NCBI RefSeq assembly: GCF_018137965.1
Contig: NZ_CP073100.1
Location: forward strand, 434,001-498,000
Length of the DNA: 64,000 bases
Direction: 5' to 3'
Source: Luteolibacter ambystomatis
GTDB taxonomy: Bacteria > Verrucomicrobiota > Verrucomicrobiia > Verrucomicrobiales > Akkermansiaceae
Positions 1 through 64,000 of this stretch are shown piece by piece. The notes beneath the pieces were generated by a model, which was given only the letters and a program-made list of their open reading frames with translations, was not told where the DNA came from and did not search any database. Positions within the stretch are counted from its first letter, which is position 1, and the number at the start of each line of letters is the position of its first letter. The position numbers and the translations under genes are program-made.

Positions 1-3000
1 CCATCCAGCTTGCGCGAGCCATCCGGGTTCAGCTCCCACAGGCCGATTGAGAAGAGCTGCATCACCTCGCGGGCGAAGTTCTCGTCCGGATAGCGGGGGA
101 TGGAAGGATCCGCCTTCTGGTTGCCCACGTGGCTGAGATACCAGCCCATCGCGGGGTGAAGGGCGACCTCGCGGAGCAGCGTGCCGTAGTTCCCCGTGGC
201 ATTGCGGATGAGGGTGTCGTAGTAGTTCGCCATGCCCTCGGGCTTTTCCTCGAGCTGGGCATCGCGGCGGGACACCACCATGATCTGGGAAAGTGCGAAG
301 GCCACGCGCTGGCGGAGCTGGTCCGGCGCCCCCACCGCGTTGCGGGCGAAGGGGGTGGTGACGTTGTTGCCGTAGACGAACTTGTCCAGGTCGTTGAAGT
401 TGTAGCTCTTATCGGCGCGCGGCCCCGCGGCGTCCGCCTTGATCGCCTTGATGTAGGGTTGCAAGTACGATGCGGGTAGTTGCAACTGCGAGTCGATCCA
501 CGCCGCGTAGCCGGCCTGGCGCACCGCGTCGATGTCCTGCGGCACCGGGCCGAAGGATGCCTGCATCAGGAACCGCGATGCCTGCACTGGCGAAGGCGTG
601 CCCGCAGCAGTGCTGCCGGGCGCACCACCGGAGGGCGAGGAACCCTGGATCTTCTGATAAAGCGCCAGTGCATCGCCGGACAAGGTCTGGCCGTTCGAGC
701 GGACGATGGATTGTCCCACCGAGTTCGCGCTGGTGGGTGAGGAACCGAGCACGTTTGTCTCCGTCCAATCCTCCACGCCATCGCCATCGGTGTCCTTGGG
801 GAAAACCCTTGCGCGGTAGAAGCGCTTTGCGTCTCCGGAGGAGAGGGCGTCGGGCACCCGCACCTGGCGGATTCCATTCGAAACATTCGAAGCGGGCAGT
901 CCTGTGGCGACGCTCCACGAACCGAGACCCGTGCCGGTCTCGATGATCTGGGTCTTGAGTGGCGCATCGGTCCACGACAGCCACAGGTCGTTTCCGGAAG
1001 GCGTGGCGATCATCGCCAGCTTCGAGTTCGGATCATCGGGATTGGTGCCTGCGGCGCTTTCCTGTGCGTTGCTCACGCCGTCGCCATCGTCATCGGCGGA
1101 AGCGATGCGGGAACGCCCGCCGCTCCACAGCACCCAGGCGTCGTTGAGGCCATCACCATCGAGATCGCCGATCGCGCCTGTGAAGGTGAACGCCGCCGGA
1201 ACCGAAGAAGCGGAGAGTGGATTGGTTCCTTGTGCGACTTCCAGACCATCACTCGCGCCATCGCCATCGGTGTCGGCGTTGCGCGGATTCGTGCCCGCGC
1301 GCCATTCGTCGCGGTTGTTCAGACCGTCACCATCGGTGTCCAATGTGGCGTCGGCGGCGCTGTTCGGATTGAAGCTGTTGACGGTTTCCCATGTGTCCGG
1401 AATGCCATCTTTGTCCGTGTCGAGGGTGCCGACGGCCGAAGAGGTGAAATAGACTTCGATGCCCGGCTCCTTGAGCACGCTCATTCCGCCCGCGGTATCG
1501 TAGGCATCCGCCCAGGAAACGGTGTTGTTGAGCAGTGAATTATCCGCGGCGATGGCAGTGTTGGCCGTGGTCGACCATGTCACCAACGTGACCGGTGAGG
1601 CGGCATTGGTCACGTTCTGGATCGCGAAGGTCAGCGTCCACAGGTTTTCGGTGGCGTTCTTCCGCACCGCCTTGAAGTCGAAGCGCAGCGGCATCGAGAC
1701 ATCACCCGCGCCATAGCCGCTGAATCCGAAGAGCGCGGTCTTGTCCTGTGGGAATGTGTTCCAATCGCTGTTCCAGAACGCATTGCCGGAGGCGTCCCGG
1801 AAGGTGGCGGAGCCGCAGCGGAAGCGGTAGGTGAGGCGACCGTTGATCCAGCGCAGGCCGATGCCGATCTGGCTGTCCCATCCGGCGCCGGTTCGTCCGA
1901 CCACGGCTTCGCAGAGCATCGCCTCGCTGTCTTCGATCGCGCCCAGCATGGCACGATCGTGATTCCACAGCACACGCAGCGGCCCGCTGTTCCAGGTCCA
2001 GGTGCGGGTCAGCGCGGTCCAATCCGGCACGGCGGGCGGCTTGCTGGTGTTGCTCTTCGGATCGGAACCGGCGGCGCGCTCGATCGCATCGGAAACGCCG
2101 TCGTTGTCGCTGTCCACCTTGTTCGCGAGAGAAGGGAAAGGTGTGTAGTGAATTTCGTCGCCATCCAGCAGGCCGTCGCCATCGGTATCAGCGATGAGGG
2201 GATTTGCATTGAACGAAGCTTCCTCGCCATCGGTGAGACCGTCGTGATCGGTGTCGCGTTCGTGCGGATCGGTGCCGAGCGCGAGTTCCGCCGCGTTGCC
2301 GAGTCCGTCACCGTCGTCATCCGCGGTGGCATCCGCGACCTTCGGGTTGAAATGATACTCCACCTCCACGGCGTCGCTCATGCCATCGCCATCCGAGTCG
2401 GTGCCGCTGTCCACGATCTGGAAACCATGGATGGACACGTTGTAGAAATTACCATCGTCCGCAGCGAGCTGGGTGAGCGTGACGGATTGTGAAGCACCGC
2501 TCAAATTACGATAGCGCACGTAATTCGCGGGTGTGGCCGTGGCTTGCGTGGTGGCCTTGCTTTCGATCCAACGGCGGAAGGGCGGATTCGACGCCGAGGT
2601 GAAGTAACGGCGGGTGGAGGTGGAGGAACCCAGTTGCAGGTAGCCGCGATGATCCGGATACTGGTCGCCGAGATAGACGATCAGGTCGTAGGTGGCATAG
2701 GGGATGCCGGTGATGGAAACGCTGGCGGGAGTTTGCACCGAACTGCCGCCGGAGCTGTAGGAACCGGCGAAGATCATGCCATCCAGCAGCTTCTCATCGG
2801 ACGGACCACGATGCAGGCCATCGGTGGCGGCGCGGTAGGACCAGCTTGCGCCAACCGTGGTGGCTTGGCCGCGATGGTTCTTCAAGGCGGTGGCCGAGCC
2901 GGTGAGCGCCGTATTCGAGGGCGGCCACATCGGCAGAGGCGGAGAGGCGTTCCAATTCGGCAGCCGGAAAAAACCAGCCGGTTCACCGGGCTTCAATGCC

Positions 3001-3983
3001 GCGTCGATGCCGCGTTCGGCGATGAACTGGAAGCCAACCGCACCGGGAAAATCAAAAGGCTTCGAGGTGGCGGAGAGTGGATTGGTGCCCTGTTCGATCT
3101 CGATGTTGTCCGGGTAGCCATCGCCATCGCTGTCTGCCAGTGTGGGATTGGAGGTCGTCTCCGCGCTGTCCGCGATACCGTCGCCATCGGTGTCCGGATT
3201 CAGCGGGTCGGTGGTGGTTTCCTGCCCATCCAGCAGACCATCGTTGTCCGTATCCGGATCGGTGGGATTGGTGCCCTTCTGGAACTCCTGGAGATTGCTC
3301 AGGCCGTCATGATCCGGGTCGGGCGTGGCATCGGCGGGATTGCTGTCGGAGAGATTGTAGGTCTCCTCGAACCAACGGGCCATGCCATCGCCATCCCCAT
3401 CGGCCAGGCCATCCGGGTCGGCTTCCACCTGAAGATAGTCGAACTGGATGAAGGCATTCGCGGAGCCTCCGGTGCGCTCGATCTGCAGGATGTTCTCTCC
3501 GGTGGTGGCGTTCACCGAGGAAGCGGGCACGATGAAAGTCAGCGTGGTGTCGTAGCGGATGCCCGTACGGACTCCGAGCGTCACGCCATTGAGCTTCACC
3601 GTGACATCGTGGCTCTGGAAACCGGGCAGGCTGCCGGTGCCGCTGACCCAACCACCGCCGGCGAAGAGATCGACGGTGATCCGCAGCCGCGAGGTGGATG
3701 ATGCCTGGGCGGTGGCGAACGGGAAATGGATGCGCTTGCGCGGATCGCTCACCGTCATCGCGCGCTCGAAATTTGCGACCGGTTCAGTGGCGACGTAGTA
3801 GTCGTCGTCCTTGACCGTGGCGGAGCCGGGCGCGTTGTTCGAAGCGAAACTTTCCTGGCCGAAGGGTGCGGTATTCGCATCGTCCGAGCCGAGTTGCCAG
3901 ACCGGATCAAACGACGCCGCGTCCGCCGGGCCGATGAAGGCGGCGAGCAGCAGCAGAGGCCGGAAGACGGGTTTTCGCGCCAT
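1..3983 (-). CDS. DUF1800 family secreted protein with thrombospondin type-3 repeats (C-terminus beyond window)
   Basis: The frame stays open from the ATG at 3981-3983 to the window edge, giving 1327 codons, so the C-terminus is missing. Residues 1-22 form a signal peptide. A beta-rich module (about 30-160) is followed by three clusters of calcium-binding thrombospondin type-3 repeats of the form DxDGDGxxDxxE, at about 186-305, 524-650 and 850-980, with a further copy near 1061. The last 190 visible residues are the start of DUF1800 (from about 1137, ASRFLMQASFGP), including RQRVAFALSQIMVVS and NYGTLLREVALHPAM. DUF1800 proteins are secreted, of unknown biochemistry, and in Planctomycetes and Verrucomicrobia usually sit next to a DUF1501 gene, which would lie outside this window. 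The TSP3 clusters make a rigid calcium-dependent stalk likely. The family call is firm; the function is unknown. Confidence 0.85.
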   Translation of the reverse strand, partial: MARKPVFRPLLLLAAFIGPADAASFDPVWQLGSDDANTAPFGQESFASNNAPGSATVKDDDYYVATEPVANFERAMTVSDPRKRIHFPFATAQASSTSRLRITVDLFAGGGWVSGTGSLPGFQSHDVTVKLNGVTLGVRTGIRYDTTLTFIVPASSVNATTGENILQIERTGGSANAFIQFDYLQVEADPDGLADGDGDGMARWFEETYNLSDSNPADATPDPDHDGLSNLQEFQKGTNPTDPDTDNDGLLDGQETTTDPLNPDTDGDGIADSAETTSNPTLADSDGDGYPDNIEIEQGTNPLSATSKPFDFPGAVGFQFIAERGIDAALKPGEPAGFFRLPNWNASPPLPMWPPSNTALTGSATALKNHRGQATTVGASWSYRAATDGLHRGPSDEKLLDGMIFAGSYSSGGSSVQTPASVSITGIPYATYDLIVYLGDQYPDHRGYLQLGSSTSTRRYFTSASNPPFRRWIESKATTQATATPANYVRYRNLSGASQSVTLTQLAADDGNFYNVSIHGFQIVDSGTDSDGDGMSDAVEVEYHFNPKVADATADDDGDGLGNAAELALGTDPHERDTDHDGLTDGEEASFNANPLIADTDGDGLLDGDEIHYTPFPSLANKVDSDNDGVSDAIERAAGSDPKSNTSKPPAVPDWTALTRTWTWNSGPLRVLWNHDRAMLGAIEDSEAMLCEAVVGRTGAGWDSQIGIGLRWINGRLTYRFRCGSATFRDASGNAFWNSDWNTFPQDKTALFGFSGYGAGDVSMPLRFDFKAVRKNATENLWTLTFAIQNVTNAASPVTLVTWSTTANTAIAADNSLLNNTVSWADAYDTAGGMSVLKEPGIEVYFTSSAVGTLDTDKDGIPDTWETVNSFNPNSAADATLDTDGDGLNNRDEWRAGTNPRNADTDGDGASDGLEVAQGTNPLSASSVPAAFTFTGAIGDLDGDGLNDAWVLWSGGRSRIASADDDGDGVSNAQESAAGTNPDDPNSKLAMIATPSGNDLWLSWTDAPLKTQIIETGTGLGSWSVATGLPASNVSNGIRQVRVPDALSSGDAKRFYRARVFPKDTDGDGVEDWTETNVLGSSPTSANSVGQSIVRSNGQTLSGDALALYQKIQGSSPSGGAPGSTAAGTPSPVQASRFLMQASFGPVPQDIDAVRQAGYAAWIDSQLQLPASYLQPYIKAIKADAAGPRADKSYNFNDLDKFVYGNNVTTPFARNAVGAPDQLRQRVAFALSQIMVVSRRDAQLEEKPEGMANYYDTLIRNATGNYGTLLREVALHPAMGWYLSHVGNQKADPSIPRYPDENFAREVMQLFSIGLWELNPDGSRKLD

Positions 3984-4035
3984 CAACCGGGTCTTTCGCA
4001 AATCCGGGTATCCAAGGCAACCTAACAACCCAAGC

Positions 4036-4053
4036 GTTCGTGAAACCACGAAC
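4036..4053 (-). terminator. small hairpin between sulfatase and DUF1800 genes
   Basis: GTTCGTG and CACGAAC form a perfect 7-bp stem with an AAAC loop in the 110-nt spacer downstream of the sulfatase. There is no T-run after the stem on the minus strand, so it is a weak or factor-dependent terminator at best. Confidence 0.3.
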
Positions 4054-4093
4054 CGGCGACGGGCTTAGGGCCGGATTTGCTCCCGATCTGACA

Positions 4094-5542
4094 TCACCCC
4101 CGGATGAATTTCGCCGCCTTGGCCGGATTTGTTTCCGGATCGGGAGCGGGCTTGGCATCCTTGCGTGGCACCGGAGCCTGCGCGCCTTGTTCCTTCAACA
4201 GGGCATCCAGCTTGTTCGAGAGTTCCTTGAGTTTCTCCGGGTTCTGCTTGGCGAGGTCGGTTTTCTCGCATGGATCGGCGGAGAGATGGTATAGCTCCTC
4301 GGAGCCGTATTCATTCCAGCGCACCAGCTTCCATTCGCCCGAGTGAATCACGGAGTAGGGCGAGATATTGCCACCCCACCAGTAGTGAGGGTAGTGCCAG
4401 ACGAAGGTATCGCGCTCCAGTTTCTCTCCACGCAGGGCGGGGGTGATGTCCACGCCATCCATGACCGGTGCCGGCTTGCCGGTGATGCCGGCGAAACGGG
4501 CGAACGTAGGCAGGAAATCGGTGCCGATCACCGGGGTATCGCTCACCGTGCCCGGCTTGGTCACGCCGGGAGCGCGGACGATGAAGGGAACGCGCAGGCC
4601 GCCCTCGTAGGGGAAGCCCTTGCCGCCGCGAAGCGGGGCGTTGTCTGTGGCGCGGAAATGCACCACGCCGCCGTTGTCCGAGGTGAAAGTGACCACCGTA
4701 TTGTCATCGATGCCCTGCTTCTTGAGATCGGCGAGGATGCGTCCCACGGAATCGTCCACCGCTTTCACCATTCCAGCATAGACGGGGAAATCCTGCTTGC
4801 CGTCCGGCTTCGCGGTCTTGAATTCCGCGGAGTCGTCATCCTTCGCCATCAGCGGCGCGTGGACGGCGTAGTGGGCGAGATAGAGGAAGAACGGCTTGTC
4901 CTTGTTGGTATCGATGAACTTGAGGGCTTCATCGGTGAGGCGGTCGGTGAGGTATTCGCCTTCCTTGCCGCCTGCTTCGGCGAGGCCGGGGACACGGTGG
5001 CCGTTGCCTTCCTTGCCATAGGGCCAGAAAAACGAAGCCGGATGACCGATGTGGCCGCCGGCGATATTCACGTCAAAGCCATGGGACTCGGGGCCATCGT
5101 CACCGAGATGCCACTTGCCGATGGCTGCGGTGGCGTAGCCCTGCTTCTTCAGGAGCTCCGGCAGGGTCGGGGTGGTTTTTTCCACCTTCATGTCCCACTT
5201 GGGCACGGTGAAGCGCGAGGTCTTCGGCGCGCCCTCGCCGGGAATCCAATCGGTGAGATGAAGCCGTGCGGGGGACTGGCCGGTCATGATCGCCGCCCGC
5301 GAGGGTGAGCAGACGGCGCAGGCGGCATAACCATTGCGGAAGCGCATGCCCTCCGATGCCAGCCGGTCCACGTTCGGAGTCTTGTAGTAGGTCGAGCCAT
5401 TGGCTGCGATGTCCTTCCATCCCATGTCATCGATGACGATCAGGATGATGTTCGGCTTGCGCTTGGCGGAGGGTTCATCGGCAGCCCGTCCGAGGACGGG
5501 AACCAGCGCCAGCAATGCGGCGGCAAGGACAGGGAGTTTCAT
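4094..5542 (-). CDS. secreted arylsulfatase (sulfatase family S1)
   Basis: This 482-aa sulfatase hydrolyses sulfate esters, probably on algal or animal polysaccharides, in the periplasm or outside the cell. A signal peptide (MKLPVLAAALLALVPVLGRA) starts at the chosen ATG, 5540-5542; an in-frame start 17 codons upstream (5593) would bury it. The metal-binding aspartates are in IVIDDMG near residues 38-39. The formylglycine motif CSPSRA places the modified cysteine at C78. GKWHLG and TSDNGG are further family motifs, and the length is normal for S1. It needs a formylglycine-generating enzyme, not seen here. It is transcribed away from nadK; the two starts are about 150 nt apart, so that spacer must hold both promoters. 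The substrate cannot be read from the sequence. Confidence 0.93.
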   Translation of the reverse strand: MKLPVLAAALLALVPVLGRAADEPSAKRKPNIILIVIDDMGWKDIAANGSTYYKTPNVDRLASEGMRFRNGYAACAVCSPSRAAIMTGQSPARLHLTDWIPGEGAPKTSRFTVPKWDMKVEKTTPTLPELLKKQGYATAAIGKWHLGDDGPESHGFDVNIAGGHIGHPASFFWPYGKEGNGHRVPGLAEAGGKEGEYLTDRLTDEALKFIDTNKDKPFFLYLAHYAVHAPLMAKDDDSAEFKTAKPDGKQDFPVYAGMVKAVDDSVGRILADLKKQGIDDNTVVTFTSDNGGVVHFRATDNAPLRGGKGFPYEGGLRVPFIVRAPGVTKPGTVSDTPVIGTDFLPTFARFAGITGKPAPVMDGVDITPALRGEKLERDTFVWHYPHYWWGGNISPYSVIHSGEWKLVRWNEYGSEELYHLSADPCEKTDLAKQNPEKLKELSNKLDALLKEQGAQAPVPRKDAKPAPDPETNPAKAAKFIRG

Positions 5543-5693
5543 GGCAGAATGCAAATGGAGCGGATCGGAAGGCAGGATTGGCCGGATGGACAAAATATGA
5601 TCTCCCGTAAACGTGGCAAAAGGCGGTTTTTTTCAATCGGTGGCCGCAGGATGACGCAATCCGCACTTGGAAGAGGCATTGCGGGAAGGCCTC

Positions 5694-6569
5694 ATGCTTG
5701 TTAGGGTGCCGCCGGTGAAAGTCGGCATCCTCGCCAATCCACAGAAGCCCGATGCCCGCAGGGTGATCGGGGAATTGCGCGAAGCACTGGCGCGCTATGG
5801 GATCGAATCCGTGCTCGAATCCGTGACCGCGGAGTGGGTGGGGGAGTCCGGTGGAGTGGCCGGGCGCGATTTCCAGAAGGAGGTGGACGTGGCCGCCGTG
5901 CTCGGTGGCGATGGCACCATGCTGCATGCGGTCGCCCGCCTCGGTGTGTTCGAGAAGCCGGTGGCCGGCGTCAATATCGGCACCCTGGGTTTCCTGACGA
6001 GTTGCACGGATGGAGAGCTCGACTTGTTCGCCTCCGCACTGGCAACCGGAGAATTCCGCACCAGCCGCCGTACGCTCCTTGAGGCACGGGTTTGCGACAA
6101 TGGCGAGCCGATGGACCCGTTCTACGCGCTCAATGAGATCACCTTGGCGCGCGGCCAGACCGGGCGCCTGGTTTCATTGCTCGCGACCGTGGGCGGGGAA
6201 GTGCTCAACCACTACCGCGCGGACGGTTTGATTGTGGCGACGCCGACCGGTTCGACGGCGTATTCGTTGTCCGCCGGTGGTCCGTTGATCGAACCCGCCG
6301 CGAATGTTTTCCTGATCACGCCGATCTGTCCCCACAGTCTCAGCCAGCGGACCTTGGTGATATCTGACGATGTGGAGATCGTCCTGTCTCCGGAACGCAA
6401 GGAAGAGGGGGCGATGCTGTTCACCGTGGATGGCCGGGAAACGGTGCCGATTTCCAAAGGAACCCGGATCATCGTGCGGAAAGCCGACCACGGCTTTCAT
6501 TTGCTGCGGCTGGAGGGGCGGAGCTTCTATGAGGCGCTGCGTCAGAAATTGAAATGGTCCGGAGGCTGA
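5694..6569 (+). CDS. nadK: NAD kinase
   Basis: This enzyme phosphorylates NAD to NADP with ATP in the cytoplasm. The diagnostic GGDGT motif is at residues 71-75, and the NAD-binding ATPTGSTAYSLSAGGP block lies about 110 residues later. The size (291 aa) fits bacterial NadK. Start choice is open: a TTG at 5667, the ATG at 5694 (with GGAAGG just upstream) and a GTG at 5715 giving MKVGILANPQ are all in frame. The ATG is used here, although the GTG matches the usual N-terminus of the family best. The neighbouring operon starts 79 nt downstream, so co-transcription is possible. The assignment is secure. Confidence 0.93.
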   Translation: MLVRVPPVKVGILANPQKPDARRVIGELREALARYGIESVLESVTAEWVGESGGVAGRDFQKEVDVAAVLGGDGTMLHAVARLGVFEKPVAGVNIGTLGFLTSCTDGELDLFASALATGEFRTSRRTLLEARVCDNGEPMDPFYALNEITLARGQTGRLVSLLATVGGEVLNHYRADGLIVATPTGSTAYSLSAGGPLIEPAANVFLITPICPHSLSQRTLVISDDVEIVLSPERKEEGAMLFTVDGRETVPISKGTRIIVRKADHGFHLLRLEGRSFYEALRQKLKWSGG

Positions 6570-6648
6570 ATTTCCTCCGGAAGCCTTGTGTGACGGGCGT
6601 GGAATCACGCTTTACGCATTCCGGATAGATCGTAGTTTGGCCGGGTTG

Positions 6649-7401
6649 ATGGACGCCGCCGCGGAAAAACTCGATACCCTGCAATCGGTGGAACTCGCCG
6701 AGGGGGTGGAGATACGTCTTCGGATCGCGGGGCCCGGATTGCGTGCCGCCGCCTATGGATTGGATCTCCTGATCCAGTTGGCCTGTGCGATTGTGGTGGG
6801 TATCTGTCTGTCTCTCGCCGGTATCGCGGTGGGCGGGGAGGTGGTGACCGGCTTGTGGTTGCTGATGTGGTTCCTTCTTTCCTGGTGGTATCCGGTGATT
6901 TTCGAGGCGGGCAAACGGGGCGCGACTCCCGGCAAGCGGGCGATGGGGTTGCGCGTGGTGCAGACCTCCGGCGCACCGATTACGGTGGGGCAGGCGATTA
7001 TCCGGAATTTCCTCCGCTTTGCCGATGGGATGCCCGCACCGCTTCCGATGATTCCGCAGTTCGTGACCTATGGGTTCGGCTTGGCGAGCTGCCTGGCCAC
7101 GAAACGTTTCCAGCGCCTCGGCGATCTCGCTGCAGGTACGGTGGTGGTGTATGACCGCATCCCGGTGGAACCGATCATCAGCGCGCCGCCGCCGATGAGT
7201 TCCGTGCGTCCGCCGGTGCTTCTGAGCGCGGATGAGGTGCGCGCGCTCACCGTGTTCCGCGAGCGTGCCGGGTTGTGGTCGGAAGCCCGCCGGGTGGAGA
7301 TCGCGGATCACGCCGCCGGGCTGAGTGGTAGCAAGGGCCCGGTGGGTGTGGCACGCCTGATGTCGATGGCCCACTGGCTCCAGGAGAAACGAGAACGATG
7401 A
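6649..7401 (+). CDS. RDD family membrane protein
   Basis: First gene of a six-gene envelope operon. The 250-aa product has a cytoplasmic N-terminus, two hydrophobic helices (about 47-67 and 70-92) and the RDD signature in RIAGPGLRAAAYGLDLLIQ, with KRGATPGKRAMGLRVVQ after the second helix. RFADGMP and FQRLGDLAAGTVVVYDR complete the domain. A cytoplasmic tail of about 70 residues follows. RDD proteins are proposed transporters or membrane regulators, but no reaction is established for this subgroup. The ATG at 6649 is preferred to a TTG at 6586 because it removes an unconserved 21-residue extension. The stop overlaps the next start as ATGA, so translation is coupled. Confidence 0.85.
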   Translation: MDAAAEKLDTLQSVELAEGVEIRLRIAGPGLRAAAYGLDLLIQLACAIVVGICLSLAGIAVGGEVVTGLWLLMWFLLSWWYPVIFEAGKRGATPGKRAMGLRVVQTSGAPITVGQAIIRNFLRFADGMPAPLPMIPQFVTYGFGLASCLATKRFQRLGDLAAGTVVVYDRIPVEPIISAPPPMSSVRPPVLLSADEVRALTVFRERAGLWSEARRVEIADHAAGLSGSKGPVGVARLMSMAHWLQEKRER

Positions 7402-8366
7402 CGGCGGGCGACTTTGAAAACCGGAACGCGGCGCGCTGGGCCGAATACGAGCGGCTGATCAACGCGATGGAGCGGGGAGCGCCGATCGAAGGCGTGGACA
7501 AGCTGCCGCAGCATTTCCGGGAGCTGTGCTTGGATTTCTCACTGGCGAAGGCGCGGATGTACGGCGTGCGGATGTCGGAACGTCTCAACGAACTGGTCAT
7601 CCGCGGTTACAAGCTCATCTATCGCAGCCGCCGCTCCGGTTGGGAGGCGGTGGCCCGCATGGCATTCGTGACCTTTCCGGCGACCGTGCGGAAGGAATGG
7701 CGGTTGTTCTGGCTGTGCAGCGCGGTGTTCTGGATTCCGTTCCTGCTGCTGGTGTGGGCGGGCAAACACGATCTCACGTGGATCCAATCGATCCTCGGCA
7801 GCGATGGCATGGCCAGCCTGGAGCAGATGTATGGTCCGGGCGGAGCGGTTTCGCACGGGCGACCGGGCACCGGCTCGGACTTCGCGATGTTCTGCTTCTA
7901 CATCAATCACAACATCGGCATCGATTTCCGTATCTTCGCGGGCGGAGTGTTGGCGGGGGTGGGCACGCTTTTTTATCTGCTGTTCAATGGCGTCTATCTC
8001 GGAGCGGCGGCGGGTTATTGTAATGCGGTCTGCGATCCCGGCTTGTTTTGGTCGTTCGTGGTCGGGCATTCATCGTTCGAACTGACCGGCATGGTGATTG
8101 CGGGCATGGCTGGCATGCGCATGGGGCTGTCGCTCCTGTGGCCGGGACGCCTGCCGCGCAAGAGGGCGCTGGTGGAGGGGACGAAACGGGCCATGCCGCT
8201 GATCTATGGCGCGGCGGTGATGACGGCGTTCGCGGCGATCTTCGAGGGCTTCTGGTCGGCGCAACCGCTGCCGCACGCGGTGAAGTATTCGGTGGGTGCC
8301 GTGCTGTGGTTGCTGCACGTCGTGTATTTCCTATTCGCGGGAAGGAGGGCGGCGGATGCGGCTTGA
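7398..8366 (+). CDS. stage II sporulation protein M family (SpoIIM/DUF95) membrane protein
   Basis: This 322-aa protein has a soluble N-terminal part of about 100 residues and then five or so transmembrane segments. The blocks GIDFRIFAGGVLAGVGT, LLFNGVYLGAAAGYC and FVVGHSSFELTGMVIAG are hallmarks of SpoIIM-like proteins. In endospore formers SpoIIM acts in the DMP engulfment complex. In non-sporulating phyla such genes occur, as here, between RDD and DUF4129 genes in MoxR operons, and their role is unknown. The start overlaps the RDD stop by 4 nt and the end overlaps the DUF4129 start by 11 nt. Confidence 0.87.
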   Translation: MTAGDFENRNAARWAEYERLINAMERGAPIEGVDKLPQHFRELCLDFSLAKARMYGVRMSERLNELVIRGYKLIYRSRRSGWEAVARMAFVTFPATVRKEWRLFWLCSAVFWIPFLLLVWAGKHDLTWIQSILGSDGMASLEQMYGPGGAVSHGRPGTGSDFAMFCFYINHNIGIDFRIFAGGVLAGVGTLFYLLFNGVYLGAAAGYCNAVCDPGLFWSFVVGHSSFELTGMVIAGMAGMRMGLSLLWPGRLPRKRALVEGTKRAMPLIYGAAVMTAFAAIFEGFWSAQPLPHAVKYSVGAVLWLLHVVYFLFAGRRAADAA

Positions 8367-9819
8367 GGATGTGACCGCCGAGATCCGGCCCCGCAGCGAT
8401 TGGGAGGCCGTGGACCTCGGCTTCGCCATGGCCAGGCGGGAGTTCTGGCGCTGCCTGCTGGTGTGGTGGCTGGCGGTGCTGTTGCCCACGCTGGTGGGGA
8501 TCGCGCTGCTGAGGAATCATCCGTGGCTCTTTTTGATTCTGTTCTGGTGGTGGAAGCCGGCGGCTTCCCGGCTGGTGTTGTTCGAACTGAGCCGCCGCTT
8601 GTTCGGTGAAAGGCCGCCGTGGAAACAGGTATGGCCGCAGATTCCCCGTGTATGGTGGCGGCGCTTCGGATATCGGTTCCTGCTGGCGAGATTTTCCCCA
8701 TGGGGACCGGTGACGATGCCGGTGGAGGATCTGGAGGGCTTGCGAGGGGATGCCTACCGCCAGCGTTCGCGGTTGCTGCTGCGCCGCGGCGAGGGAGCGG
8801 CGGTGCGGCTGTCCATGGGAGGAAGCGTGGTGGCGGTGTGGCTTTCGCTGGGCCTGCTGGGGCTCACCCAGATGTTGCTGCCGCAGGGACAGGACGGAGT
8901 TTACAACCAGGCGTCGGAGGCGATCCAGGCCGGGGATTGGTCGTGGATGCCGCTGTCCTCGTGCTGGCTGGTGGCGGGATGCTACATGCTGGCGATTTCG
9001 TTGTGCGACGTGTTCGTGGTCGGCGGCGGATTCGGCGTCTACGTGAACAGTCGTACTTGGATCGAGGGCTGGGACGTGGAACTCGCTTTCAAGCGCATGG
9101 CGAACCGCATCGGGTCCCTGGCCGCCATCCTGCTGGCCGGCCTTTGTTGGTTCGGCCCCGCCCCCATCCGTGCCGCGGAGAAACCGCCCGCGGAACAGAT
9201 CCGCGAGATCAAGGCCGACCCCGCTTTCGAAGTGCAGAAGGTGAAGGTGCGCGATCCCTCATCGAAGTCGTCGTCCTCATCTTCTTCATCCCGGTCCCCG
9301 GCGGGTTCCCTTCCCGCATGGCTGGATTCCCTGGCCGGTGGATTCGGCATGCTGTTGCTGGGCATCTGCTTGGCGGCTTTGATTGCCGGGATCGTCTGGC
9401 TGCTGTGGAAGTTCCGGCATCTTTTCGAAGGCACCGGTGGCTCCGGCGGCGGCGGTCCCCGCCCGGTGGCGCGGGTGGTGATGGGCATGGAGGTGTCCCG
9501 CGACTCGCTGCCGGAAGATGTGCCCACGGCCGCGTGGCGGCTTTGGAACGAAGGCCGGCGTCATGAGGCGCTGGCGCTGCTTTATCGTGGAGCCATTTCC
9601 CGCGTGATCGAAACCGGCCGGGTGGAGATCGCGGAGGCGGATACGGAGGGCGATTGCCTGCGGCGGGTGCGTGCGGCGGGTGATCCGGCGCGGCCGGATT
9701 ATTTCCAGTCGCTCACCGCCGTTTGGATCGGTCTGGCTTACGCCCGGACATTGCCCGGTGATGCCGAGGTCGATTCGCTGTGCCGCAACTGGCCGTATGT
9801 GGAAAGGCGGACGGCATGA
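8356..9819 (+). CDS. multi-pass membrane protein with C-terminal DUF4129
   Basis: The 487-aa product begins with hydrophobic helices near residues 30-70, 155-180 and 205-235. A short segment resembling an internal signal sequence (about 250-270) follows, then a periplasmic stretch with a serine-rich linker (eight consecutive Ser at about 310-320). Another helix (about 335-358) leads to the cytoplasmic DUF4129 domain at the C-terminus (AAWRLWNEGRRHEALALLYRG). DUF4129 proteins are predicted partners of the MoxR ATPase and DUF58 protein of the same operon. The start at 8356 lies inside the SpoIIM gene, 11 nt before its stop. Family placement is good; function is inferred only from context. Confidence 0.8.
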   Translation: MRLEDVTAEIRPRSDWEAVDLGFAMARREFWRCLLVWWLAVLLPTLVGIALLRNHPWLFLILFWWWKPAASRLVLFELSRRLFGERPPWKQVWPQIPRVWWRRFGYRFLLARFSPWGPVTMPVEDLEGLRGDAYRQRSRLLLRRGEGAAVRLSMGGSVVAVWLSLGLLGLTQMLLPQGQDGVYNQASEAIQAGDWSWMPLSSCWLVAGCYMLAISLCDVFVVGGGFGVYVNSRTWIEGWDVELAFKRMANRIGSLAAILLAGLCWFGPAPIRAAEKPPAEQIREIKADPAFEVQKVKVRDPSSKSSSSSSSSRSPAGSLPAWLDSLAGGFGMLLLGICLAALIAGIVWLLWKFRHLFEGTGGSGGGGPRPVARVVMGMEVSRDSLPEDVPTAAWRLWNEGRRHEALALLYRGAISRVIETGRVEIAEADTEGDCLRRVRAAGDPARPDYFQSLTAVWIGLAYARTLPGDAEVDSLCRNWPYVERRTA

Positions 9820-10913
9820 CGCTGCCGCGTTGGCTCATCGTTGTGATGACAGTCTTCGGACTTTTCGGCTGCTCCGGTTCGGGGAGCTACCATGAAGAGG
9901 AAACCGGATACAAAGGCCAGGCACTGGTCGATCCGTGGCTCGCTGCCGGCCGTTTTCTCTCAAGCTACGGTCACGAGGTCTCGAAACCCTCCTCCTGGCA
10001 TCCGCCGACGCCGGAGGAGACCGTGTGGTTCGTCCCGGCCAAGGTGATCGGAAACGAAACCTTCGCCCGTCAGATGGAAGGATGGATGAACCGCGGCGGT
10101 CATCTGGTGTGTCTGGTCGACTACACCGACCCCGGCAACGACTGGTGGCTGGGCAGTCGTGTGCAAATGGAGCCTGCCTTCGAGAAGATGCTGTCGTGGC
10201 ATGGCTTCAGCGTGGCACAGGATGGATCGGCCACCGCTCCATCCGATCCACTCCGGTTCCGCGGACGAAAGTACGATACCGAGGCGAAGTCCGATTGGCA
10301 GGTGTCCGTGCGCAACGCGAAATCCGGCGTCTTCGCCTCCACCGTGGTGGGCAACGGGCGGCTGACGGTGATCACCGACGCGCGCATTTTCCGTAACCGC
10401 TGGATCGATGGGAAACAGCATGCCGAGCTGCTGAAGGCGCTCGTCGATGCCTCGTCCACGCGTGGGACGATTGTTTTCGTACGCGGCGCGACGCTCTCGC
10501 TGTGGGCGCTGCTATGGGAGCGGGCCTGGGCCTTGATGGTGGGCATGATCCTGGTGCTGGCCGTTTGGTTGTGGAAAAACCTTCCCCGTTTCGGTCCTGT
10601 TGAAGCCGCTGATGCTCCTTCCCCCCTGCGGGGCTACGACCATCACCTGGAAGCCCTCGGGGATTTCCAATGGCGTCTCGACAAGGGCGCCGCGATGCTC
10701 GCTCCCATCCGCGAGGCCGTCATCGAGCGCTCGCAGCGCATGCTGATCCGCACCGGCCGCCAGGACGCGGACATCTTCGCCGTGCTGGCGGAGCGGGCCG
10801 GCATTTCCCGCGAACGCGCCCAACGCGCGCTGGTGGAGACCGCACCGGCCGATGCCGCCGTTTTCACCCGCACCGTGGCCGATCTCCAAGCCATTCTCCG
10901 GAACCTCGATTGA
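9816..10913 (+). CDS. DUF4350 domain lipoprotein/membrane protein
   Basis: The 365-aa protein opens with a lipoprotein-type signal ending in FGLFGCSGS, so C19 or so may be lipidated. The extracytoplasmic DUF4350 domain (residues about 35-220) resembles a divergent glutamine-amidotransferase-like fold: a VWFVPAKVIGNE strand, then WMNRGGHLVCLVDY. A single helix (about 235-255, WALMVGMILVLAVWLW) precedes a cytoplasmic tail of about 100 residues. The start ATG overlaps the DUF4129 stop in ATGA. The 27-nt gap to the MoxR gene keeps it in the operon. Enzymatic activity is not evident. Confidence 0.8.
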   Translation: MTLPRWLIVVMTVFGLFGCSGSGSYHEEETGYKGQALVDPWLAAGRFLSSYGHEVSKPSSWHPPTPEETVWFVPAKVIGNETFARQMEGWMNRGGHLVCLVDYTDPGNDWWLGSRVQMEPAFEKMLSWHGFSVAQDGSATAPSDPLRFRGRKYDTEAKSDWQVSVRNAKSGVFASTVVGNGRLTVITDARIFRNRWIDGKQHAELLKALVDASSTRGTIVFVRGATLSLWALLWERAWALMVGMILVLAVWLWKNLPRFGPVEAADAPSPLRGYDHHLEALGDFQWRLDKGAAMLAPIREAVIERSQRMLIRTGRQDADIFAVLAERAGISRERAQRALVETAPADAAVFTRTVADLQAILRNLD

Positions 10914-10940
10914 TCCCTCTCCCAATTCCCGCCTGCCGCC

Positions 10941-11918
10941 ATGTCCGACGAAATCTACGCTCCCGCTCCGCCTCCATCCGGTCCGCCGCCGCTCATCCTC
11001 GCCATCCGTTCGGAGATCGCCCGGGTGATCATCGGTCAGAGTGAAGTGATCGATCAGGTCATTGCCGCGCTGCTGGCGGGTGGTCACGTCCTGTTGGAAG
11101 GCAAGCCCGGTCTCGGCAAGACCGCGCTCGTCAACACCCTGGCCCGGACCTTCGGCGGGCACTCGGGCCGCATCCAGTTCACCCCGGATCTGATGCCTTC
11201 GGATGTCACGGGCTTCCGCCTTTTCGACATGAAGAGCCAGACCTTCCAGCTCCGCCATGGTCCTGTCTTCACCAACCTGCTGCTTGCGGATGAAATCAAC
11301 CGTGCTCCGGCCAAGACCCAGGCGGCTTTGCTGGAAGTCATGCAGGAGCGGCAGGTGACCATCGATGGCGAGACGATCAGCCTTTCTCCGCCGTTCATGA
11401 CCCTCGCCACCCAGAACCCGGTGGAGCACGAGGGCACCTATCCCTTGCCTGAGGCCCAGCTCGACCGCTTCCTGATGAAAGTGGTGATCGACTATCCGAA
11501 CGAGCGCGACGAGTGCGAGATCGTGAATCGTTCCGCCTCGGAAATTCCCGGCAACCAGCAGCCGGTGCGCATTGTCTGCCGTCCGGAGGACATCGTGGCC
11601 GCCCAATCCGCCACCGCCGCCATTCAGGCCGTGCCGGAGGTGGTGGCCTATGCCGTGGCTCTTGCCCGTGCCACCCGTGATGCCCGCCAGGTGGCGCTGG
11701 GTGCGGGCACGCGTGGTGCGATCGCACTGGTGCGCGTGGCGAAGGCCTATGCCGCGATGCAGGGCCGGGGTTTCGTCATTCCGGATGACATCAAGTCGGC
11801 GGCTCTTCCGGTGCTGCGCCACCGCGTGCAACTCACTCCGGAAGTCGCCATCAGCGGACAGGAAATCGACGAGGTGCTCCGGACCATCGTGGAAAGCGTT
11901 CCCGCTCCCCGTTCCTGA
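10941..11918 (+). CDS. MoxR family AAA+ ATPase
   Basis: This 325-aa MoxR-type AAA+ ATPase belongs to a chaperone-like family that remodels or matures vWA-domain partner proteins. Walker A is GKPGLGKT (54-61), Walker B LLLADE (113-118), followed by INRAPAKTQAALLEVMQE. The MoxR feature MTLATQNPVEHEGTYPLPEAQ includes sensor 1, and LDRFLMKV follows. A C-terminal lid domain completes it. The partner is presumably the DUF58/vWA protein encoded next, whose ATG overlaps this stop as TGATG. The proline-rich first 17 residues are unconserved-looking. The assignment is very secure; the client is inferred. Confidence 0.95.
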   Translation: MSDEIYAPAPPPSGPPPLILAIRSEIARVIIGQSEVIDQVIAALLAGGHVLLEGKPGLGKTALVNTLARTFGGHSGRIQFTPDLMPSDVTGFRLFDMKSQTFQLRHGPVFTNLLLADEINRAPAKTQAALLEVMQERQVTIDGETISLSPPFMTLATQNPVEHEGTYPLPEAQLDRFLMKVVIDYPNERDECEIVNRSASEIPGNQQPVRIVCRPEDIVAAQSATAAIQAVPEVVAYAVALARATRDARQVALGAGTRGAIALVRVAKAYAAMQGRGFVIPDDIKSAALPVLRHRVQLTPEVAISGQEIDEVLRTIVESVPAPRS

Positions 11919-13222
11919 TGCGTCCCACTTCCACCACCGTCTGGCTTGTTTGTGTCTGGGCGCTTTCCGGCCTGCTGGTCTCCTGGTATCCGGGAGCGGC
12001 CTGGCCGTGGGCGTCGATCGGTGGAATGATCGTGCTGGTCCTGCTGGTGGATGCGCTGCGCCTGCGGATGCGTCCGCTCGTGGATGTGGTGCGGCGGTTG
12101 CCCGGGCGCTTCGCCCTCGGCGAGCCCGGGGATGTCCGCCTCACCGTAGCCAATCCGTTGGGCAAGGTGCAGCATGTCGAAATCTTCGATGGCGTGCCGG
12201 AAGGCTCCGAGGCGGGTGCAATGCCGTGGTCGGGAGAGCTTCCGGCCGGGCGCGAGATCCGGGTGATTCATCCGGTTTCCATTCCACAGCGCGGCGAGGT
12301 CCGCTTCAGTCCGGTGCAGATGCTGGTTCGCTCCGATTGGGGTTATTGGAAGCGTCTCACCCGTCATGGAAGCGTGGAAGCGGTGAAGGTCTATCCGAAC
12401 TACGAGCCGGTGATCCGCTTCGCACTGCTCGCCATGCAGCATCGTGAAAGTCCCATGGGCATCGTACGTCGTTCCCGGCCCGGTTCGAGCCGGGAGTTCC
12501 ACCAGCTCCGCGAATACCGCGAGGGTGATTCGCTGGCACAGGTGGATTGGAAGGCGACTTCGAGAAAACAGTCGCTCGTCAGCCGCGCGTATCAGGAGCA
12601 GCGCAACCAGTCCGTGATCTTTCTGCTGGATACGGGCCGCCGCATGCGCGCGATGGATGGAGAGCTGCCGCAGTTCGATCACTGTCTGAACGCGATGCTG
12701 CTGGTGGCTCATGTCGCCCTGCGGCAGGGGGATCACGTGGGCATCCAATCCTTTGGCGGCACCAACCGCTGGCTGCCACCGCTCAAGGGCGCGCATGCGA
12801 TGCCGGTGCTGCTCAATCATCTCTACGACTACCAGACCACCGCGGAGCCCAGCGATTTCGCGGCGGCGGTGGAGAAACTGATGACGCACCAGCGCCGGCG
12901 CGCGCTGGTGATCGTGCTGACGAATCTCCGGGGCGAGGATGGCAAGGAGCTGGTGCCCGCGCTGCAGGTGCTTTCATCGAGGCACCTCGTGCTGCTCGCC
13001 AGCCTGCGCGAGCAATCGGTGGATCAGGCCAAGGAGCAACCGGTGGCCTTTTTCGGCGATGCGCTGCGCTTCGCGGCGGCGGACCGCTATCTCATGGAGC
13101 GCCGCGAGGTGCTCGCGGAGCTCGCGGCACGTGGCATCCTCACTCTCGATACCACGGCGCAGGAACTCGCGATTTCACTCGCGAACCGCTATCTCGATAT
13201 CAAGGCCGCCGCCAGGCTTTGA
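11918..13222 (+). CDS. DUF58 domain (vWA-like) membrane protein
   Basis: The 434-aa protein has two hydrophobic N-terminal segments (about 8-25 and 30-46), an Ig-like region, and the DUF58 signature at about 185-215 (REFHQLREYREGDSLAQVDW, then KATSRKQSLVSR). A von Willebrand A-like domain starts at SVIFLLDTGRRMR. The usual MIDAS motif DxSxS is reduced to DTGRRM, so metal binding may be lost. DUF58 proteins pair with MoxR ATPases. It is the last gene of the operon. About 100 nt further on lies a GC-rich hairpin that may end transcription. Confidence 0.9.
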   Translation: MRPTSTTVWLVCVWALSGLLVSWYPGAAWPWASIGGMIVLVLLVDALRLRMRPLVDVVRRLPGRFALGEPGDVRLTVANPLGKVQHVEIFDGVPEGSEAGAMPWSGELPAGREIRVIHPVSIPQRGEVRFSPVQMLVRSDWGYWKRLTRHGSVEAVKVYPNYEPVIRFALLAMQHRESPMGIVRRSRPGSSREFHQLREYREGDSLAQVDWKATSRKQSLVSRAYQEQRNQSVIFLLDTGRRMRAMDGELPQFDHCLNAMLLVAHVALRQGDHVGIQSFGGTNRWLPPLKGAHAMPVLLNHLYDYQTTAEPSDFAAAVEKLMTHQRRRALVIVLTNLRGEDGKELVPALQVLSSRHLVLLASLREQSVDQAKEQPVAFFGDALRFAAADRYLMERREVLAELAARGILTLDTTAQELAISLANRYLDIKAAARL

Positions 13223-13321
13223 GGCGCGCTCTAACAAGATCTACGCGATCACGGAGTTGTGACACGGCCCCCCTCATGGCAGTCTCTTTCTCGTAAGGGA
13301 TAGCACTGCCCCCCAAAGGGC

Positions 13322-13358
13322 CCGTGGGCATCGGAAGCAAGGGATCCGGTGCCCACGG
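13322..13358 (+). terminator. strong GC-rich hairpin downstream of the MoxR/DUF58 operon
   Basis: CCGTGGGCATCGG (13322-13334) pairs with CCGGTGCCCACGG (13346-13358) over 13 bp with one G-T wobble and an 11-nt loop. No T-run follows on plus. It is flanked on both sides by a run of six or more C after ACTG/AGTG. A terminator or a structured 5' leader for the small gene downstream are both possible. Confidence 0.4.
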
Positions 13359-13452
13359 TCAGTGCCCCCCAAGCTCCGGGCCGGAAGGATTGCGGGTCAT
13401 TCAGCGCCCGTCTGTCCGACCGGCCCGCGGCACTTTCAGGGAGGGGGGAGAT

Positions 13453-13656
13453 ATGGATTGCGTGGTGGTGGGTGCAAGGAGACGCCTTATCTTGAAGGGG
13501 GCGGAGTTGCGGGCCGCTGCCGATGTCTGGAGGCGCTTTCGTCCGGTTCCGGTGGAAGGGGCGGAGCGGATGGTGGCGGCCGGAAAGAAGAACCCGCGTC
13601 CCGATGGTTCCGTGCGGCGGGGGCCTGCCGCGATGCAGGTGCCGGAACCCATGTGA
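13453..13656 (+). CDS. possible small basic protein, 67 aa
   Basis: In the 500-nt spacer between the DUF58 gene and the response regulator, an ATG at 13453 is preceded by a very strong Shine-Dalgarno-like run (GGGAGGGGGGAGAT, ending just before the ATG). This is unusual for the window, where such sites are weak. The frame encodes an Arg/Lys-rich 67-aa peptide (MDCVVVGARRRLIL..., ending MQVPEPM) with no family I recognise. The stop lies 1 nt before a terminator-like inverted repeat shared with the convergent response-regulator gene. High GC makes chance open frames common here, so the main support is the ribosome site. Confidence 0.35.
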   Translation: MDCVVVGARRRLILKGAELRAAADVWRRFRPVPVEGAERMVAAGKKNPRPDGSVRRGPAAMQVPEPM

Positions 13657-13657
13657 A

Positions 13658-13688
13658 ACGGCGCGGCTCCTGAGAGGAACCGCGCCGT
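13658..13688 (-). terminator. inverted repeat ending the response-regulator operon
   Basis: ACGGCGCGG pairs with CCGCGCCGT. After a C/A mismatch, TCCT pairs with AGGA around a GAG loop. It lies 35 nt past the response-regulator stop on minus. Only TTTCAC follows on that strand, so the U-tract is short. It could work in both directions. Confidence 0.55.
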
Positions 13689-13722
13689 CACATCACGCGA
13701 ACAAATCGAAGAAAGGAGATGA

Positions 13723-14379
13723 TCAGACCAATCCCTGGCGGAGAGCCTTGGAAACGGCCTCGGTCTGGGTGCGGACATGGAGCTTCCGGTAAACGGAACG
13801 CAGGTGCATGTCCACGGTGTGCTGGGAGATGTCGAGGTTGTCGGCGATCTCCTTCTTGATGAAGCCCTTCACCAGCAGGCGGAGGACTTCCTCCTCGCGG
13901 GTGGTGAGCGGCTCGATCTTTTGCACCGGGCCGTAGCGGGCGAAGCCCTGGAGGATCATGTTGGCGATCGGGGCGCTGAGGGCGGACGCGCCGTGGATCA
14001 CATCGCGGATGCCGCTGAGGATCTCGTCCGGATCGGCGGTTTTGAGAAGATAGCCGGAGGCTCCGTTGCAGATCGCGCGGTACACGCGCTCGCGATCGTC
14101 GAAGGCGGAGAGAATCAACACCTTCAGATCCGGCATCACCTGGCGGACTTCATCCAGAACCTGCAGGCCGTCGCGCCCGGGAAGGCCGAGATCGAGCAGG
14201 AGAACGTCCGGGCGCTCCGTCGTGAAACGCAGCTTTTCGAACAATTCATCCGGATGGGAAAAGTGATGCGGGCAGTCGATGTCCGGTTCGCCGGCCAGCA
14301 GCCGGCGGACGTGCTTGGCGAACACCTGATGATCTTCGAGTATCCAGACTTGGGTCACGGTGGTAGAGGTAGCGTTCAT
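13723..14379 (-). CDS. NarL/FixJ-type response regulator
   Basis: This 218-aa two-component output protein has a receiver domain (residues about 9-125) with phospho-acceptor D63 in LLLDLGLPG, acidic pocket ED15-16 and the conserved lysine in GYLLK. A LuxR-type helix-turn-helix follows (about 150-215), with LTTREEEVLRLLVKG, EIADNLDISQHTVDMHL and KLHVRTQTEA. Phosphorylation by the kinase encoded just upstream should trigger dimerisation and DNA binding. Its ATG overlaps the kinase stop by 4 nt, so the two are co-translated. The target genes are unknown. Confidence 0.95.
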   Translation of the reverse strand: MNATSTTVTQVWILEDHQVFAKHVRRLLAGEPDIDCPHHFSHPDELFEKLRFTTERPDVLLLDLGLPGRDGLQVLDEVRQVMPDLKVLILSAFDDRERVYRAICNGASGYLLKTADPDEILSGIRDVIHGASALSAPIANMILQGFARYGPVQKIEPLTTREEEVLRLLVKGFIKKEIADNLDISQHTVDMHLRSVYRKLHVRTQTEAVSKALRQGLV

Positions 14380-16400
14380 GACAAGTTGGGGCGAGCAATC
14401 AAATGCGCCCGCCGCACAACAAGGCGCAGCAGGGTGCCGACCCCCGATTGGGATTCGACATGAAGTTGGCCTTCCAGGACGCGCGCGCGCTCCTGGAGCT
14501 TGTGGACGGTGCCGCTCCGTTCGTCACCGCCGGGCGGCAGGCCGATGCCATCATCGTGAACTTCGAGCACCAGCCGCTCGCCCTGGTCGGCGAGGCGGAT
14601 CGCCACGTTGCGGGCGCGGGAGTGCTTCACGATGTTGTGGACGGCTTCCTTGTAGAAGAGGAAGAGGTGGCGCTTCGCATCGAGCGTGAGCTTGCTGGCG
14701 ACCTTGGTGGACTGGCACTCGATGGTGTAGTCCACCTCGCGGAGCAGGCGGCTCGCGGTTTCGCGCATGCGCTGGACCAGATCACCGATCGAGTCCTGGC
14801 GGCGCTCCAACAGCCACACGATGTCCCGCATGGCCAGCGAACTCTCCCGGGCGATCGATTCCACTTCCATGAGGTCATCGACCACTTCCTCGGGTCCTTG
14901 GAGACGCACGAGGTCTTTTTTCGCCGTGCGGGCGATCAGCGAGATGCTGCCGAGATTGCTGCCGATGTCGTCATGCAGATCGGAAGCGATGCGCTTGCGG
15001 AGCATGTCGAGCTGGTTCTTGGAGATCAGGCGGCGGCGTTCGACGATCACCACCGGGATCAGGAAGGTGAGACCGAGCGCCACGGCGGAACCCCAGGTGG
15101 CGTTCAGTTCGCTTTCCTGTGCCATCTGGGTGCACATCGGAGTCAGTTGGGCGAGCTCACGCTCCAACCACCAGCGCTCGCTGAGCTGGGACAACCAGAC
15201 ATCCACGCCGATGATCTGGCGCACGCTGGAGAAGCCGTCGGTGAGGCTCGCCAGATTGGTGGCTGTGCCCTGATGGATGCGGGTGACCGGCTTGCCGAGC
15301 GCGATGTTCCTGCCGTCCGACCAAGCCTGGATCTCCGAGAGGCCCTGGAGATTGCGGTTGCCCATCGACCACGCCCGATTGCCGGTGATGCGGATGGAGC
15401 GGGCTTCCAGCCCGTGCAGCGGGATGACGAGCGGAATCTTGCCGGTCACCTCGTTCTTGAGCGTATCGAGATCACCGACCTGCCGGGCTTCACTGCCATC
15501 GGCATTGTCGGAAACCCACACCGAGAGCTGGCTGGGAAGCACGGCACCTTCGGACAACTCGCTCAATTCGTAGGGAAAAAGCACCAGATGATCGAGCGGC
15601 GCCTTCTGGCCGAGATCGAAGGACCAGGAAACCTCGTCGTTGGGATTGGAGGCATCAACGAGATCACCGCGATTCGGGCTCATCGCACCGGATTGCCAAA
15701 TCCCGAGGGGCATGCGTCCATCGGTGAGGTATTCGGGGGCCCATAGTCCCGGGATGGTCAGGGAACCGGGGGCGTCCACCTTGGAGCCGAACGAAACGGG
15801 ACGGTTTCCGGAAACCACGACCAGCTCGGACAGCGCGAAGAGGTCGGAAGCTCCCCGGTTCCGCCCGGTGTGGACGACCAGACGGACATAGCGAGCGGTG
15901 ATGCCGCGAGCGGAAAACTTGGCCGGCGAGAGCTCCGGATTGGGGTAAAATACCCTGGGATCGTTTCCGGGGAGGTAGATGACGGATTTAGTCGAAAAGT
16001 CCTCGGTCTTCGAGGCTTCCAGCGTGAAGCGGCGGGGGAACAATCCCTCTGGTTCCGAGGGCTCACGCTGGGCCGGAATCATGTAGATCTGGTCGAGCGG
16101 ATATTCCTTTCCCAAATCGAGGGTGATCTGCGGATCCGGAGCCGTGGGGCTCTGCCGCGCCATGCGGCAGCCATCTGCGGCCTTCAGGGAATGCTCCTGA
16201 GGTTCCGCGAGGGAGGAAATCCGGTTGTGGATCCACGAAACACGGTCTTCGACCTCCACGAGACGGGAATTGAACATCCGTGCGACCCGTCCGATGGGGT
16301 TGGCGACCGGAGTCTCCGCAGCGTGGACCGGGGTGGATAGACACGCCATGAGGGCTAGCGTGGCTCCACCGACAGTTCGCCGGTAAGAAGGTTTTTTCAT
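14376..16400 (-). CDS. sensor histidine kinase (HisKA_3) with two F5/8-type C-like sensor domains
   Basis: The 674-aa kinase is exported: a signal peptide starts at the ATG 16398-16400 (MKKPSYRR..., cut near VHAAETP). The periplasmic region holds two discoidin/F5-8-type C-like modules, at about 55-190 (ITLDLGKEYPLDQIYMIP, ARYVRLVVHTG, ALSELVVVSG) and 220-370 (VSWSFDLGQKAPLDHLVLFP, SIRITGNRAW, LSEIQAWSDG). One transmembrane helix (about 437-455) precedes the DHp domain (RIASDLHDDIGSNLG, phospho-acceptor H476) and an HATPase_c domain with N, G1 (DDGIGLP) and G2 boxes. HisKA_3 kinases pair with NarL-type regulators, matching the overlapping downstream gene. The sensor domains suggest binding of a carbohydrate or surface polymer; the ligand is unknown. 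Confidence 0.92.
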   Translation of the reverse strand: MKKPSYRRTVGGATLALMACLSTPVHAAETPVANPIGRVARMFNSRLVEVEDRVSWIHNRISSLAEPQEHSLKAADGCRMARQSPTAPDPQITLDLGKEYPLDQIYMIPAQREPSEPEGLFPRRFTLEASKTEDFSTKSVIYLPGNDPRVFYPNPELSPAKFSARGITARYVRLVVHTGRNRGASDLFALSELVVVSGNRPVSFGSKVDAPGSLTIPGLWAPEYLTDGRMPLGIWQSGAMSPNRGDLVDASNPNDEVSWSFDLGQKAPLDHLVLFPYELSELSEGAVLPSQLSVWVSDNADGSEARQVGDLDTLKNEVTGKIPLVIPLHGLEARSIRITGNRAWSMGNRNLQGLSEIQAWSDGRNIALGKPVTRIHQGTATNLASLTDGFSSVRQIIGVDVWLSQLSERWWLERELAQLTPMCTQMAQESELNATWGSAVALGLTFLIPVVIVERRRLISKNQLDMLRKRIASDLHDDIGSNLGSISLIARTAKKDLVRLQGPEEVVDDLMEVESIARESSLAMRDIVWLLERRQDSIGDLVQRMRETASRLLREVDYTIECQSTKVASKLTLDAKRHLFLFYKEAVHNIVKHSRARNVAIRLADQGERLVLEVHDDGIGLPPGGDERSGTVHKLQERARVLEGQLHVESQSGVGTLLRLVVRRAHLIARPNLS

Positions 16401-16429
16401 TGGGGGTTGAATGGGGAAACAGCGGTCAG

Positions 16430-16457
16430 AAATTATCAAATTTCAAAAAGTGTTCAA
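16430..16457 (-). promoter_or_regulatory. candidate sigma-70 promoter for the kinase/regulator operon
   Basis: Read on minus: TTGAAC (-35, 16452-16457), a 16-nt spacer, TAATTT (-10, 16430-16435), about 30 nt before the kinase ATG. It lies in the AT-rich part of the spacer between the kinase and pyc. Match to consensus is partial. Confidence 0.3.
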
Positions 16458-16626
16458 TCTTTTTTAAATTTTCACCCTAACCGTGATCGGCCCCGGTCAA
16501 GAGTTTGAGATCATGCCGTTTTACTGCCTGAAATATTCAGAGTTGTAAAATGCATTCATTATCAAAAGGTAAAGAAATCTTAATTAAGTCCGATTTAGTG
16601 CCTTTTATGGGTCTTTCGACATGCGA

Positions 16627-16658
16627 AAAGGGGAGGTGGAAAAATTCACCTCCCCTTT
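16627..16658 (-). terminator. terminator of pyruvate carboxylase gene
   Basis: AAAGGGGAGGTG pairs with CACCTCCCCTTT over 12 bp, extendable by two pairs, with a short A/T loop, 40 nt past the pyc stop. TTTTC follows on minus. The rest of the 298-nt spacer (16401-16626) is AT-rich and I see no gene in it. Confidence 0.7.
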
Positions 16659-16698
16659 GATTTCATGTGATCTGATGACCGGACCCGGTGCTTCCCGA

Positions 16699-19600
16699 TC
16701 AGGCGAGAGTGACCAGGAGATCGTCGCTATCAACCTGATCGCCCTTTTTGACGAGGATGTCCTTCACCGTGCCGTCGGCGCTGGCGCTGACGGTGGTGAG
16801 CATCTTCATGGCTTCCAGAACGACCAGCTTGTCCCCTTCCTTCACTTCCTGGCCGGGGGAAACCGCCACCTCGGTGACCATGCCGGGCATCGGGGCGCAG
16901 GCCTGGGCCGGATCAGACGGATCGCCCTTGGCGCGGGCGGCCTTGGAGACGGATTGGAGCGACTTGTCTGCCACGATGCTCTCTCGCGGCATGCCATTGA
17001 GCTCGAAGAAGAGGGCGCGGCGGCCTTCTCCATCCGCCTCGCCGATCGAGATCAGCTTGATGATGAGGGTCTTGCCGGGGTCGATCTCGATCTCGATTTC
17101 CTCTCCAATATGGAGGCCGTAGAAGAAGGCCGGGGTCGGCAAACCGCTGAGGTTGTCGTACTTGTTCCGGAAGGACTGGAACTCGGCAAAGACCTGCGGG
17201 TACATCAGGTGGGAGTAGAGATCGTCGTCATCGGCGGGGCGGGCGAGCTTCGTTGAGAGCTCGGCGCGGGTGCCTTCCAGATCGACCGGTTCGGCGAGCT
17301 CTCCCGGGCGTTTGGTGGTCGCCTTGCGGTTGCCGAGCACGACCTTCTGGACCTCCGCAGGCCAGCCGCCGTCCGGCTGGCCGAGTCCGCCGGAGAGCAT
17401 GTCGATCACGCTTTCCGGCCAGTCGATGGAGCCGGGTTTCAGGTTCGGCACATCCGCGGCCTTGATGCCACGGGTGATAAGGAACATGGCCATATCGCCG
17501 ACGACCTTCGAGGATGGGGTGACTTTCACGATGTCCCCGAAGAGCAGGTTCACATCCGCGTAGGTGCGGGCGATCTCGCGCCAGCGGTGGCCGAGGCCCA
17601 TGCCGACGGCCTGCTCGCGCAGGTTCGTGTACTGGCCGCCGGGCATCTCGTGTTCATAGACCTCGGCGGTGCCCGCACGTGGGGCGGAATCGAAGGGCTT
17701 GTAGAATGAAAGCACTTCCTCCCAGTAGTCGGAGAACTCGTTGAGCGCCTCCGGATCGAGGCCGGGATCACGCTCGCTACCGGCGAGGGCGGCGCAGACG
17801 GAGTTGAGGTTCGGCTGCGAGGTGGAGCCCGACATCGAGGCGATGGCCAGGTCCACGATGTCCGCACCGGCCTTGGCGGCGGCGATCACCGAGGCGGCGT
17901 TGAGGCCGGAGGTGTCGTGGGTGTGGAAATGGATCGGAATGCCGATCTCCTGCTTGAGCGCGTGGACCAGATTGTAGGCGGCCTGCGGTTTGCAAAGGCC
18001 GGCCATGTCCTTGATGGCGAGGATGTGCGCGCCCATCTTCTCCACCTCCTTGGCCTTGGCGATGTAGTAGGCCAGGTTGAACTTGTCGCGCTTCTCATTG
18101 AGAATGTCGCCGGTGTAGCAGATGGCGGCCTCGCAGAGCGACTTGCCGTGTTCGCGCACGGCGGTCATCGCCACTTCCATGTTCGGCAGGAAGTTGAGCG
18201 AGTCGAAGATGCGGAAGATGTCCATCCCGCTGTCTGCGGCGTGTTTCACGAATCCGGCCACCACGTTGTCCGGGTAATTCGAGTAGCCGACCGCGTTCGA
18301 GCCGCGGAAGAGCATCTGGAAGCAGATGTTCGGGACCTTTTCGCGGAGGCGTCGCAGACGGTCCCACGGGCACTCCTTGAGGAAGCGCATCGCCGTGTCG
18401 AAGGTCGCGCCGCCCCAGTTCTCCAGCGAGAAGAGCTGCGGCGTGCGATGGGCGATCGCCTCGGCCACGCGCAGCATGTCGAAGGAGCGCATGCGGGTGG
18501 CGATCAGCGACTGGTGGGCATCGCGCAGGGTGGTGTCCGTGAGCAGCAGGCGCTTCTGGTCGAGAATCCACTTCGAGAACTTCTCCGGCCCCAGCTCCAG
18601 CAGCAGGTCTCGGGTGCCCTTCGGCACCTCGGCGTGGTGTTCGATCACCATCGAGTCCGGCAGGCGCGCAGGCGGCAGGATGGCCGCGGGCTTCCAGCCT
18701 TTCGCCACCGGGTTGCCATTCAAGGTGATGTCGGAGAGATAGGACAGCGTCTTGGTGGCGCGGTCACGGCGGGCTTTGAAGCGGAGCAGGTTCTGATTGG
18801 TGTCGATCAGCTTGGTGTGGGCCTGGCCGGTGCGGAAGGTGTCATCGCGGATGACGTTTTCGAGGAACGGGATGTTCGTCTTCACGCCACGGATGCGGAA
18901 TTCGCGCAGCGCTCGATCCATCCGCTGGCAGGCGGTTTCGAAGCTGCGGCCCATGGCCGTCACCTTTACCAGCATGGAGTCATAGTACGGGGTGATCACC
19001 GAACCGGCGTCACCGGACGCCGCGTCGAGACGGATGCCGAAGCCTGCGGCGGAGCGGTAGTTGAGGATACGGCCATAGTCCGGCGCGAAGCTCTTCTCCG
19101 GGTCCTCCGTGGTCACGCGGCACTGGATGGCGTAGCCGTTGCAAGGAATCTCATCCTGCGGCGGAATGGCGATCTCGTTTCCGAAGAGCGGATGACCCTG
19201 CGCCACCAGGATCTGCGAGCGGACGAGGTCGATGCCGGTGACGCACTCGGTCACGGTGTGCTCCACCTGGATGCGCGGGTTCATCTCGATGAAGAACCAG
19301 TCCTTGCGATCCATGTCGTAGAGGAACTCCACGGTGCCGGCGTTGTTGTAGCCGATGCCCTTCGCCAGCGTGACCGCGGCGTCGCAGAGCTCCTTGCGCA
19401 GCACCGGATCGAGACCGATGGACGGCGCGATCTCGACCACCTTCTGGTAACGGCGCTGCACCGAGCAATCGCGCTCGTGGAGGTGCACCACGTTGTCATG
19501 CTGGTCGCCGAGGATCTGCACCTCGATGTGCTTGGCGCGGGAAATATAGCGTTCGAGGAAGACGGCGGCGTTGCCGAAGGCGTTGAGCGCCTCGTTCTGG

Positions 19601-20172
19601 GCCTCGGCGAGCAGGCCTTGGAGCTGGCTGGCCTTTTCCACGACACGCATGCCGCGGCCGCCGCCGCCGAAGGCCGCCTTGATGATCAGCGGGAAGCCGA
19701 TCTCATGCGCCACCTTGAAGGCCTCGTCCGCGTCGGTGATCGGTTCCTCGGTTCCGGGGAGGGTGGGGACGTTGAACTTCGCGGCCAGCGTGCGGGCGGC
19801 GGTCTTGTCGCCCATGTTTTCCAACAGCTCCGGGGATGGCCCGATGAAGATGATGCCCTCGCGCGCGCAGGCCCGGGCGAAAGCGGCATTTTCCGAGAGG
19901 AAGCCGTAGCCCGGGTGGATCATGGTCACGCCCTTCGACTTCGCCAGCGCCACAATGCCCTCGACATCCAGATAGGCGCCCACCGGCCCTTTCTCGCGGT
20001 TCAGCGCGTAGGCCTCGTCCGCCTTGAAGCGGTGGATCGAGAAGCGGTCTTCCTCGGCGTAGATCGACACGGTCCGCAGACCGAGTTCGTTGGCGGCACG
20101 GAAGATGCGGATGGCGATTTCTCCGCGATTGGCGGCCATCAGCTTCGCAGGACGATTGGCGTTTTCAGGCAT
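16699..20172 (-). CDS. pyc: pyruvate carboxylase
   Basis: This single-chain, biotin-dependent enzyme carboxylates pyruvate to oxaloacetate with ATP and bicarbonate in the cytoplasm. The 1157 aa contain, in order, the biotin carboxylase domain (residues about 8-460; ATP-grasp FGGGGRGMR, EMNPRIQVEHTVTE), the carboxyltransferase barrel (about 535-800; TLRDAHQSLIATRMRS at its start), the PC tetramerisation region (about 870-1060) and a C-terminal biotinyl domain. The biotin-accepting lysine is K1123 in LEAMKML. Length and domain order match bacterial and mitochondrial pyruvate carboxylase rather than split acyl-CoA carboxylases. It stands alone with its own terminator. The assignment is secure. 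Confidence 0.97.
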   Translation of the reverse strand: MPENANRPAKLMAANRGEIAIRIFRAANELGLRTVSIYAEEDRFSIHRFKADEAYALNREKGPVGAYLDVEGIVALAKSKGVTMIHPGYGFLSENAAFARACAREGIIFIGPSPELLENMGDKTAARTLAAKFNVPTLPGTEEPITDADEAFKVAHEIGFPLIIKAAFGGGGRGMRVVEKASQLQGLLAEAQNEALNAFGNAAVFLERYISRAKHIEVQILGDQHDNVVHLHERDCSVQRRYQKVVEIAPSIGLDPVLRKELCDAAVTLAKGIGYNNAGTVEFLYDMDRKDWFFIEMNPRIQVEHTVTECVTGIDLVRSQILVAQGHPLFGNEIAIPPQDEIPCNGYAIQCRVTTEDPEKSFAPDYGRILNYRSAAGFGIRLDAASGDAGSVITPYYDSMLVKVTAMGRSFETACQRMDRALREFRIRGVKTNIPFLENVIRDDTFRTGQAHTKLIDTNQNLLRFKARRDRATKTLSYLSDITLNGNPVAKGWKPAAILPPARLPDSMVIEHHAEVPKGTRDLLLELGPEKFSKWILDQKRLLLTDTTLRDAHQSLIATRMRSFDMLRVAEAIAHRTPQLFSLENWGGATFDTAMRFLKECPWDRLRRLREKVPNICFQMLFRGSNAVGYSNYPDNVVAGFVKHAADSGMDIFRIFDSLNFLPNMEVAMTAVREHGKSLCEAAICYTGDILNEKRDKFNLAYYIAKAKEVEKMGAHILAIKDMAGLCKPQAAYNLVHALKQEIGIPIHFHTHDTSGLNAASVIAAAKAGADIVDLAIASMSGSTSQPNLNSVCAALAGSERDPGLDPEALNEFSDYWEEVLSFYKPFDSAPRAGTAEVYEHEMPGGQYTNLREQAVGMGLGHRWREIARTYADVNLLFGDIVKVTPSSKVVGDMAMFLITRGIKAADVPNLKPGSIDWPESVIDMLSGGLGQPDGGWPAEVQKVVLGNRKATTKRPGELAEPVDLEGTRAELSTKLARPADDDDLYSHLMYPQVFAEFQSFRNKYDNLSGLPTPAFFYGLHIGEEIEIEIDPGKTLIIKLISIGEADGEGRRALFFELNGMPRESIVADKSLQSVSKAARAKGDPSDPAQACAPMPGMVTEVAVSPGQEVKEGDKLVVLEAMKMLTTVSASADGTVKDILVKKGDQVDSDDLLVTLA

Positions 20173-20301
20173 TACGCCGTGTTTCTACGAAGGGCGGCGC
20201 GGGGGAGGGAAGGGGAAAACCCGCGTCCCTGCCAAACGACAGCCACGATAGGACGTGATTCGCCCTTTCCGCCGGTGGGGTTCCCTGTTAGCCGTGTTCC
20301 C

Positions 20302-20682
20302 ATGGGTTACATGAGTGTCCTGTCGTTTGTTCCCGGGCTCTTCGCATTGGTCGCCCAATGGATCGGTGTTCTGGCGATGCGGGGTACGAAAGCGAAAGGC
20401 TGGTGGGTGATGTTGGCGGGAGTATGCGTGTCCACATCGGGACCTCTGCTGGGGATCATTGCGACATTGTTTGGAGAATTCTTCGGGGCTTCCGGCAGCT
20501 TGGGGCCGGGAGTGTTTTTCATGCTTCTCGGGCTGGGCTCGATCGGTGGCGGACTCTTGTTTGGAATCGGTTTTGCCGTGCATGCCCTGGGGATGCGGGC
20601 GGCTGCGGAGCGTCAGGCACAGCTCGAATCGCTCACTGCCGCGATGGCGGAGGAACTGCGGGTAATGCGTGCCGGCAACTGA
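20302..20682 (+). CDS. small hypothetical membrane protein, 126 aa
   Basis: The ATG at 20302 (MGYMSVLSFVPG) opens a 126-aa frame with three hydrophobic helices at about 4-25, 32-55 and 62-88, the last two rich in Gly. A charged C-terminal tail (MRAAAERQAQLESLTAAMAE) may form a short coiled coil. It is divergent from pyc (130 nt between starts). I recognise no named family. Membrane topology and codon pattern make it a likely real gene. The same reading frame continues upstream antisense to pyc, but that part is a shadow. Confidence 0.65.
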   Translation: MGYMSVLSFVPGLFALVAQWIGVLAMRGTKAKGWWVMLAGVCVSTSGPLLGIIATLFGEFFGASGSLGPGVFFMLLGLGSIGGGLLFGIGFAVHALGMRAAAERQAQLESLTAAMAEELRVMRAGN

Positions 20683-20907
20683 TCACCCTCCATGGGGGCT
20701 CGTAGGAAGGATGCGAGGTGGTCGGCGTGATCGAGCGACTCCGGCCACGGCAAGGGGTCTTCCGTCTGCGTGGCCGCGACATCACGAAGCCGGATTTCAT
20801 GAGTTACGCTTTTTCGGCCATGACGTGTTAGATTTGCGCAATGGCTAACAACTCTTGCCGTTGGGCTATTGTGGCAATCCGTGACTCCAACTACGACGGC
20901 AAATTGT

Positions 20908-23733
20908 ATGAAAAACCCAATATCATGCATAATCGTCGTCATGTCGCGGACATTGCCTGCCGCATTCCTCCTGGCGTCCTCCGCCCTGGCGGTGCCTCCG
21001 GCAACCCTGCAGCAGCAGGTGACCTACAACGGGCAGACCGTCACCATGCAGCTCACCAAGCTGAACCTCCGCGGATCGAACTTCGAACTCAAGGTTCAGA
21101 ATTCGTCGGGTGGCTATACTACGGTGACTCCCGTAGCGGAGCGCTCCTACATGGGGACCGTGGACGAATACCCGGGCGCCGTGTCCTGCGGCATCCTGAA
21201 AGACAACGGCGACTTCCTGGGCACGGTGTACTTTGATCGCGGCGCGACCTGGTTCACTCTGAACGGCAGTGTCACGGGCACCCGCGGGCTGGAATATGCA
21301 GTCGATGCCTTCCACGGGTTCACACTTCCAACCGCGGACCTGCCGGCTGCCGGCCAGGGGGGAAACCAGACCTACCGTTTCGATGTGGGGATCGATGCCT
21401 CTTATGACTACTACACACAGCAGGGCAGCGTCGCCAGTTGCGTGGAGATGATCGAGTATTCGGTCAACAACGTGCGCGCGATCTACATCCGGGATGCCCT
21501 GCTCCGTCCGGCATTGGGGCGGGTGATCATCCGCGGGGATGCCACCAAGGATCCCTACTCCCAGTCGATGGAGTTGTCCGGAGTCAAATCCGAATGGGAA
21601 CAGAACCAGACCAGCGCCCTGCGCGATGTGGTTTGCGGGATCGATCCGGCCTTCAATGGCGGCCTTGCCTGGGTCGGTGCGATCGGGGGCACGACCGCTC
21701 ATTACTCGGCCAACAATGCGGGAGGCGACGGCAGCTTTGATGTCACCTGGCGCCACGAACTCGGTCACAACTGGAGTTGCCCGCACTTCGTCGGTGGATC
21801 ACCGGAAGGCAAGGGCATCATGGGCGGAAACGGGCCCGGGCGCTTCAGCGGCTGCGAGGTGCGGAAGATCCTCGACTACCGGGCCAATCGTATTTCGGCC
21901 GGCGGCATTCTGGACAACGAAGGCACCTTTACCGCTGTCGACTTTCCTCCCTACGCGGCGATGGACACGGCCCGTTGTGTCGTCAACCAGTCGGTGACCT
22001 TCAACGTGAAGGTCAATGACTTTGATGCGAATGGCGACACGTTTTCGCTCTCCACGTTTGACAGCACCTCGGCGAAGGGCGGCACCGTGACGCAGTCGGG
22101 GCAGAATCTCGTTTACACGGCTCCCGGCAGCTCACTCGGCACGGACTATTTCCTCTATACGATTGTGGATTCCAGCGGCCAGACTGCCACGGGCGTCGTC
22201 GTCATTGACGTTCGGGCTAACGATCCGCTGGTCATGTATCTGCCGCTGGATGAAACCACCGGCACGGTCGCGACCGACCTTTCCGCCAATGCCAACAACG
22301 GCACCCAGGCGGGGAATCCGACCTGGACCACCGGGAAATTCGGCAATGCCCTGACCCTCGATGGCAACGACTACCTGATGATCAACGGCGTGGCGGGTGA
22401 GATCACCAGCAACAACATCACCCTGAGTGCCTGGGTCAAGACGACCGATAGCGAGGCCGACTGGTTCTCATGCAACACCTCGTCAGGCGGGAATGTCTTC
22501 ATGTTCTCGATCCATGGCGGCAAGGCCAGCGTCTATGACGGCAGCTATGAGGCCTCATCCACCACCACGGTGAACAACAACGCCTGGCACCTGTTGACCT
22601 ACGTGCGGAACGGAAGCACGGGCTCCATCTATGTGGACGGAAATCTGGAAGCCACCCATACCGCGAACTTCACCCTGTCCTCCACCGACCTGTGGTCGAT
22701 CGGCCAGGAGTGGGATAACACCACCGCCAGTGACTTCCTGATCGGAAGCGTGGATGACGTGCGGCTCTACAACAAGGCCCTGACGGCGACCGAAGTGGAT
22801 TATCTGGTCCAAGGCGGCAATGCCGAAGTGCCGCTTCCCTTCGATACCCAGACCGGGGTCAAGGCGGGCCTGTTCAACTGGGAGCCCGCGGCCAATATGA
22901 CCAGCCAGAACTTCTATCTCGGTACCAGCCTGACGGCTGTGACCAACGCGGGAACCTCCTCGGCGGAATACCGCGGTTCCGTGACTGGTTCCGAATGGAG
23001 CGGCAATCTGCAACCGAACACCACCTACTACTGGCGGGTGGACAGCCTGGCTTCCGGCATCACCCGGAAGGGCTCCATCTGGACGTTTTCCACCGGTGCC
23101 GCGCAATCGCCGTCCGGCCTATGGAACTTCCCGACCTCCAACCCCGTCTCCGCCACTCTCGGATCCAATCTGGTCCTGACAGGAAGCCAAACAACGGTGG
23201 CTGGTTCCGTATCGGGTGATCAGGCTGTCCAGATCGGCAATGGCAGCCACTACACGGTGACCAATCCGATCGGCGCGAATGGCGGCGGCTCGCACACGAA
23301 CGAGTACACCCTGCTGTATGACTTCAAGCCAACCCTCTCCGCCGGTTACGCCAGCATGATTGACCACAAGGACGCGAACAGTGACGGAGAATTGTTCACC
23401 CGTTCCGATGGTTCCATTGGCAGCCAGCAACTCGGATATGCTCCGGCGGGCACGCTGACCACCTCATGGACACGCTTGGTCCTGAGGGTGAAGAACGATT
23501 GGTTTGCCGAGCTTTGGATCAACGGAGTGCATGTTTATGACTTCGACACACAGGAGGCGGATTCCCGTTATTCGCTGCTCAGCTCCTTCGATCTCTTCCA
23601 GGACGGCCCTTCGGGAGGTGAAGAGGAAACGATCCAGTTGTCCACCTTCGCGCTGTGGGGCCGCGCCCTCGATGATGTCGAAATCGCCGCCATGGGATCG
23701 CCGGGTGCCCCGGTCATCCTGCTAGGCAATTAA
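20908..23733 (+). CDS. secreted metzincin-like metalloprotease with LamG modules
   Basis: The 941-aa protein has a signal peptide; starts at 20908 (MKNPISC) and 20941 (MSRTLPAAF) are both plausible. The catalytic domain (about 150-340) carries the metzincin zinc motif HELGHNWSCPH (H283, E284, H287, H293) and a candidate Met-turn in GKGIMGG, as in M12/reprolysin-type peptidases. Next come a cadherin/Ig-like module (about 345-435), a concanavalin-like LamG domain (about 440-640, MYLPLDETTGTVATDLS), a fibronectin-III-like module (about 645-740) and a second LamG-like domain to the C-terminus. No PEP-CTERM or other sorting tail is visible. The LamG modules probably target glycan or matrix proteins. 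Protease function is inferred from the motif. Confidence 0.85.
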   Translation: MKNPISCIIVVMSRTLPAAFLLASSALAVPPATLQQQVTYNGQTVTMQLTKLNLRGSNFELKVQNSSGGYTTVTPVAERSYMGTVDEYPGAVSCGILKDNGDFLGTVYFDRGATWFTLNGSVTGTRGLEYAVDAFHGFTLPTADLPAAGQGGNQTYRFDVGIDASYDYYTQQGSVASCVEMIEYSVNNVRAIYIRDALLRPALGRVIIRGDATKDPYSQSMELSGVKSEWEQNQTSALRDVVCGIDPAFNGGLAWVGAIGGTTAHYSANNAGGDGSFDVTWRHELGHNWSCPHFVGGSPEGKGIMGGNGPGRFSGCEVRKILDYRANRISAGGILDNEGTFTAVDFPPYAAMDTARCVVNQSVTFNVKVNDFDANGDTFSLSTFDSTSAKGGTVTQSGQNLVYTAPGSSLGTDYFLYTIVDSSGQTATGVVVIDVRANDPLVMYLPLDETTGTVATDLSANANNGTQAGNPTWTTGKFGNALTLDGNDYLMINGVAGEITSNNITLSAWVKTTDSEADWFSCNTSSGGNVFMFSIHGGKASVYDGSYEASSTTTVNNNAWHLLTYVRNGSTGSIYVDGNLEATHTANFTLSSTDLWSIGQEWDNTTASDFLIGSVDDVRLYNKALTATEVDYLVQGGNAEVPLPFDTQTGVKAGLFNWEPAANMTSQNFYLGTSLTAVTNAGTSSAEYRGSVTGSEWSGNLQPNTTYYWRVDSLASGITRKGSIWTFSTGAAQSPSGLWNFPTSNPVSATLGSNLVLTGSQTTVAGSVSGDQAVQIGNGSHYTVTNPIGANGGGSHTNEYTLLYDFKPTLSAGYASMIDHKDANSDGELFTRSDGSIGSQQLGYAPAGTLTTSWTRLVLRVKNDWFAELWINGVHVYDFDTQEADSRYSLLSSFDLFQDGPSGGEEETIQLSTFALWGRALDDVEIAAMGSPGAPVILLGN

Positions 23734-23754
23734 GCCGTTTCCCTGGATTTATCT

Positions 23755-23788
23755 CAGCACGGTGATCAGGTCCTTGATTGCCGTGCTG
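23755..23788. terminator. bidirectional terminator between convergent genes
   Basis: CAGCACGG (23755-23762) pairs with CCGTGCTG (23781-23788), with an inner ATCA/TGAT stem. It lies in the 58-nt gap between the protease stop and the thioesterase stop, where a shared terminator is expected. Confidence 0.45.
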
Positions 23789-23791
23789 CTC

Positions 23792-24235
23792 TCACCGGAT
23801 GGCAACATAGACACCCTCGAACCCGACATGCGGGCGGTCCGTCGGACCCATCAGAACTTTCAGGGGAAGCGAGGCCTTGCCGGCCTTGGCGAACCACGTT
23901 TTGAAGCGGGCGATCGCACTCGCCCCGGGATGCAGGCAGATGGCGCGCAGCTCACCCTCCACCGGATGTTTGTAGGAAATGCGGCTGCTGCGGATGACGA
24001 TGTGGCTGTCGCGGTCATTGAGCTCCAACCACAGCAGGGCATAGCCGGCCAGTGTGGCGACCGCGGCGAGGCTGCCGCCGAAGGCGGTGCCGAGGTGGTT
24101 GTGATTCGCTTCCAGAGGAGCAGTCAGGATCAGACCGGAGGAATCGTAGGATTCGATCCGCACGCCCATCGCCGCGGCCAGGGGAATGCGGTCGTGGAGA
24201 AAGCGCTCGGTTTCCAACAGCAGGGCCTCGTTCAT
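23792..24235 (-). CDS. hotdog-fold thioesterase (YiiD C-terminal domain family)
   Basis: The 147-aa product matches the YiiD_C putative thioesterase family. An N-terminal helix (LLLETERFLHDRIPLA) is followed by the hotdog block NHLGTAFGGSLAAVATLAGY, in which the helix after HLGTAFGG forms the acyl-CoA pocket, and then beta strands (SHIVIRSSRISY). In E. coli YiiD this domain is fused to an acetyltransferase; here it stands alone. The ATG 24233-24235 gives a normal family N-terminus. It is divergent from the MBL-fold gene, with 91 nt between starts. The substrate is unknown. Confidence 0.8.
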   Translation of the reverse strand: MNEALLLETERFLHDRIPLAAAMGVRIESYDSSGLILTAPLEANHNHLGTAFGGSLAAVATLAGYALLWLELNDRDSHIVIRSSRISYKHPVEGELRAICLHPGASAIARFKTWFAKAGKASLPLKVLMGPTDRPHVGFEGVYVAIR

Positions 24236-24326
24236 GTCATCAGGAGAATCCGCGGCGTGCCCGGCGTCCAGCTTGCGAATCCGGTGGCGGCGCGCGCGAG
24301 CCGTGCTATGGGAGAGCCAGCAATGC

Positions 24327-25268
24327 ATGAGCCGCCGTTTTTCCAATCCCTGGCAGCACGATGACCACAGTTTCGTGGACATTCTGAAGTGGCAGCTCGG
24401 CCGGATCCAGGAGGCACCGTGGCCGGGTCATGCCAGCGATGATCCAGCACCGCTCCAGGTGCTGTCGCGTGAATCCATCGCCACACCGCCTGCCAGCGGC
24501 TGGCGGGTGATCTGGCTGGGTCATGCGTCCTTTCTGGTGCAAGGTGCGGGATTGAGCCTGCTGATCGATCCGATCTTCTCGGACTACTGCGCGCCTTTTC
24601 CGAAGGCGTCTCTGAAACGTCTGGTGGCCACGCCCTGCTCCTTGTCCGATCTGCCGCGCATCGATGCGGTGTTGTTGAGTCACGGCCACTACGACCATCT
24701 CGATCTGCCGACGTTGCGCCGCTTGGGGAAGGATACCCGCTTGATCGTTGCAGAGGGGCATGCCGGTTGGTTGGGGAGACGGGGTTTTCATCAGGTCACC
24801 GCGGTGCCGTGGTGGGAGACGGTGGATATTGCACCGGGTGTCCGTGTCACCTCCACACCGTCCCAGCACTTCACCGCGCGCACACCGTGGGATCGCAATC
24901 GCGGGCATTGGTGCGGCTGGTTGATCGAGGGTGCGGATTGCAAACTGTGGCATGCGGGCGATACCGCATGGTGCCCGGCATTCCGGGAGATTGGCGAGAA
25001 GCTTGGTCCCATCGACCTGGGGATGATCCCGATCGGGGCCTACAATCCCCGTATCATCATGAAATCCGTCCACGTCACACCGGAGGAAGCGGTGCGGATT
25101 TTCGGGGAAACGCGGTGCCGACGCGCGGTGGCGATGCACTGGGGGACATTCCGTCTGACGGACGAGCCCATGTCCGAGCCGCCGGTCCGGCTGGGGGCTG
25201 CATGTGATGCCGCCGGAATCGGGTCCTTTGAGACCGTGGCGGTGGGGGAAATAGTGACGGTCGGGTGA
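24327..25268 (+). CDS. MBL-fold metallohydrolase (NAPE-PLD/UlaG-like)
   Basis: The 313-aa cytoplasmic protein has the metallo-beta-lactamase fold. VIWLGHASFLVQ starts the core, LLSHGHYDHLD supplies H119, H121, D123 and H124, and further ligands lie at SQHF and in LWHAGDTAW; MHWGTFRLTDEP closes the site. The order and spacing match the family containing N-acyl-phosphatidylethanolamine phospholipase D and bacterial RomA-like proteins, so a phosphodiesterase on lipids or nucleotides is possible. The ATG at 24327 has GGGAGAG about 10 nt upstream. The reaction is not established. Confidence 0.85.
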   Translation: MSRRFSNPWQHDDHSFVDILKWQLGRIQEAPWPGHASDDPAPLQVLSRESIATPPASGWRVIWLGHASFLVQGAGLSLLIDPIFSDYCAPFPKASLKRLVATPCSLSDLPRIDAVLLSHGHYDHLDLPTLRRLGKDTRLIVAEGHAGWLGRRGFHQVTAVPWWETVDIAPGVRVTSTPSQHFTARTPWDRNRGHWCGWLIEGADCKLWHAGDTAWCPAFREIGEKLGPIDLGMIPIGAYNPRIIMKSVHVTPEEAVRIFGETRCRRAVAMHWGTFRLTDEPMSEPPVRLGAACDAAGIGSFETVAVGEIVTVG

Positions 25269-25295
25269 CAAAAAACCACCCGGCTTGGTGGCTGA

Positions 25296-29684
<4,389 letters not shown>

Positions 29685-29702
29685 ACCGCCGGAAACAAAA
29701 AT

Positions 29703-29727
29703 GGAGGCGGGATCACTTCCCGCCTCC
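29703..29727. terminator. terminator between beta-galactosidase and DUF4259 genes
   Basis: GGAGGCGGGA (29703-29712) pairs with TCCCGCCTCC (29718-29727) with a 5-nt loop, 19 nt past the beta-galactosidase stop. GGTTGTT follows on plus. It lies between convergent genes and may serve both. Confidence 0.65.
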
Positions 29728-29774
29728 GGTTGTTAAAGTTCAGGCACCGCTTCCGATGCCGGTGTGAGTTGGAT

Positions 29775-30170
29775 TTATTGAAGGCGCTTCTGCAGCCCGG
29801 CGATAGCTTTCAACCATTCGTCGAGGGTGCCTGCTTCTTCCCAGAGTTCCTTGAGTTCGGAATCACCCGAGACTTTTTTCACTGCTTTGGTTGCGAGCGC
29901 TTTGAGGTCCGCGGAAGGTTCCGTGTCGATTTTTTCCACGTAGGCGGTGACACCGTCGGGAAGTTCTTCATCGGGTTCTCCGTTCAACGCCGCCACGACA
30001 CCGGCCGCTGCGATCACGATCGAACCATCCGGTGCCTCCAGGTAATCCTTGGACTCGATGCAGCCCGAGAAGATGTCCTTCAGAAGAGTCGTATCGTCCG
30101 CGTCGTCCAGATCCCAGATCCAGTCCATCGCGTCGTCATTTTCAAAACAGCCGGTGCCCCATGCGCCCAT
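29775..30170 (-). CDS. DUF4259 domain protein
   Basis: The 131-aa acidic protein begins MGAWGTGCFENDDAMDW, the recognisable N-terminus of DUF4259, followed by helices rich in Asp/Glu and a C-terminal helix (WLKAIAGLQKRLQ). There is no signal peptide, so it is cytoplasmic. The family occurs widely as small stand-alone proteins and no function is established. It has its own spacer on both sides (about 90 nt each). Confidence 0.85.
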   Translation of the reverse strand: MGAWGTGCFENDDAMDWIWDLDDADDTTLLKDIFSGCIESKDYLEAPDGSIVIAAAGVVAALNGEPDEELPDGVTAYVEKIDTEPSADLKALATKAVKKVSGDSELKELWEEAGTLDEWLKAIAGLQKRLQ

Positions 30171-30257
30171 GCGCGATTTCTAAAACCATGGGGCAGCGCG
30201 GTGTCTAGTCCTTAGAGAAAGAAAATTGAAATTCCCGGAAACAGACGGCGGTTCTCG

Positions 30258-31004
30258 TTATTTCGCGAGGCGTTCTTCGTTGGCCTTTTTCCATTCCTCG
30301 CCCAGCTCCTGGAGGCTGGTCCTGGTGCGTTCCTTCCAGAAGTTCTCGGTGTATTTTCCTTCGCGGCAGACTTCGTTCAACTTGGCGAGCAGGTCCTTGT
30401 CCTTCGTGCGGATGACCCAGTCGATGAAGTTCGCGGAAATGCGGTAGCTGGCATCGTATTTCGCCGAGCCCAGGTTGCCGCGGGTGATTTCCGCGCCTTT
30501 GGTCTGCGGCTCATAGAGGAACCAGCGAATGTAGTCCGGGATACCTTCGGTGATCCAGCCCGGGGTGGGGTTCTTGCCGCGGCCGTAGCCTTGGACGATG
30601 TGGACCATCTCGTGGACGACGCAGCCGCGCGCTTCGCCCTTGAGGTTATTGCGGAACCAAGGGGCGTTGAGGGATATTTCCGTGCCCGCCGCCCAGGCGG
30701 GTGTCCCCTTCATATCATCCCGGAAGCGGAAGGAGACGGTCGTGGCGGCGTTGTAGCCGTTGCTGGGAAGCATCGTGTTGAGCTTCGGATACCATTCCTT
30801 GACGACTGCGGCGAACTCGGTGTTCTGCCACTCCTTGAGATCCGGTGCGGTACCGCTGTCAAAGATGTAGGTGTATTTCCCTTCGTGGATGATGGTCTTG
30901 GATTCCGGCTTAGCCGCCGGAGCGGGTGGGTCCGGCTCGGCGTGGAGCGTGGAGGTCGCCAGGACGGACAGCACGGAGGCGAGGGTGATGGATTTGGGTA
31001 ACAT
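30258..31004 (-). CDS. basic secretory protein family peptidase (BSP, zinc HExxH)
   Basis: The 248-aa secreted protein carries a signal peptide (MLPKSITLASVLSVLATSTLHA) from the ATG at 31004; an upstream in-frame ATG at 31016 gives a less typical N-terminus. The BSP domain includes the zinc motif HEMVH (H131, E132, H135) and downstream GWITEGIPDYIRW, which supplies the family's acidic residues. The fold is a predicted metallopeptidase, known from plant pathogenesis-related proteins and many environmental bacteria. It is followed on the same strand by no partner, and preceded 17 nt upstream by a small membrane protein gene, so the two may be co-transcribed. The substrate is unknown. Confidence 0.88.
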   Translation of the reverse strand: MLPKSITLASVLSVLATSTLHAEPDPPAPAAKPESKTIIHEGKYTYIFDSGTAPDLKEWQNTEFAAVVKEWYPKLNTMLPSNGYNAATTVSFRFRDDMKGTPAWAAGTEISLNAPWFRNNLKGEARGCVVHEMVHIVQGYGRGKNPTPGWITEGIPDYIRWFLYEPQTKGAEITRGNLGSAKYDASYRISANFIDWVIRTKDKDLLAKLNEVCREGKYTENFWKERTRTSLQELGEEWKKANEERLAK

Positions 31005-31020
31005 GATGAAATGCAATGAT

Positions 31021-31317
31021 CTAGGGTTGGGGTCTGAGGTGGGAAGCCACCCAGAGCAGGAACGAAACCAGCAGCGGGATGCCTGAAACGATCAGGAACC
31101 AGACCAGCGTCGCAATCGGCCAGTAGATCCAGTCGTCCAGTCCCCGGACCAGTGGAATCCGGAGGTGTGCGTGGTGGTGGAATGCCATCCACATCACCAC
31201 TCCCGCGGCTGCCAGCCCGGGCAGGGAGCTGAGCGCACAGGCCTTCCACAGCGGGAACCGAGGCCGTTTGGGCGGCACGGGGAGGGGAGCCAGCGTTGAA
31301 TCGGTCTGATCGCTCAT
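31021..31317 (-). CDS. small membrane protein, 98 aa
   Basis: This 98-aa protein has a proline-rich cytoplasmic start (LAPLPVPPKRPRFP) and two hydrophobic helices at about 24-46 and 67-92, separated by a His-rich turn (FHHHAHLRIPL). No family is recognised. It ends 17 nt before the BSP peptidase start, which suggests a two-gene transcript. It could be a membrane anchor or accessory factor, but nothing in the sequence says so. Confidence 0.6.
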   Translation of the reverse strand: MSDQTDSTLAPLPVPPKRPRFPLWKACALSSLPGLAAAGVVMWMAFHHHAHLRIPLVRGLDDWIYWPIATLVWFLIVSGIPLLVSFLLWVASHLRPQP

Positions 31318-31472
31318 CGGCCTTTTACGGGCAAGACCTCCTCCTACGTCGGCCAGGGGCGGCTCATTTCATGGGGGGAGGACTTGATTTTCAAAGGACA
31401 AGCGGTCTCTTCCGGAGCGGACCGGCACAGGCTTTGACAAACGCCTGCCCCTCTGGCATCCCCTCCGCCGCC

Positions 31473-34154
<2,682 letters not shown>

Positions 34155-34168
34155 TCGCTTGTCACACG

Positions 34169-34191
34169 CCGTCAGACTGTCAGTCTGGCGG
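34169..34191 (+). terminator. hairpin after valS
   Basis: A 9-bp stem: CCGTCAGAC (34169-34177) with GTCTGGCGG (34183-34191, one T-G pair), loop TGTCA, 14 nt past the valS stop. There is no T-run, so it may be a weak terminator or pause site before the next gene. Confidence 0.4.
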
Positions 34192-34205
34192 TGCGCTGTT
34201 GCTAC

Positions 34206-35279
34206 ATGTCGAATCTTCAAACCATCCCGGGCATTGGTAAATCTTCGGTCGAGCTTCTCGAGGCCGCCGGATTTCTCGATGAGGCATCGCTCGCGAAGGC
34301 GGGTCTGGATCAACTGGTGGCGGAACTGGAGCGGGCGAACTCGATCCTGAAGATCGCCAAGCGCGCACCGCGCAGGGCCGAGGTGGAGAAATGGCTTTCC
34401 GCCGCGCGCGAGCGGGTGGGAATTGAGGAACCGGAGGAAACCGACGAACCTGTCGCGCCATTGGTGGCGGTGAACTACGAGGAGAATCCCGAGGTCGCGG
34501 TCATGCTCGCCAAGGCTCCCGCCGCCCAACCGCTGCCACCGAAGCTGCTCATCGAAAGCCAGCTTGCCGTTTCCGATATTCCGCCTGCCGTATTGCTCAA
34601 CCGCGTGGTGGGTGACTTGGATGTGCGGGTCAGCGAAACCGCCGCCTCCAAACCAACGAAACTGCCGGTTTCCGGGGCCTCCGCCGTGCAACTCGGTGAT
34701 GCTCCGGCACCCAGGCGTGATATTGATGCCTCGCGCATCCGCTCGATTGCGGACGTGGCCCCGATGGCATCGAAACCGGGCACCTCGTCCGCCACCTCTG
34801 GAAATGGCGATGACCGTGTCGCACTAATCCGAGCCCCCCGTGAAGGCACCAACAAGGGCCGTAATCCGGAATCCCGTTTTTATATCCGCGGAGTACTCCA
34901 CACGCACCCGTTCCAAGTCATGTTCGGTGCCTTCGTCACGCTGGTGATGATGGTGGTGCTGCCGCTGGCCATCGTGGCGGCTGGATTGCTATTGCTCAGT
35001 GATATGCGGCCGGAAAGCTTTGGTTGGGTGCCGAAGTGGTTCCTCGCATTCCCCATCGCCCTGCCGGTCACCGGCTTGGCCTACCTGATCTGGGGCGTGG
35101 GAGCTGGCAAGCGCCGCATCTGTGGCCAGCGCCTGTTCGTTCCGAAGAACTGCCGGAAGAATGCCAAGGCGCATCATGTGAAGGGCATCGGCTACATCAT
35201 CCCGACCGCGCTCCACATGCTGGTGTTCCGCTGGTTCCGCTGCACCTATTGCGGCACGCCGGTCCGTTTGAAGGAATAG
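34206..35279 (+). CDS. helix-hairpin-helix (DUF4332-like) membrane protein
   Basis: The 357-aa protein begins with a DUF4332-like double HhH segment (LQTIPGIGKSSVELLEAAGF, residues 4-23, and a following helix pair to about 65). A long, low-complexity Ala/Pro-rich middle (about 75-215) follows, then two transmembrane helices (about 240-268 and 283-301) and a C-terminal CTYCGTPVRL motif. That motif, with C303 or so in RRICGQ, could bind zinc. HhH modules usually bind DNA or make protein contacts; fusion to a membrane anchor is uncommon. The start is the ATG at 34206, 51 nt after valS. Function is unknown. Confidence 0.65.
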   Translation: MSNLQTIPGIGKSSVELLEAAGFLDEASLAKAGLDQLVAELERANSILKIAKRAPRRAEVEKWLSAARERVGIEEPEETDEPVAPLVAVNYEENPEVAVMLAKAPAAQPLPPKLLIESQLAVSDIPPAVLLNRVVGDLDVRVSETAASKPTKLPVSGASAVQLGDAPAPRRDIDASRIRSIADVAPMASKPGTSSATSGNGDDRVALIRAPREGTNKGRNPESRFYIRGVLHTHPFQVMFGAFVTLVMMVVLPLAIVAAGLLLLSDMRPESFGWVPKWFLAFPIALPVTGLAYLIWGVGAGKRRICGQRLFVPKNCRKNAKAHHVKGIGYIIPTALHMLVFRWFRCTYCGTPVRLKE

Positions 35280-35389
35280 TCACACAGGCACGGGTTGGGG
35301 ATTGTTGGGAAATTGCCAGTGTTTTCTGGGCAGATCTGAGAGATCCGGATGGCTGGAGGCGTTGGGAATGAGAGCTATCTTTTGTTCCG

Positions 35390-36844
35390 ATGCTGAAGCG
35401 TATTTCCCTTTTCCTGCTCTTCCTGGTTCCGGCTCTCCACGCGGAGCGGCCGAACATCATCCTGATTGAGTCCGATGACCAGAGGCCCGATGCCATCGCC
35501 GCCCTCGGCAACCCCACGGTGAAGACCCCGGGACTGGACCGGCTCGTTGGCAGTGGAATGGCCTTCACCAATGCCCGCAATCAAGGCTCCTACAATGCCG
35601 CGGTCTGTGTGGCCAGCCGCTCGATGCTCCAATCCGGGCAATCGCTCTGGCACTACGATGACAATCTCCAAGGGCGGGTGACGCTCGGCGAACTGCTTCA
35701 GAAGGCCGGGTATCACACCTATGGTACCGGCAAGTGGCACAACGGAAACGAATCACTGAAGCGCTCCTTCACCGCTGCGGACAACATCACTCCCGGCTTC
35801 CTGCCGAAAGGGCATGACAGTGCCTTCGCCACCCTCACGGTGCATGATGGCAAGATCGCGAAGGGGGCGAACGTCCCGCCGCGTCTGTCCACCGATCTCA
35901 TCGGCTCCACGGCGCTCGATTTCCTCAAGGGCTATGATGGCGGCAAGCCGTTCTTCCTCTACGTCGGCTTCAATGCGCCTCACGACCCCTACACCGCGGA
36001 CAAGGAATACGAGAAGCTCTACCGCGATGCGTCCGGCAAATCGACCGTGCCACCTCCTCCGGCCTTCCGACCGAACCATGGCTTCGATCCCGGTGTGCTG
36101 AAGATCCGCGACGAGGTGCTGCTGCCACGTCCGCTCGATCCCGCCGCACTGGCGGATCAGAACGCGATCTATGATGCGATGATCAGCCACCTGGATAGCT
36201 GGGTGGGCAAGCTGCAGGATGAACTCAAGACCCGCGGCCTCGACAAGAACACGCTGGTCGTTTTCACCAGCGATCACGGTCTCGCACGCGGCAGCCATGG
36301 CTTGCTCGGCAAGCAGAACGTCTATGAACACACGTTGAAGATTCCTTTCGTCATCAGTGGGCCTGGCGTTGCGGCGGGAAAGCGGACCGACAATGCTGTG
36401 TATAACTTCGAGCTCTATCGTACTATTGCCGACTACGCGGGTGCGAAGGCTCCGGATCAGGCGGAAGGTTTTTCCATCCGGCCGATCCTGGAAGGCAGGG
36501 AGTTCAAGGGGCGTGATGCCACCTATCATGGTTACACCAGCCTCATGCGTGCGGTGGTGGTGGATGGCTGGAAGCTCATCGAGTATCGCGTGAGGGGTGA
36601 GAGGCATACGCAGCTCTTCCATATTGCGGAGGATCGAACGGAAGAGAAGGACCTCTCTGCCAATCCCGCGCAGGCGGACCGGCTGAAATCACTGCGTGAA
36701 CGCATGATCGTGGAGCGTGATCGCTACGGGGATGAGGACGGGGATTTCTGGAATGGCATCGGCTTTGGTAAGCCACTGGCCAAGACCTCCAATCCACACG
36801 GCAAACCCAAGCCGAAGGATCATACACAGGAGGAGGAGCGATAG
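35390..36844 (+). CDS. secreted sulfatase (CxASR-type formylglycine site)
   Basis: The 484-aa sulfatase has a signal peptide (MLKRISLFLLFLVPALHA). Metal ligands are in LIESDDQRPD (D29-D30) and TSDHGLARGSHG. The site converted to formylglycine is C73 in VCVASRSMLQSG: the motif is C-x-A-S-R rather than the commoner C-x-P-S-R seen in the sulfatase near 5 kb. This is still within the accepted CxAxR/CxPxR consensus. KWHNGNES and the N-terminal PNIILIESDD resemble choline- or iduronate-2-sulfatase-like subfamilies, which are abundant in Verrucomicrobia and Planctomycetes. A substrate cannot be named. The C-terminal tail is Lys/Pro/Glu rich. Confidence 0.9.
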   Translation: MLKRISLFLLFLVPALHAERPNIILIESDDQRPDAIAALGNPTVKTPGLDRLVGSGMAFTNARNQGSYNAAVCVASRSMLQSGQSLWHYDDNLQGRVTLGELLQKAGYHTYGTGKWHNGNESLKRSFTAADNITPGFLPKGHDSAFATLTVHDGKIAKGANVPPRLSTDLIGSTALDFLKGYDGGKPFFLYVGFNAPHDPYTADKEYEKLYRDASGKSTVPPPPAFRPNHGFDPGVLKIRDEVLLPRPLDPAALADQNAIYDAMISHLDSWVGKLQDELKTRGLDKNTLVVFTSDHGLARGSHGLLGKQNVYEHTLKIPFVISGPGVAAGKRTDNAVYNFELYRTIADYAGAKAPDQAEGFSIRPILEGREFKGRDATYHGYTSLMRAVVVDGWKLIEYRVRGERHTQLFHIAEDRTEEKDLSANPAQADRLKSLRERMIVERDRYGDEDGDFWNGIGFGKPLAKTSNPHGKPKPKDHTQEEER

Positions 36845-36859
36845 TCGGATTGAGCGATC

Positions 36860-37055
36860 GTAGTCGAAAGCTCCGCTTTCGATCCGTGGGCGGCTGGAGT
36901 GGCAGGATGAAAGTCGAGGGACGGGCGACATCGCCCCCGAAGAGGGAAAGCGGAGCTTCCCCCTACAATGTAGTCGAAAGCTCCGCTTTTGATCCGCGGG
37001 CGGCTGGAGTGGCAGGATGAATCGGGGGGCGGACGACACGCCCCCCGGAAGAGCG
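36860..37055. repeat. two tandem degenerate copies of a 110-bp palindromic repeat
   Basis: The 51-bp segments at 36860-36910 and 36970-37020 differ at only about two positions (period 110), and the parts after them are also alike but more diverged. Inside is a perfect short palindrome, CGAAAGC-TCC-GCTTTCG. The junction between copies makes a larger inverted repeat: AAAGCGGAGCTT near 36950 against AAGCTCCGCTTT near 36978, with CTAC/GTAG in the loop. It fills the 227-nt gap between convergent genes (sulfatase on plus, fusion protein on minus), so it may also act as terminator. REP-like dispersed element is my interpretation; no other copy is in this window. Confidence 0.8.
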
Positions 37056-37071
37056 AAGTGGAGCCCGAGGT

Positions 37072-40000
37072 CTACTTCGGATTCGCTTTCAGATAGGCGG
37101 CCATATCCTTCGTCACGATCAACTGCCCGTGCATGACGGCCCAGTGACCTGGGAAGGTGCAGACGAACTCGTAGGTGCCTTCCTCCGCCGGTGCGGTGAA
37201 CTGGATCGTCTCCTTCTTGCCGGCTTCGATCAACTTGGTAGCGGCGAGAATCCGCGGATCCTTGTCCGGCACATAGGCGCGGCCTTGGGAATCGAGCTTC
37301 CCGGGCGGCTGGGCTTGGACGGATTCCGCGACTTCCTTGTAGGTGCCAGGCTTCACGAACACGATGTTGTGCGGCATGGCATCCGGGTTTTCCAAGGTCA
37401 GTGATACCGGTTTGCCCGCTTCCAGTACCAGCTTGGTGACATCGAAGCGCAACTGCTCCGGCACGGTCTTCACAACCACCATCCGGATCGAGAGGTTATC
37501 GAGACGAGCGGAGACTTTGGCCGCATCCGCCGCTGACAGCGAGCCTGCGAGGTCGCGTGCGATTTTCAGCGTGGAAATGAACTCCGGAGAGGTGCGGTCG
37601 CTTGCCTCCGTGCGTGCCGCCCAGGCAGTCACCGCATCGAGCATTTTCGCGGTCTTGTCCGCGGACCATGCGTTGCGCGGCAGGCGGTTGACGCCCTTGA
37701 GGGCCATCGGGATCTCCTCCCCGCGGACAATCATTTCCGCCAGACCATTGAAGACCTGGCCGGGCTCCTTCTTCATGGATACCAGCGCTTCGATGGCGGA
37801 GTCACGGATCGATCCCATCGGATCCAGCGGCACTGCGACGCGCAGTGACGGCTTCGGCGCCGGGATGTGGTTCTTCTGGAACAGCGGCTTGCGCTTCGCG
37901 TCGAGGATCGTGAGTGTGAACTTGTCGAGTCGATCCTCATAGCCGGTGCGGTTCCACACGGTGACGGCGTTGATCGCCTGAGGGGTTTTCAGGTCAAGCT
38001 CCCACCATGGACGTTTCGAGTTTTCCTCGGTGTGGGACTGGGTGCCGGATTCGAAGTCACCATTGGTATTGCCATCGATCGCATGATCGGCGGTGCCGCC
38101 GAACGCGGTGGTTGATTGGGTGGCGCTACCGCTGCCCGCGATGTTCTTGTCCCCGGAAAACACCTGCACTTCGGCGAGGGTGAGGGTGCCTTTGGGCAGC
38201 TCGATGCGGACGTAGCGTGCGGCTCCGGGGCCGTTCGCATCCAATGCGGCCTTGATCGGCGCCGGCAGCGTTCCCAGCAGCGGCATTACCTTGTCGAAGG
38301 CGGAAGCGCGCAGTGTGGCATCCGGCAGCAATTGAAGCGCTCCGAGGAAATCCACCAGCGAGCCAACCGATTTGGTGGCGAGGTTCCACTGCGGTTCGAT
38401 CGAGCCATCGACGCGGATCAACGCGGCGGTGGCGAAGCGGCGCAGGGTCTCGGCGGATTGTCCGCCTGCGAGTTGCTCCAGTTCGGCGCGTGTGGACTTC
38501 AGATCAGCCGGGGATTCCGAGAGCAGCAGGCGGGCAAGTTCCTCCGCAGCTTTGCCGCCGGTTTTCGCCATGGGTATCAAGGTCTCCAAAAGCACCTGGA
38601 CCGGCTTCTGGCTCTTGAGCTTCGCCAGATCGTCCAGTGCGGTTTTGCGCTGCTCGGAGGAAATCTCCGGCCGGGTGAGCATCGCATTCAGGGCGAAGGT
38701 GGACTTCGGCAGCTTGGCGAGTTCCGCGCCGTTCAAGGAACCGACGATATACTCGGAGCCCTCCGGATTGCCGCTGGCGATGGTCTTCCCATCCATGATG
38801 GCCTGCTTCCACCATGGCGCGAGCTGGCGCATGGTTTCCTTCAAGCAGTAATCGAGGTAGTAATCCGTGGGCTGCTTCAGCGCGAGCAGGGCGATGTCCG
38901 CGGCTTCCCATTCACGGAAGAAACTGGCGACACGGACGGCCTCCAGGCGCACGCGCGGAGCTTCATCCGCCGCGGCTTTTTTCAAGAGGACGAGGGCGTT
39001 CGGTACGCGGTCCCGCCAGTAGCCGAGCACGCGCACACCCTGCGCACGGGCGCGTGGTTCCTTGGAAGAGAGGACGCGGTTGAGAAGGCCGAGGTCGACC
39101 GTGTCATGCCACTGGTGGACCCAGAGGGCCTCCAGCAGGTTGTGTTCGAACTTCGGATCCTTTTCATCCAGTGTTTCGATCCACTGCTTCACACCGGCGA
39201 TGACCTGCTTGGAGTCGTGCTTGCCGAGCTCGATCTTCGCACGCTGGCGGACATTGTCTTCCGGCTCCTTCAGCAGCTCGAGCAACGCGGCGACCGGCTG
39301 GCCGTCGATCTTCTTGGGCTCCAGCAGCGGGCGGCCTTCGTAGGTGATGCGGTAGAGGCGGCCATGCTGGTGGTCGCGGTTCGGATCGCGGAGGTGGTGC
39401 TGGAGATGGCCGATCAGCATCTGCGACCAGTCCATGAAATACAGCGAACCATCCGGTGCCACGGTGATGCCGGAGGGACGGAAATTCGGGTTCTTCTGGA
39501 TGTCCGTTGAGACGAGGTGTTCAAGTGTCTCGCCTTTGATGCCGGATCCTTCCTCGGTGATCTTCGCACGGAAGATGCCCTGGATGCTGATCACGTTCGT
39601 GTTCAGGAACTGTCCCTGCCAGTCATCGGGGAAGTGGCGGCTGCTGAGGATCGTGGTGCCCGGGCAGGGGCGCGACGGACGGTCCCAGAACGGCTGCATC
39701 TGCGGATGCGCGCCTTCATCGAGGAAGCCGCTCATCGCGGGCCCGAAGTAGTTCACATTGCCGGTGGCGTCCGTGATGAGGTCGTTGCCCCAGTAGTCGA
39801 ACACGCGGCCGTGGGGATTCGCGAACCCATAGGGGGCGTGGCGGATGAATTTGCCGGTATTCGGCTCATAGCGGTAGATGCAGCCGTTCTGGTTGCGGAC
39901 CACTCCATCGCGGGTTTCCACGTTGGTGCGATGGAAGACGCCGTCGCTGAGATAGACGGCACCTCCCGGTTCGAGGCACATCGAGTTGGTTTCGTGGTGG

Positions 40001-41466
40001 GAATCGGCGGCATCGAGGCCGGTGAGCACGCGTTCCTTCCAATCGGCCTTGCCGTCGCCATCGGTGTCACGGATGTACCAGAGATCCGGCGATTGCATGA
40101 CCAGCACGCCGTCCTTGTAGAACTGGAAGCCGGTCGGGCAGTTCAGACCGTCCGCGAAGGTGGTCACCTTGGCAGCCTTGCCGGTCTTGGGGTCGAGATC
40201 GAAGACCAGCAGCTTGTCGAACTCCTTGGTGGTCGGACTGGTTTCGGGATAATTCTTCCAAGCGGAGATCCACAGGCGACCCTTCGTGTCGAAGGCCATC
40301 TGCACCGGGTTGACCAGATCGGGAAAGGTTTTCTCCGAGGCCACCAGCTCGACTTTGCAGCCTGCGGGCAGCTTGAGGTATTTGATGGCTTCCTCCGGAT
40401 CGGTATAGGGGACGGGTTCCTTGCGGTTCGGCGGGGTGGCTTCCACAGGAGGGAGATTGTCGTCCTTCACCACGAGGTCGCCGCCCTTGGCGACGGCCCA
40501 TACGCGCTGGTCGCGGTTGGCGGTCTTCACATCGCGCTGCGCCATTTCCTGATTCAGGATGCGGGCGTTGGTGATGCCTTCATAGGAGATCAGCGAGCGG
40601 CCGCCGTAGATGTTGTACTGGTCGACGGTGCGGTAGCGGTGGTGCCACTGTTCGTTCTTGTCGACCACGGCTTGACGGATGCGCGCCAGCTTCGGATCGT
40701 CCATGGGGCCGGCTTCGCGACCGAACAAGGCCTTGAACTGAATGGGGGCGAGCTGCTTGTCGCCCTCATCGGTGAGATGGATACCGTTGATGGTGAGCGG
40801 AGTCTTGGTCTTGGCGTAGAGATCACGCGAGGCGTCGTAAAGGTTCACGAACGGCACCTTGGCGGCCTTTGCCACTTCCGCCATCGCCTGCGTGTAGAGG
40901 GCGAGGTTGCGGTTGTTCTTTGCGGGATCGGTTCCGACAATGGCTTCCTGGGCGATCGGGGAAACGAGCACCACCCGGCAATGGCCCTTGCCGTTGTAGT
41001 TGGCGGTGAGCTGGGTATCGAGGTAGGACGCCAGCGCGACCTTGAACTTCTGGAGGCCTTCCTCGCCCTTGAAGGACTCGTTGAATCCCCAGTAGGCGAT
41101 GATCACATCCGCGCCGAAATCAGCACCGGCCTTGTAGGTGACCTTGGTATTGTCGGGCGGTGTGAAGTCGCCCTTTTTCATGGAGAGGAAGAAGCTGGTT
41201 GGTGGCACGTCCTCCGAACGCGGGTGGACGTTGATCTCGTCCCCGTTGAAGCCGAGGTTGCGAATCGTCAAGTCCATGTCGGGGTAAGCCCGGTGGATCA
41301 GGGCTTCCAACCAAGCCTGGTGCTGCTGGCGATCGGCGAGTCCGCTGCCGACAATGGCGATGTGATCGCCTTTGTGGAGTTGAAGTGGAGCCTCTTGCGC
41401 CCTTGCGACCATGCAAATGGATGGGGCGAGGGCGATTCCAAGGAGAGAATGGGATCGAAAGGTCAT
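37072..41466 (-). CDS. SGNH hydrolase / PVC-type sugar dehydrogenase-like propeller / HEAT / F5-8 C / cupredoxin fusion
   Basis: The 1464-aa secreted protein starts at the ATG 41464-41466 with a signal peptide ending near ARAQEAP. Residues about 30-235 are an SGNH/GDSL esterase-like domain (GSGLADR, AYWGFNES, INGIHLTDEG). From about 320 to 720 lies the beta-propeller of the PVC-type membrane-bound dehydrogenase family, related to soluble glucose/sorbosone dehydrogenases (KLPAGCKVELVASE, FDTKGRLWISAWKNYPE, FRPSGITVAPDGSLYFMDW). HEAT-like repeats fill about 740-1130, an F5/8-type C module about 1145-1265, and a C-terminal cupredoxin about 1345-1464. The type-1 copper ligands are visible: H1366, C1436, H1441 and M1445 (CTFPGHWAVM). 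There is no CxxCH haem site. It plausibly deacylates and oxidises a sugar, handing electrons to copper; this is inference from the domains. Confidence 0.85.
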   Translation of the reverse strand: MTFRSHSLLGIALAPSICMVARAQEAPLQLHKGDHIAIVGSGLADRQQHQAWLEALIHRAYPDMDLTIRNLGFNGDEINVHPRSEDVPPTSFFLSMKKGDFTPPDNTKVTYKAGADFGADVIIAYWGFNESFKGEEGLQKFKVALASYLDTQLTANYNGKGHCRVVLVSPIAQEAIVGTDPAKNNRNLALYTQAMAEVAKAAKVPFVNLYDASRDLYAKTKTPLTINGIHLTDEGDKQLAPIQFKALFGREAGPMDDPKLARIRQAVVDKNEQWHHRYRTVDQYNIYGGRSLISYEGITNARILNQEMAQRDVKTANRDQRVWAVAKGGDLVVKDDNLPPVEATPPNRKEPVPYTDPEEAIKYLKLPAGCKVELVASEKTFPDLVNPVQMAFDTKGRLWISAWKNYPETSPTTKEFDKLLVFDLDPKTGKAAKVTTFADGLNCPTGFQFYKDGVLVMQSPDLWYIRDTDGDGKADWKERVLTGLDAADSHHETNSMCLEPGGAVYLSDGVFHRTNVETRDGVVRNQNGCIYRYEPNTGKFIRHAPYGFANPHGRVFDYWGNDLITDATGNVNYFGPAMSGFLDEGAHPQMQPFWDRPSRPCPGTTILSSRHFPDDWQGQFLNTNVISIQGIFRAKITEEGSGIKGETLEHLVSTDIQKNPNFRPSGITVAPDGSLYFMDWSQMLIGHLQHHLRDPNRDHQHGRLYRITYEGRPLLEPKKIDGQPVAALLELLKEPEDNVRQRAKIELGKHDSKQVIAGVKQWIETLDEKDPKFEHNLLEALWVHQWHDTVDLGLLNRVLSSKEPRARAQGVRVLGYWRDRVPNALVLLKKAAADEAPRVRLEAVRVASFFREWEAADIALLALKQPTDYYLDYCLKETMRQLAPWWKQAIMDGKTIASGNPEGSEYIVGSLNGAELAKLPKSTFALNAMLTRPEISSEQRKTALDDLAKLKSQKPVQVLLETLIPMAKTGGKAAEELARLLLSESPADLKSTRAELEQLAGGQSAETLRRFATAALIRVDGSIEPQWNLATKSVGSLVDFLGALQLLPDATLRASAFDKVMPLLGTLPAPIKAALDANGPGAARYVRIELPKGTLTLAEVQVFSGDKNIAGSGSATQSTTAFGGTADHAIDGNTNGDFESGTQSHTEENSKRPWWELDLKTPQAINAVTVWNRTGYEDRLDKFTLTILDAKRKPLFQKNHIPAPKPSLRVAVPLDPMGSIRDSAIEALVSMKKEPGQVFNGLAEMIVRGEEIPMALKGVNRLPRNAWSADKTAKMLDAVTAWAARTEASDRTSPEFISTLKIARDLAGSLSAADAAKVSARLDNLSIRMVVVKTVPEQLRFDVTKLVLEAGKPVSLTLENPDAMPHNIVFVKPGTYKEVAESVQAQPPGKLDSQGRAYVPDKDPRILAATKLIEAGKKETIQFTAPAEEGTYEFVCTFPGHWAVMHGQLIVTKDMAAYLKANPK

Positions 41467-41606
41467 GACCGGAATAGAAGGAAGGTGCCGGTGGTCAATT
41501 TTCGACAAAATGAAACAAACCGGAAACCGATGGATAATACCGGTCTTAACCCGACCATTCTTGCAGGGATTGGGGGAAATCTGTGAATTAGCCCGAATTT
41601 GACCGA

Positions 41607-42059
41607 TTATTCCTTCGCCCGGCTGTCCATGACGATCGTGACCGGGCCGTCGTTGACCAACGCCACTTTCATGTCGGCGCCGAAGATGCCCCGTCCCACG
41701 GGTTTGCCGATATGCCCTTCCACCAAGGAGCAAAAGCCCTCGTAGAGCGGCTCGGAAATCTCCGGTCGCGCAGCCCGGATGAAGGAAGGGCGGTTGCCCT
41801 TCTTCGTGGAGGCGTGGAGGGTGAACTGGCTGACGACGATCAGATTTCCTCCGCAGTCGATCACCGAGCGGTTCATTTTTCCTTCCTCGTCGCCGAAGAT
41901 CCGCATGGCCGTGATCTTCGCCGCCAGCCACACGGCGTCCTCTTCGCCATCGCCATCCTCGATTCCCAGCAGCACCAGCAGGCCGGGGCCACAGTGGGAA
42001 ACGAGGTGACCGTCGACGCGGACGGAAGCTTCGAGGACACGTTGGACGACGGCGCGCAT
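41607..42059 (-). CDS. dtd: D-aminoacyl-tRNA deacylase
   Basis: DTD removes D-amino acids (and glycine mischarged on tRNA-Ala) from tRNA. The 150-aa product starts [17 protein letters not shown], the standard N-terminus, and has the two catalytic signatures: SQFTLHAS (about 80-87) and the cis Gly-Pro motif [11 protein letters not shown] near the C-terminus. NRPSF is also conserved. Length is normal. It is divergent from the S66 peptidase gene, with 66 nt between starts. Confidence 0.95.
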
Positions 42060-42125
42060 GGTCGTTAGATTGCCTCGCGGTCTCGCGGAAGAAAAGCGAA
42101 GCCGTGGATCATTTCCCGACCGACC

Positions 42126-43169
42126 ATGACCATGGGCATCCTCTACCCCGAACCTCTTGTCCAAGGCCGTGTGATTGGCGTGACGGCGACCTCCAGCGGA
42201 GTGGAGGCGCCGTCCCACATCCAGCGGCTGGAGTTGATCGAAGCTCAACTGCGGGCGGAAGGCTATGAGGTGATCGAGGGAAAGTGTCTGCGCGGCGATC
42301 ACAAGCATGTCAGCGGATCGGCGGCGGAACGTGCGGCCGACTTCACGGTTCTCTGGAATGATCCGCAGGTCGCCGTGGTGTTTCCACCATGGGGCGGGGA
42401 ACTTTTGATTCCGATCCTCACGCACCTCGATTTTGAAGCACTCGCCCGGCATCCGAAGTGGGTGATGGGTTATTCGGATACCTCGACATTGTTGTTCGCA
42501 CTCACGGTCACTGCGGGGATCGCCACCGCGCATGGCTATGGGTTGCTCGACCTTGTGCGCGATCAGGAATGTGGTGCGTGGGATACGGCGTTTGGTGTGC
42601 TCGGCACGGGTGGTGGTTTTGAGTTCACCCAGACCAGCTTTGAACGTCATCAGGTCACCTACATCCCCTACGAGGAACGGGTGGATGCGAAGTTCAACCT
42701 CACCGAGCCATCCGCGTGGAAGCGGCTTGGTTGTGCGGAGCCATGCGCGTTATCAGGCCGTCTCATCGGCGGCTGCCTCGATACGGTGGTTCACCTGGTA
42801 GGAACGCCCTATGGAGACCTGCCTGCATTCATCGAACGTCACGTGGCGGACGGGGTGATCTTGTTTCTTGAGAACTGCGAGCTGACTCCCTGCCAGGTGG
42901 CCCGCTCGCTGTGGCAGATGAGACTGGCGGGTTGGTTCGAGGGGCTTTCGGGCATGATGTTCGGAAGGTCCGCAGCGAGGGACGTGAACGATCCGGAGTC
43001 GTTGAGCTACGTGGAGGCCGTGGCGTCGGTGGTCGGCGATCTTTCTATTCCCGTGCTATATGATGCGGACTTCGGGCATCGGCCGCCGCAGATGATTCTG
43101 GTGAACGGGGCGGTGGCATCGGTGGAGTGGCGGGATGGAAAGGCGGTCGTGACGCAGCGTTTTATCTGA
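42126..43169 (+). CDS. S66 family peptidase (LD-carboxypeptidase / MccF-like)
   Basis: This 347-aa serine peptidase of family S66 has the triad S117 (GYSDTST), E249 (LENCE) and H318 (DFGHRPPQ). The N-terminal [11 protein letters not shown] and the [16 protein letters not shown] loop are family features. The length and the FGHRPPQ region place it nearer MccF-type (microcin C7 self-immunity, acyl-sulfamoyl-adenylate cleavage) and LdcA-like proteins. A role in muropeptide L,D-carboxypeptidation or in detoxifying aminoacyl nucleotides is therefore possible. There is no signal peptide, so it is cytoplasmic. The start could be the ATG at 42126 or the one at 42132. Confidence 0.88.
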
Positions 43170-43237
43170 CGCGCGCGTTTTCGGACTCCGTGGATTTCCG
43201 GGATTGTCCGCGCGTGCGGGTTTCCTAGCGTCGGCTT

Positions 43238-44467
43238 GTGTCCGACACCGTCCGTGAATCCCGCTCCCGCATGTTGCCGGTGATGTGGACGATGTGCTTT
43301 TTCCTCGGGCTCTCGCCGGGTTTCTGGGGATCGGCGCTGACCAATATCCTGAACGCGAAAGGGCTGGGGGATTGGATCACGCTGGCATTTCTGGTCACTC
43401 CCTGTGCGGCGCTCGTTTCACCATTGATTGCGGGAGCTCTCGCGGACCAGAGGATCCGGGCGGAACGATTGCTGGGGATCATCGCGTTGCTCGGGGCGGC
43501 ACTGCTGCTGGCGGCTTTCTGGACGCTGGAGCATGACTGGAACCCGTGGTGGTTCATCGGGTTTCTCGCGTTACATGCTCTTTTCGCCGGGCCCATGTGG
43601 GGACTGGGGACGATGATCGCCCTCACGCATCTGCCGAATGGCGAGCGCCAATTTCCACTGGCCCGCATGGGAGGAACGATCGGCTGGATGGCGGCAGGGC
43701 TGGCGACGAGCTATTTGCTGAACGGCGACCGCACGGTGGCCTCAGGGTATGCCTCGGTGATTTCACGCGTGGTGCTGGGTTTGCTGGCGTTCACCCTGCC
43801 CGCCACCCGTCCGAGCGCTCCGGGTCGCCGGTCATGGACGAGCTTGTTGGGACTGGAGGCCTTCGGGTTGTTGCGGGAGCGAGATCACTTCGTGTTCTTT
43901 TTCACGACGGCGCTGCTGTCGGTGCCGATGTCCGCGTTCTACATGTTCGTGCCACGGCATCTGGAGGCTCTTGGAGACCTGCATGCCTCGGCCACGATGA
44001 CGCTGGGCCAGTGGTCGGAGGTCGGCGCGATGATCCTGGTGGGGGCGGTGATGGCCCGCTGCCGGGTGAAGACGGTGCTGGTGTGGGCGCTGGGGCTGAC
44101 GCTGGTGCGGTTCGCCTGCTTCACCGTGGCAGGTGGAACGGGGATCCGCGGCTGGCTGATCGCGGGCGTGTCGCTTCACGGCATCGCCTACACGTTTTAC
44201 TTCATTACCGCGCAGATCTTCCTGGACCGGCGGGTGCCGCCTGGATTGCGGGGGCAGGCGCAGGGATTGCTCACCTTGGTCTCATCCGGGATCGGGACTC
44301 TGACCGGGACGATGTTCGTCGGGTATCTCCACCGCCTTACAGTGGTCGGCGGCGCGGGAGGCTGGCAGGCCTTCTGGGCGGTGTTGACCGTGATCCTGCT
44401 GCTGTGCCTGATCCTTTTTGCGGTGCTCTACAAGGGAGCTCCGTCATCGCAGGAACGGAAATCGTGA
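43238..44467 (+). CDS. MFS transporter (nucleoside:H+ symporter-like)
   Basis: The 409-aa protein has about 12 hydrophobic helices arranged as two six-helix halves with a central cytoplasmic loop (about 185-205). SPGFWGSALTNILNAKGLGDW and the loop after helix 2 (GALADQRIRAERLLG, in place of the usual GxLaDrxGrr) show MFS ancestry. The distribution of motifs resembles the nucleoside:proton symporter group (NupG/XapB-like). A GTG at 43238 (MSDTVRES) is used; an ATG at 43271 is possible. The gene begins 68 nt after the S66 peptidase and may share its transcript. The substrate is not determinable. Confidence 0.82.
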   Translation: MSDTVRESRSRMLPVMWTMCFFLGLSPGFWGSALTNILNAKGLGDWITLAFLVTPCAALVSPLIAGALADQRIRAERLLGIIALLGAALLLAAFWTLEHDWNPWWFIGFLALHALFAGPMWGLGTMIALTHLPNGERQFPLARMGGTIGWMAAGLATSYLLNGDRTVASGYASVISRVVLGLLAFTLPATRPSAPGRRSWTSLLGLEAFGLLRERDHFVFFFTTALLSVPMSAFYMFVPRHLEALGDLHASATMTLGQWSEVGAMILVGAVMARCRVKTVLVWALGLTLVRFACFTVAGGTGIRGWLIAGVSLHGIAYTFYFITAQIFLDRRVPPGLRGQAQGLLTLVSSGIGTLTGTMFVGYLHRLTVVGGAGGWQAFWAVLTVILLLCLILFAVLYKGAPSSQERKS

Positions 44468-44486
44468 AAGGCGATCCGCCGCCTTC

Positions 44487-45407
44487 CTATTGCCCGATCG
44501 GCTTTTTCTGGAACTCCTCGTCACGCAGCTTGCGGAGGTATTCGAGATACTTGCGCTGGGCGTCGAGAGTCGGATCGGTGGTATCCTGACCGTATTTTTT
44601 CCAAGGGCCGTAAGGCACCTGACCGGCTTCCACGAAGCGCCAATGGACCTTCTGACCGGAGGTGATGCCGAGGTAGTCGCGGACGGACGGGGAAATATCG
44701 ATGCCGGCGGACTGGTTGGAGGTGTTCTTCGGCGGCTTGTTGCCGAAGACGTATTCCCAATCGTCCGTCACCCACGGGCCGCAATCCTCCCACTGGGCGT
44801 AGCAACTCCGGTTGTTGTAGTAGATCTGGAGCCAGCGGCCCTTGCAGACGGTCTTGCCCGGTTCCGGGTTGAGCCGGCCGAACCACGGGATCACCCTGCT
44901 CGCTTCCGGCTTGTGGAAGGTCGAACTGATGACGTCGTTGTAGGGCAGGGCGATGTAGAAAGGATTGAGCTTCGGCGAGAAGGATTTCGGCCGGAAATCA
45001 CCGGTTTTGAAATCCGCGACGCGGCTGCCGGGCTCGGGATCATCGAAGCCGCCGAAATTCGAGGTCCACGCTTGGTCCCAGGAAGACTTGGTGTTGGGCG
45101 TGGGATTGTTCTGGGAAGGAAGCTCACCGATCCAGAAGACGGTGGCGGTGACGGACATGCGCCACGGATAGAGCACGCGGGCCGTGGGATCGACAGGGCG
45201 TGCGGGCGCGGCGGAGAGATTGCTGGTGGGGATCACCACCCGGGGAGCCGCACCGGAAGCCGCAGTGCCGACGCTGGGCTGGGGGCTGGTAGGCACGATC
45301 ACCCGGGGTACGCCGCTTGCCGTGGCCGCCGTCTGGGCCTGAGAAAACGAACCCGCTGCGAGCAGCAGCGGGAAGGTCACGGCGAGTGTGGCACGGGTCG
45401 TGATCAT
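44487..45407 (-). CDS. secreted protein with double-psi beta-barrel-like C-terminal region
   Basis: The 306-aa product has a signal peptide from the ATG at 45407 (MITTRATLAVTFPLLLAAG, cut near SFSQAQ) and a Pro/Ser/Ala-rich linker with a twice-repeated phrase (PRVIVPTS, PRVVIPTS). A mature domain (about 80-290) follows. Its segment CYAQWEDCGPW ... AGIDISPSVRDYLGI ... KVHWRFV resembles the strand order of RlpA/expansin-like double-psi beta-barrels, where a DxGP motif and an iDLSxxAxxxLG helix recur. If so, it may act on or bind cell-wall peptidoglycan. This is a fold-level guess. It overlaps none of its neighbours and runs convergent with the MFS gene (19 nt between stops). Confidence 0.7.
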   Translation of the reverse strand: MITTRATLAVTFPLLLAAGSFSQAQTAATASGVPRVIVPTSPQPSVGTAASGAAPRVVIPTSNLSAAPARPVDPTARVLYPWRMSVTATVFWIGELPSQNNPTPNTKSSWDQAWTSNFGGFDDPEPGSRVADFKTGDFRPKSFSPKLNPFYIALPYNDVISSTFHKPEASRVIPWFGRLNPEPGKTVCKGRWLQIYYNNRSCYAQWEDCGPWVTDDWEYVFGNKPPKNTSNQSAGIDISPSVRDYLGITSGQKVHWRFVEAGQVPYGPWKKYGQDTTDPTLDAQRKYLEYLRKLRDEEFQKKPIGQ

Positions 45408-45491
45408 GCGGAGGGAATGTCCGGACGCCCCCCCGGGGGGCGCCGAATGAAACTGCATTCTCCGGATTTCGGAGGCTGGCGCAAGGCAAAA

Positions 45492-45516
45492 GCCGACCGT
45501 TAGAGGAGCGGTCGGC
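45492..45516 (-). terminator. rho-independent terminator of the PEP-CTERM gene
   Basis: GCCGACCG (45492-45499) pairs with CGGTCGGC (45509-45516). On minus the stem is followed by TTTTGCC, 14 nt past the PEP-CTERM stop. Confidence 0.75.
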
Positions 45517-45529
45517 AGGCCTTGGAGGA

Positions 45530-46135
45530 TCAGCGCTTCCGGCGGAGCAGGCCGACGGAGGCAAGTCCGATCAGGAGAACGGAACTCGGTTCCGGAACCA
45601 CCGCCCAGGTCACGACGTCCTGGCGGGTGTCGTTGGTGAGGTAGGTGAGGGCCACCGGGGTGTAGGTGTTCACGTTCGCCAGATAGTTGTTGGCGGCGGC
45701 GACCACTGCCGGGGAGTCCAGAAGGCGGACATTACCGGAGGAAAGGGAGCCATTGTCACCCATCACGATTTCCCAGATCGCGGCCTGGACGCCTGCGGCA
45801 TCCACATTCGTCTGGCCGGAGGCGAGGTAGCCACCCACCAGACGCGAAATGGTGTCATACTGGGTCAGCGACAGCGGATTCTGGATGTTGTAAACCAGAT
45901 TTTCGCCATACGAGAGACCTGCAAGAGGTTCCACGCAGAAGGCTGGGCCGAAATCGAAGTTCAACTGGCCGGCGTTCTGGAGTTCGCCGTGGGCCGGATT
46001 GCCGTCAAAAGTGACGTTCACCAGCACTTGGGGGTTCGCATCAATCAGATGCGCCTGAAGCGTTTGGGCGTTTACCCGGCCTGAAACCAAGGCCAAGGCG
46101 ATCGCTGCCACGCCAAGTAGCAGTTTCGTTTTCAT
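45530..46135 (-). CDS. PEP-CTERM protein with thioester-domain-like motifs
   Basis: The 201-aa exported protein has a signal peptide (MKTKLLLGVAAIALALVSG..., cut near VNAQ) and a textbook C-terminal PEP-CTERM sorting signal: VPEP, a hydrophobic helix (SSVLLIGLASVGLL) and RRKR. Such tails are processed by exosortase for surface display or release. The middle contains FCVEPL (C67) and, 50 residues later, GVQAAIWEIV (Q117, W121). This is the Cys ... [hydrophobic]Q-x-A-[hydrophobic]-W pattern of thioester domains, in which a Cys-Gln thioester forms and can bond covalently to host or matrix amines. The thioester reading is inference. Exosortase is not in this window. The 235-nt upstream spacer (46136-46370) is AT-rich with no other gene. 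Confidence 0.88.
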   Translation of the reverse strand: MKTKLLLGVAAIALALVSGRVNAQTLQAHLIDANPQVLVNVTFDGNPAHGELQNAGQLNFDFGPAFCVEPLAGLSYGENLVYNIQNPLSLTQYDTISRLVGGYLASGQTNVDAAGVQAAIWEIVMGDNGSLSSGNVRLLDSPAVVAAANNYLANVNTYTPVALTYLTNDTRQDVVTWAVVPEPSSVLLIGLASVGLLRRKR

Positions 46136-46370
46136 GTGGGGGGAGGCTCGTAGTGAAGCGTTAGAGAGCACCCCGCATCAAGCCCAACCGCCGGATCGGG
46201 CAATTTGCCCGATTGTGCAATTCTGTAACTATCTCATAATGAGTTATTTAAATTGGGTCAAAAATTGGTGTGTATCCAATCCATCATAACTCGATGATAT
46301 TTAATGCTTCCTTATCATCATGCAAAACCACGGGTAAAACTCCGTAGATCCTGTCCCAACTATCAGGTTT

Positions 46371-47987
46371 TTAGAACTTCCGCAGGATCGTATCGCGCTT
46401 CAACCGCTCGACCGCCTGGGGGTGATCGAGGGTGAAGTGAAGGCCACGGGATTCCTTGCGGCGAATGGCGCAGTCCACGATCAGAGCGGCGACGGTCACG
46501 AGGTTCCGGAGTTCAAGGATATCCGCATTGACGCGGTGGCCCCAGTAGAACTCGCGGACCTCTTTCTTGAGGTTCCGCAAGCGAGTGGCGGCGCGACGGA
46601 GGCGGTTCTCGGTGCGGACGATGGAAACGTAGTCCCACATCAGGCGGCGGATCTCGTCCCAGTTGTGGTAGATCACAACCAGTTCGTCCGGCTCGGCCAC
46701 GTCACCGTGGTGCCACTCGGGGATCGCCGGGGCCTCGTCCTCATGAGGCTTTTCCGGTGAGTAGAACTTCAGCATCTCGTCCAAGGCGCGGCGGGCGGTG
46801 ACATTGCCCTCCAGCAGCGAGTTCGAGGCGAGGCGGTTCGCTCCGTGGAGGCCGGTGCAGGCGACCTCGCCGATGGCGTAGAGCCCGCGGACGGAGGTCT
46901 TGCCATCCACATCCGTGACCACGCCGCCGCATTGGTAGTGGGCGGCGGGGACGACGGGGATCGGCTGCTTCTCGCAGTCGATGCCGTATTTCAGCAGGTT
47001 CTGATAGATGAAGGGGAAGTGCTCCTTCATGAAGCCCAGAGGCTTGTGGGTGACGTCCAGATAGACGCAGGGCGCGCCGGTGCGCTTGATCTCGCGGTCG
47101 ATTGCGCGGGCGACGATGTCGCGGGGGGCGAGCGAGCCACGCGGATCGCTCTTCTTGGTGAAATCCTCACCCTTGGCATTGATGAGGATGCCGCCCTCGC
47201 CGCGGACCGCCTCACTGACGAGGAAGGAGCGGGCCTCGGGGCCGGTGGCGGCGGGGTTGTAGAAGCAGGTCGGGTGGAACTGGATGAACTCCATGTTCGC
47301 CACATTGGCACCAGCCCGCCAAGCCATCGCCACGCCGTCGCCGGTGGCGGCGTCCGGGTTGGTGGTATAGAGATAGACCTTGCCGCAGCCACCGGTGGCG
47401 AGGACCACGCGGTCCGAGCGGAACACCTGGACCGCGCCGGTTTTGCGATCAAGGACGTAGGCTCCCAGTGCGCGGTCATCGATGACCGCGCCGAGCTTGG
47501 CGGTGGTGATCAGGTCGATGGCGTAGTGGTGTTCGAGAATCGTGAGATTCGGCGTGTTGCGGGCCTGTTCCACCAATGCGCGGGCGATTTCCCGGCCGGT
47601 GGTGTCGCGGGTGTGAAGGATGCGGCGCTGGGAGTGGCCGCCTTCCTTGCCGAGCTGGTAGTGGCCGTTCTCGCGATCGAAGCCTACGCCGTAGCCGGTG
47701 AGATCATCAATGGTGGCCACGCCTTCTTCGACGATGATGCGGACGGCGGCTTCGTCGCAAAGGCCGGCACCAGCGTCGAGGGTATCGGCGACGTGCTTTT
47801 CAAGGGTATCGCCCTCGTCGCAGAATCCCGGGGGCAGCACGGAGGCGATGCCGCCTTGGGCCCACGCGGTGTTGGATTCAAAGACGCCGCCCTTGGCGAG
47901 CACGATGACGGAGCCGTGTTTGGCGGCCCGGATGGCGAAACTCAGTCCGGCGATGCCGGCGCCGATGACAAGGAAGTCGGCGGTCAT
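46371..47987 (-). CDS. nadB: L-aspartate oxidase
   Basis: NadB oxidises L-aspartate to iminoaspartate with FAD, the first step of de novo NAD synthesis. The 538-aa protein begins with the FAD-binding GxGxxG motif (LVIGAGIAGLSFAIRAAKHG) and continues with SNTAWAQGGIA, the family's substrate loop GGHSQRRILHTRDTTGREI, and the FAD region EVACTGLHGANRLASNSLLEG. A C-terminal helical domain (LRRAATRLRNLKKEVREFYW) completes it. NadA and NadC are not seen here. NAD kinase lies at 5.7 kb, unlinked. The assignment is secure. Confidence 0.96.
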   Translation of the reverse strand: MTADFLVIGAGIAGLSFAIRAAKHGSVIVLAKGGVFESNTAWAQGGIASVLPPGFCDEGDTLEKHVADTLDAGAGLCDEAAVRIIVEEGVATIDDLTGYGVGFDRENGHYQLGKEGGHSQRRILHTRDTTGREIARALVEQARNTPNLTILEHHYAIDLITTAKLGAVIDDRALGAYVLDRKTGAVQVFRSDRVVLATGGCGKVYLYTTNPDAATGDGVAMAWRAGANVANMEFIQFHPTCFYNPAATGPEARSFLVSEAVRGEGGILINAKGEDFTKKSDPRGSLAPRDIVARAIDREIKRTGAPCVYLDVTHKPLGFMKEHFPFIYQNLLKYGIDCEKQPIPVVPAAHYQCGGVVTDVDGKTSVRGLYAIGEVACTGLHGANRLASNSLLEGNVTARRALDEMLKFYSPEKPHEDEAPAIPEWHHGDVAEPDELVVIYHNWDEIRRLMWDYVSIVRTENRLRRAATRLRNLKKEVREFYWGHRVNADILELRNLVTVAALIVDCAIRRKESRGLHFTLDHPQAVERLKRDTILRKF

Positions 47988-48057
47988 GGGGTGGCGGGAA
48001 GCATTGGAGGCAACTTCCTCGCGGAAAAGGCAAATCTGTCACTCCCCTACAAAGGAA

Positions 48058-48087
48058 CAGGCTCCGGGGAGTGGACCCCGGAGCCTG
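48058..48087 (-). terminator. terminator of the nuo operon
   Basis: A perfect 12-bp stem, CAGGCTCCGGGG (48058-48069) with CCCCGGAGCCTG (48076-48087) and a 6-nt loop, lies 36 nt past the nuoN stop. TTCCTTT follows on minus. Confidence 0.65.
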
Positions 48088-48091
48088 TGGA

Positions 48092-48119
48092 GATTTGAAA
48101 TTTCAAATTTGAGATTCCT
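48092..48119. repeat. single period-7 array downstream of nuoN
   Basis: Read on plus the segment is GATTTGA-AATTTCA-AATTTGA-GATTCCT: four 7-mers sharing an ATT core. Its centre, ATTTGAAATTTCAAAT, is a perfect 16-bp palindrome. It lies between the nuoN stop and the operon terminator. The heptamer GATTTGA also occurs at the outer end of the array between nuoJ and nuoK. Confidence 0.7.
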
Positions 48120-48123
48120 ACGG

Positions 48124-49620
48124 TCAACCCAGCAGCCAGAGCACCGGCTGAGGCCACACGCCGAGGAGCAGGACCAGCACCGTCAGGACGGCCACCACCG
48201 CGCGGGTGATTGGTGGCAGGACGAGTGCCTTCGCGTTGTCGGCGGAGGGCTGCCACCACATCGCGCGGATGGTCTTGAAATAGTAGTAGAAACCGGCGGC
48301 TGCGGCGATGAAGCCGAGGACGACTCCCCACCAAAGCTGATGTTTCACCGCCAGCGAAAAGACAAGAAACTTGCCGATGAAACCGGCGGTGAGCGGCACA
48401 CCTGCGAGTGCTGCAAGCAGGACGGTGACGGCGAGCGCGAGCAGCGGATTGCGCTGGCCGAGGCCGTTGAAGTCCTCGATGCGCTCGCCCTCGCTCTGGA
48501 TGCGGACCTGGCCGAGCACGAAGAACGTGCCGAGGGTCATCAGCAGGTAGGTGGCGAGGTAGAAGGACACGGCCTTCACCGAGCCGAGCAGGTTGCCTTC
48601 ATCGGTGTTCCAAGCGGCGAGGGCCAGCAGCAGGAAACCGGCGTGGGCGATGGAGGAATAGGCGAGCAGGCGCTTGAAGTTCGTCTGCGGGATGGCGGCG
48701 AGATTGCCGAAGAGGAGAGTGAAGCAGGCCAGCACCAGCAGCAGCACCAGAACGGAACCGCGGACCGGAGACTCCGGAGCGAGGAAGGGCTGGAGGAAAC
48801 GGATGAGGAGGACGAAGCCCGCGGCTTTCGATCCGACGGAGAGGAAGGCGGTAGTGGGGGTGGGGGCACCCTGATAGACGTCCGGGATCCAGACCTGCAT
48901 CGGTGCGGCGCCAACCTTGAAGCCGAGGGACACCATCACCAGCGCGATGCCGAAGAGCAGCGGCAGGTAGCCTTGGCCGGGTTCCTGCACGGACGGCTGG
49001 GAAGTGATCCACTCGCTGATACCGGCAAGACTCATGGTGCCGGTGCTGCCGTAAATCCAGGCGATGCCGTAAACGAGGAAGCCGGTGCTGAGAGCGCCGA
49101 GGATGAGGTATTTCACGCCTGCCTCCAGCGAACCGACATTGCGGCGCATGTAGGCGACGAGGATGTAGAAGGTGATGGTGACCAGCTCGAGGGCGACAAA
49201 GGCACCGGCGAGATCCTTGGCGGAGGCCATCCACATCATGCCCGCGCAGGCGAAGACCGGCAGCGCGTAGTATTCGCCGGTGCCGGATTCGGAACCCGGA
49301 TGATCGGTGAAACGGGCGAGCACGCTGCGGAAGTCGATGGAAAGCAGGACGACGAGCAGGGTGCTGAGGAGAGCGAAGCCCTTGTAGAATTTCGCGAGGC
49401 TGTCGAAGGAGTAGAAGTTCCACAGCGGCCACTTCGCCCATGCTGCATCCGGCTTGGTTTCCGGTCCTACGGCGCAGAACAGGAGGCCGAGGATCACCGC
49501 CAGCCCGACCGCGGCCGCGCCGCCGACCCAGGCTTTCGAGCGGTTGGAGGAAAACGCCTCCGCCATCAGCAGGATGATGCCGAGTGCGACGGTCAGGGCT
49601 TCGAGGTAGTAAGCGGGCAT
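48124..49620 (-). CDS. nuoN: NADH-quinone oxidoreductase subunit N
   Basis: NuoN is one of the three antiporter-like proton-pumping subunits in the membrane arm of complex I. The 498 aa form about 14 transmembrane helices. The core GAAPMQVWIPDVYQGAPTPTTAFLSVGSK includes the conserved lysine-bearing, Mrp-antiporter-related loop, and LLAYSSIAHAGF contains the conserved mid-membrane His/Lys region. It is the last gene of the nuoGHIJKLMN operon, separated from nuoM by 27 nt that hold a short period-7 tract. The assignment is secure. Confidence 0.96.
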   Translation of the reverse strand: MPAYYLEALTVALGIILLMAEAFSSNRSKAWVGGAAAVGLAVILGLLFCAVGPETKPDAAWAKWPLWNFYSFDSLAKFYKGFALLSTLLVVLLSIDFRSVLARFTDHPGSESGTGEYYALPVFACAGMMWMASAKDLAGAFVALELVTITFYILVAYMRRNVGSLEAGVKYLILGALSTGFLVYGIAWIYGSTGTMSLAGISEWITSQPSVQEPGQGYLPLLFGIALVMVSLGFKVGAAPMQVWIPDVYQGAPTPTTAFLSVGSKAAGFVLLIRFLQPFLAPESPVRGSVLVLLLVLACFTLLFGNLAAIPQTNFKRLLAYSSIAHAGFLLLALAAWNTDEGNLLGSVKAVSFYLATYLLMTLGTFFVLGQVRIQSEGERIEDFNGLGQRNPLLALAVTVLLAALAGVPLTAGFIGKFLVFSLAVKHQLWWGVVLGFIAAAAGFYYYFKTIRAMWWQPSADNAKALVLPPITRAVVAVLTVLVLLLGVWPQPVLWLLG

Positions 49621-49627
49621 GGGAGAG

Positions 49628-49647
49628 GAATGACGAATGACTGAATC
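49628..49647. repeat. short period-7 tract in the nuoM-nuoN spacer
   Basis: Two identical heptamers GAATGAC at 49628-49634 and 49635-49641, then a partial third (TGAATC), fill the nuoM-nuoN spacer right up to the nuoM stop codon. It is short enough to be chance on its own. It is listed because other spacers of the same operon carry longer arrays of the same period. Confidence 0.45.
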
Positions 49648-51156
49648 TTATCGCAGCAGGTTGAGCAGGAGATTCGGGTAAAGCCCGACGGCCAGCAGTG
49701 CCACGATCAGAAGCAACGCCGGGATGCGCTCGGCGAAGGTGAGATCGGTGGTGGATTTCGTGGCGGGCACCGAGGGGCCTTGGAAGATACGGCGATAGGC
49801 GCGGAGCATGTAGATGGCGCTGATCACCACGCCCCAGATGGCGAGGATGCAGGCGATCTGGACGGGGCCGAGGCCGGATGCCGCGTTGTAGTTCTGGAAG
49901 GCGGAGAGGAAGACCATCACTTCACCGGCGAAGTTGGCGAGGCCGGGGAGGCCGATGGATGCCATGGCTCCGATGCCGAAGAGGAAGGCGAGGCCGGGCG
50001 TGGACTTGGCGAGGCCGCCCAAATCATAGAGATCGAGGGAACCGGTGCTGCGCTCGATCTTGTCAGCCAGTGAGAACTGCAGCGCGATGGAGATGCCGTG
50101 GGCGAACATCAGGATCACCGCGGCCGGGAGGGCGATGGTGTTCAAGGGCGTGAGGGAAGCGGTCCAACTCGCAGCCACGTGCTCCAAGCCACCAACATCC
50201 TCTCTTTGAATCCATTGGCCTTGGCTGGCGGCGAGAGCAGCGATGGCCAGGAAGATGTAGCCCATGTGCATCACCGACGAATTGCCGAGCAGGGTATCGA
50301 GGCGCTTCTGGTTGATGGTCACGTAGCCGACCCACAGGATATTGCCGAGCAGCAGGACCAGCAGCGGCGTGACCCAGGCATGCATTCCGACGGGCAGCAG
50401 CGGAATGGCGAGGCGGAGCAGGCCGTAGAGGCCGAATTTTTTCAGCACGCCCGCATGGAGCATGGAGGTGGGAGCCGGGGCGCTGGCGTAGGCCGGAGCG
50501 GCCCACGAGTGGAAGGGGAAGAGCGAGACCAGCGTGCCGAAGCCGACGAGCAGCAGCGCGGCGATGCCTTTCTGCGCCGCCGGGTCGATGGCGGTCTTTT
50601 CGGCGAGCATCTTCTGGATGTCGTAGGTGCCGGTGACATTCGCCAGCCAGACGAGACCGGCGAGGAGGATGATCGAGCCGAGGCCGAGATAGATGGTGAT
50701 CTTCCAAGCGGCTTCCTTGCGCTCGCCGCGACCGAGCATGCCGATCATCAGGAAGGTGGGGATCAGTGCCAGTTCATGGAAGGCGTAGAAGAAGAACAGG
50801 TCGGTGGCGGCGAAGGCTCCGAGTGCACCGGCGGAGATCAGCAGCGAGGAGCCATACCAGAGCTTGTCCTTGCCTTCCGGAGACTTGCCGGTGAGCACGG
50901 CGGCCAGCGTGACGATCACGGAGAGCAAGATCATCACCACGCTCATGCCATCGATCAGGCCGAAGGAGAGGTGGAGTTCCGGCTTTTGCAGAACGGTTAA
51001 CTTGGCGGCCCAACAGGTAGCCTTGGGCGTTATCGCTGCGGCGAGGCCGATCACCAGATTCGCCACTGCGGCGGCGATGGCGGTCAGGCGTGCCGGGGCA
51101 CCGCAGAGGATGGCGATGAAGCCGAGAATCGGAAGGAGGACGAGAAGCGCGAGCAT
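49648..51156 (-). CDS. nuoM: NADH-quinone oxidoreductase subunit M
   Basis: NuoM is an antiporter-like proton-pumping subunit of complex I. The 502-aa, roughly 14-helix protein shows the family motif LVSLFPFHSWAAPAYASAP with a conserved His. The glutamate of helix V is in FYAFHELALIPTFLMIG, and the lysine/His-bearing LGNSSVMHMGYIFL follows. Length matches E. coli NuoM (509 aa). It lies 42 nt after nuoL. Confidence 0.96.
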   Translation of the reverse strand: MLALLVLLPILGFIAILCGAPARLTAIAAAVANLVIGLAAAITPKATCWAAKLTVLQKPELHLSFGLIDGMSVVMILLSVIVTLAAVLTGKSPEGKDKLWYGSSLLISAGALGAFAATDLFFFYAFHELALIPTFLMIGMLGRGERKEAAWKITIYLGLGSIILLAGLVWLANVTGTYDIQKMLAEKTAIDPAAQKGIAALLLVGFGTLVSLFPFHSWAAPAYASAPAPTSMLHAGVLKKFGLYGLLRLAIPLLPVGMHAWVTPLLVLLLGNILWVGYVTINQKRLDTLLGNSSVMHMGYIFLAIAALAASQGQWIQREDVGGLEHVAASWTASLTPLNTIALPAAVILMFAHGISIALQFSLADKIERSTGSLDLYDLGGLAKSTPGLAFLFGIGAMASIGLPGLANFAGEVMVFLSAFQNYNAASGLGPVQIACILAIWGVVISAIYMLRAYRRIFQGPSVPATKSTTDLTFAERIPALLLIVALLAVGLYPNLLLNLLR

Positions 51157-51198
51157 CGGATGGGATGGCTGGTGTTCAGGGTTCGATTTTCAGCGGCT

Positions 51199-53028
51199 TC
51201 AGTAGAACACGGTGAAGTAGATGACGGCGATCACACCGGCGCCGAAGGCGAAGGCGTAGCCCTGGAGGTTGCCGGATTGCACGCGGCGGAAGGTATTGCC
51301 GAAGCTCTCGGCGAGGCGGCTCAGGCCGCCGACTCCGAGACCGTCGATGAAGAAGCGATCGAAGAAGTGGACGATGGCGGCGAAGGCATCGGTGAAGAAG
51401 CGGACGACGAAGTTGTCGTAGAAGCTGTCGATGTAGAAGCGGTTGCGGAACAGCGGGATCGAGACCGGGTCCTTGTCCTTGCCGTTGTAAAGGACGAAGC
51501 CAGCGATGACTCCGATCGCCACGGCTGCCAGCGAAACCAAGGAGACCACGCTGGTGAAATCGAACAGGTGCTCCGGCTGCGCATAGGCGGGCGCGAGCTT
51601 TGAAGCGATGAAGGGATAACCGGCCAGAAGGCCGAGGGTCGCGAGGATGGCGAGTGGTATCCACATCAGCGGGCCGACTTCGTGAGCGTGGTCGGCACCG
51701 TGGTCGCGGGACTTGCCGAGGAAGGCGACGACGAACAAACGGGTCATGTAGAACGGCGTCAGCACCGCGACAGCGGCGGCGATCCAGAACAGGGCCGGGT
51801 TGTGATGGTGGGCGGCTTCGAGGATCTGCTCCTTCGAGAAGAAACCGGAGGTGCCTGGAATGGCGATCAGGGCGAGGAAACCAATGAGGAAGGTGAAGCC
51901 GGTGATCGGCATTTTCTTCAGCAGACCGCCCATCTTCCAGATGTCCTGCTCGTGGTGGCAGGCATAGATAACCGCGCCGGAACCGAGGAAGAGCAGGGCC
52001 TTGAACCAGGCGTGGGTGAAGAGGTGGAACATGCCCGCCTCACCGGCAGCCAGACCCACGGCCATCACCATGTAGCCAAGCTGGGAGAGGGTGGAGTAGG
52101 CCAGCACGCGCTTGATGTCGTCCTGCTGGGTGGCCATCAGCGCCGCGGCGAGGGCGGTGAGTCCGCCGGTCCAGGCGATGACCTTGCTGGAGAGAAGGGA
52201 GTGGAGGAGTTCCTCAGGCAGCTCGAGCGAGAGCTGCACGCGGAAGAGCATGTAGACACCGGCCGCCACCATGGTCGCGGCGTGGATGAGGGCGGAGACC
52301 GGAGTCGGGCCTTCCATAGCATCCGGCAGCCAGACGTGGAGCGGAAGCTGGGCGGACTTGCCGACCGCGCCGCAGAAGACACAGAGCAAGGCGGTGGAAA
52401 GCACGCCCGCGAAGATTTCCGGGTGGGTCTCCTTGAAGTGAAGAAATCCTTCGTGCATGTCGCCGAACGACAGCGCACCGGTGATGCCCCACAGCATGAG
52501 AATGCCGGCCATGAAGCCGAAGTCGCCGATGCGGTTGGTGATGAAAGCTTTCTTCGCGGCATTCGCGGCGGATTCCTTCTGATACCAGTGGCCGATGAGC
52601 AGGTAGGAGCTCAGGCCGACCAGTTCCCAGAACATGAAGGTCATGATGAAGTTCGACGACAGCACGATGCCGGTCATCGAGAACATGAAGAGCGAAAGGC
52701 CGGTGAAGTAGCGCGCTTTCGACTCATCGTCCTTCATGTAGGCGAGCGAGAAGATGTGAACCAGCAGGCCGACGCCGGTCACCACGATCATCATGCCGGT
52801 GGACAGCTTGTCCAAGATGATGCCGAGATCGATTGAGAAGCCGCCTACGGTCGCCCACTTGATTGGATCCGGTGACCCCGTTTTGCCCAGCAGCAGGATG
52901 GCGATCACGAACGTGACCGCTGCGGACAACGTCGAAACGAGATGGGCCAGGCCGGTGCGTTTGAGCACAAGCTGGTTCGCCGCCGCGACGATGAGCGGCA
53001 GGAAGAGGAGGGTCCAGGCGAGGGTCAT
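51199..53028 (-). CDS. nuoL: NADH-quinone oxidoreductase subunit L
   Basis: NuoL is the distal proton-pumping subunit of complex I, with a long lateral helix bracing the membrane arm. The 609 aa contain MFWELVGLSSYLLIGHWY (conserved helix-V glutamate), GKSAQLPLHVWLPDAMEGPTP and the antiporter-like LAYSTLSQLGYMVMAVG. The C-terminal amphipathic lateral helix and last transmembrane segment (about 540-609) are present. Length matches the family. It follows nuoK by 33 nt. Confidence 0.97.
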   Translation of the reverse strand: MTLAWTLLFLPLIVAAANQLVLKRTGLAHLVSTLSAAVTFVIAILLLGKTGSPDPIKWATVGGFSIDLGIILDKLSTGMMIVVTGVGLLVHIFSLAYMKDDESKARYFTGLSLFMFSMTGIVLSSNFIMTFMFWELVGLSSYLLIGHWYQKESAANAAKKAFITNRIGDFGFMAGILMLWGITGALSFGDMHEGFLHFKETHPEIFAGVLSTALLCVFCGAVGKSAQLPLHVWLPDAMEGPTPVSALIHAATMVAAGVYMLFRVQLSLELPEELLHSLLSSKVIAWTGGLTALAAALMATQQDDIKRVLAYSTLSQLGYMVMAVGLAAGEAGMFHLFTHAWFKALLFLGSGAVIYACHHEQDIWKMGGLLKKMPITGFTFLIGFLALIAIPGTSGFFSKEQILEAAHHHNPALFWIAAAVAVLTPFYMTRLFVVAFLGKSRDHGADHAHEVGPLMWIPLAILATLGLLAGYPFIASKLAPAYAQPEHLFDFTSVVSLVSLAAVAIGVIAGFVLYNGKDKDPVSIPLFRNRFYIDSFYDNFVVRFFTDAFAAIVHFFDRFFIDGLGVGGLSRLAESFGNTFRRVQSGNLQGYAFAFGAGVIAVIYFTVFY

Positions 53029-53061
53029 GGGCAGGAGAAAGTTTCAGGTGCCGCGTGGGGT

Positions 53062-53382
53062 TCAGCCGCGCATCGACGTGAGGTCGTCGGTGTGGATCGT
53101 CTGGCGGGCGCGGTAGAGGGCGACGATAATGGCGAGGCCGACGGCGACTTCGGCGGCGGCCACGGTGATCACGAAGAACACCAGCATCTGGGCGGCGGGA
53201 TCGGGCAGGCCGGTCTTCGCGGTGTGGAAGCGGGAGAAGGCGATCAGCGTGAGGTTCGCGGCGCTGAGCATCAGCTCCAGGCACATGAACACGATGATGA
53301 TGTTCCGGCGCAGCACCACGCCTGCGAGGCCGATGGCGAAGAGGAGGCCTGAAACGAGAAGATACTGATGAAGGCTGGCCAT
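53062..53382 (-). CDS. nuoK: NADH-quinone oxidoreductase subunit K
   Basis: NuoK is a small three-helix membrane subunit of complex I (106 aa). The conserved membrane-buried glutamates are visible in FMCLELMLSAANL and VAAAEVAVGLAI, and IGLAGVVLRRNII is the usual N-terminal block. The 121-nt spacer upstream, toward nuoJ, is far longer than others in the operon because it holds an inverted period-7 repeat. Confidence 0.95.
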   Translation of the reverse strand: MASLHQYLLVSGLLFAIGLAGVVLRRNIIIVFMCLELMLSAANLTLIAFSRFHTAKTGLPDPAAQMLVFFVITVAAAEVAVGLAIIVALYRARQTIHTDDLTSMRG

Positions 53383-53394
53383 GATGGGAAAGCT

Positions 53395-53500
53395 CTAAGC
53401 ACTAAATTTAAAATTCTAAACCAAGAGGGATGCTTCTGATGTTGGACGTTCGATCGGATGCTCTTCGTTTAGGATTTAGTGCTTGGGATTTAGGATTTGA
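53395..53500. repeat. inverted pair of period-7 arrays with no gene inside (nuoJ-nuoK spacer)
   Basis: Plus-strand heptamers at 53395-53422 are CTAAGCA-CTAAATT-TAAAATT-CTAAACC. At 53466-53500 the plus strand reads CGTTTAG-GATTTAG-TGCTTGG-GATTTAG-GATTTGA, which on minus gives CTAAATC and CTAAACG units. The arms pair through AAGCACTAAAT, CTAAAC and AAGAG/CTCTT. The 43-nt centre encodes nothing. The element fills the spacer between the nuoJ stop and the nuoK start and resembles the gene-bearing cassettes in the same operon, minus the gene. Confidence 0.75.
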
Positions 53501-53503
53501 ATC

Positions 53504-54094
53504 TCAGGTCGTTTGGCGCTTGGAGAGAACCACCACGCCGACGGTGGCGACCAGGAGAAGCACGCCGAGGATCTGGAGCGGCAGGTTGTAGCCGGTGAAA
53601 AGTGTCTGGCCGACGATGTGGACGTCCGGGAGCTTGGCGGCGGGCAGTGGCTCGCCTTCGCGCGGTTGCGGATCAAGAGCGGCGACGATCTTCTCGCTCT
53701 TTTGCTCGCGGTAGTAGGCGGCGCCCTTCGCGAGATCGAGCTTCTGCGCCTGAAGGTCCGGGGTGCTGGAAAGAACGCCCGCGAGCTGGATGACGAAAGC
53801 GAGCACCAGCACCAGACCGGCGGCGATCGGAGCGATCTTGGTCTTGCGCTTCACCTCATCCTTGAGGTCCAGCAGCATGATGATGAAGAGAAACAACACC
53901 ATGATCGCACCCGCATAGACGAGGATCTGGATGATGCCGGTGAAGTAGGTATCCAGTCCGACGAAGAGACCGGCGATGCCGACGAAGGAGGCCACCATCG
54001 AGAGCGCGCTAGAGACCGGGTTGCGGAAGCAGATGACGGCAACGCCGCCGATCAACATCAGCAGGGCGAAGATCCAGAAGAGAGGGGAAGGCAT
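53504..54094 (-). CDS. nuoJ: NADH-quinone oxidoreductase subunit J
   Basis: NuoJ is a five-helix membrane subunit of complex I near the quinone/proton channel (196 aa). VICFRNPVSSALSMVASFVGIAGLFVG and the helix YFTGIIQILVYAGAIMVLFLF, with its pi-bulge region, are diagnostic. A loop of about 50 residues between the last two helices is charged and variable, as in other bacteria. It follows a 57-aa reading frame not present in standard nuo operons. Confidence 0.94.
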   Translation of the reverse strand: MPSPLFWIFALLMLIGGVAVICFRNPVSSALSMVASFVGIAGLFVGLDTYFTGIIQILVYAGAIMVLFLFIIMLLDLKDEVKRKTKIAPIAAGLVLVLAFVIQLAGVLSSTPDLQAQKLDLAKGAAYYREQKSEKIVAALDPQPREGEPLPAAKLPDVHIVGQTLFTGYNLPLQILGVLLLVATVGVVVLSKRQTT

Positions 54095-54116
54095 GGAAGT
54101 GATTGGGAAAAGGATC

Positions 54117-54290
54117 TCAGCGGTCGTATTTCAAACAAGCCCACCAGCCGGACATGCCGAAGCCAATGATGGCAAAGGATACGGCGGTCATGATCATACC
54201 GGGAATACTGAGGAGACCCATGTGGCTTACTGCCGCCGTAAGGGTGTATAACCCGGCCATGACGATGAGCGCTGCTGAAAGGGCTTTCAT
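54117..54290 (-). CDS. small two-helix membrane protein between nuoI and nuoJ, 57 aa
   Basis: An ATG at 54288-54290 opens a 57-codon frame (MKALSAALIVMAGLYTLTAA... ending WWACLKYDR) with two hydrophobic helices at about 4-23 and 28-50. It sits 15 nt after nuoI and 22 nt before nuoJ on the same strand, with no competing frame. Spacing and hydrophobicity argue for a real gene co-expressed with complex I. It is too short for similarity to be judged by eye. It could be an accessory membrane subunit or an assembly factor; neither is shown. Confidence 0.7.
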   Translation of the reverse strand: MKALSAALIVMAGLYTLTAAVSHMGLLSIPGMIMTAVSFAIIGFGMSGWWACLKYDR

Positions 54291-54305
54291 GGGGAGAACG
54301 TCGGA

Positions 54306-54872
54306 TTACTTCAGCTCGTTCCACTTGTTGACGAGGCCCACCCGGACACCGCCGATTTCGTAAAGCTTCTTCTTGGTGTGGACCATGTCCTTCCGGCTCA
54401 GGCCGGTGATGGCGTAGTCCTTGCGGAGGAAGATCGCCTGCTCGGGGCAGACTTCCTCGCACATGCCGCAGTAGATGCAGCGGATCATGTCGATATCGAA
54501 CTCGAGCGGACGCTTCTCCACCTTCGCCCACTGGTCGTCGGCGGGGATTTCGCTCGGGGTGATCTTGATCGCCTTCGGCGGGCAGATGAATTCGCAGAGC
54601 TGGCAGGAGACGCAGCGTTCGCGGCCCTGCTCGTCCGTCACCAGCGCGGGGGCGCCGCGGTAGTGCTCCGGCAGGTGCTCGTCCCACTTCTGCTCCGGAT
54701 ACTGCATGGTCACGCCGAGACCGGAGGAGGCGAGCTCCTTCGCGCCGCGGGACTTGCCGCGCATCGAATCGACGGCGTGTTTCATCGTGAGCAGGAAGCC
54801 CTTGATGAGCGCGCCGAAGTAGATCTTCTCACCGAAGCTCAGTTTCGGGCGTTTGACTTTGATGACGGCCAT
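54306..54872 (-). CDS. nuoI: NADH-quinone oxidoreductase subunit I
   Basis: NuoI is the 8Fe ferredoxin-like subunit carrying clusters N6a and N6b, which pass electrons to N2 and quinone. Both 4Fe-4S motifs are intact: CVSCQLCEFICPPKAI and CIYCGMCEEVCPEQAI. An N-terminal amphipathic segment (FGALIKGFLLTMKHAVDSM) lies on the membrane. It is 188 aa long. Upstream lies the GxxExxY cassette, whose arm begins about 5 nt from the nuoI start codon. Confidence 0.96.
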   Translation of the reverse strand: MAVIKVKRPKLSFGEKIYFGALIKGFLLTMKHAVDSMRGKSRGAKELASSGLGVTMQYPEQKWDEHLPEHYRGAPALVTDEQGRERCVSCQLCEFICPPKAIKITPSEIPADDQWAKVEKRPLEFDIDMIRCIYCGMCEEVCPEQAIFLRKDYAITGLSRKDMVHTKKKLYEIGGVRVGLVNKWNELK

Positions 54873-54876
54873 TTTT

Positions 54877-55370
54877 GGACAGAATTGACAGAATTTTCAA
54901 AATTTACAGGTCGTGAGGTCACGCCTGTAGAGAAGGTGGGTCTCCTTGATGTTTATAGGTTCGGAATTTTTTCCGATACTGCAGCGAGTCACTCCCCAAG
55001 TTGATCAGCAGTCCTTCATCAATTTTGGTGGTGGCCAGATAGTTGACCAGTTGCACCTCATGGCTCTTGGTAATCGTTTCGACGGCTTTGAGTTCGAGAA
55101 CCAGATTGTTTTCGACAATCATGTCAGCCTCAAAATCTCCAACGGGCCGTTCCTTGTAGTAGACACAGAGTTTGACCTGGTTCTCAAATTGGATTCCGAC
55201 CGCAGCCAATTCCAAGGACAGCGCGTTTTGATAGACCCGCTCGTTGAACCCCGGGCCGAGAACACGATGAACCGTCATGGCGCAGCCGATCACCCGGCCA
55301 GCCAAGTCGTATTCGCGTTCGTCGTTCGTCTTCAAAATGTAAATTCTGCGAATTTTGTTAATTCTGTTCC
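54877..55370. mobile_element. putative cassette bracketed by period-9 inverted arms, carrying a GxxExxY gene
   Basis: Left arm (from 54877): GG-ACAGAATTG-ACAGAATTT-TCAAAATTT-ACA. Right arm (ending 55370), read on minus: GGA-ACAGAATTA-ACAAAATTC-GCAGAATTT-ACA. About 25 of 30 positions agree, and the CAnAATT core is kept in all six 9-mers. The arms enclose one AT-richer gene. The nuoH stop codon (TAA, 55358-55360) lies inside the right arm and the nuoI start is 4 nt beyond the left arm, so the element occupies the whole nuoH-nuoI spacer. There is no transposase and no clear target duplication. Confidence 0.65.
54919..55335 (-). CDS. GxxExxY family protein (PD-(D/E)XK nuclease-like)
   Basis: The 138-aa protein has the name-giving motif GFNERVY within HRVLGPGFNERVYQ. 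The downstream core FEADMIVENN ... LELKA resembles the D...E-x-K active site of PD-(D/E)XK nucleases, the superfamily to which GxxExxY proteins are assigned. The reading frame has no ATG at the right place; a TTG at 55333-55335 (MKTNDEREYDLAG) gives the usual family start. It is visibly lower in GC than nuoH and nuoI, which suggests separate origin. It lies between period-9 inverted arms. No biochemical role is known to me for this family. Confidence 0.85.
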   Translation of the reverse strand: MKTNDEREYDLAGRVIGCAMTVHRVLGPGFNERVYQNALSLELAAVGIQFENQVKLCVYYKERPVGDFEADMIVENNLVLELKAVETITKSHEVQLVNYLATTKIDEGLLINLGSDSLQYRKKFRTYKHQGDPPSLQA

Positions 55371-56629
55371 AAGAGGCCCGAGTTGCGCTTGGCTGGCTCT
55401 TCGGAAACCTTCGCGACCCAGATGATGGCGGCGCAGAGGACGACCAGCAGCACGGCACCGAGGGCGATGATGCCCACGGACAGGTAAGGGGCGGCGATGA
55501 CGAGCGCAGCGAGGAAGACATTCACCAGCGCGGCTTCGAAGAAGATCACCCAGCCCAGCTTCATGAGCTGGTCGTAGCGGAAGCGCGGCACCGTCCAGCG
55601 GACGAGAATGAAGAAGAGGATGAAGGCGATCAGCTTGGTGAGGAACACCAGCAGGTGAACCAGTCCGCCGATCTTCGCACCGGCCACGGTAAGGCCGGAG
55701 ATCCAACCATCGAGGGTGAACCCCGCCGACCAGCCGCCGAAAAACAGGGTGATGATGAGTGCTGAACCCACCACCATCGCCGCGTATTCGCCCATGAAGA
55801 ACATGGCGAACTTCATCGAGGAGTATTCGGTGTGGTAGCCACCCACGAGTTCGGTTTCGCACTCCGGCAGGTCGAAGGGCATGCGGTTGGTTTCCGCGAA
55901 GATCGAGATCGTGAAGATCAGGAAGGAGATGAACGCCGGGATCCAGAACAGCAGCTTGGTGCCCAGAGGATGTGCCGCGTCATTGCCCCAGAAGGGCAGC
56001 AGCAGCCAGCCATGCTCGGATTGCTCCTGGACGATCTTGCCGAGGTTCAGGTCTCCGTAATAGAGCAGCACCGGGATGATCGAGAGACCGAGGCAGATTT
56101 CGTAGGAGATCATCTGGGCCGTGGAACGCACACCGCCGATGAAGGGGAACTTCGAGTTCGAGGACCAGCCCGCCAGCGTGATGCCGTAGACGGAGAGCGA
56201 GGCGATCGAGAAGATGAACAGCGGGCCGACATCGAGGTTCGCGATGGCGAGGTCGATCTTCTGGCCGCCGATGGTGATCGAGGAGCCAAAGGGAATCACC
56301 GCCAAGGTGATCAGGGACGGGGCCACGGTCAGCACCGGAGCGAGCCAGTAGAAGGCTTTGCGGACATGGGTCGGCGTGAAATCCTCCTTGAGGAACAGCT
56401 TCACACCGTCGGCCATCGGCTGGATCAGACCGGCGAAGGAGAAGTCCTTCTTCAGTCCGAACAAAGTGAGCGGAATGCCGACGCGGTTCGGGCCGACGCG
56501 GTCCTGGATGACAGCGGAGAAGCGGCGCTCGAAGTAAACCGAAATCGGCACCAGCGGCAGCACGACCAGGAAGGTCAGGCCGATGATTTTCGCCAGCGTG
56601 ATGAGAATGGTAAGAAGCAGGGGGTCCAT
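55358..56629 (-). CDS. nuoH: NADH-quinone oxidoreductase subunit H
   Basis: NuoH forms much of the quinone chamber of complex I with about eight helices. The 423 aa include ERRFSAVIQDRVGPNRVG, the quinone-site loop NRMPFDLPECETELVGGYHTEYSSMKF and the RWTVPRFRYDQLMKLGW block, all diagnostic. The C-terminus is a little extended, and its last two codons overlap the arm of the downstream cassette. Upstream, the start codon is 7 nt from the arm of the four-helix-bundle cassette. Confidence 0.96.
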   Translation of the reverse strand: MDPLLLTILITLAKIIGLTFLVVLPLVPISVYFERRFSAVIQDRVGPNRVGIPLTLFGLKKDFSFAGLIQPMADGVKLFLKEDFTPTHVRKAFYWLAPVLTVAPSLITLAVIPFGSSITIGGQKIDLAIANLDVGPLFIFSIASLSVYGITLAGWSSNSKFPFIGGVRSTAQMISYEICLGLSIIPVLLYYGDLNLGKIVQEQSEHGWLLLPFWGNDAAHPLGTKLLFWIPAFISFLIFTISIFAETNRMPFDLPECETELVGGYHTEYSSMKFAMFFMGEYAAMVVGSALIITLFFGGWSAGFTLDGWISGLTVAGAKIGGLVHLLVFLTKLIAFILFFILVRWTVPRFRYDQLMKLGWVIFFEAALVNVFLAALVIAAPYLSVGIIALGAVLLVVLCAAIIWVAKVSEEPAKRNSGLLEQN

Positions 56630-56636
56630 GAAAAAC

Positions 56637-57092
56637 GTTAGACGTTATGGGTTAGAGGTTATTGGGTGTCTCTTTCCCGTGATGCGCGCCGGAGATATGA
56701 AATGTAGCCATTTAGGAGCGCGATGGCGGTGGCCGCGAGAGCACGTCCTTGCTCAAGCAATTCACTTGTGATGATTTCCTCGTCATGAGCGGTGATGAGA
56801 TGGTCGACCATCTCCCAGCAGGAACCGCGGGCGTTGGAGCAAAATTTCGCATTGTCGAGGTAGTGGAAACGACCGTAGCCCTCGGCGATATTGGCCGTGC
56901 TGGATCGGGCTGCCCGAAGGATTTGATCGCCCAATCGGAAGCGCTCTTCCTTTGGGAGGGCTTTGCAGATGGTCTTCGCCACGAAAACACGAAGTTCCCG
57001 GCATGCTTTCCAGCATTCCAAGTCTTCAAACGTTTTCAGTGATTCTCGATCCATGTATTTTTCCCAATAACTCTTAACTTCTAACCCTTAAC
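56637..57092. mobile_element. putative cassette bracketed by period-7 inverted arms, carrying a four-helix-bundle gene
   Basis: Left arm (56637-56666): GTTA-gac-GTTA-tgg-GTTA-gag-GTTA-TTGGG. Right arm (57063-57092), read on minus: GTTA-agg-GTTA-gaa-GTTA-aga-GTTA-TTGGG. All 21 framework positions match while all nine spacer positions differ. The nuoG stop codon is TAA within the outermost right-arm unit, and the enclosed gene's own stop is in the innermost left-arm unit. The element fills the nuoG-nuoH spacer. There is no transposase. Confidence 0.7.
56659..57054 (-). CDS. four-helix-bundle protein (S23/IVS-encoded family)
   Basis: The 131-aa protein belongs to the four-helix-bundle family formerly called S23 ribosomal protein, whose members are encoded in intervening sequences of 23S rRNA genes and, as Avd, in diversity-generating retroelements. 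Family marks are FEDLECWKACRELRVFV, FRLGDQILRAARSSTANIAEG and the C-terminal helix ALLNGYISYLRR. The bundle is basic on one face and the family forms pentameric barrels. Lower GC than the flanking nuo genes and position between inverted period-7 arms point to insertion. There is no reverse transcriptase nearby, so it is not a retroelement Avd. Confidence 0.9.
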   Translation of the reverse strand: MDRESLKTFEDLECWKACRELRVFVAKTICKALPKEERFRLGDQILRAARSSTANIAEGYGRFHYLDNAKFCSNARGSCWEMVDHLITAHDEEIITSELLEQGRALAATAIALLNGYISYLRRASRERDTQ

Positions 57093-58845
57093 CATTAATG
57101 ATGCCAGCGGCCTTGCGGGCGCGTTCGTTCACGAGGAGCGGGATTTGGTAACCGGTTTCGAGGACCTGTTTGCCCTGGTCGCCGATCTTGGAAAGCGTGA
57201 GGCCATTGAAGGCGGGGACGGCATCGGCCATCGCCTTGAAGACGTCCTCGATCATGTGGACCTCGTTCTTCTCACCGCTGAGGGCGAGGATGAGGTCGCG
57301 GAGGATTTCCCAATCGTCGCGGGCATGGGCCGGAGGCTCGACGGCGCGGTTGAGGCGCTGGAGGCGGCCGGAGAGATTGACCATCGAGCCGCGCTTTTCG
57401 GTAAAACCGGCGGCGGGTAGCACGACGGTGGCGAGATCGGCGGTCGGGTTGGCCAAGGTGGCGACCTGGAGAATGAACGAGGCTTTCTCGAGTTCCTCGC
57501 GGGTGAACCCGGCATCGCCGAGCAGGTCCTCACCGAGGGCGATCACCGCCTTGATCGAGCCATTGTCGAGGCCGTAGCGGACATGTGCCAGCGCGGCGGA
57601 CGGATCGGTGGTGTCCCAGACCAGCTTGGCACCGGTGGTGTTCGGATTGCGGTCGGCGGCGACGAGCAGGCTGTCCGCCTGGCCCTCGCGCGGGACGATG
57701 GCCAGCGCGGGCGTGCCGATCTCGGCGGCCAGCGCGCGGGCCATGAAAAGCTCTTCATTGGTCATCCGGCCGGAGGCGATCACGGCCACCTCGCCGGGCT
57801 GGAAGGTCTTGATGTTGTTCGCTGCGATTTCCAGCGCGGTCTTCCAGGTGACCGGCGTGTGCGGGCCGCTGACCTTCACCAGCGGTTCGGTCAGGCGCGC
57901 ATCGGAATCCAGCCCGTGGAAGGAAAGGCGGTGCGAGTCCGGCATCCACGTCGAGTTCACCTCGTCGTTGCGACGCGGGGTGATGCGGTGGACCTTGTTT
58001 CCGCGGGTCCAGACGATGATGTTGGAGCCGGTGCCGCAGTTGATGTCGATGGACTTGGTTTCCTTCAGGAACCAAACGCGCATCTGGAAGCGGAAGTCGT
58101 TCGAGGTCAGCGCGCCGACGGGGCAGATGTCCACCGTGTTCAGCGAGTAGTTGCTGTCCAGCAAGCGGCCCGGATGGACCGTGAGGGTGGTGTGGGTGCC
58201 ACGCTGGGTGAAGCCGAGCACCGGATCTCCGGCCACCTCGTCCATGAAGCGGATGCAGCGGCTGCACATGATGCAGCGCTCGTCATCGAGCCGGACGCGC
58301 GGGCCGATGTCCACGTTCTTCGGCTTCTTCACCTTCATGTCCACGAACCGCGAGGAGCCGCGGCCGTGCTCGACGGAAAATTCCTGCAGGCGGCACTCGC
58401 CGGCCTGGTCGCAGATCGGGCAATCGAGCGGGTGGTTGATCAGGAGGAACTCCATCACGCCCTCGCGGCATTTCTCCACCAGCTCGCCGCTGGTGCGGAT
58501 GCCCATGTTCTCGCCCACCGTGTTGGCGCAGGCGATCACCGGGCGCGGCATCCAGCCGATGATTTCGTAGCCGTCCTCATCGCGGGTCGGCTCCTGGCCG
58601 GGGGCGGGGCGGGGCGGCATGCCCATCTGCACGAGGCACATGCGGCAATTGCCAGGCGCGGAAAGCTTCGGATGATAGCAGTAGCGGGGGACGTTGATGC
58701 TGGCCTGGGAGCAGGCCTCGATCATGCGCGTGCCGCGGGGAAACTGGTGCCAAACGCCGTCAATCTGGACGTTGACCATGCCCTTTTCGGCGGCAAGGTC
58801 CTTGGGCAGCTTCTTTTCCGCGGTGGCAGAAGGTGTTTCGCTCAT
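57088..58845 (-). CDS. nuoG: NADH-quinone oxidoreductase subunit G
   Basis: NuoG carries the N1b, N4 and N5 iron-sulfur clusters of complex I. The 585-aa protein has the 2Fe-2S ligands C56, C67, C70 and C106, the N5 set H138, C142, C145 and C151, and the N4 cysteines C191, C194 and C197 plus the one in DICPVGALT. A molybdopterin-oxidoreductase-like region follows but is shorter than in E. coli (908 aa). The ATG at 58843-58845 gives MSETPSATAEKK; an open extension to 58929 is unlikely. It is the first gene of this nuoGHIJKLMN cluster; nuoA-F must lie elsewhere. Confidence 0.95.
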   Translation of the reverse strand: MSETPSATAEKKLPKDLAAEKGMVNVQIDGVWHQFPRGTRMIEACSQASINVPRYCYHPKLSAPGNCRMCLVQMGMPPRPAPGQEPTRDEDGYEIIGWMPRPVIACANTVGENMGIRTSGELVEKCREGVMEFLLINHPLDCPICDQAGECRLQEFSVEHGRGSSRFVDMKVKKPKNVDIGPRVRLDDERCIMCSRCIRFMDEVAGDPVLGFTQRGTHTTLTVHPGRLLDSNYSLNTVDICPVGALTSNDFRFQMRVWFLKETKSIDINCGTGSNIIVWTRGNKVHRITPRRNDEVNSTWMPDSHRLSFHGLDSDARLTEPLVKVSGPHTPVTWKTALEIAANNIKTFQPGEVAVIASGRMTNEELFMARALAAEIGTPALAIVPREGQADSLLVAADRNPNTTGAKLVWDTTDPSAALAHVRYGLDNGSIKAVIALGEDLLGDAGFTREELEKASFILQVATLANPTADLATVVLPAAGFTEKRGSMVNLSGRLQRLNRAVEPPAHARDDWEILRDLILALSGEKNEVHMIEDVFKAMADAVPAFNGLTLSKIGDQGKQVLETGYQIPLLVNERARKAAGIING

Positions 58846-58984
58846 GGCTCGATGGGTCCCCGGACGGGCACGGAGCCCGCCAGTTTCGACCCAAACTATG
58901 AGTGTCCCGCCCTCGCCCCGGCAAGCCACTTTGTGAAAAGTTTCACAAGGCGCAAGACCTCGCGGTCCAACAGGAATCCAACAA

Positions 58985-59016
58985 AAAAGCCGGGCCCCGA
59001 GAGGAGTCCGGCTTTT
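58985..59016 (-). terminator. rho-independent terminator of efp
   Basis: AAAAGCCGG (58985-58993) pairs with CCGGCTTTT (59008-59016). On minus the stem is followed by TTTTTTG. It lies 22 nt past the efp stop. Confidence 0.85.
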
Positions 59017-59038
59017 GGGAAAAAGTGGGAAATGCGGA

Positions 59039-59602
59039 TCAGGCGCGGCCGAGGTAGCTGTTGTCCTCGGTCTTCACGTTGATCTTCTCACCGACGTTGA
59101 TGAAGAGCGGCACCTGGACGATCAGGCCGGTTTCCATGGTGGCGGGCTTGTAGACGTTGTTGGCGGAGTCGCCCTTCACGCCTTCCGAGGACTCGGTGAC
59201 GGTCATCACCATCGAGGCCGGGAGGTCGATCGAGGCCACGGTGCCGTCGGTGAACAGCAGGGTGTAGATGGAGCCCTCCATGAGGTAGTCCTTCACCGGC
59301 TCCACGATGTCCTCGAACACGGCGGCATCCTCATAGGTTTCCGGATTGAGGAAGTGGTATCCGCTGCTGTCCTTGTAGGAGTACTCGTGCGGGATGCGCT
59401 CGAGCAGAACGCCTTCCATCGAATCGTTCGAGGTCAGGCGGAGGTTGAAGATCTTCTTGGTGCCCACGCTCCGGATCGACATCTGGACGTAGGAGGCCAT
59501 GCGCGGAGGGGTCTTCAGCTCGTGGCTGACGACGACGCAGACTTCGTTGTTGTGGCGGACGGCGTGTCCCTTGCGGAGGTTGATGACGGGCGTTGAGGCC
59601 AT
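59039..59602 (-). CDS. efp: elongation factor P
   Basis: EF-P binds the ribosome between P and E sites and relieves stalling at polyproline. The 187-aa product has the three-domain layout: KOW-like N-terminal domain, central OB domain (about 65-125) and C-terminal OB domain ending GEKINVKTEDNSYLGRA, which contains the EF-P signature. The tip loop reads LKTPPRMASYV, so residue 34, the site of Lys modification in E. coli (KPGKG), is arginine. The usual Gly is absent. Arg-tipped EF-Ps in some bacteria are rhamnosylated by EarP; no such gene is in this window. The start is the ATG at 59600-59602. Confidence 0.95.
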   Translation of the reverse strand: MASTPVINLRKGHAVRHNNEVCVVVSHELKTPPRMASYVQMSIRSVGTKKIFNLRLTSNDSMEGVLLERIPHEYSYKDSSGYHFLNPETYEDAAVFEDIVEPVKDYLMEGSIYTLLFTDGTVASIDLPASMVMTVTESSEGVKGDSANNVYKPATMETGLIVQVPLFINVGEKINVKTEDNSYLGRA

Positions 59603-59715
59603 GGCTGGCGCGGGGGATAGGCGGCGGGGCGGGTTGAAGCAAGCCGGAAAACTCTCCAACTGCCGGAAATCCAAGCGGGAACGCACGCCGGTACAATCCG
59701 GAAGCGGATTTCCAG

Positions 59716-59744
59716 TTGAACCCGGCGGCCCGGCGGTGCATGGT
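59716..59744 (+). promoter_or_regulatory. candidate promoter of ssrA
   Basis: TTGAAC (59716-59721), a 17-nt spacer, then CATGGT (59739-59744) would start transcription roughly 10 nt before the mature tmRNA 5' end. The -35 is good and the -10 poor. It lies in the spacer divergent from efp. Confidence 0.3.
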
Positions 59745-59761
59745 CATCCCACACAGCAAAC

Positions 59762-60118
59762 GGGGGCGTTCCGGTTTCGACGGGATGTTTGACGCGCTGG
59801 TCGCACGTGGAGGTTGATCGGTTGGCCTCTTGAAAAGCCGATCAAAACAAATAAATGCAGACTCTCACGAGCTCGCATTGGCTGCTTAATTGACAGTCAC
59901 GTCCGAACCCTGATGTCTGTTAAGGGCAAGGACGACACTCAACAGGCTGGGCTGGAAGCCGGGTAACCGGGCGTCCGGTCGAGATCAAACAGGTTTCTAG
60001 GAAAGACAACGCTGTCCGCAGGCCCAGTCTCTCCGAAATACCAGACCGCGGACTAAACGTGTAGAAGCCAGAGCTGATGGCGTTTCGGACACGGGTTCGA
60101 CTCCCGTCGCCTCCACCA
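59762..60118 (+). ncRNA. ssrA: transfer-messenger RNA (tmRNA)
   Basis: tmRNA rescues stalled ribosomes by acting first as an alanyl-tRNA and then as an mRNA for a degradation tag. The 5' end GGGGGCGTTCCGGTTTCGAC and the 3' end GGTTCGACTCCCGTCGCCTCC, then ACCA, are the classic tRNA-like domain; GGGGGCG pairs with CGCCTCC (one G-U). The resume codon is GCA at 59857-59859 and the frame to the TAA at 59887-59889 encodes ADSHELALAA. The length (357 nt including CCA) and one-piece, non-permuted arrangement are standard. A strong terminator follows. Confidence 0.97.
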
Positions 60119-60122
60119 TCTG

Positions 60123-60161
60123 ACCCTCAACAGGTAACGCTGTTGAGGGTCTCTTTTTTTT
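60123..60161 (+). terminator. rho-independent terminator of ssrA
   Basis: ACCCTCAACAG (60123-60133) pairs perfectly with CTGTTGAGGGT (60140-60150) with a 6-nt loop, then CTC and eight T. It starts 4 nt after the tmRNA CCA end. Confidence 0.92.
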
Positions 60162-60180
60162 GGAGGAAAGCCGCCTCTAC

Positions 60181-61926
60181 TTACTTCCGCTCTGCCGGAG
60201 CGAAGAGCTGGAATTCGCAGATCGAGGGTTCGTTGGCCGATTCCCGGATGTTGAGGCGGACGTAGCGGGCGGTGACCGGGGTGAAACTGGCACTGAATCC
60301 GGGATCGATGGATTTTCCCTCGTGGAAGGTTTCCCAGACATCGCCCTTCTTGTATTCGAGCGTGAAGCGTTTCCCGGTGCTTGCGGTCACGATGATGGCC
60401 GCCCGGTCGAAGGTTTGCTCGCTTCCCAGATCGACTTCCATCCATCCCGTGTGGACTCCCACCTCGGTCGTCCAACGGGTGGTTTCCCTGCCATCGAGCG
60501 CGCTGGCCGCCGAGTAACGCTTCACGTTGCCGAAAATGTTGCGGACGCTCGATGCGCTGCCCTTTTTGCCCTCCGTAATCGGCACGTTGTGGCTCTCCAC
60601 CGGGATCGGAGTCATGTCCGAGGCTGGCTTGTCGATCTCCAGGGCGATGATCGTATCAATCTCCTTGCGATCCGTTTTGGGGATTTGGATCTTCAATCCC
60701 CCGTCCGTTTGCTGGAGAGTGACTTCACCGCCGGTGAGCACCCGGCTTGAGAGCACCTTGGCCGGGAGAGGTGGCAGGGTCAGTGTATCTTCCGGCCAAT
60801 CCAGCACGTGGAGGTAGATCGTTTTCACCTTGCGGGTGGAGACGAGGTGCTTGGCGGGCATATAAGGTCCGCCTTGGGTGCCGTAGATGCTTTCGCCATT
60901 CGCTTGCATCCACGCTCCCATTTCCTTGAGACGTTCCACGTGTTCCGGTTCGAGCGTGCCATCGGGTTTCGGGCTCACATTGAAAAGGAAATTGCCGTTT
61001 CCGCCCGCAGCTTGGATGAGCGACCGGAGGCATGTCTTCAACGGCTTGGTCTCATCCTTGGAGCGCCACGACCATCCTCTGGAAACCGTCATGCAGGTTT
61101 CCCACGGGTCCTTCATATTGAAGCCCCCGACCTTTTGCTCCGGGGTGGAGAAATCCCCGGCACCACCCCCGGCGCGGTTGTTGATGAGGATATCGGGTTG
61201 GAGCCTGCGGACGAATTTCACGTTCTCCCAGCCCATCTGCTGGTTGAACTCCTGCGGCACATCGAACCAGATCGATTGCAGAGGGCCGTAGTTTTTAACC
61301 AGTTCGGTCAACTGCGCCTCCATATAGCGGCGGTAGGCGGGCTGGTCGGACTTCTCGCGCCTCACGGTGCCCGCCGGGCTGGTGCGCGGGAAATCCGGCT
61401 GGTGCCAGTCGCACACCGAATAGTAGATTCCCAGCGGCATGCCTTCGCGGTGGCAGGCTTCGGAGAGAGCCTTCACCACGTCGCGCGCCAATGGCGAATG
61501 CATCACGTTGTAGTCGCTTTGTTTCGTATCCCACATCGAGAAGCCGTCGTGATGCTTGGAGGTGAAAACGATGTATTTCATCCCTGCCGCTTTGGCGGTA
61601 GCCACCCAGCCGTTCACATCGAGCTTGGGTGCTTCCAGCTTCTTGTAGAGATTGTCGTATTTTTCGATCGTCATCGATTCGGACTCGCCACGTGACCAAC
61701 TGATCCGTGTATCTCCGACCACGCAGGGCCCCCAGTGGATGAACATGCCGAACCGGCTGTCCTGCCATGCCTTGAGGCTGGCGGGATCGGGCTTGGCCCA
61801 CGGCTCGTTTGGCTTCGGGGCGAGGCCTTCGCCTGCATGGACGAGGCTCGTCACGGTCAGGAATGTCGAAGAGACTAGAGCGAAAAAGCGGCCATGCTTG
61901 GAAGCTGTTGAGGAAAGAGACGGCAT
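60181..61926 (-). CDS. secreted alpha-L-fucosidase (GH29) with F5/8-type C module
   Basis: The 581-aa GH29 enzyme releases alpha-L-fucose. After a signal peptide (about 1-31, ending SLVHAGE) the catalytic barrel contains FGMFIHWGPC, FTSKHHDGFSMWDT, GIYYSVCDWHQPDF and SIWFDVP, in which D222 is the expected nucleophile. NGNFLFNVSPKPDG closes the barrel region (about 345-360). A beta-sandwich follows, then an F5/8-type C module at about 455-577 (WMEVDLGSEQTFDRAAIIV, ARYVRLNIRES). The acid/base is not obvious, as is usual for GH29. It is divergent from a GH36-like gene, with 135 nt between starts, consistent with a small glycan-degradation locus. Confidence 0.93.
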   Translation of the reverse strand: MPSLSSTASKHGRFFALVSSTFLTVTSLVHAGEGLAPKPNEPWAKPDPASLKAWQDSRFGMFIHWGPCVVGDTRISWSRGESESMTIEKYDNLYKKLEAPKLDVNGWVATAKAAGMKYIVFTSKHHDGFSMWDTKQSDYNVMHSPLARDVVKALSEACHREGMPLGIYYSVCDWHQPDFPRTSPAGTVRREKSDQPAYRRYMEAQLTELVKNYGPLQSIWFDVPQEFNQQMGWENVKFVRRLQPDILINNRAGGGAGDFSTPEQKVGGFNMKDPWETCMTVSRGWSWRSKDETKPLKTCLRSLIQAAGGNGNFLFNVSPKPDGTLEPEHVERLKEMGAWMQANGESIYGTQGGPYMPAKHLVSTRKVKTIYLHVLDWPEDTLTLPPLPAKVLSSRVLTGGEVTLQQTDGGLKIQIPKTDRKEIDTIIALEIDKPASDMTPIPVESHNVPITEGKKGSASSVRNIFGNVKRYSAASALDGRETTRWTTEVGVHTGWMEVDLGSEQTFDRAAIIVTASTGKRFTLEYKKGDVWETFHEGKSIDPGFSASFTPVTARYVRLNIRESANEPSICEFQLFAPAERK

Positions 61927-62061
61927 CGGGTGGTGATTGCTTGGTTCAGCAAGTGCGGATGTTGATCAGCAGTTGAAACCCGGGAGATGTGTTTTGGTTT
62001 CGTTGGAAAAAGTTTGAAATTGTTTGGATCGTTCTGACGCATCGGTGGTTCATCCAGAAGC

Positions 62062-64000
62062 ATGTGGTGCTACATCCAATTCATCTTCACGCTTCTTGTC
62101 GTGGTTCCCGGACTCTCTCTGGGAAAGCCCCAGGCTCGCATCGAGGGGGACATCGTCACGATCGAGAACAGCACGCTCAAGCGCACCATCACTACGAAAG
62201 GCGGCGTCTCCACGACCTCGATCCTCAACAAGCTGGATGGCAAAACCCTCGCTCCTGAAAGCGCCCGCGAGTTCATTCTTCACTTGAAGGATGGATCGAT
62301 GCTTTCGCCGTCGGATTTCTCCATCGTGTCGAGGACGTCCGACAATCCGGTGGTGGATGGCAAGGAAGTCGCACGCGTGGAGATCGTGATGAAATCGGCC
62401 CGTTCCGCCGTGGAGGCAAAGCTGATTTATCTATTGGGATCGGACGACAGCTTCTCACGAAAGTCACTCGAACTCACGCCCGCCGCGGATCTCGAACTCA
62501 CCCGGATCGATCTGGAGTCGCTGCAACTGGCGCAAGCCTACCAACCCTATACCATCTCCCAGATCACCGCCCGTGGTCCCGGTAAATGGCGACCCGGTCT
62601 CGGCCAACCCCTCTACACCAGGGAGTCGGGAACCTTTTGGGGAATCGAGCATCCGGCCTCCATCAACACGGCCAAGGTTGGAGATCTCACTTGTTCCTAC
62701 CTTGTCGGAAAGACCCTCAAAGCCGGTCAGCGCTACACGACCTGTTCTTCCGTGCTCGGAGTCGCCGATTCACCGGATTTCGTCAAAGAGGCCTTCTTTG
62801 ATTACATCGATCAAACCCGCATCCGCCCGCTGCGCCTCCAGGTCCAATACAACTGCTGGTTCGACCAGGGAAAGAACGTCGAGGCCGCCCCATTCATCGC
62901 TTCGATCCGGAAGATCCATGATGAGCTCAACGTCGCCCGCGGAGTCCCGCCGCTCTCCGCTTACGTCATCGACGATGGATGGCAGGATACCTCCGATTGG
63001 TCGGATTCGGTTTGGAAGGTGAACAAGAAATTCGACCCGGAATTCAAGGATGTGAAAGCCGCGACGAAAGCGGCCGGATCGAGTCTCGGCTTGTGGCTTT
63101 CTCCGGGCTGCGTTTTCGGCGGGCAACCGGCGATCCCCGCCATGCGCAAGGCGGGCTTCCGTGCACTCGATCCGTGGATGTCCCTCTCCGATCCGCGCTA
63201 CATGGACAAGCTCACCGACCGGCTCGGGCAACTCACCCGGATGGGTGTGACCTACTTCAAGCTCGACGGTGTGTTCGGACACCTCAACACGCGCAACTTT
63301 GATATCGAAGGCTTCAAGGGATCGGAAGAGAAGCTCAACGACTCCCAATACGATCTTCAGAAGATCCAGTACCTCACCGAGGGCTCGGATCGCTTGATCG
63401 ACGCGTTCCAGAAGATGCACGCCATCAATCCGAATGTCTACATCGTCATCTCTAACGGTGCGTGGCTTTCCCCCTGGTGGCTCCAGCACGTGGACTCCGT
63501 GTGGATGATCAATGCGGGCGATGCGGCCAAAGGGGCTGGTCGCACCGGCGAGCTCGTCTATCGCGACCGCGTGTATCACGACCTCGCGGTTTCCGAGAAC
63601 ACCCAGTTTCCCCTCTGCTCCATCTTCAACCACGAACCGAAGAAGACCACCAGCGAGGAAACCAAGGATGCCTTCCGCAAGTATCTCTACATGCATTTGT
63701 CCAGAGGCACCGGATTCGTCGAGCTGTACATCAAGCCGGACATCCTCAAAGCGTATGACTGGGACGTCCTCGCCGAGGGTCTCCTTTGGGCGCGCCAGGT
63801 CTTCCCCACCTTCAAGCACTCGAAGATGCACGGCGGCGATCCAGGTAGGAAGGAGGTCTATGGCTACACGGCGTGGCAGGACGAACAGGGCTACGTCTCG
63901 CTGCACAACCCGGCGGACAAACCTCAGACCTATGCCTTCACCCTCGACCGGAAATTCGGCCTCACGAAAAATTCCGCTCAAACCACTTACCAGCTCAGTT
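62062..64000 (+). CDS. secreted clan GH-D-type glycosidase, GH36/alpha-galactosidase-like (C-terminus beyond window)
   Basis: The frame from the ATG at 62062 stays open to the window end (646 codons). A signal peptide (MWCYIQFIFTLLVVVPGLSLG) precedes a beta-sandwich domain (about 25-230) and a TIM barrel. The barrel shows QYNCWFD, AYVIDDGWQD (D304, D305, W307), LGLWLSPGCVFGG and YFKLDGVFG, with D402 the likely nucleophile as in GH27/GH36/GH31 enzymes. ISNGAWLSPWWL lies further along. The general acid should be in the following strand region and cannot be assigned by eye. Family (36 or a relative) and specificity (alpha-galactoside or alpha-N-acetylgalactosaminide) are uncertain. Confidence 0.8.
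   Translation, partial: MWCYIQFIFTLLVVVPGLSLGKPQARIEGDIVTIENSTLKRTITTKGGVSTTSILNKLDGKTLAPESAREFILHLKDGSMLSPSDFSIVSRTSDNPVVDGKEVARVEIVMKSARSAVEAKLIYLLGSDDSFSRKSLELTPAADLELTRIDLESLQLAQAYQPYTISQITARGPGKWRPGLGQPLYTRESGTFWGIEHPASINTAKVGDLTCSYLVGKTLKAGQRYTTCSSVLGVADSPDFVKEAFFDYIDQTRIRPLRLQVQYNCWFDQGKNVEAAPFIASIRKIHDELNVARGVPPLSAYVIDDGWQDTSDWSDSVWKVNKKFDPEFKDVKAATKAAGSSLGLWLSPGCVFGGQPAIPAMRKAGFRALDPWMSLSDPRYMDKLTDRLGQLTRMGVTYFKLDGVFGHLNTRNFDIEGFKGSEEKLNDSQYDLQKIQYLTEGSDRLIDAFQKMHAINPNVYIVISNGAWLSPWWLQHVDSVWMINAGDAAKGAGRTGELVYRDRVYHDLAVSENTQFPLCSIFNHEPKKTTSEETKDAFRKYLYMHLSRGTGFVELYIKPDILKAYDWDVLAEGLLWARQVFPTFKHSKMHGGDPGRKEVYGYTAWQDEQGYVSLHNPADKPQTYAFTLDRKFGLTKNSAQTTYQLS

Follow-up and report, generated by a model that had tools for sequence, protein, structure and literature searches.

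Intervening sequences (IVSs) of 23S rRNA, for example in Coxiella burnetii, encode the same protein family (as the S23 ORF) as the small gene described below (PMC4990558). In the available text of that source, the terminal repeats of an rRNA IVS with this ORF form a 28-bp stem that is cut by RNase III, a role of the ORF in mobility is credited to an earlier suggestion (Ralph and McClelland 1993, cited in PMC4990558), and the family member from Xanthomonas is a toroidal homopentamer. The likeness of the family, PF05635, to the Avd protein has also been remarked upon (PMC10053308). Heptamer repeats, too, are known from several bacteria, without an agreed cause in the portions of the literature available to us: hairpin-forming STRR or 7-bp repeats in cyanobacterial operons (Mazel 1990, cited in PMC2670836), GGGAATC and GGGGACT repeats, which in Xanthomonas mostly have four units (PMC4692102), and TAACTGA arrays of Beggiatoaceae, some of them inside operons and before start codons (PMC4679880). 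In many genomes no other class of longer simple repeats is as common as heptamers, for which an origin by slippage has been suggested (PMC4679880, PMC4692102). The accessible text of PMC2670836 states no link of the cyanobacterial repeats to a protein, the terms ‘four helix’, ‘23S’ and ‘S23’ have no occurrence in that of PMC4679880, nor does ‘four helix’ in that of PMC4692102, and we found no link between a PF05635 protein and heptad repeats in the open-licence PubMed Central literature as far as its text was accessible. The locus described here joins the two.

The window, by which we mean the whole 64,000-nt stretch of Luteolibacter ambystomatis DNA that was analysed (contig NZ_CP073100.1, positions 434,001 to 498,000), carries on its minus strand a 131-aa gene (56659..57054) between two host genes that we take to be nuoG (57088..58929, matched to nuoG of relatives) and nuoH (55358..56629). 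The order on the operon strand is nuoG, left arm, 131-aa gene, right arm, nuoH. The left (upstream) arm (57063..57092, running from 57092 to 57063 on the operon strand) reads GTTAAGG GTTAGAA GTTAAGA GTTATTGGG, and the right (downstream) arm (56637..56666, minus strand) reads CCCAATAAC CTCTAAC CCATAAC GTCTAAC on the operon strand, or GTTAGAC GTTATGG GTTAGAG GTTATTGGG on the plus strand, such that the gene-side end of each arm is GTTATTGGG or its complement. Both arms consist, as a preliminary description had claimed from the letters alone, of four inverted GTTA units at an exact 7-nt spacing, and both do supply stop codons, with the nuoG TAA (57088-57090) inside the left arm and the TAA of the inner gene (56659-56661) inside the right one. 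That description had also stressed that the arms agree in all 21 framework bases while all nine spacer bases differ, which is correct in one register; slid by one heptad, however, the arms are complementary at 16 of 18 positions (89% over 18 nt), so that the argument from nine differing spacers depends on the register chosen. The right arm is additionally called as a tandem repeat of period 14 (TRF, 56637-56667), and no Rfam family matched positions 54000-59000 at E<=0.1.

The four-helix-bundle assignment of the encoded protein is confirmed by two profiles, PF05635 (23S_rRNA_IVP; 90.7 bits against a curated cut-off of 33.8) and TIGR02436 (85.7 bits against 24), and the closest named records with the gene are Akkermansiaceae/Verrucomicrobiaceae assemblies. 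A dN/dS of 0.07 against the copy in the congeneric genome G064 shows that the protein is a working one. Its structure model (pLDDT 95.2) has the four-helix-bundle fold of solved members, matching 2GSC (E 4.5e-6, TM 0.78-0.83) and also 2RLD, entries that hold five chains each. It matches less well the Avd protein of diversity-generating retroelements (4DWL, TM 0.70, Foldseek E=0.04; the 8UB7 series, TM 0.62-0.73, Foldseek E up to 0.1). The protein is the only gene of the element, which encodes no transposase family, nuclease, recombinase or reverse transcriptase. It matched 15 plasmid records and, at E<=1e-5, no phage; the DNA of the element matched no plasmid at E<=1e-3.

Periodic arms are widespread among other members of the family, which bears out the expectation of the preliminary description that they should be found there. 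We assembled 80 loci, 78 of which were typed (L151, at a contig end, and L164, an interrupted match, were left out), and a further set of distinct elements in which 188 of 197 profile hits had usable flanks, representing 157 distinct proteins; the added relatives comprise 29 further loci and 40 further places, part of those listed. Across 75 loci (L166, L167 and one more had too little flank), autocorrelation of the flanks peaks at lags 7, 14 and 21, with lag-7 values of 0.101 on the left and 0.122 on the right, while the three controls stay below zero (gene interior -0.021, distant windows -0.024, upstream regions of other genes -0.013). In the set of 157, period-7 arrays exceed the 99% level of a coding null on the left of 97 elements, on the right of 119 and on both sides of 88, while 69 fail on at least one side; the latter include three of the four family copies in the genome studied here (L001 reaches the level on the right alone, and L002 and L004 fail on both sides). 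Counting overlapping matches on both strands, as for all array and mini counts below, four GTTA units at a 7-nt period occur in 50 of 73 congeneric genomes, and the same four units at an 8-nt period in two of the 73, with one match each. The commonest run among 66 GTTA-class elements is four units per side (17 left, 35 right).

The high information of the GTTA columns proves nothing, because these columns were chosen by GTTA, and we relied instead on spacer columns, run lengths and a phase-free test of column decay. In that test mismatches between neighbouring heptads concentrate in particular columns, both in 108 GTTA arms (z=19.0 against uniform decay) and in 97 non-GTTA arms (z=8.6). The selection on 7-nt phasing that had been read from the spacers of this one element thus does not follow from the spacer count, which is register-dependent, but a constraint on phase finds its basis in the column-specific decay of the comparative data. 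The arms are not inverted everywhere: L161, L176, L181, L183 and L322 have direct arrays. On cyanobacterial plasmids, where nine of the 15 plasmid records were checked (four Riemerella records, H10 and H15 were left out), five members have matching inverted heptad arms (L320, L323, L325, L326, L327); among the others, L322 has the direct arrays just mentioned, L321 a right array only and L319 none, and L324 has inverted arms with an 8-nt period. Two of these plasmid genes lie with their periodic arms inside CRISPR-cas operons (L322, cas6 / cas4; L324, cas10 / cmr3). In G064 we also noted two long, nearly perfect GTTAGAG arrays of more than 100 nt (G064:C1, near 2976794 and 3295707), which resemble expanded microsatellites.

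The heptad word itself differs by subfamily, with little in common among GTTANNN, AGTTCAA, TTGGATC, CGGTGAT, TGTTCAG and others, and is shared by the two arms of an element. For this comparison the over-long L166 was dropped (157 to 156); among 40 non-GTTA elements, the two arms of an element have a similarity of 0.704 when inverted, whereas non-cognate arms reach 0.461 and a comparison in direct orientation gives 0.421. The cognate arm is the best match in 20 of the 40 elements and one of the three best in 33 (permutation p<=5e-5). The more alike two proteins are, the more alike are their heptads (Mantel r 0.57, n=127, p=5e-4), which also holds within 48 non-GTTA (r 0.32) and 79 GTTA elements (r 0.62; p=5e-4 each). 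GTTA-type arms accompany this protein class in records labelled Verrucomicrobia, Kiritimatiellales, Bacteroidetes, Ignavibacteriae and Desulfobacterales, though single labels may be wrong because many of the records are metagenome assemblies. The operons they occupy differ, and by our own recognition of the genes presumably include nuoG-nuoH, a place before nuoG, sdhA-sdhB and a V-type ATPase. On these sequence comparisons, the protein subfamily is a better guide to the heptad word than the genomic site is.

The cognate arms could also pair as RNA. The predicted interaction of the two arms of the nuo element is -15.3 kcal/mol, with an interrupted stem; the means are -23.2 for cognate against -13.2 kcal/mol for non-cognate arms in 48 GTTA elements, and -31.7 against -11.8 kcal/mol in 40 other elements, with the cognate arms pairing better in 44 of the 48 and in 36 of the 40. 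Such pairing would be compatible with an IVS-like RNA route.

Arms of this kind also occur without the gene. The genome studied here has nine matches to four GTTA units, seven of them outside the nuo element, in six gene-less mini-elements (‘minis’) of 72-89 nt. Five of these six have stop and start codons of co-directional reading frames within 16 nt of their ends; the sixth (2077439) was placed by reading between two shell-protein-like genes, the strand chosen by the script being implausible. Folded on either strand, the six give z-scores from -1.2 to -8.2 (mononucleotide shuffles). The inward-facing mini pattern occurs in 34 of the 73 congeneric genomes and an outward-facing control pattern in none of them. 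Thirteen of these genomes were taken as protein-positive (best hit to this protein at least 64% identical), and their median numbers of GTTA-array matches (30) and mini matches (14) compare with 1 and 0 in the other 60 (p=2.5e-7 and p=4e-7, respectively, both uncorrected for relatedness); mini matches are non-zero in 12 of the 13 and in 22 of the 60. The exceptions are G075, with the protein but without a mini match, and G071 and G008, where minis are present although no protein hit reaches E<=1e-8; in G069, 113 array matches go with distant protein hits only. The gene-less copies have their ends in common with the gene-bearing element, a MITE-like trait. By eye, the inner ends of many minis of G000 and its relatives prolong the arms by GGGAAGAG / CTCTTCCC-like stretches, as if these minis were cut-down ends of gene-bearing elements.

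The elements lie mostly in short gaps between co-directional genes (81 of 114 with enough flank, a raw count with no null), the median gaps to the neighbouring genes being 44 and 43 nt. At the nuo operon, matches were found in 59 of 61 genomes and 50 congeneric loci were used. Ten of their nuoG-nuoH spacers are filled (one of them, L061, with a remnant), 37 are empty and three could not be scored, so that, on the question of empty sites raised by the preliminary description, 37 of the 47 scored spacers lack the gene. The empty spacers range from traceless (L041, L049) to those with a leftover array (e.g. L042, L043, L051). The closest filled and empty pair (L060 and L067, with nuoH 93.6% identical) is best read as a loss that left a scar: L067 retains a right-arm end like that of L123, fused to nuoG, and the arm now provides the nuoG stop. 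The earlier proposal of a mobile cassette therefore stands in part, as the gene is separable from the operon (10 of 47 filled) and has gene-less derivatives, but movement was not seen and the closest pair records a loss. Among nine loci the inner protein (IVP) and NuoH have similar mean identities (0.72 and 0.78), as would be expected if the insertion were old and had often been lost; taken pair by pair, the two identities show little correlation (r=0.30, rho=0.03), and the two findings together are compatible both with old vertical inheritance with losses and with repeated arrival. Reading the 50 nuo loci by eye revealed no target-site duplication. A second subfamily, often with ATTGG-type heptads, follows nuoI in at least eight of the 50 loci, several stretches ending too early to tell. 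The nuoH-nuoI spacers of L052, L054, L060, L062, L064, L067 and L076 contain yet other inserts, which measure about 0.8-1.2 kb and carry different genes, and the nuo operon hence seems to be a frequent place of insertion.

The nuoH-nuoI spacer of the window itself holds a GxxExxY / PDDEXK_3 gene with a TTG start (54919-55335, minus strand), which is framed by inverted AATT words at a 9-nt spacing (55341-55366 and 54877-54906) and is absent from the same spacer in G064. A usable match was obtained for 31 of 32 GxxExxY loci (all but L006), with 30 left and 31 right flanks. Other genes of this kind (L219-L248, L005) show a lag-9 peak of 0.059 on the left and 0.054 on the right, none at lag 7, and inverted arms of, for example, CGCCAAGA-type words. 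These flanks possibly represent a parallel element family with a 9-nt phase.

We put a rough probability of 60% on the nuo feature being a member of a multi-phylum family of IVS-like elements that lie in intercistronic gaps and whose protein reads the heptads. As we reconstruct it, the complete form has a PF05635 gene flanked by two inverted arrays of some four heptads each, and the gene-less derivative, the mini, has two arms that enclose about 20-50 nt. The arms point inward, could pair with each other and hold to an exact 7-nt phase with an unvarying framework; the heptad word is equal in both arms of one element and unequal between subfamilies. That the PF05635 protein, putatively of a ring-building type, recognises and binds the heptad arrays is in our judgement probable. 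TRAP reads spaced triplets, and the ring would bind an array in much the same manner, with one framework word per subunit or pair of subunits, which would explain the rigid 7-nt phase. The protein may then bring the bound arms together, and an enzyme from elsewhere may make a copy of the element (or, in trans, of a mini) in a further intercistronic gap, where a position between stop and start codons would keep the host operon working. Elements would be lost by deletion, at times leaving an arm scar.

A bolder form of this reading, which we offer tentatively and hold to be possible rather than likely, is a new class of mobile element. In such a class, a non-catalytic ring protein would read the 7-nt-phased paired inverted arrays and mobilise its own gene, and minis in trans, into intercistronic gaps, perhaps by way of an RNA copy, made by a reverse transcriptase acting together with this Avd-like ring; the heptamers of cyanobacteria, Xanthomonas and Beggiatoaceae would be footprints of the class, and the GxxExxY proteins would support a parallel 9-nt class.

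A different account makes the element the mRNA counterpart of an rRNA IVS, in which the nuo transcript would have a stem, formed by the arms, that RNase III or another nuclease cuts, so separating the insert from the messages on either side, and in which the RNA stem is selected and not recognition by the protein. The superior pairing of cognate arms (44 of 48 and 36 of 40 elements) speaks for it, as does the RNase III cleavage of the 28-bp stem that PMC4990558, in the text available, describes for rRNA IVSs with this ORF; pairing alone, however, requires neither the 7-nt phase nor column-specific decay, and the stem of the nuo element is interrupted. We regard this account as rather unlikely, although it is partly compatible with an IVS-like element whose protein reads the heptads. 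It is less likely again that the arrays are host regulatory repeats, with heptad hairpins that tune mRNA stability or translational coupling and a protein that is an autoregulator or a passenger. The arrays do sit at stop/start junctions, and similar roles have been proposed, in the text available to us, for cyanobacterial 7-bp repeats (PMC2670836) and TAACTGA arrays (PMC4679880), but close relatives differ in whether they have the element, the word varies from one protein subfamily to another and arrays are more numerous where the protein occurs.

Microsatellites that arose by replication slippage and flank PF05635 genes by chance would give neither inverted cognate arms nor an inward bias (34 of 73 against 0 of 73 genomes) nor column-specific decay; heptamers are indeed the commonest longer simple repeats in many genomes, with slippage as a proposed origin in the available text (PMC4679880, PMC4692102), and some arrays are long and perfect (e.g. 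in G064 near 2976794), yet we think this origin very improbable. Hardly any weight falls on the arms being all-frame stop modules that protect the neighbours of an insert. Seven leaves one on division by three, and GTTA/TAAC heptads hence place stops in all frames; both host stops at nuoG-nuoH lie in arms, and the right-arm scar of L067 provides a nuoG stop, but words with few or no stops, as judged by reading (AGTTCAA in L014, AAGACNC in L028), keep the 7-nt phase. We expect all-frame stops to remain a side benefit of one class.

Heptad recognition by the protein would join matters that have been treated separately, namely what the S23 protein encoded in IVSs does, where bacterial heptamer repeats come from and the occurrence of many small four-helix-bundle and GxxExxY genes in some genomes, under one testable claim, that a PF05635 protein recognises 7-nt-phased words in paired arrays. 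If this is true, it would account for the origin of much intercistronic DNA that has lacked an explanation in several phyla. It would also open a new code of nucleic-acid recognition to study, since there are dozens of natural pairs in which the arm word varies together with the protein sequence. The relatives and the gene-less minis suggest a widespread and hardly described mobile element that dwells in operons.

Among known systems, MITEs and REPINs are short gene-less inverted structures with ends in common with a gene-bearing relative. The ends of nuo-type elements differ from theirs in being variable heptad arrays rather than fixed terminal repeats, and, unlike in MITEs, the parent gene is PF05635 and no known transposase; none of the 50 nuo loci showed a target duplication on reading. 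Avd (4DWL, 8UB7) may be alike in its five-chain ring type and in its fold (TM about 0.70-0.73, with weak E-values), but its sequence identity is only about 11%. The cyanobacterial 7-bp repeats are similar, in the text available, as hairpin-forming heptads between operon genes (PMC2670836), and arrays of this type flank PF05635 genes on cyanobacterial plasmids, a statement that covers the plasmid members. The G-rich heptamers of Xanthomonas and Nostoc are likewise intergenic, with some positions conserved and others free, but were studied as G-quadruplexes in the portion of the source available (PMC4692102); Xanthomonas is also the source of the solved PF05635 member 2GSC. TAACTGA of Beggiatoaceae is the reverse complement of the GTTATCA phase of the GTTA heptad, although those arrays are mainly described as direct repeats, for which the accessible text gives no cause (PMC4679880). 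The 23S rRNA IVS, as far as the source describes it (PMC4990558), likewise has a PF05635 protein, a short insert in a transcribed unit and stem-capable terminal inverted repeats; the nuo insert differs in sitting between protein genes, outside 23S rRNA, and nuo-type elements have phased heptad arms and miniature copies. Its location means that the nuo element is no rRNA IVS, but its outline is similar, with phased, element-specific arms and minis in addition.
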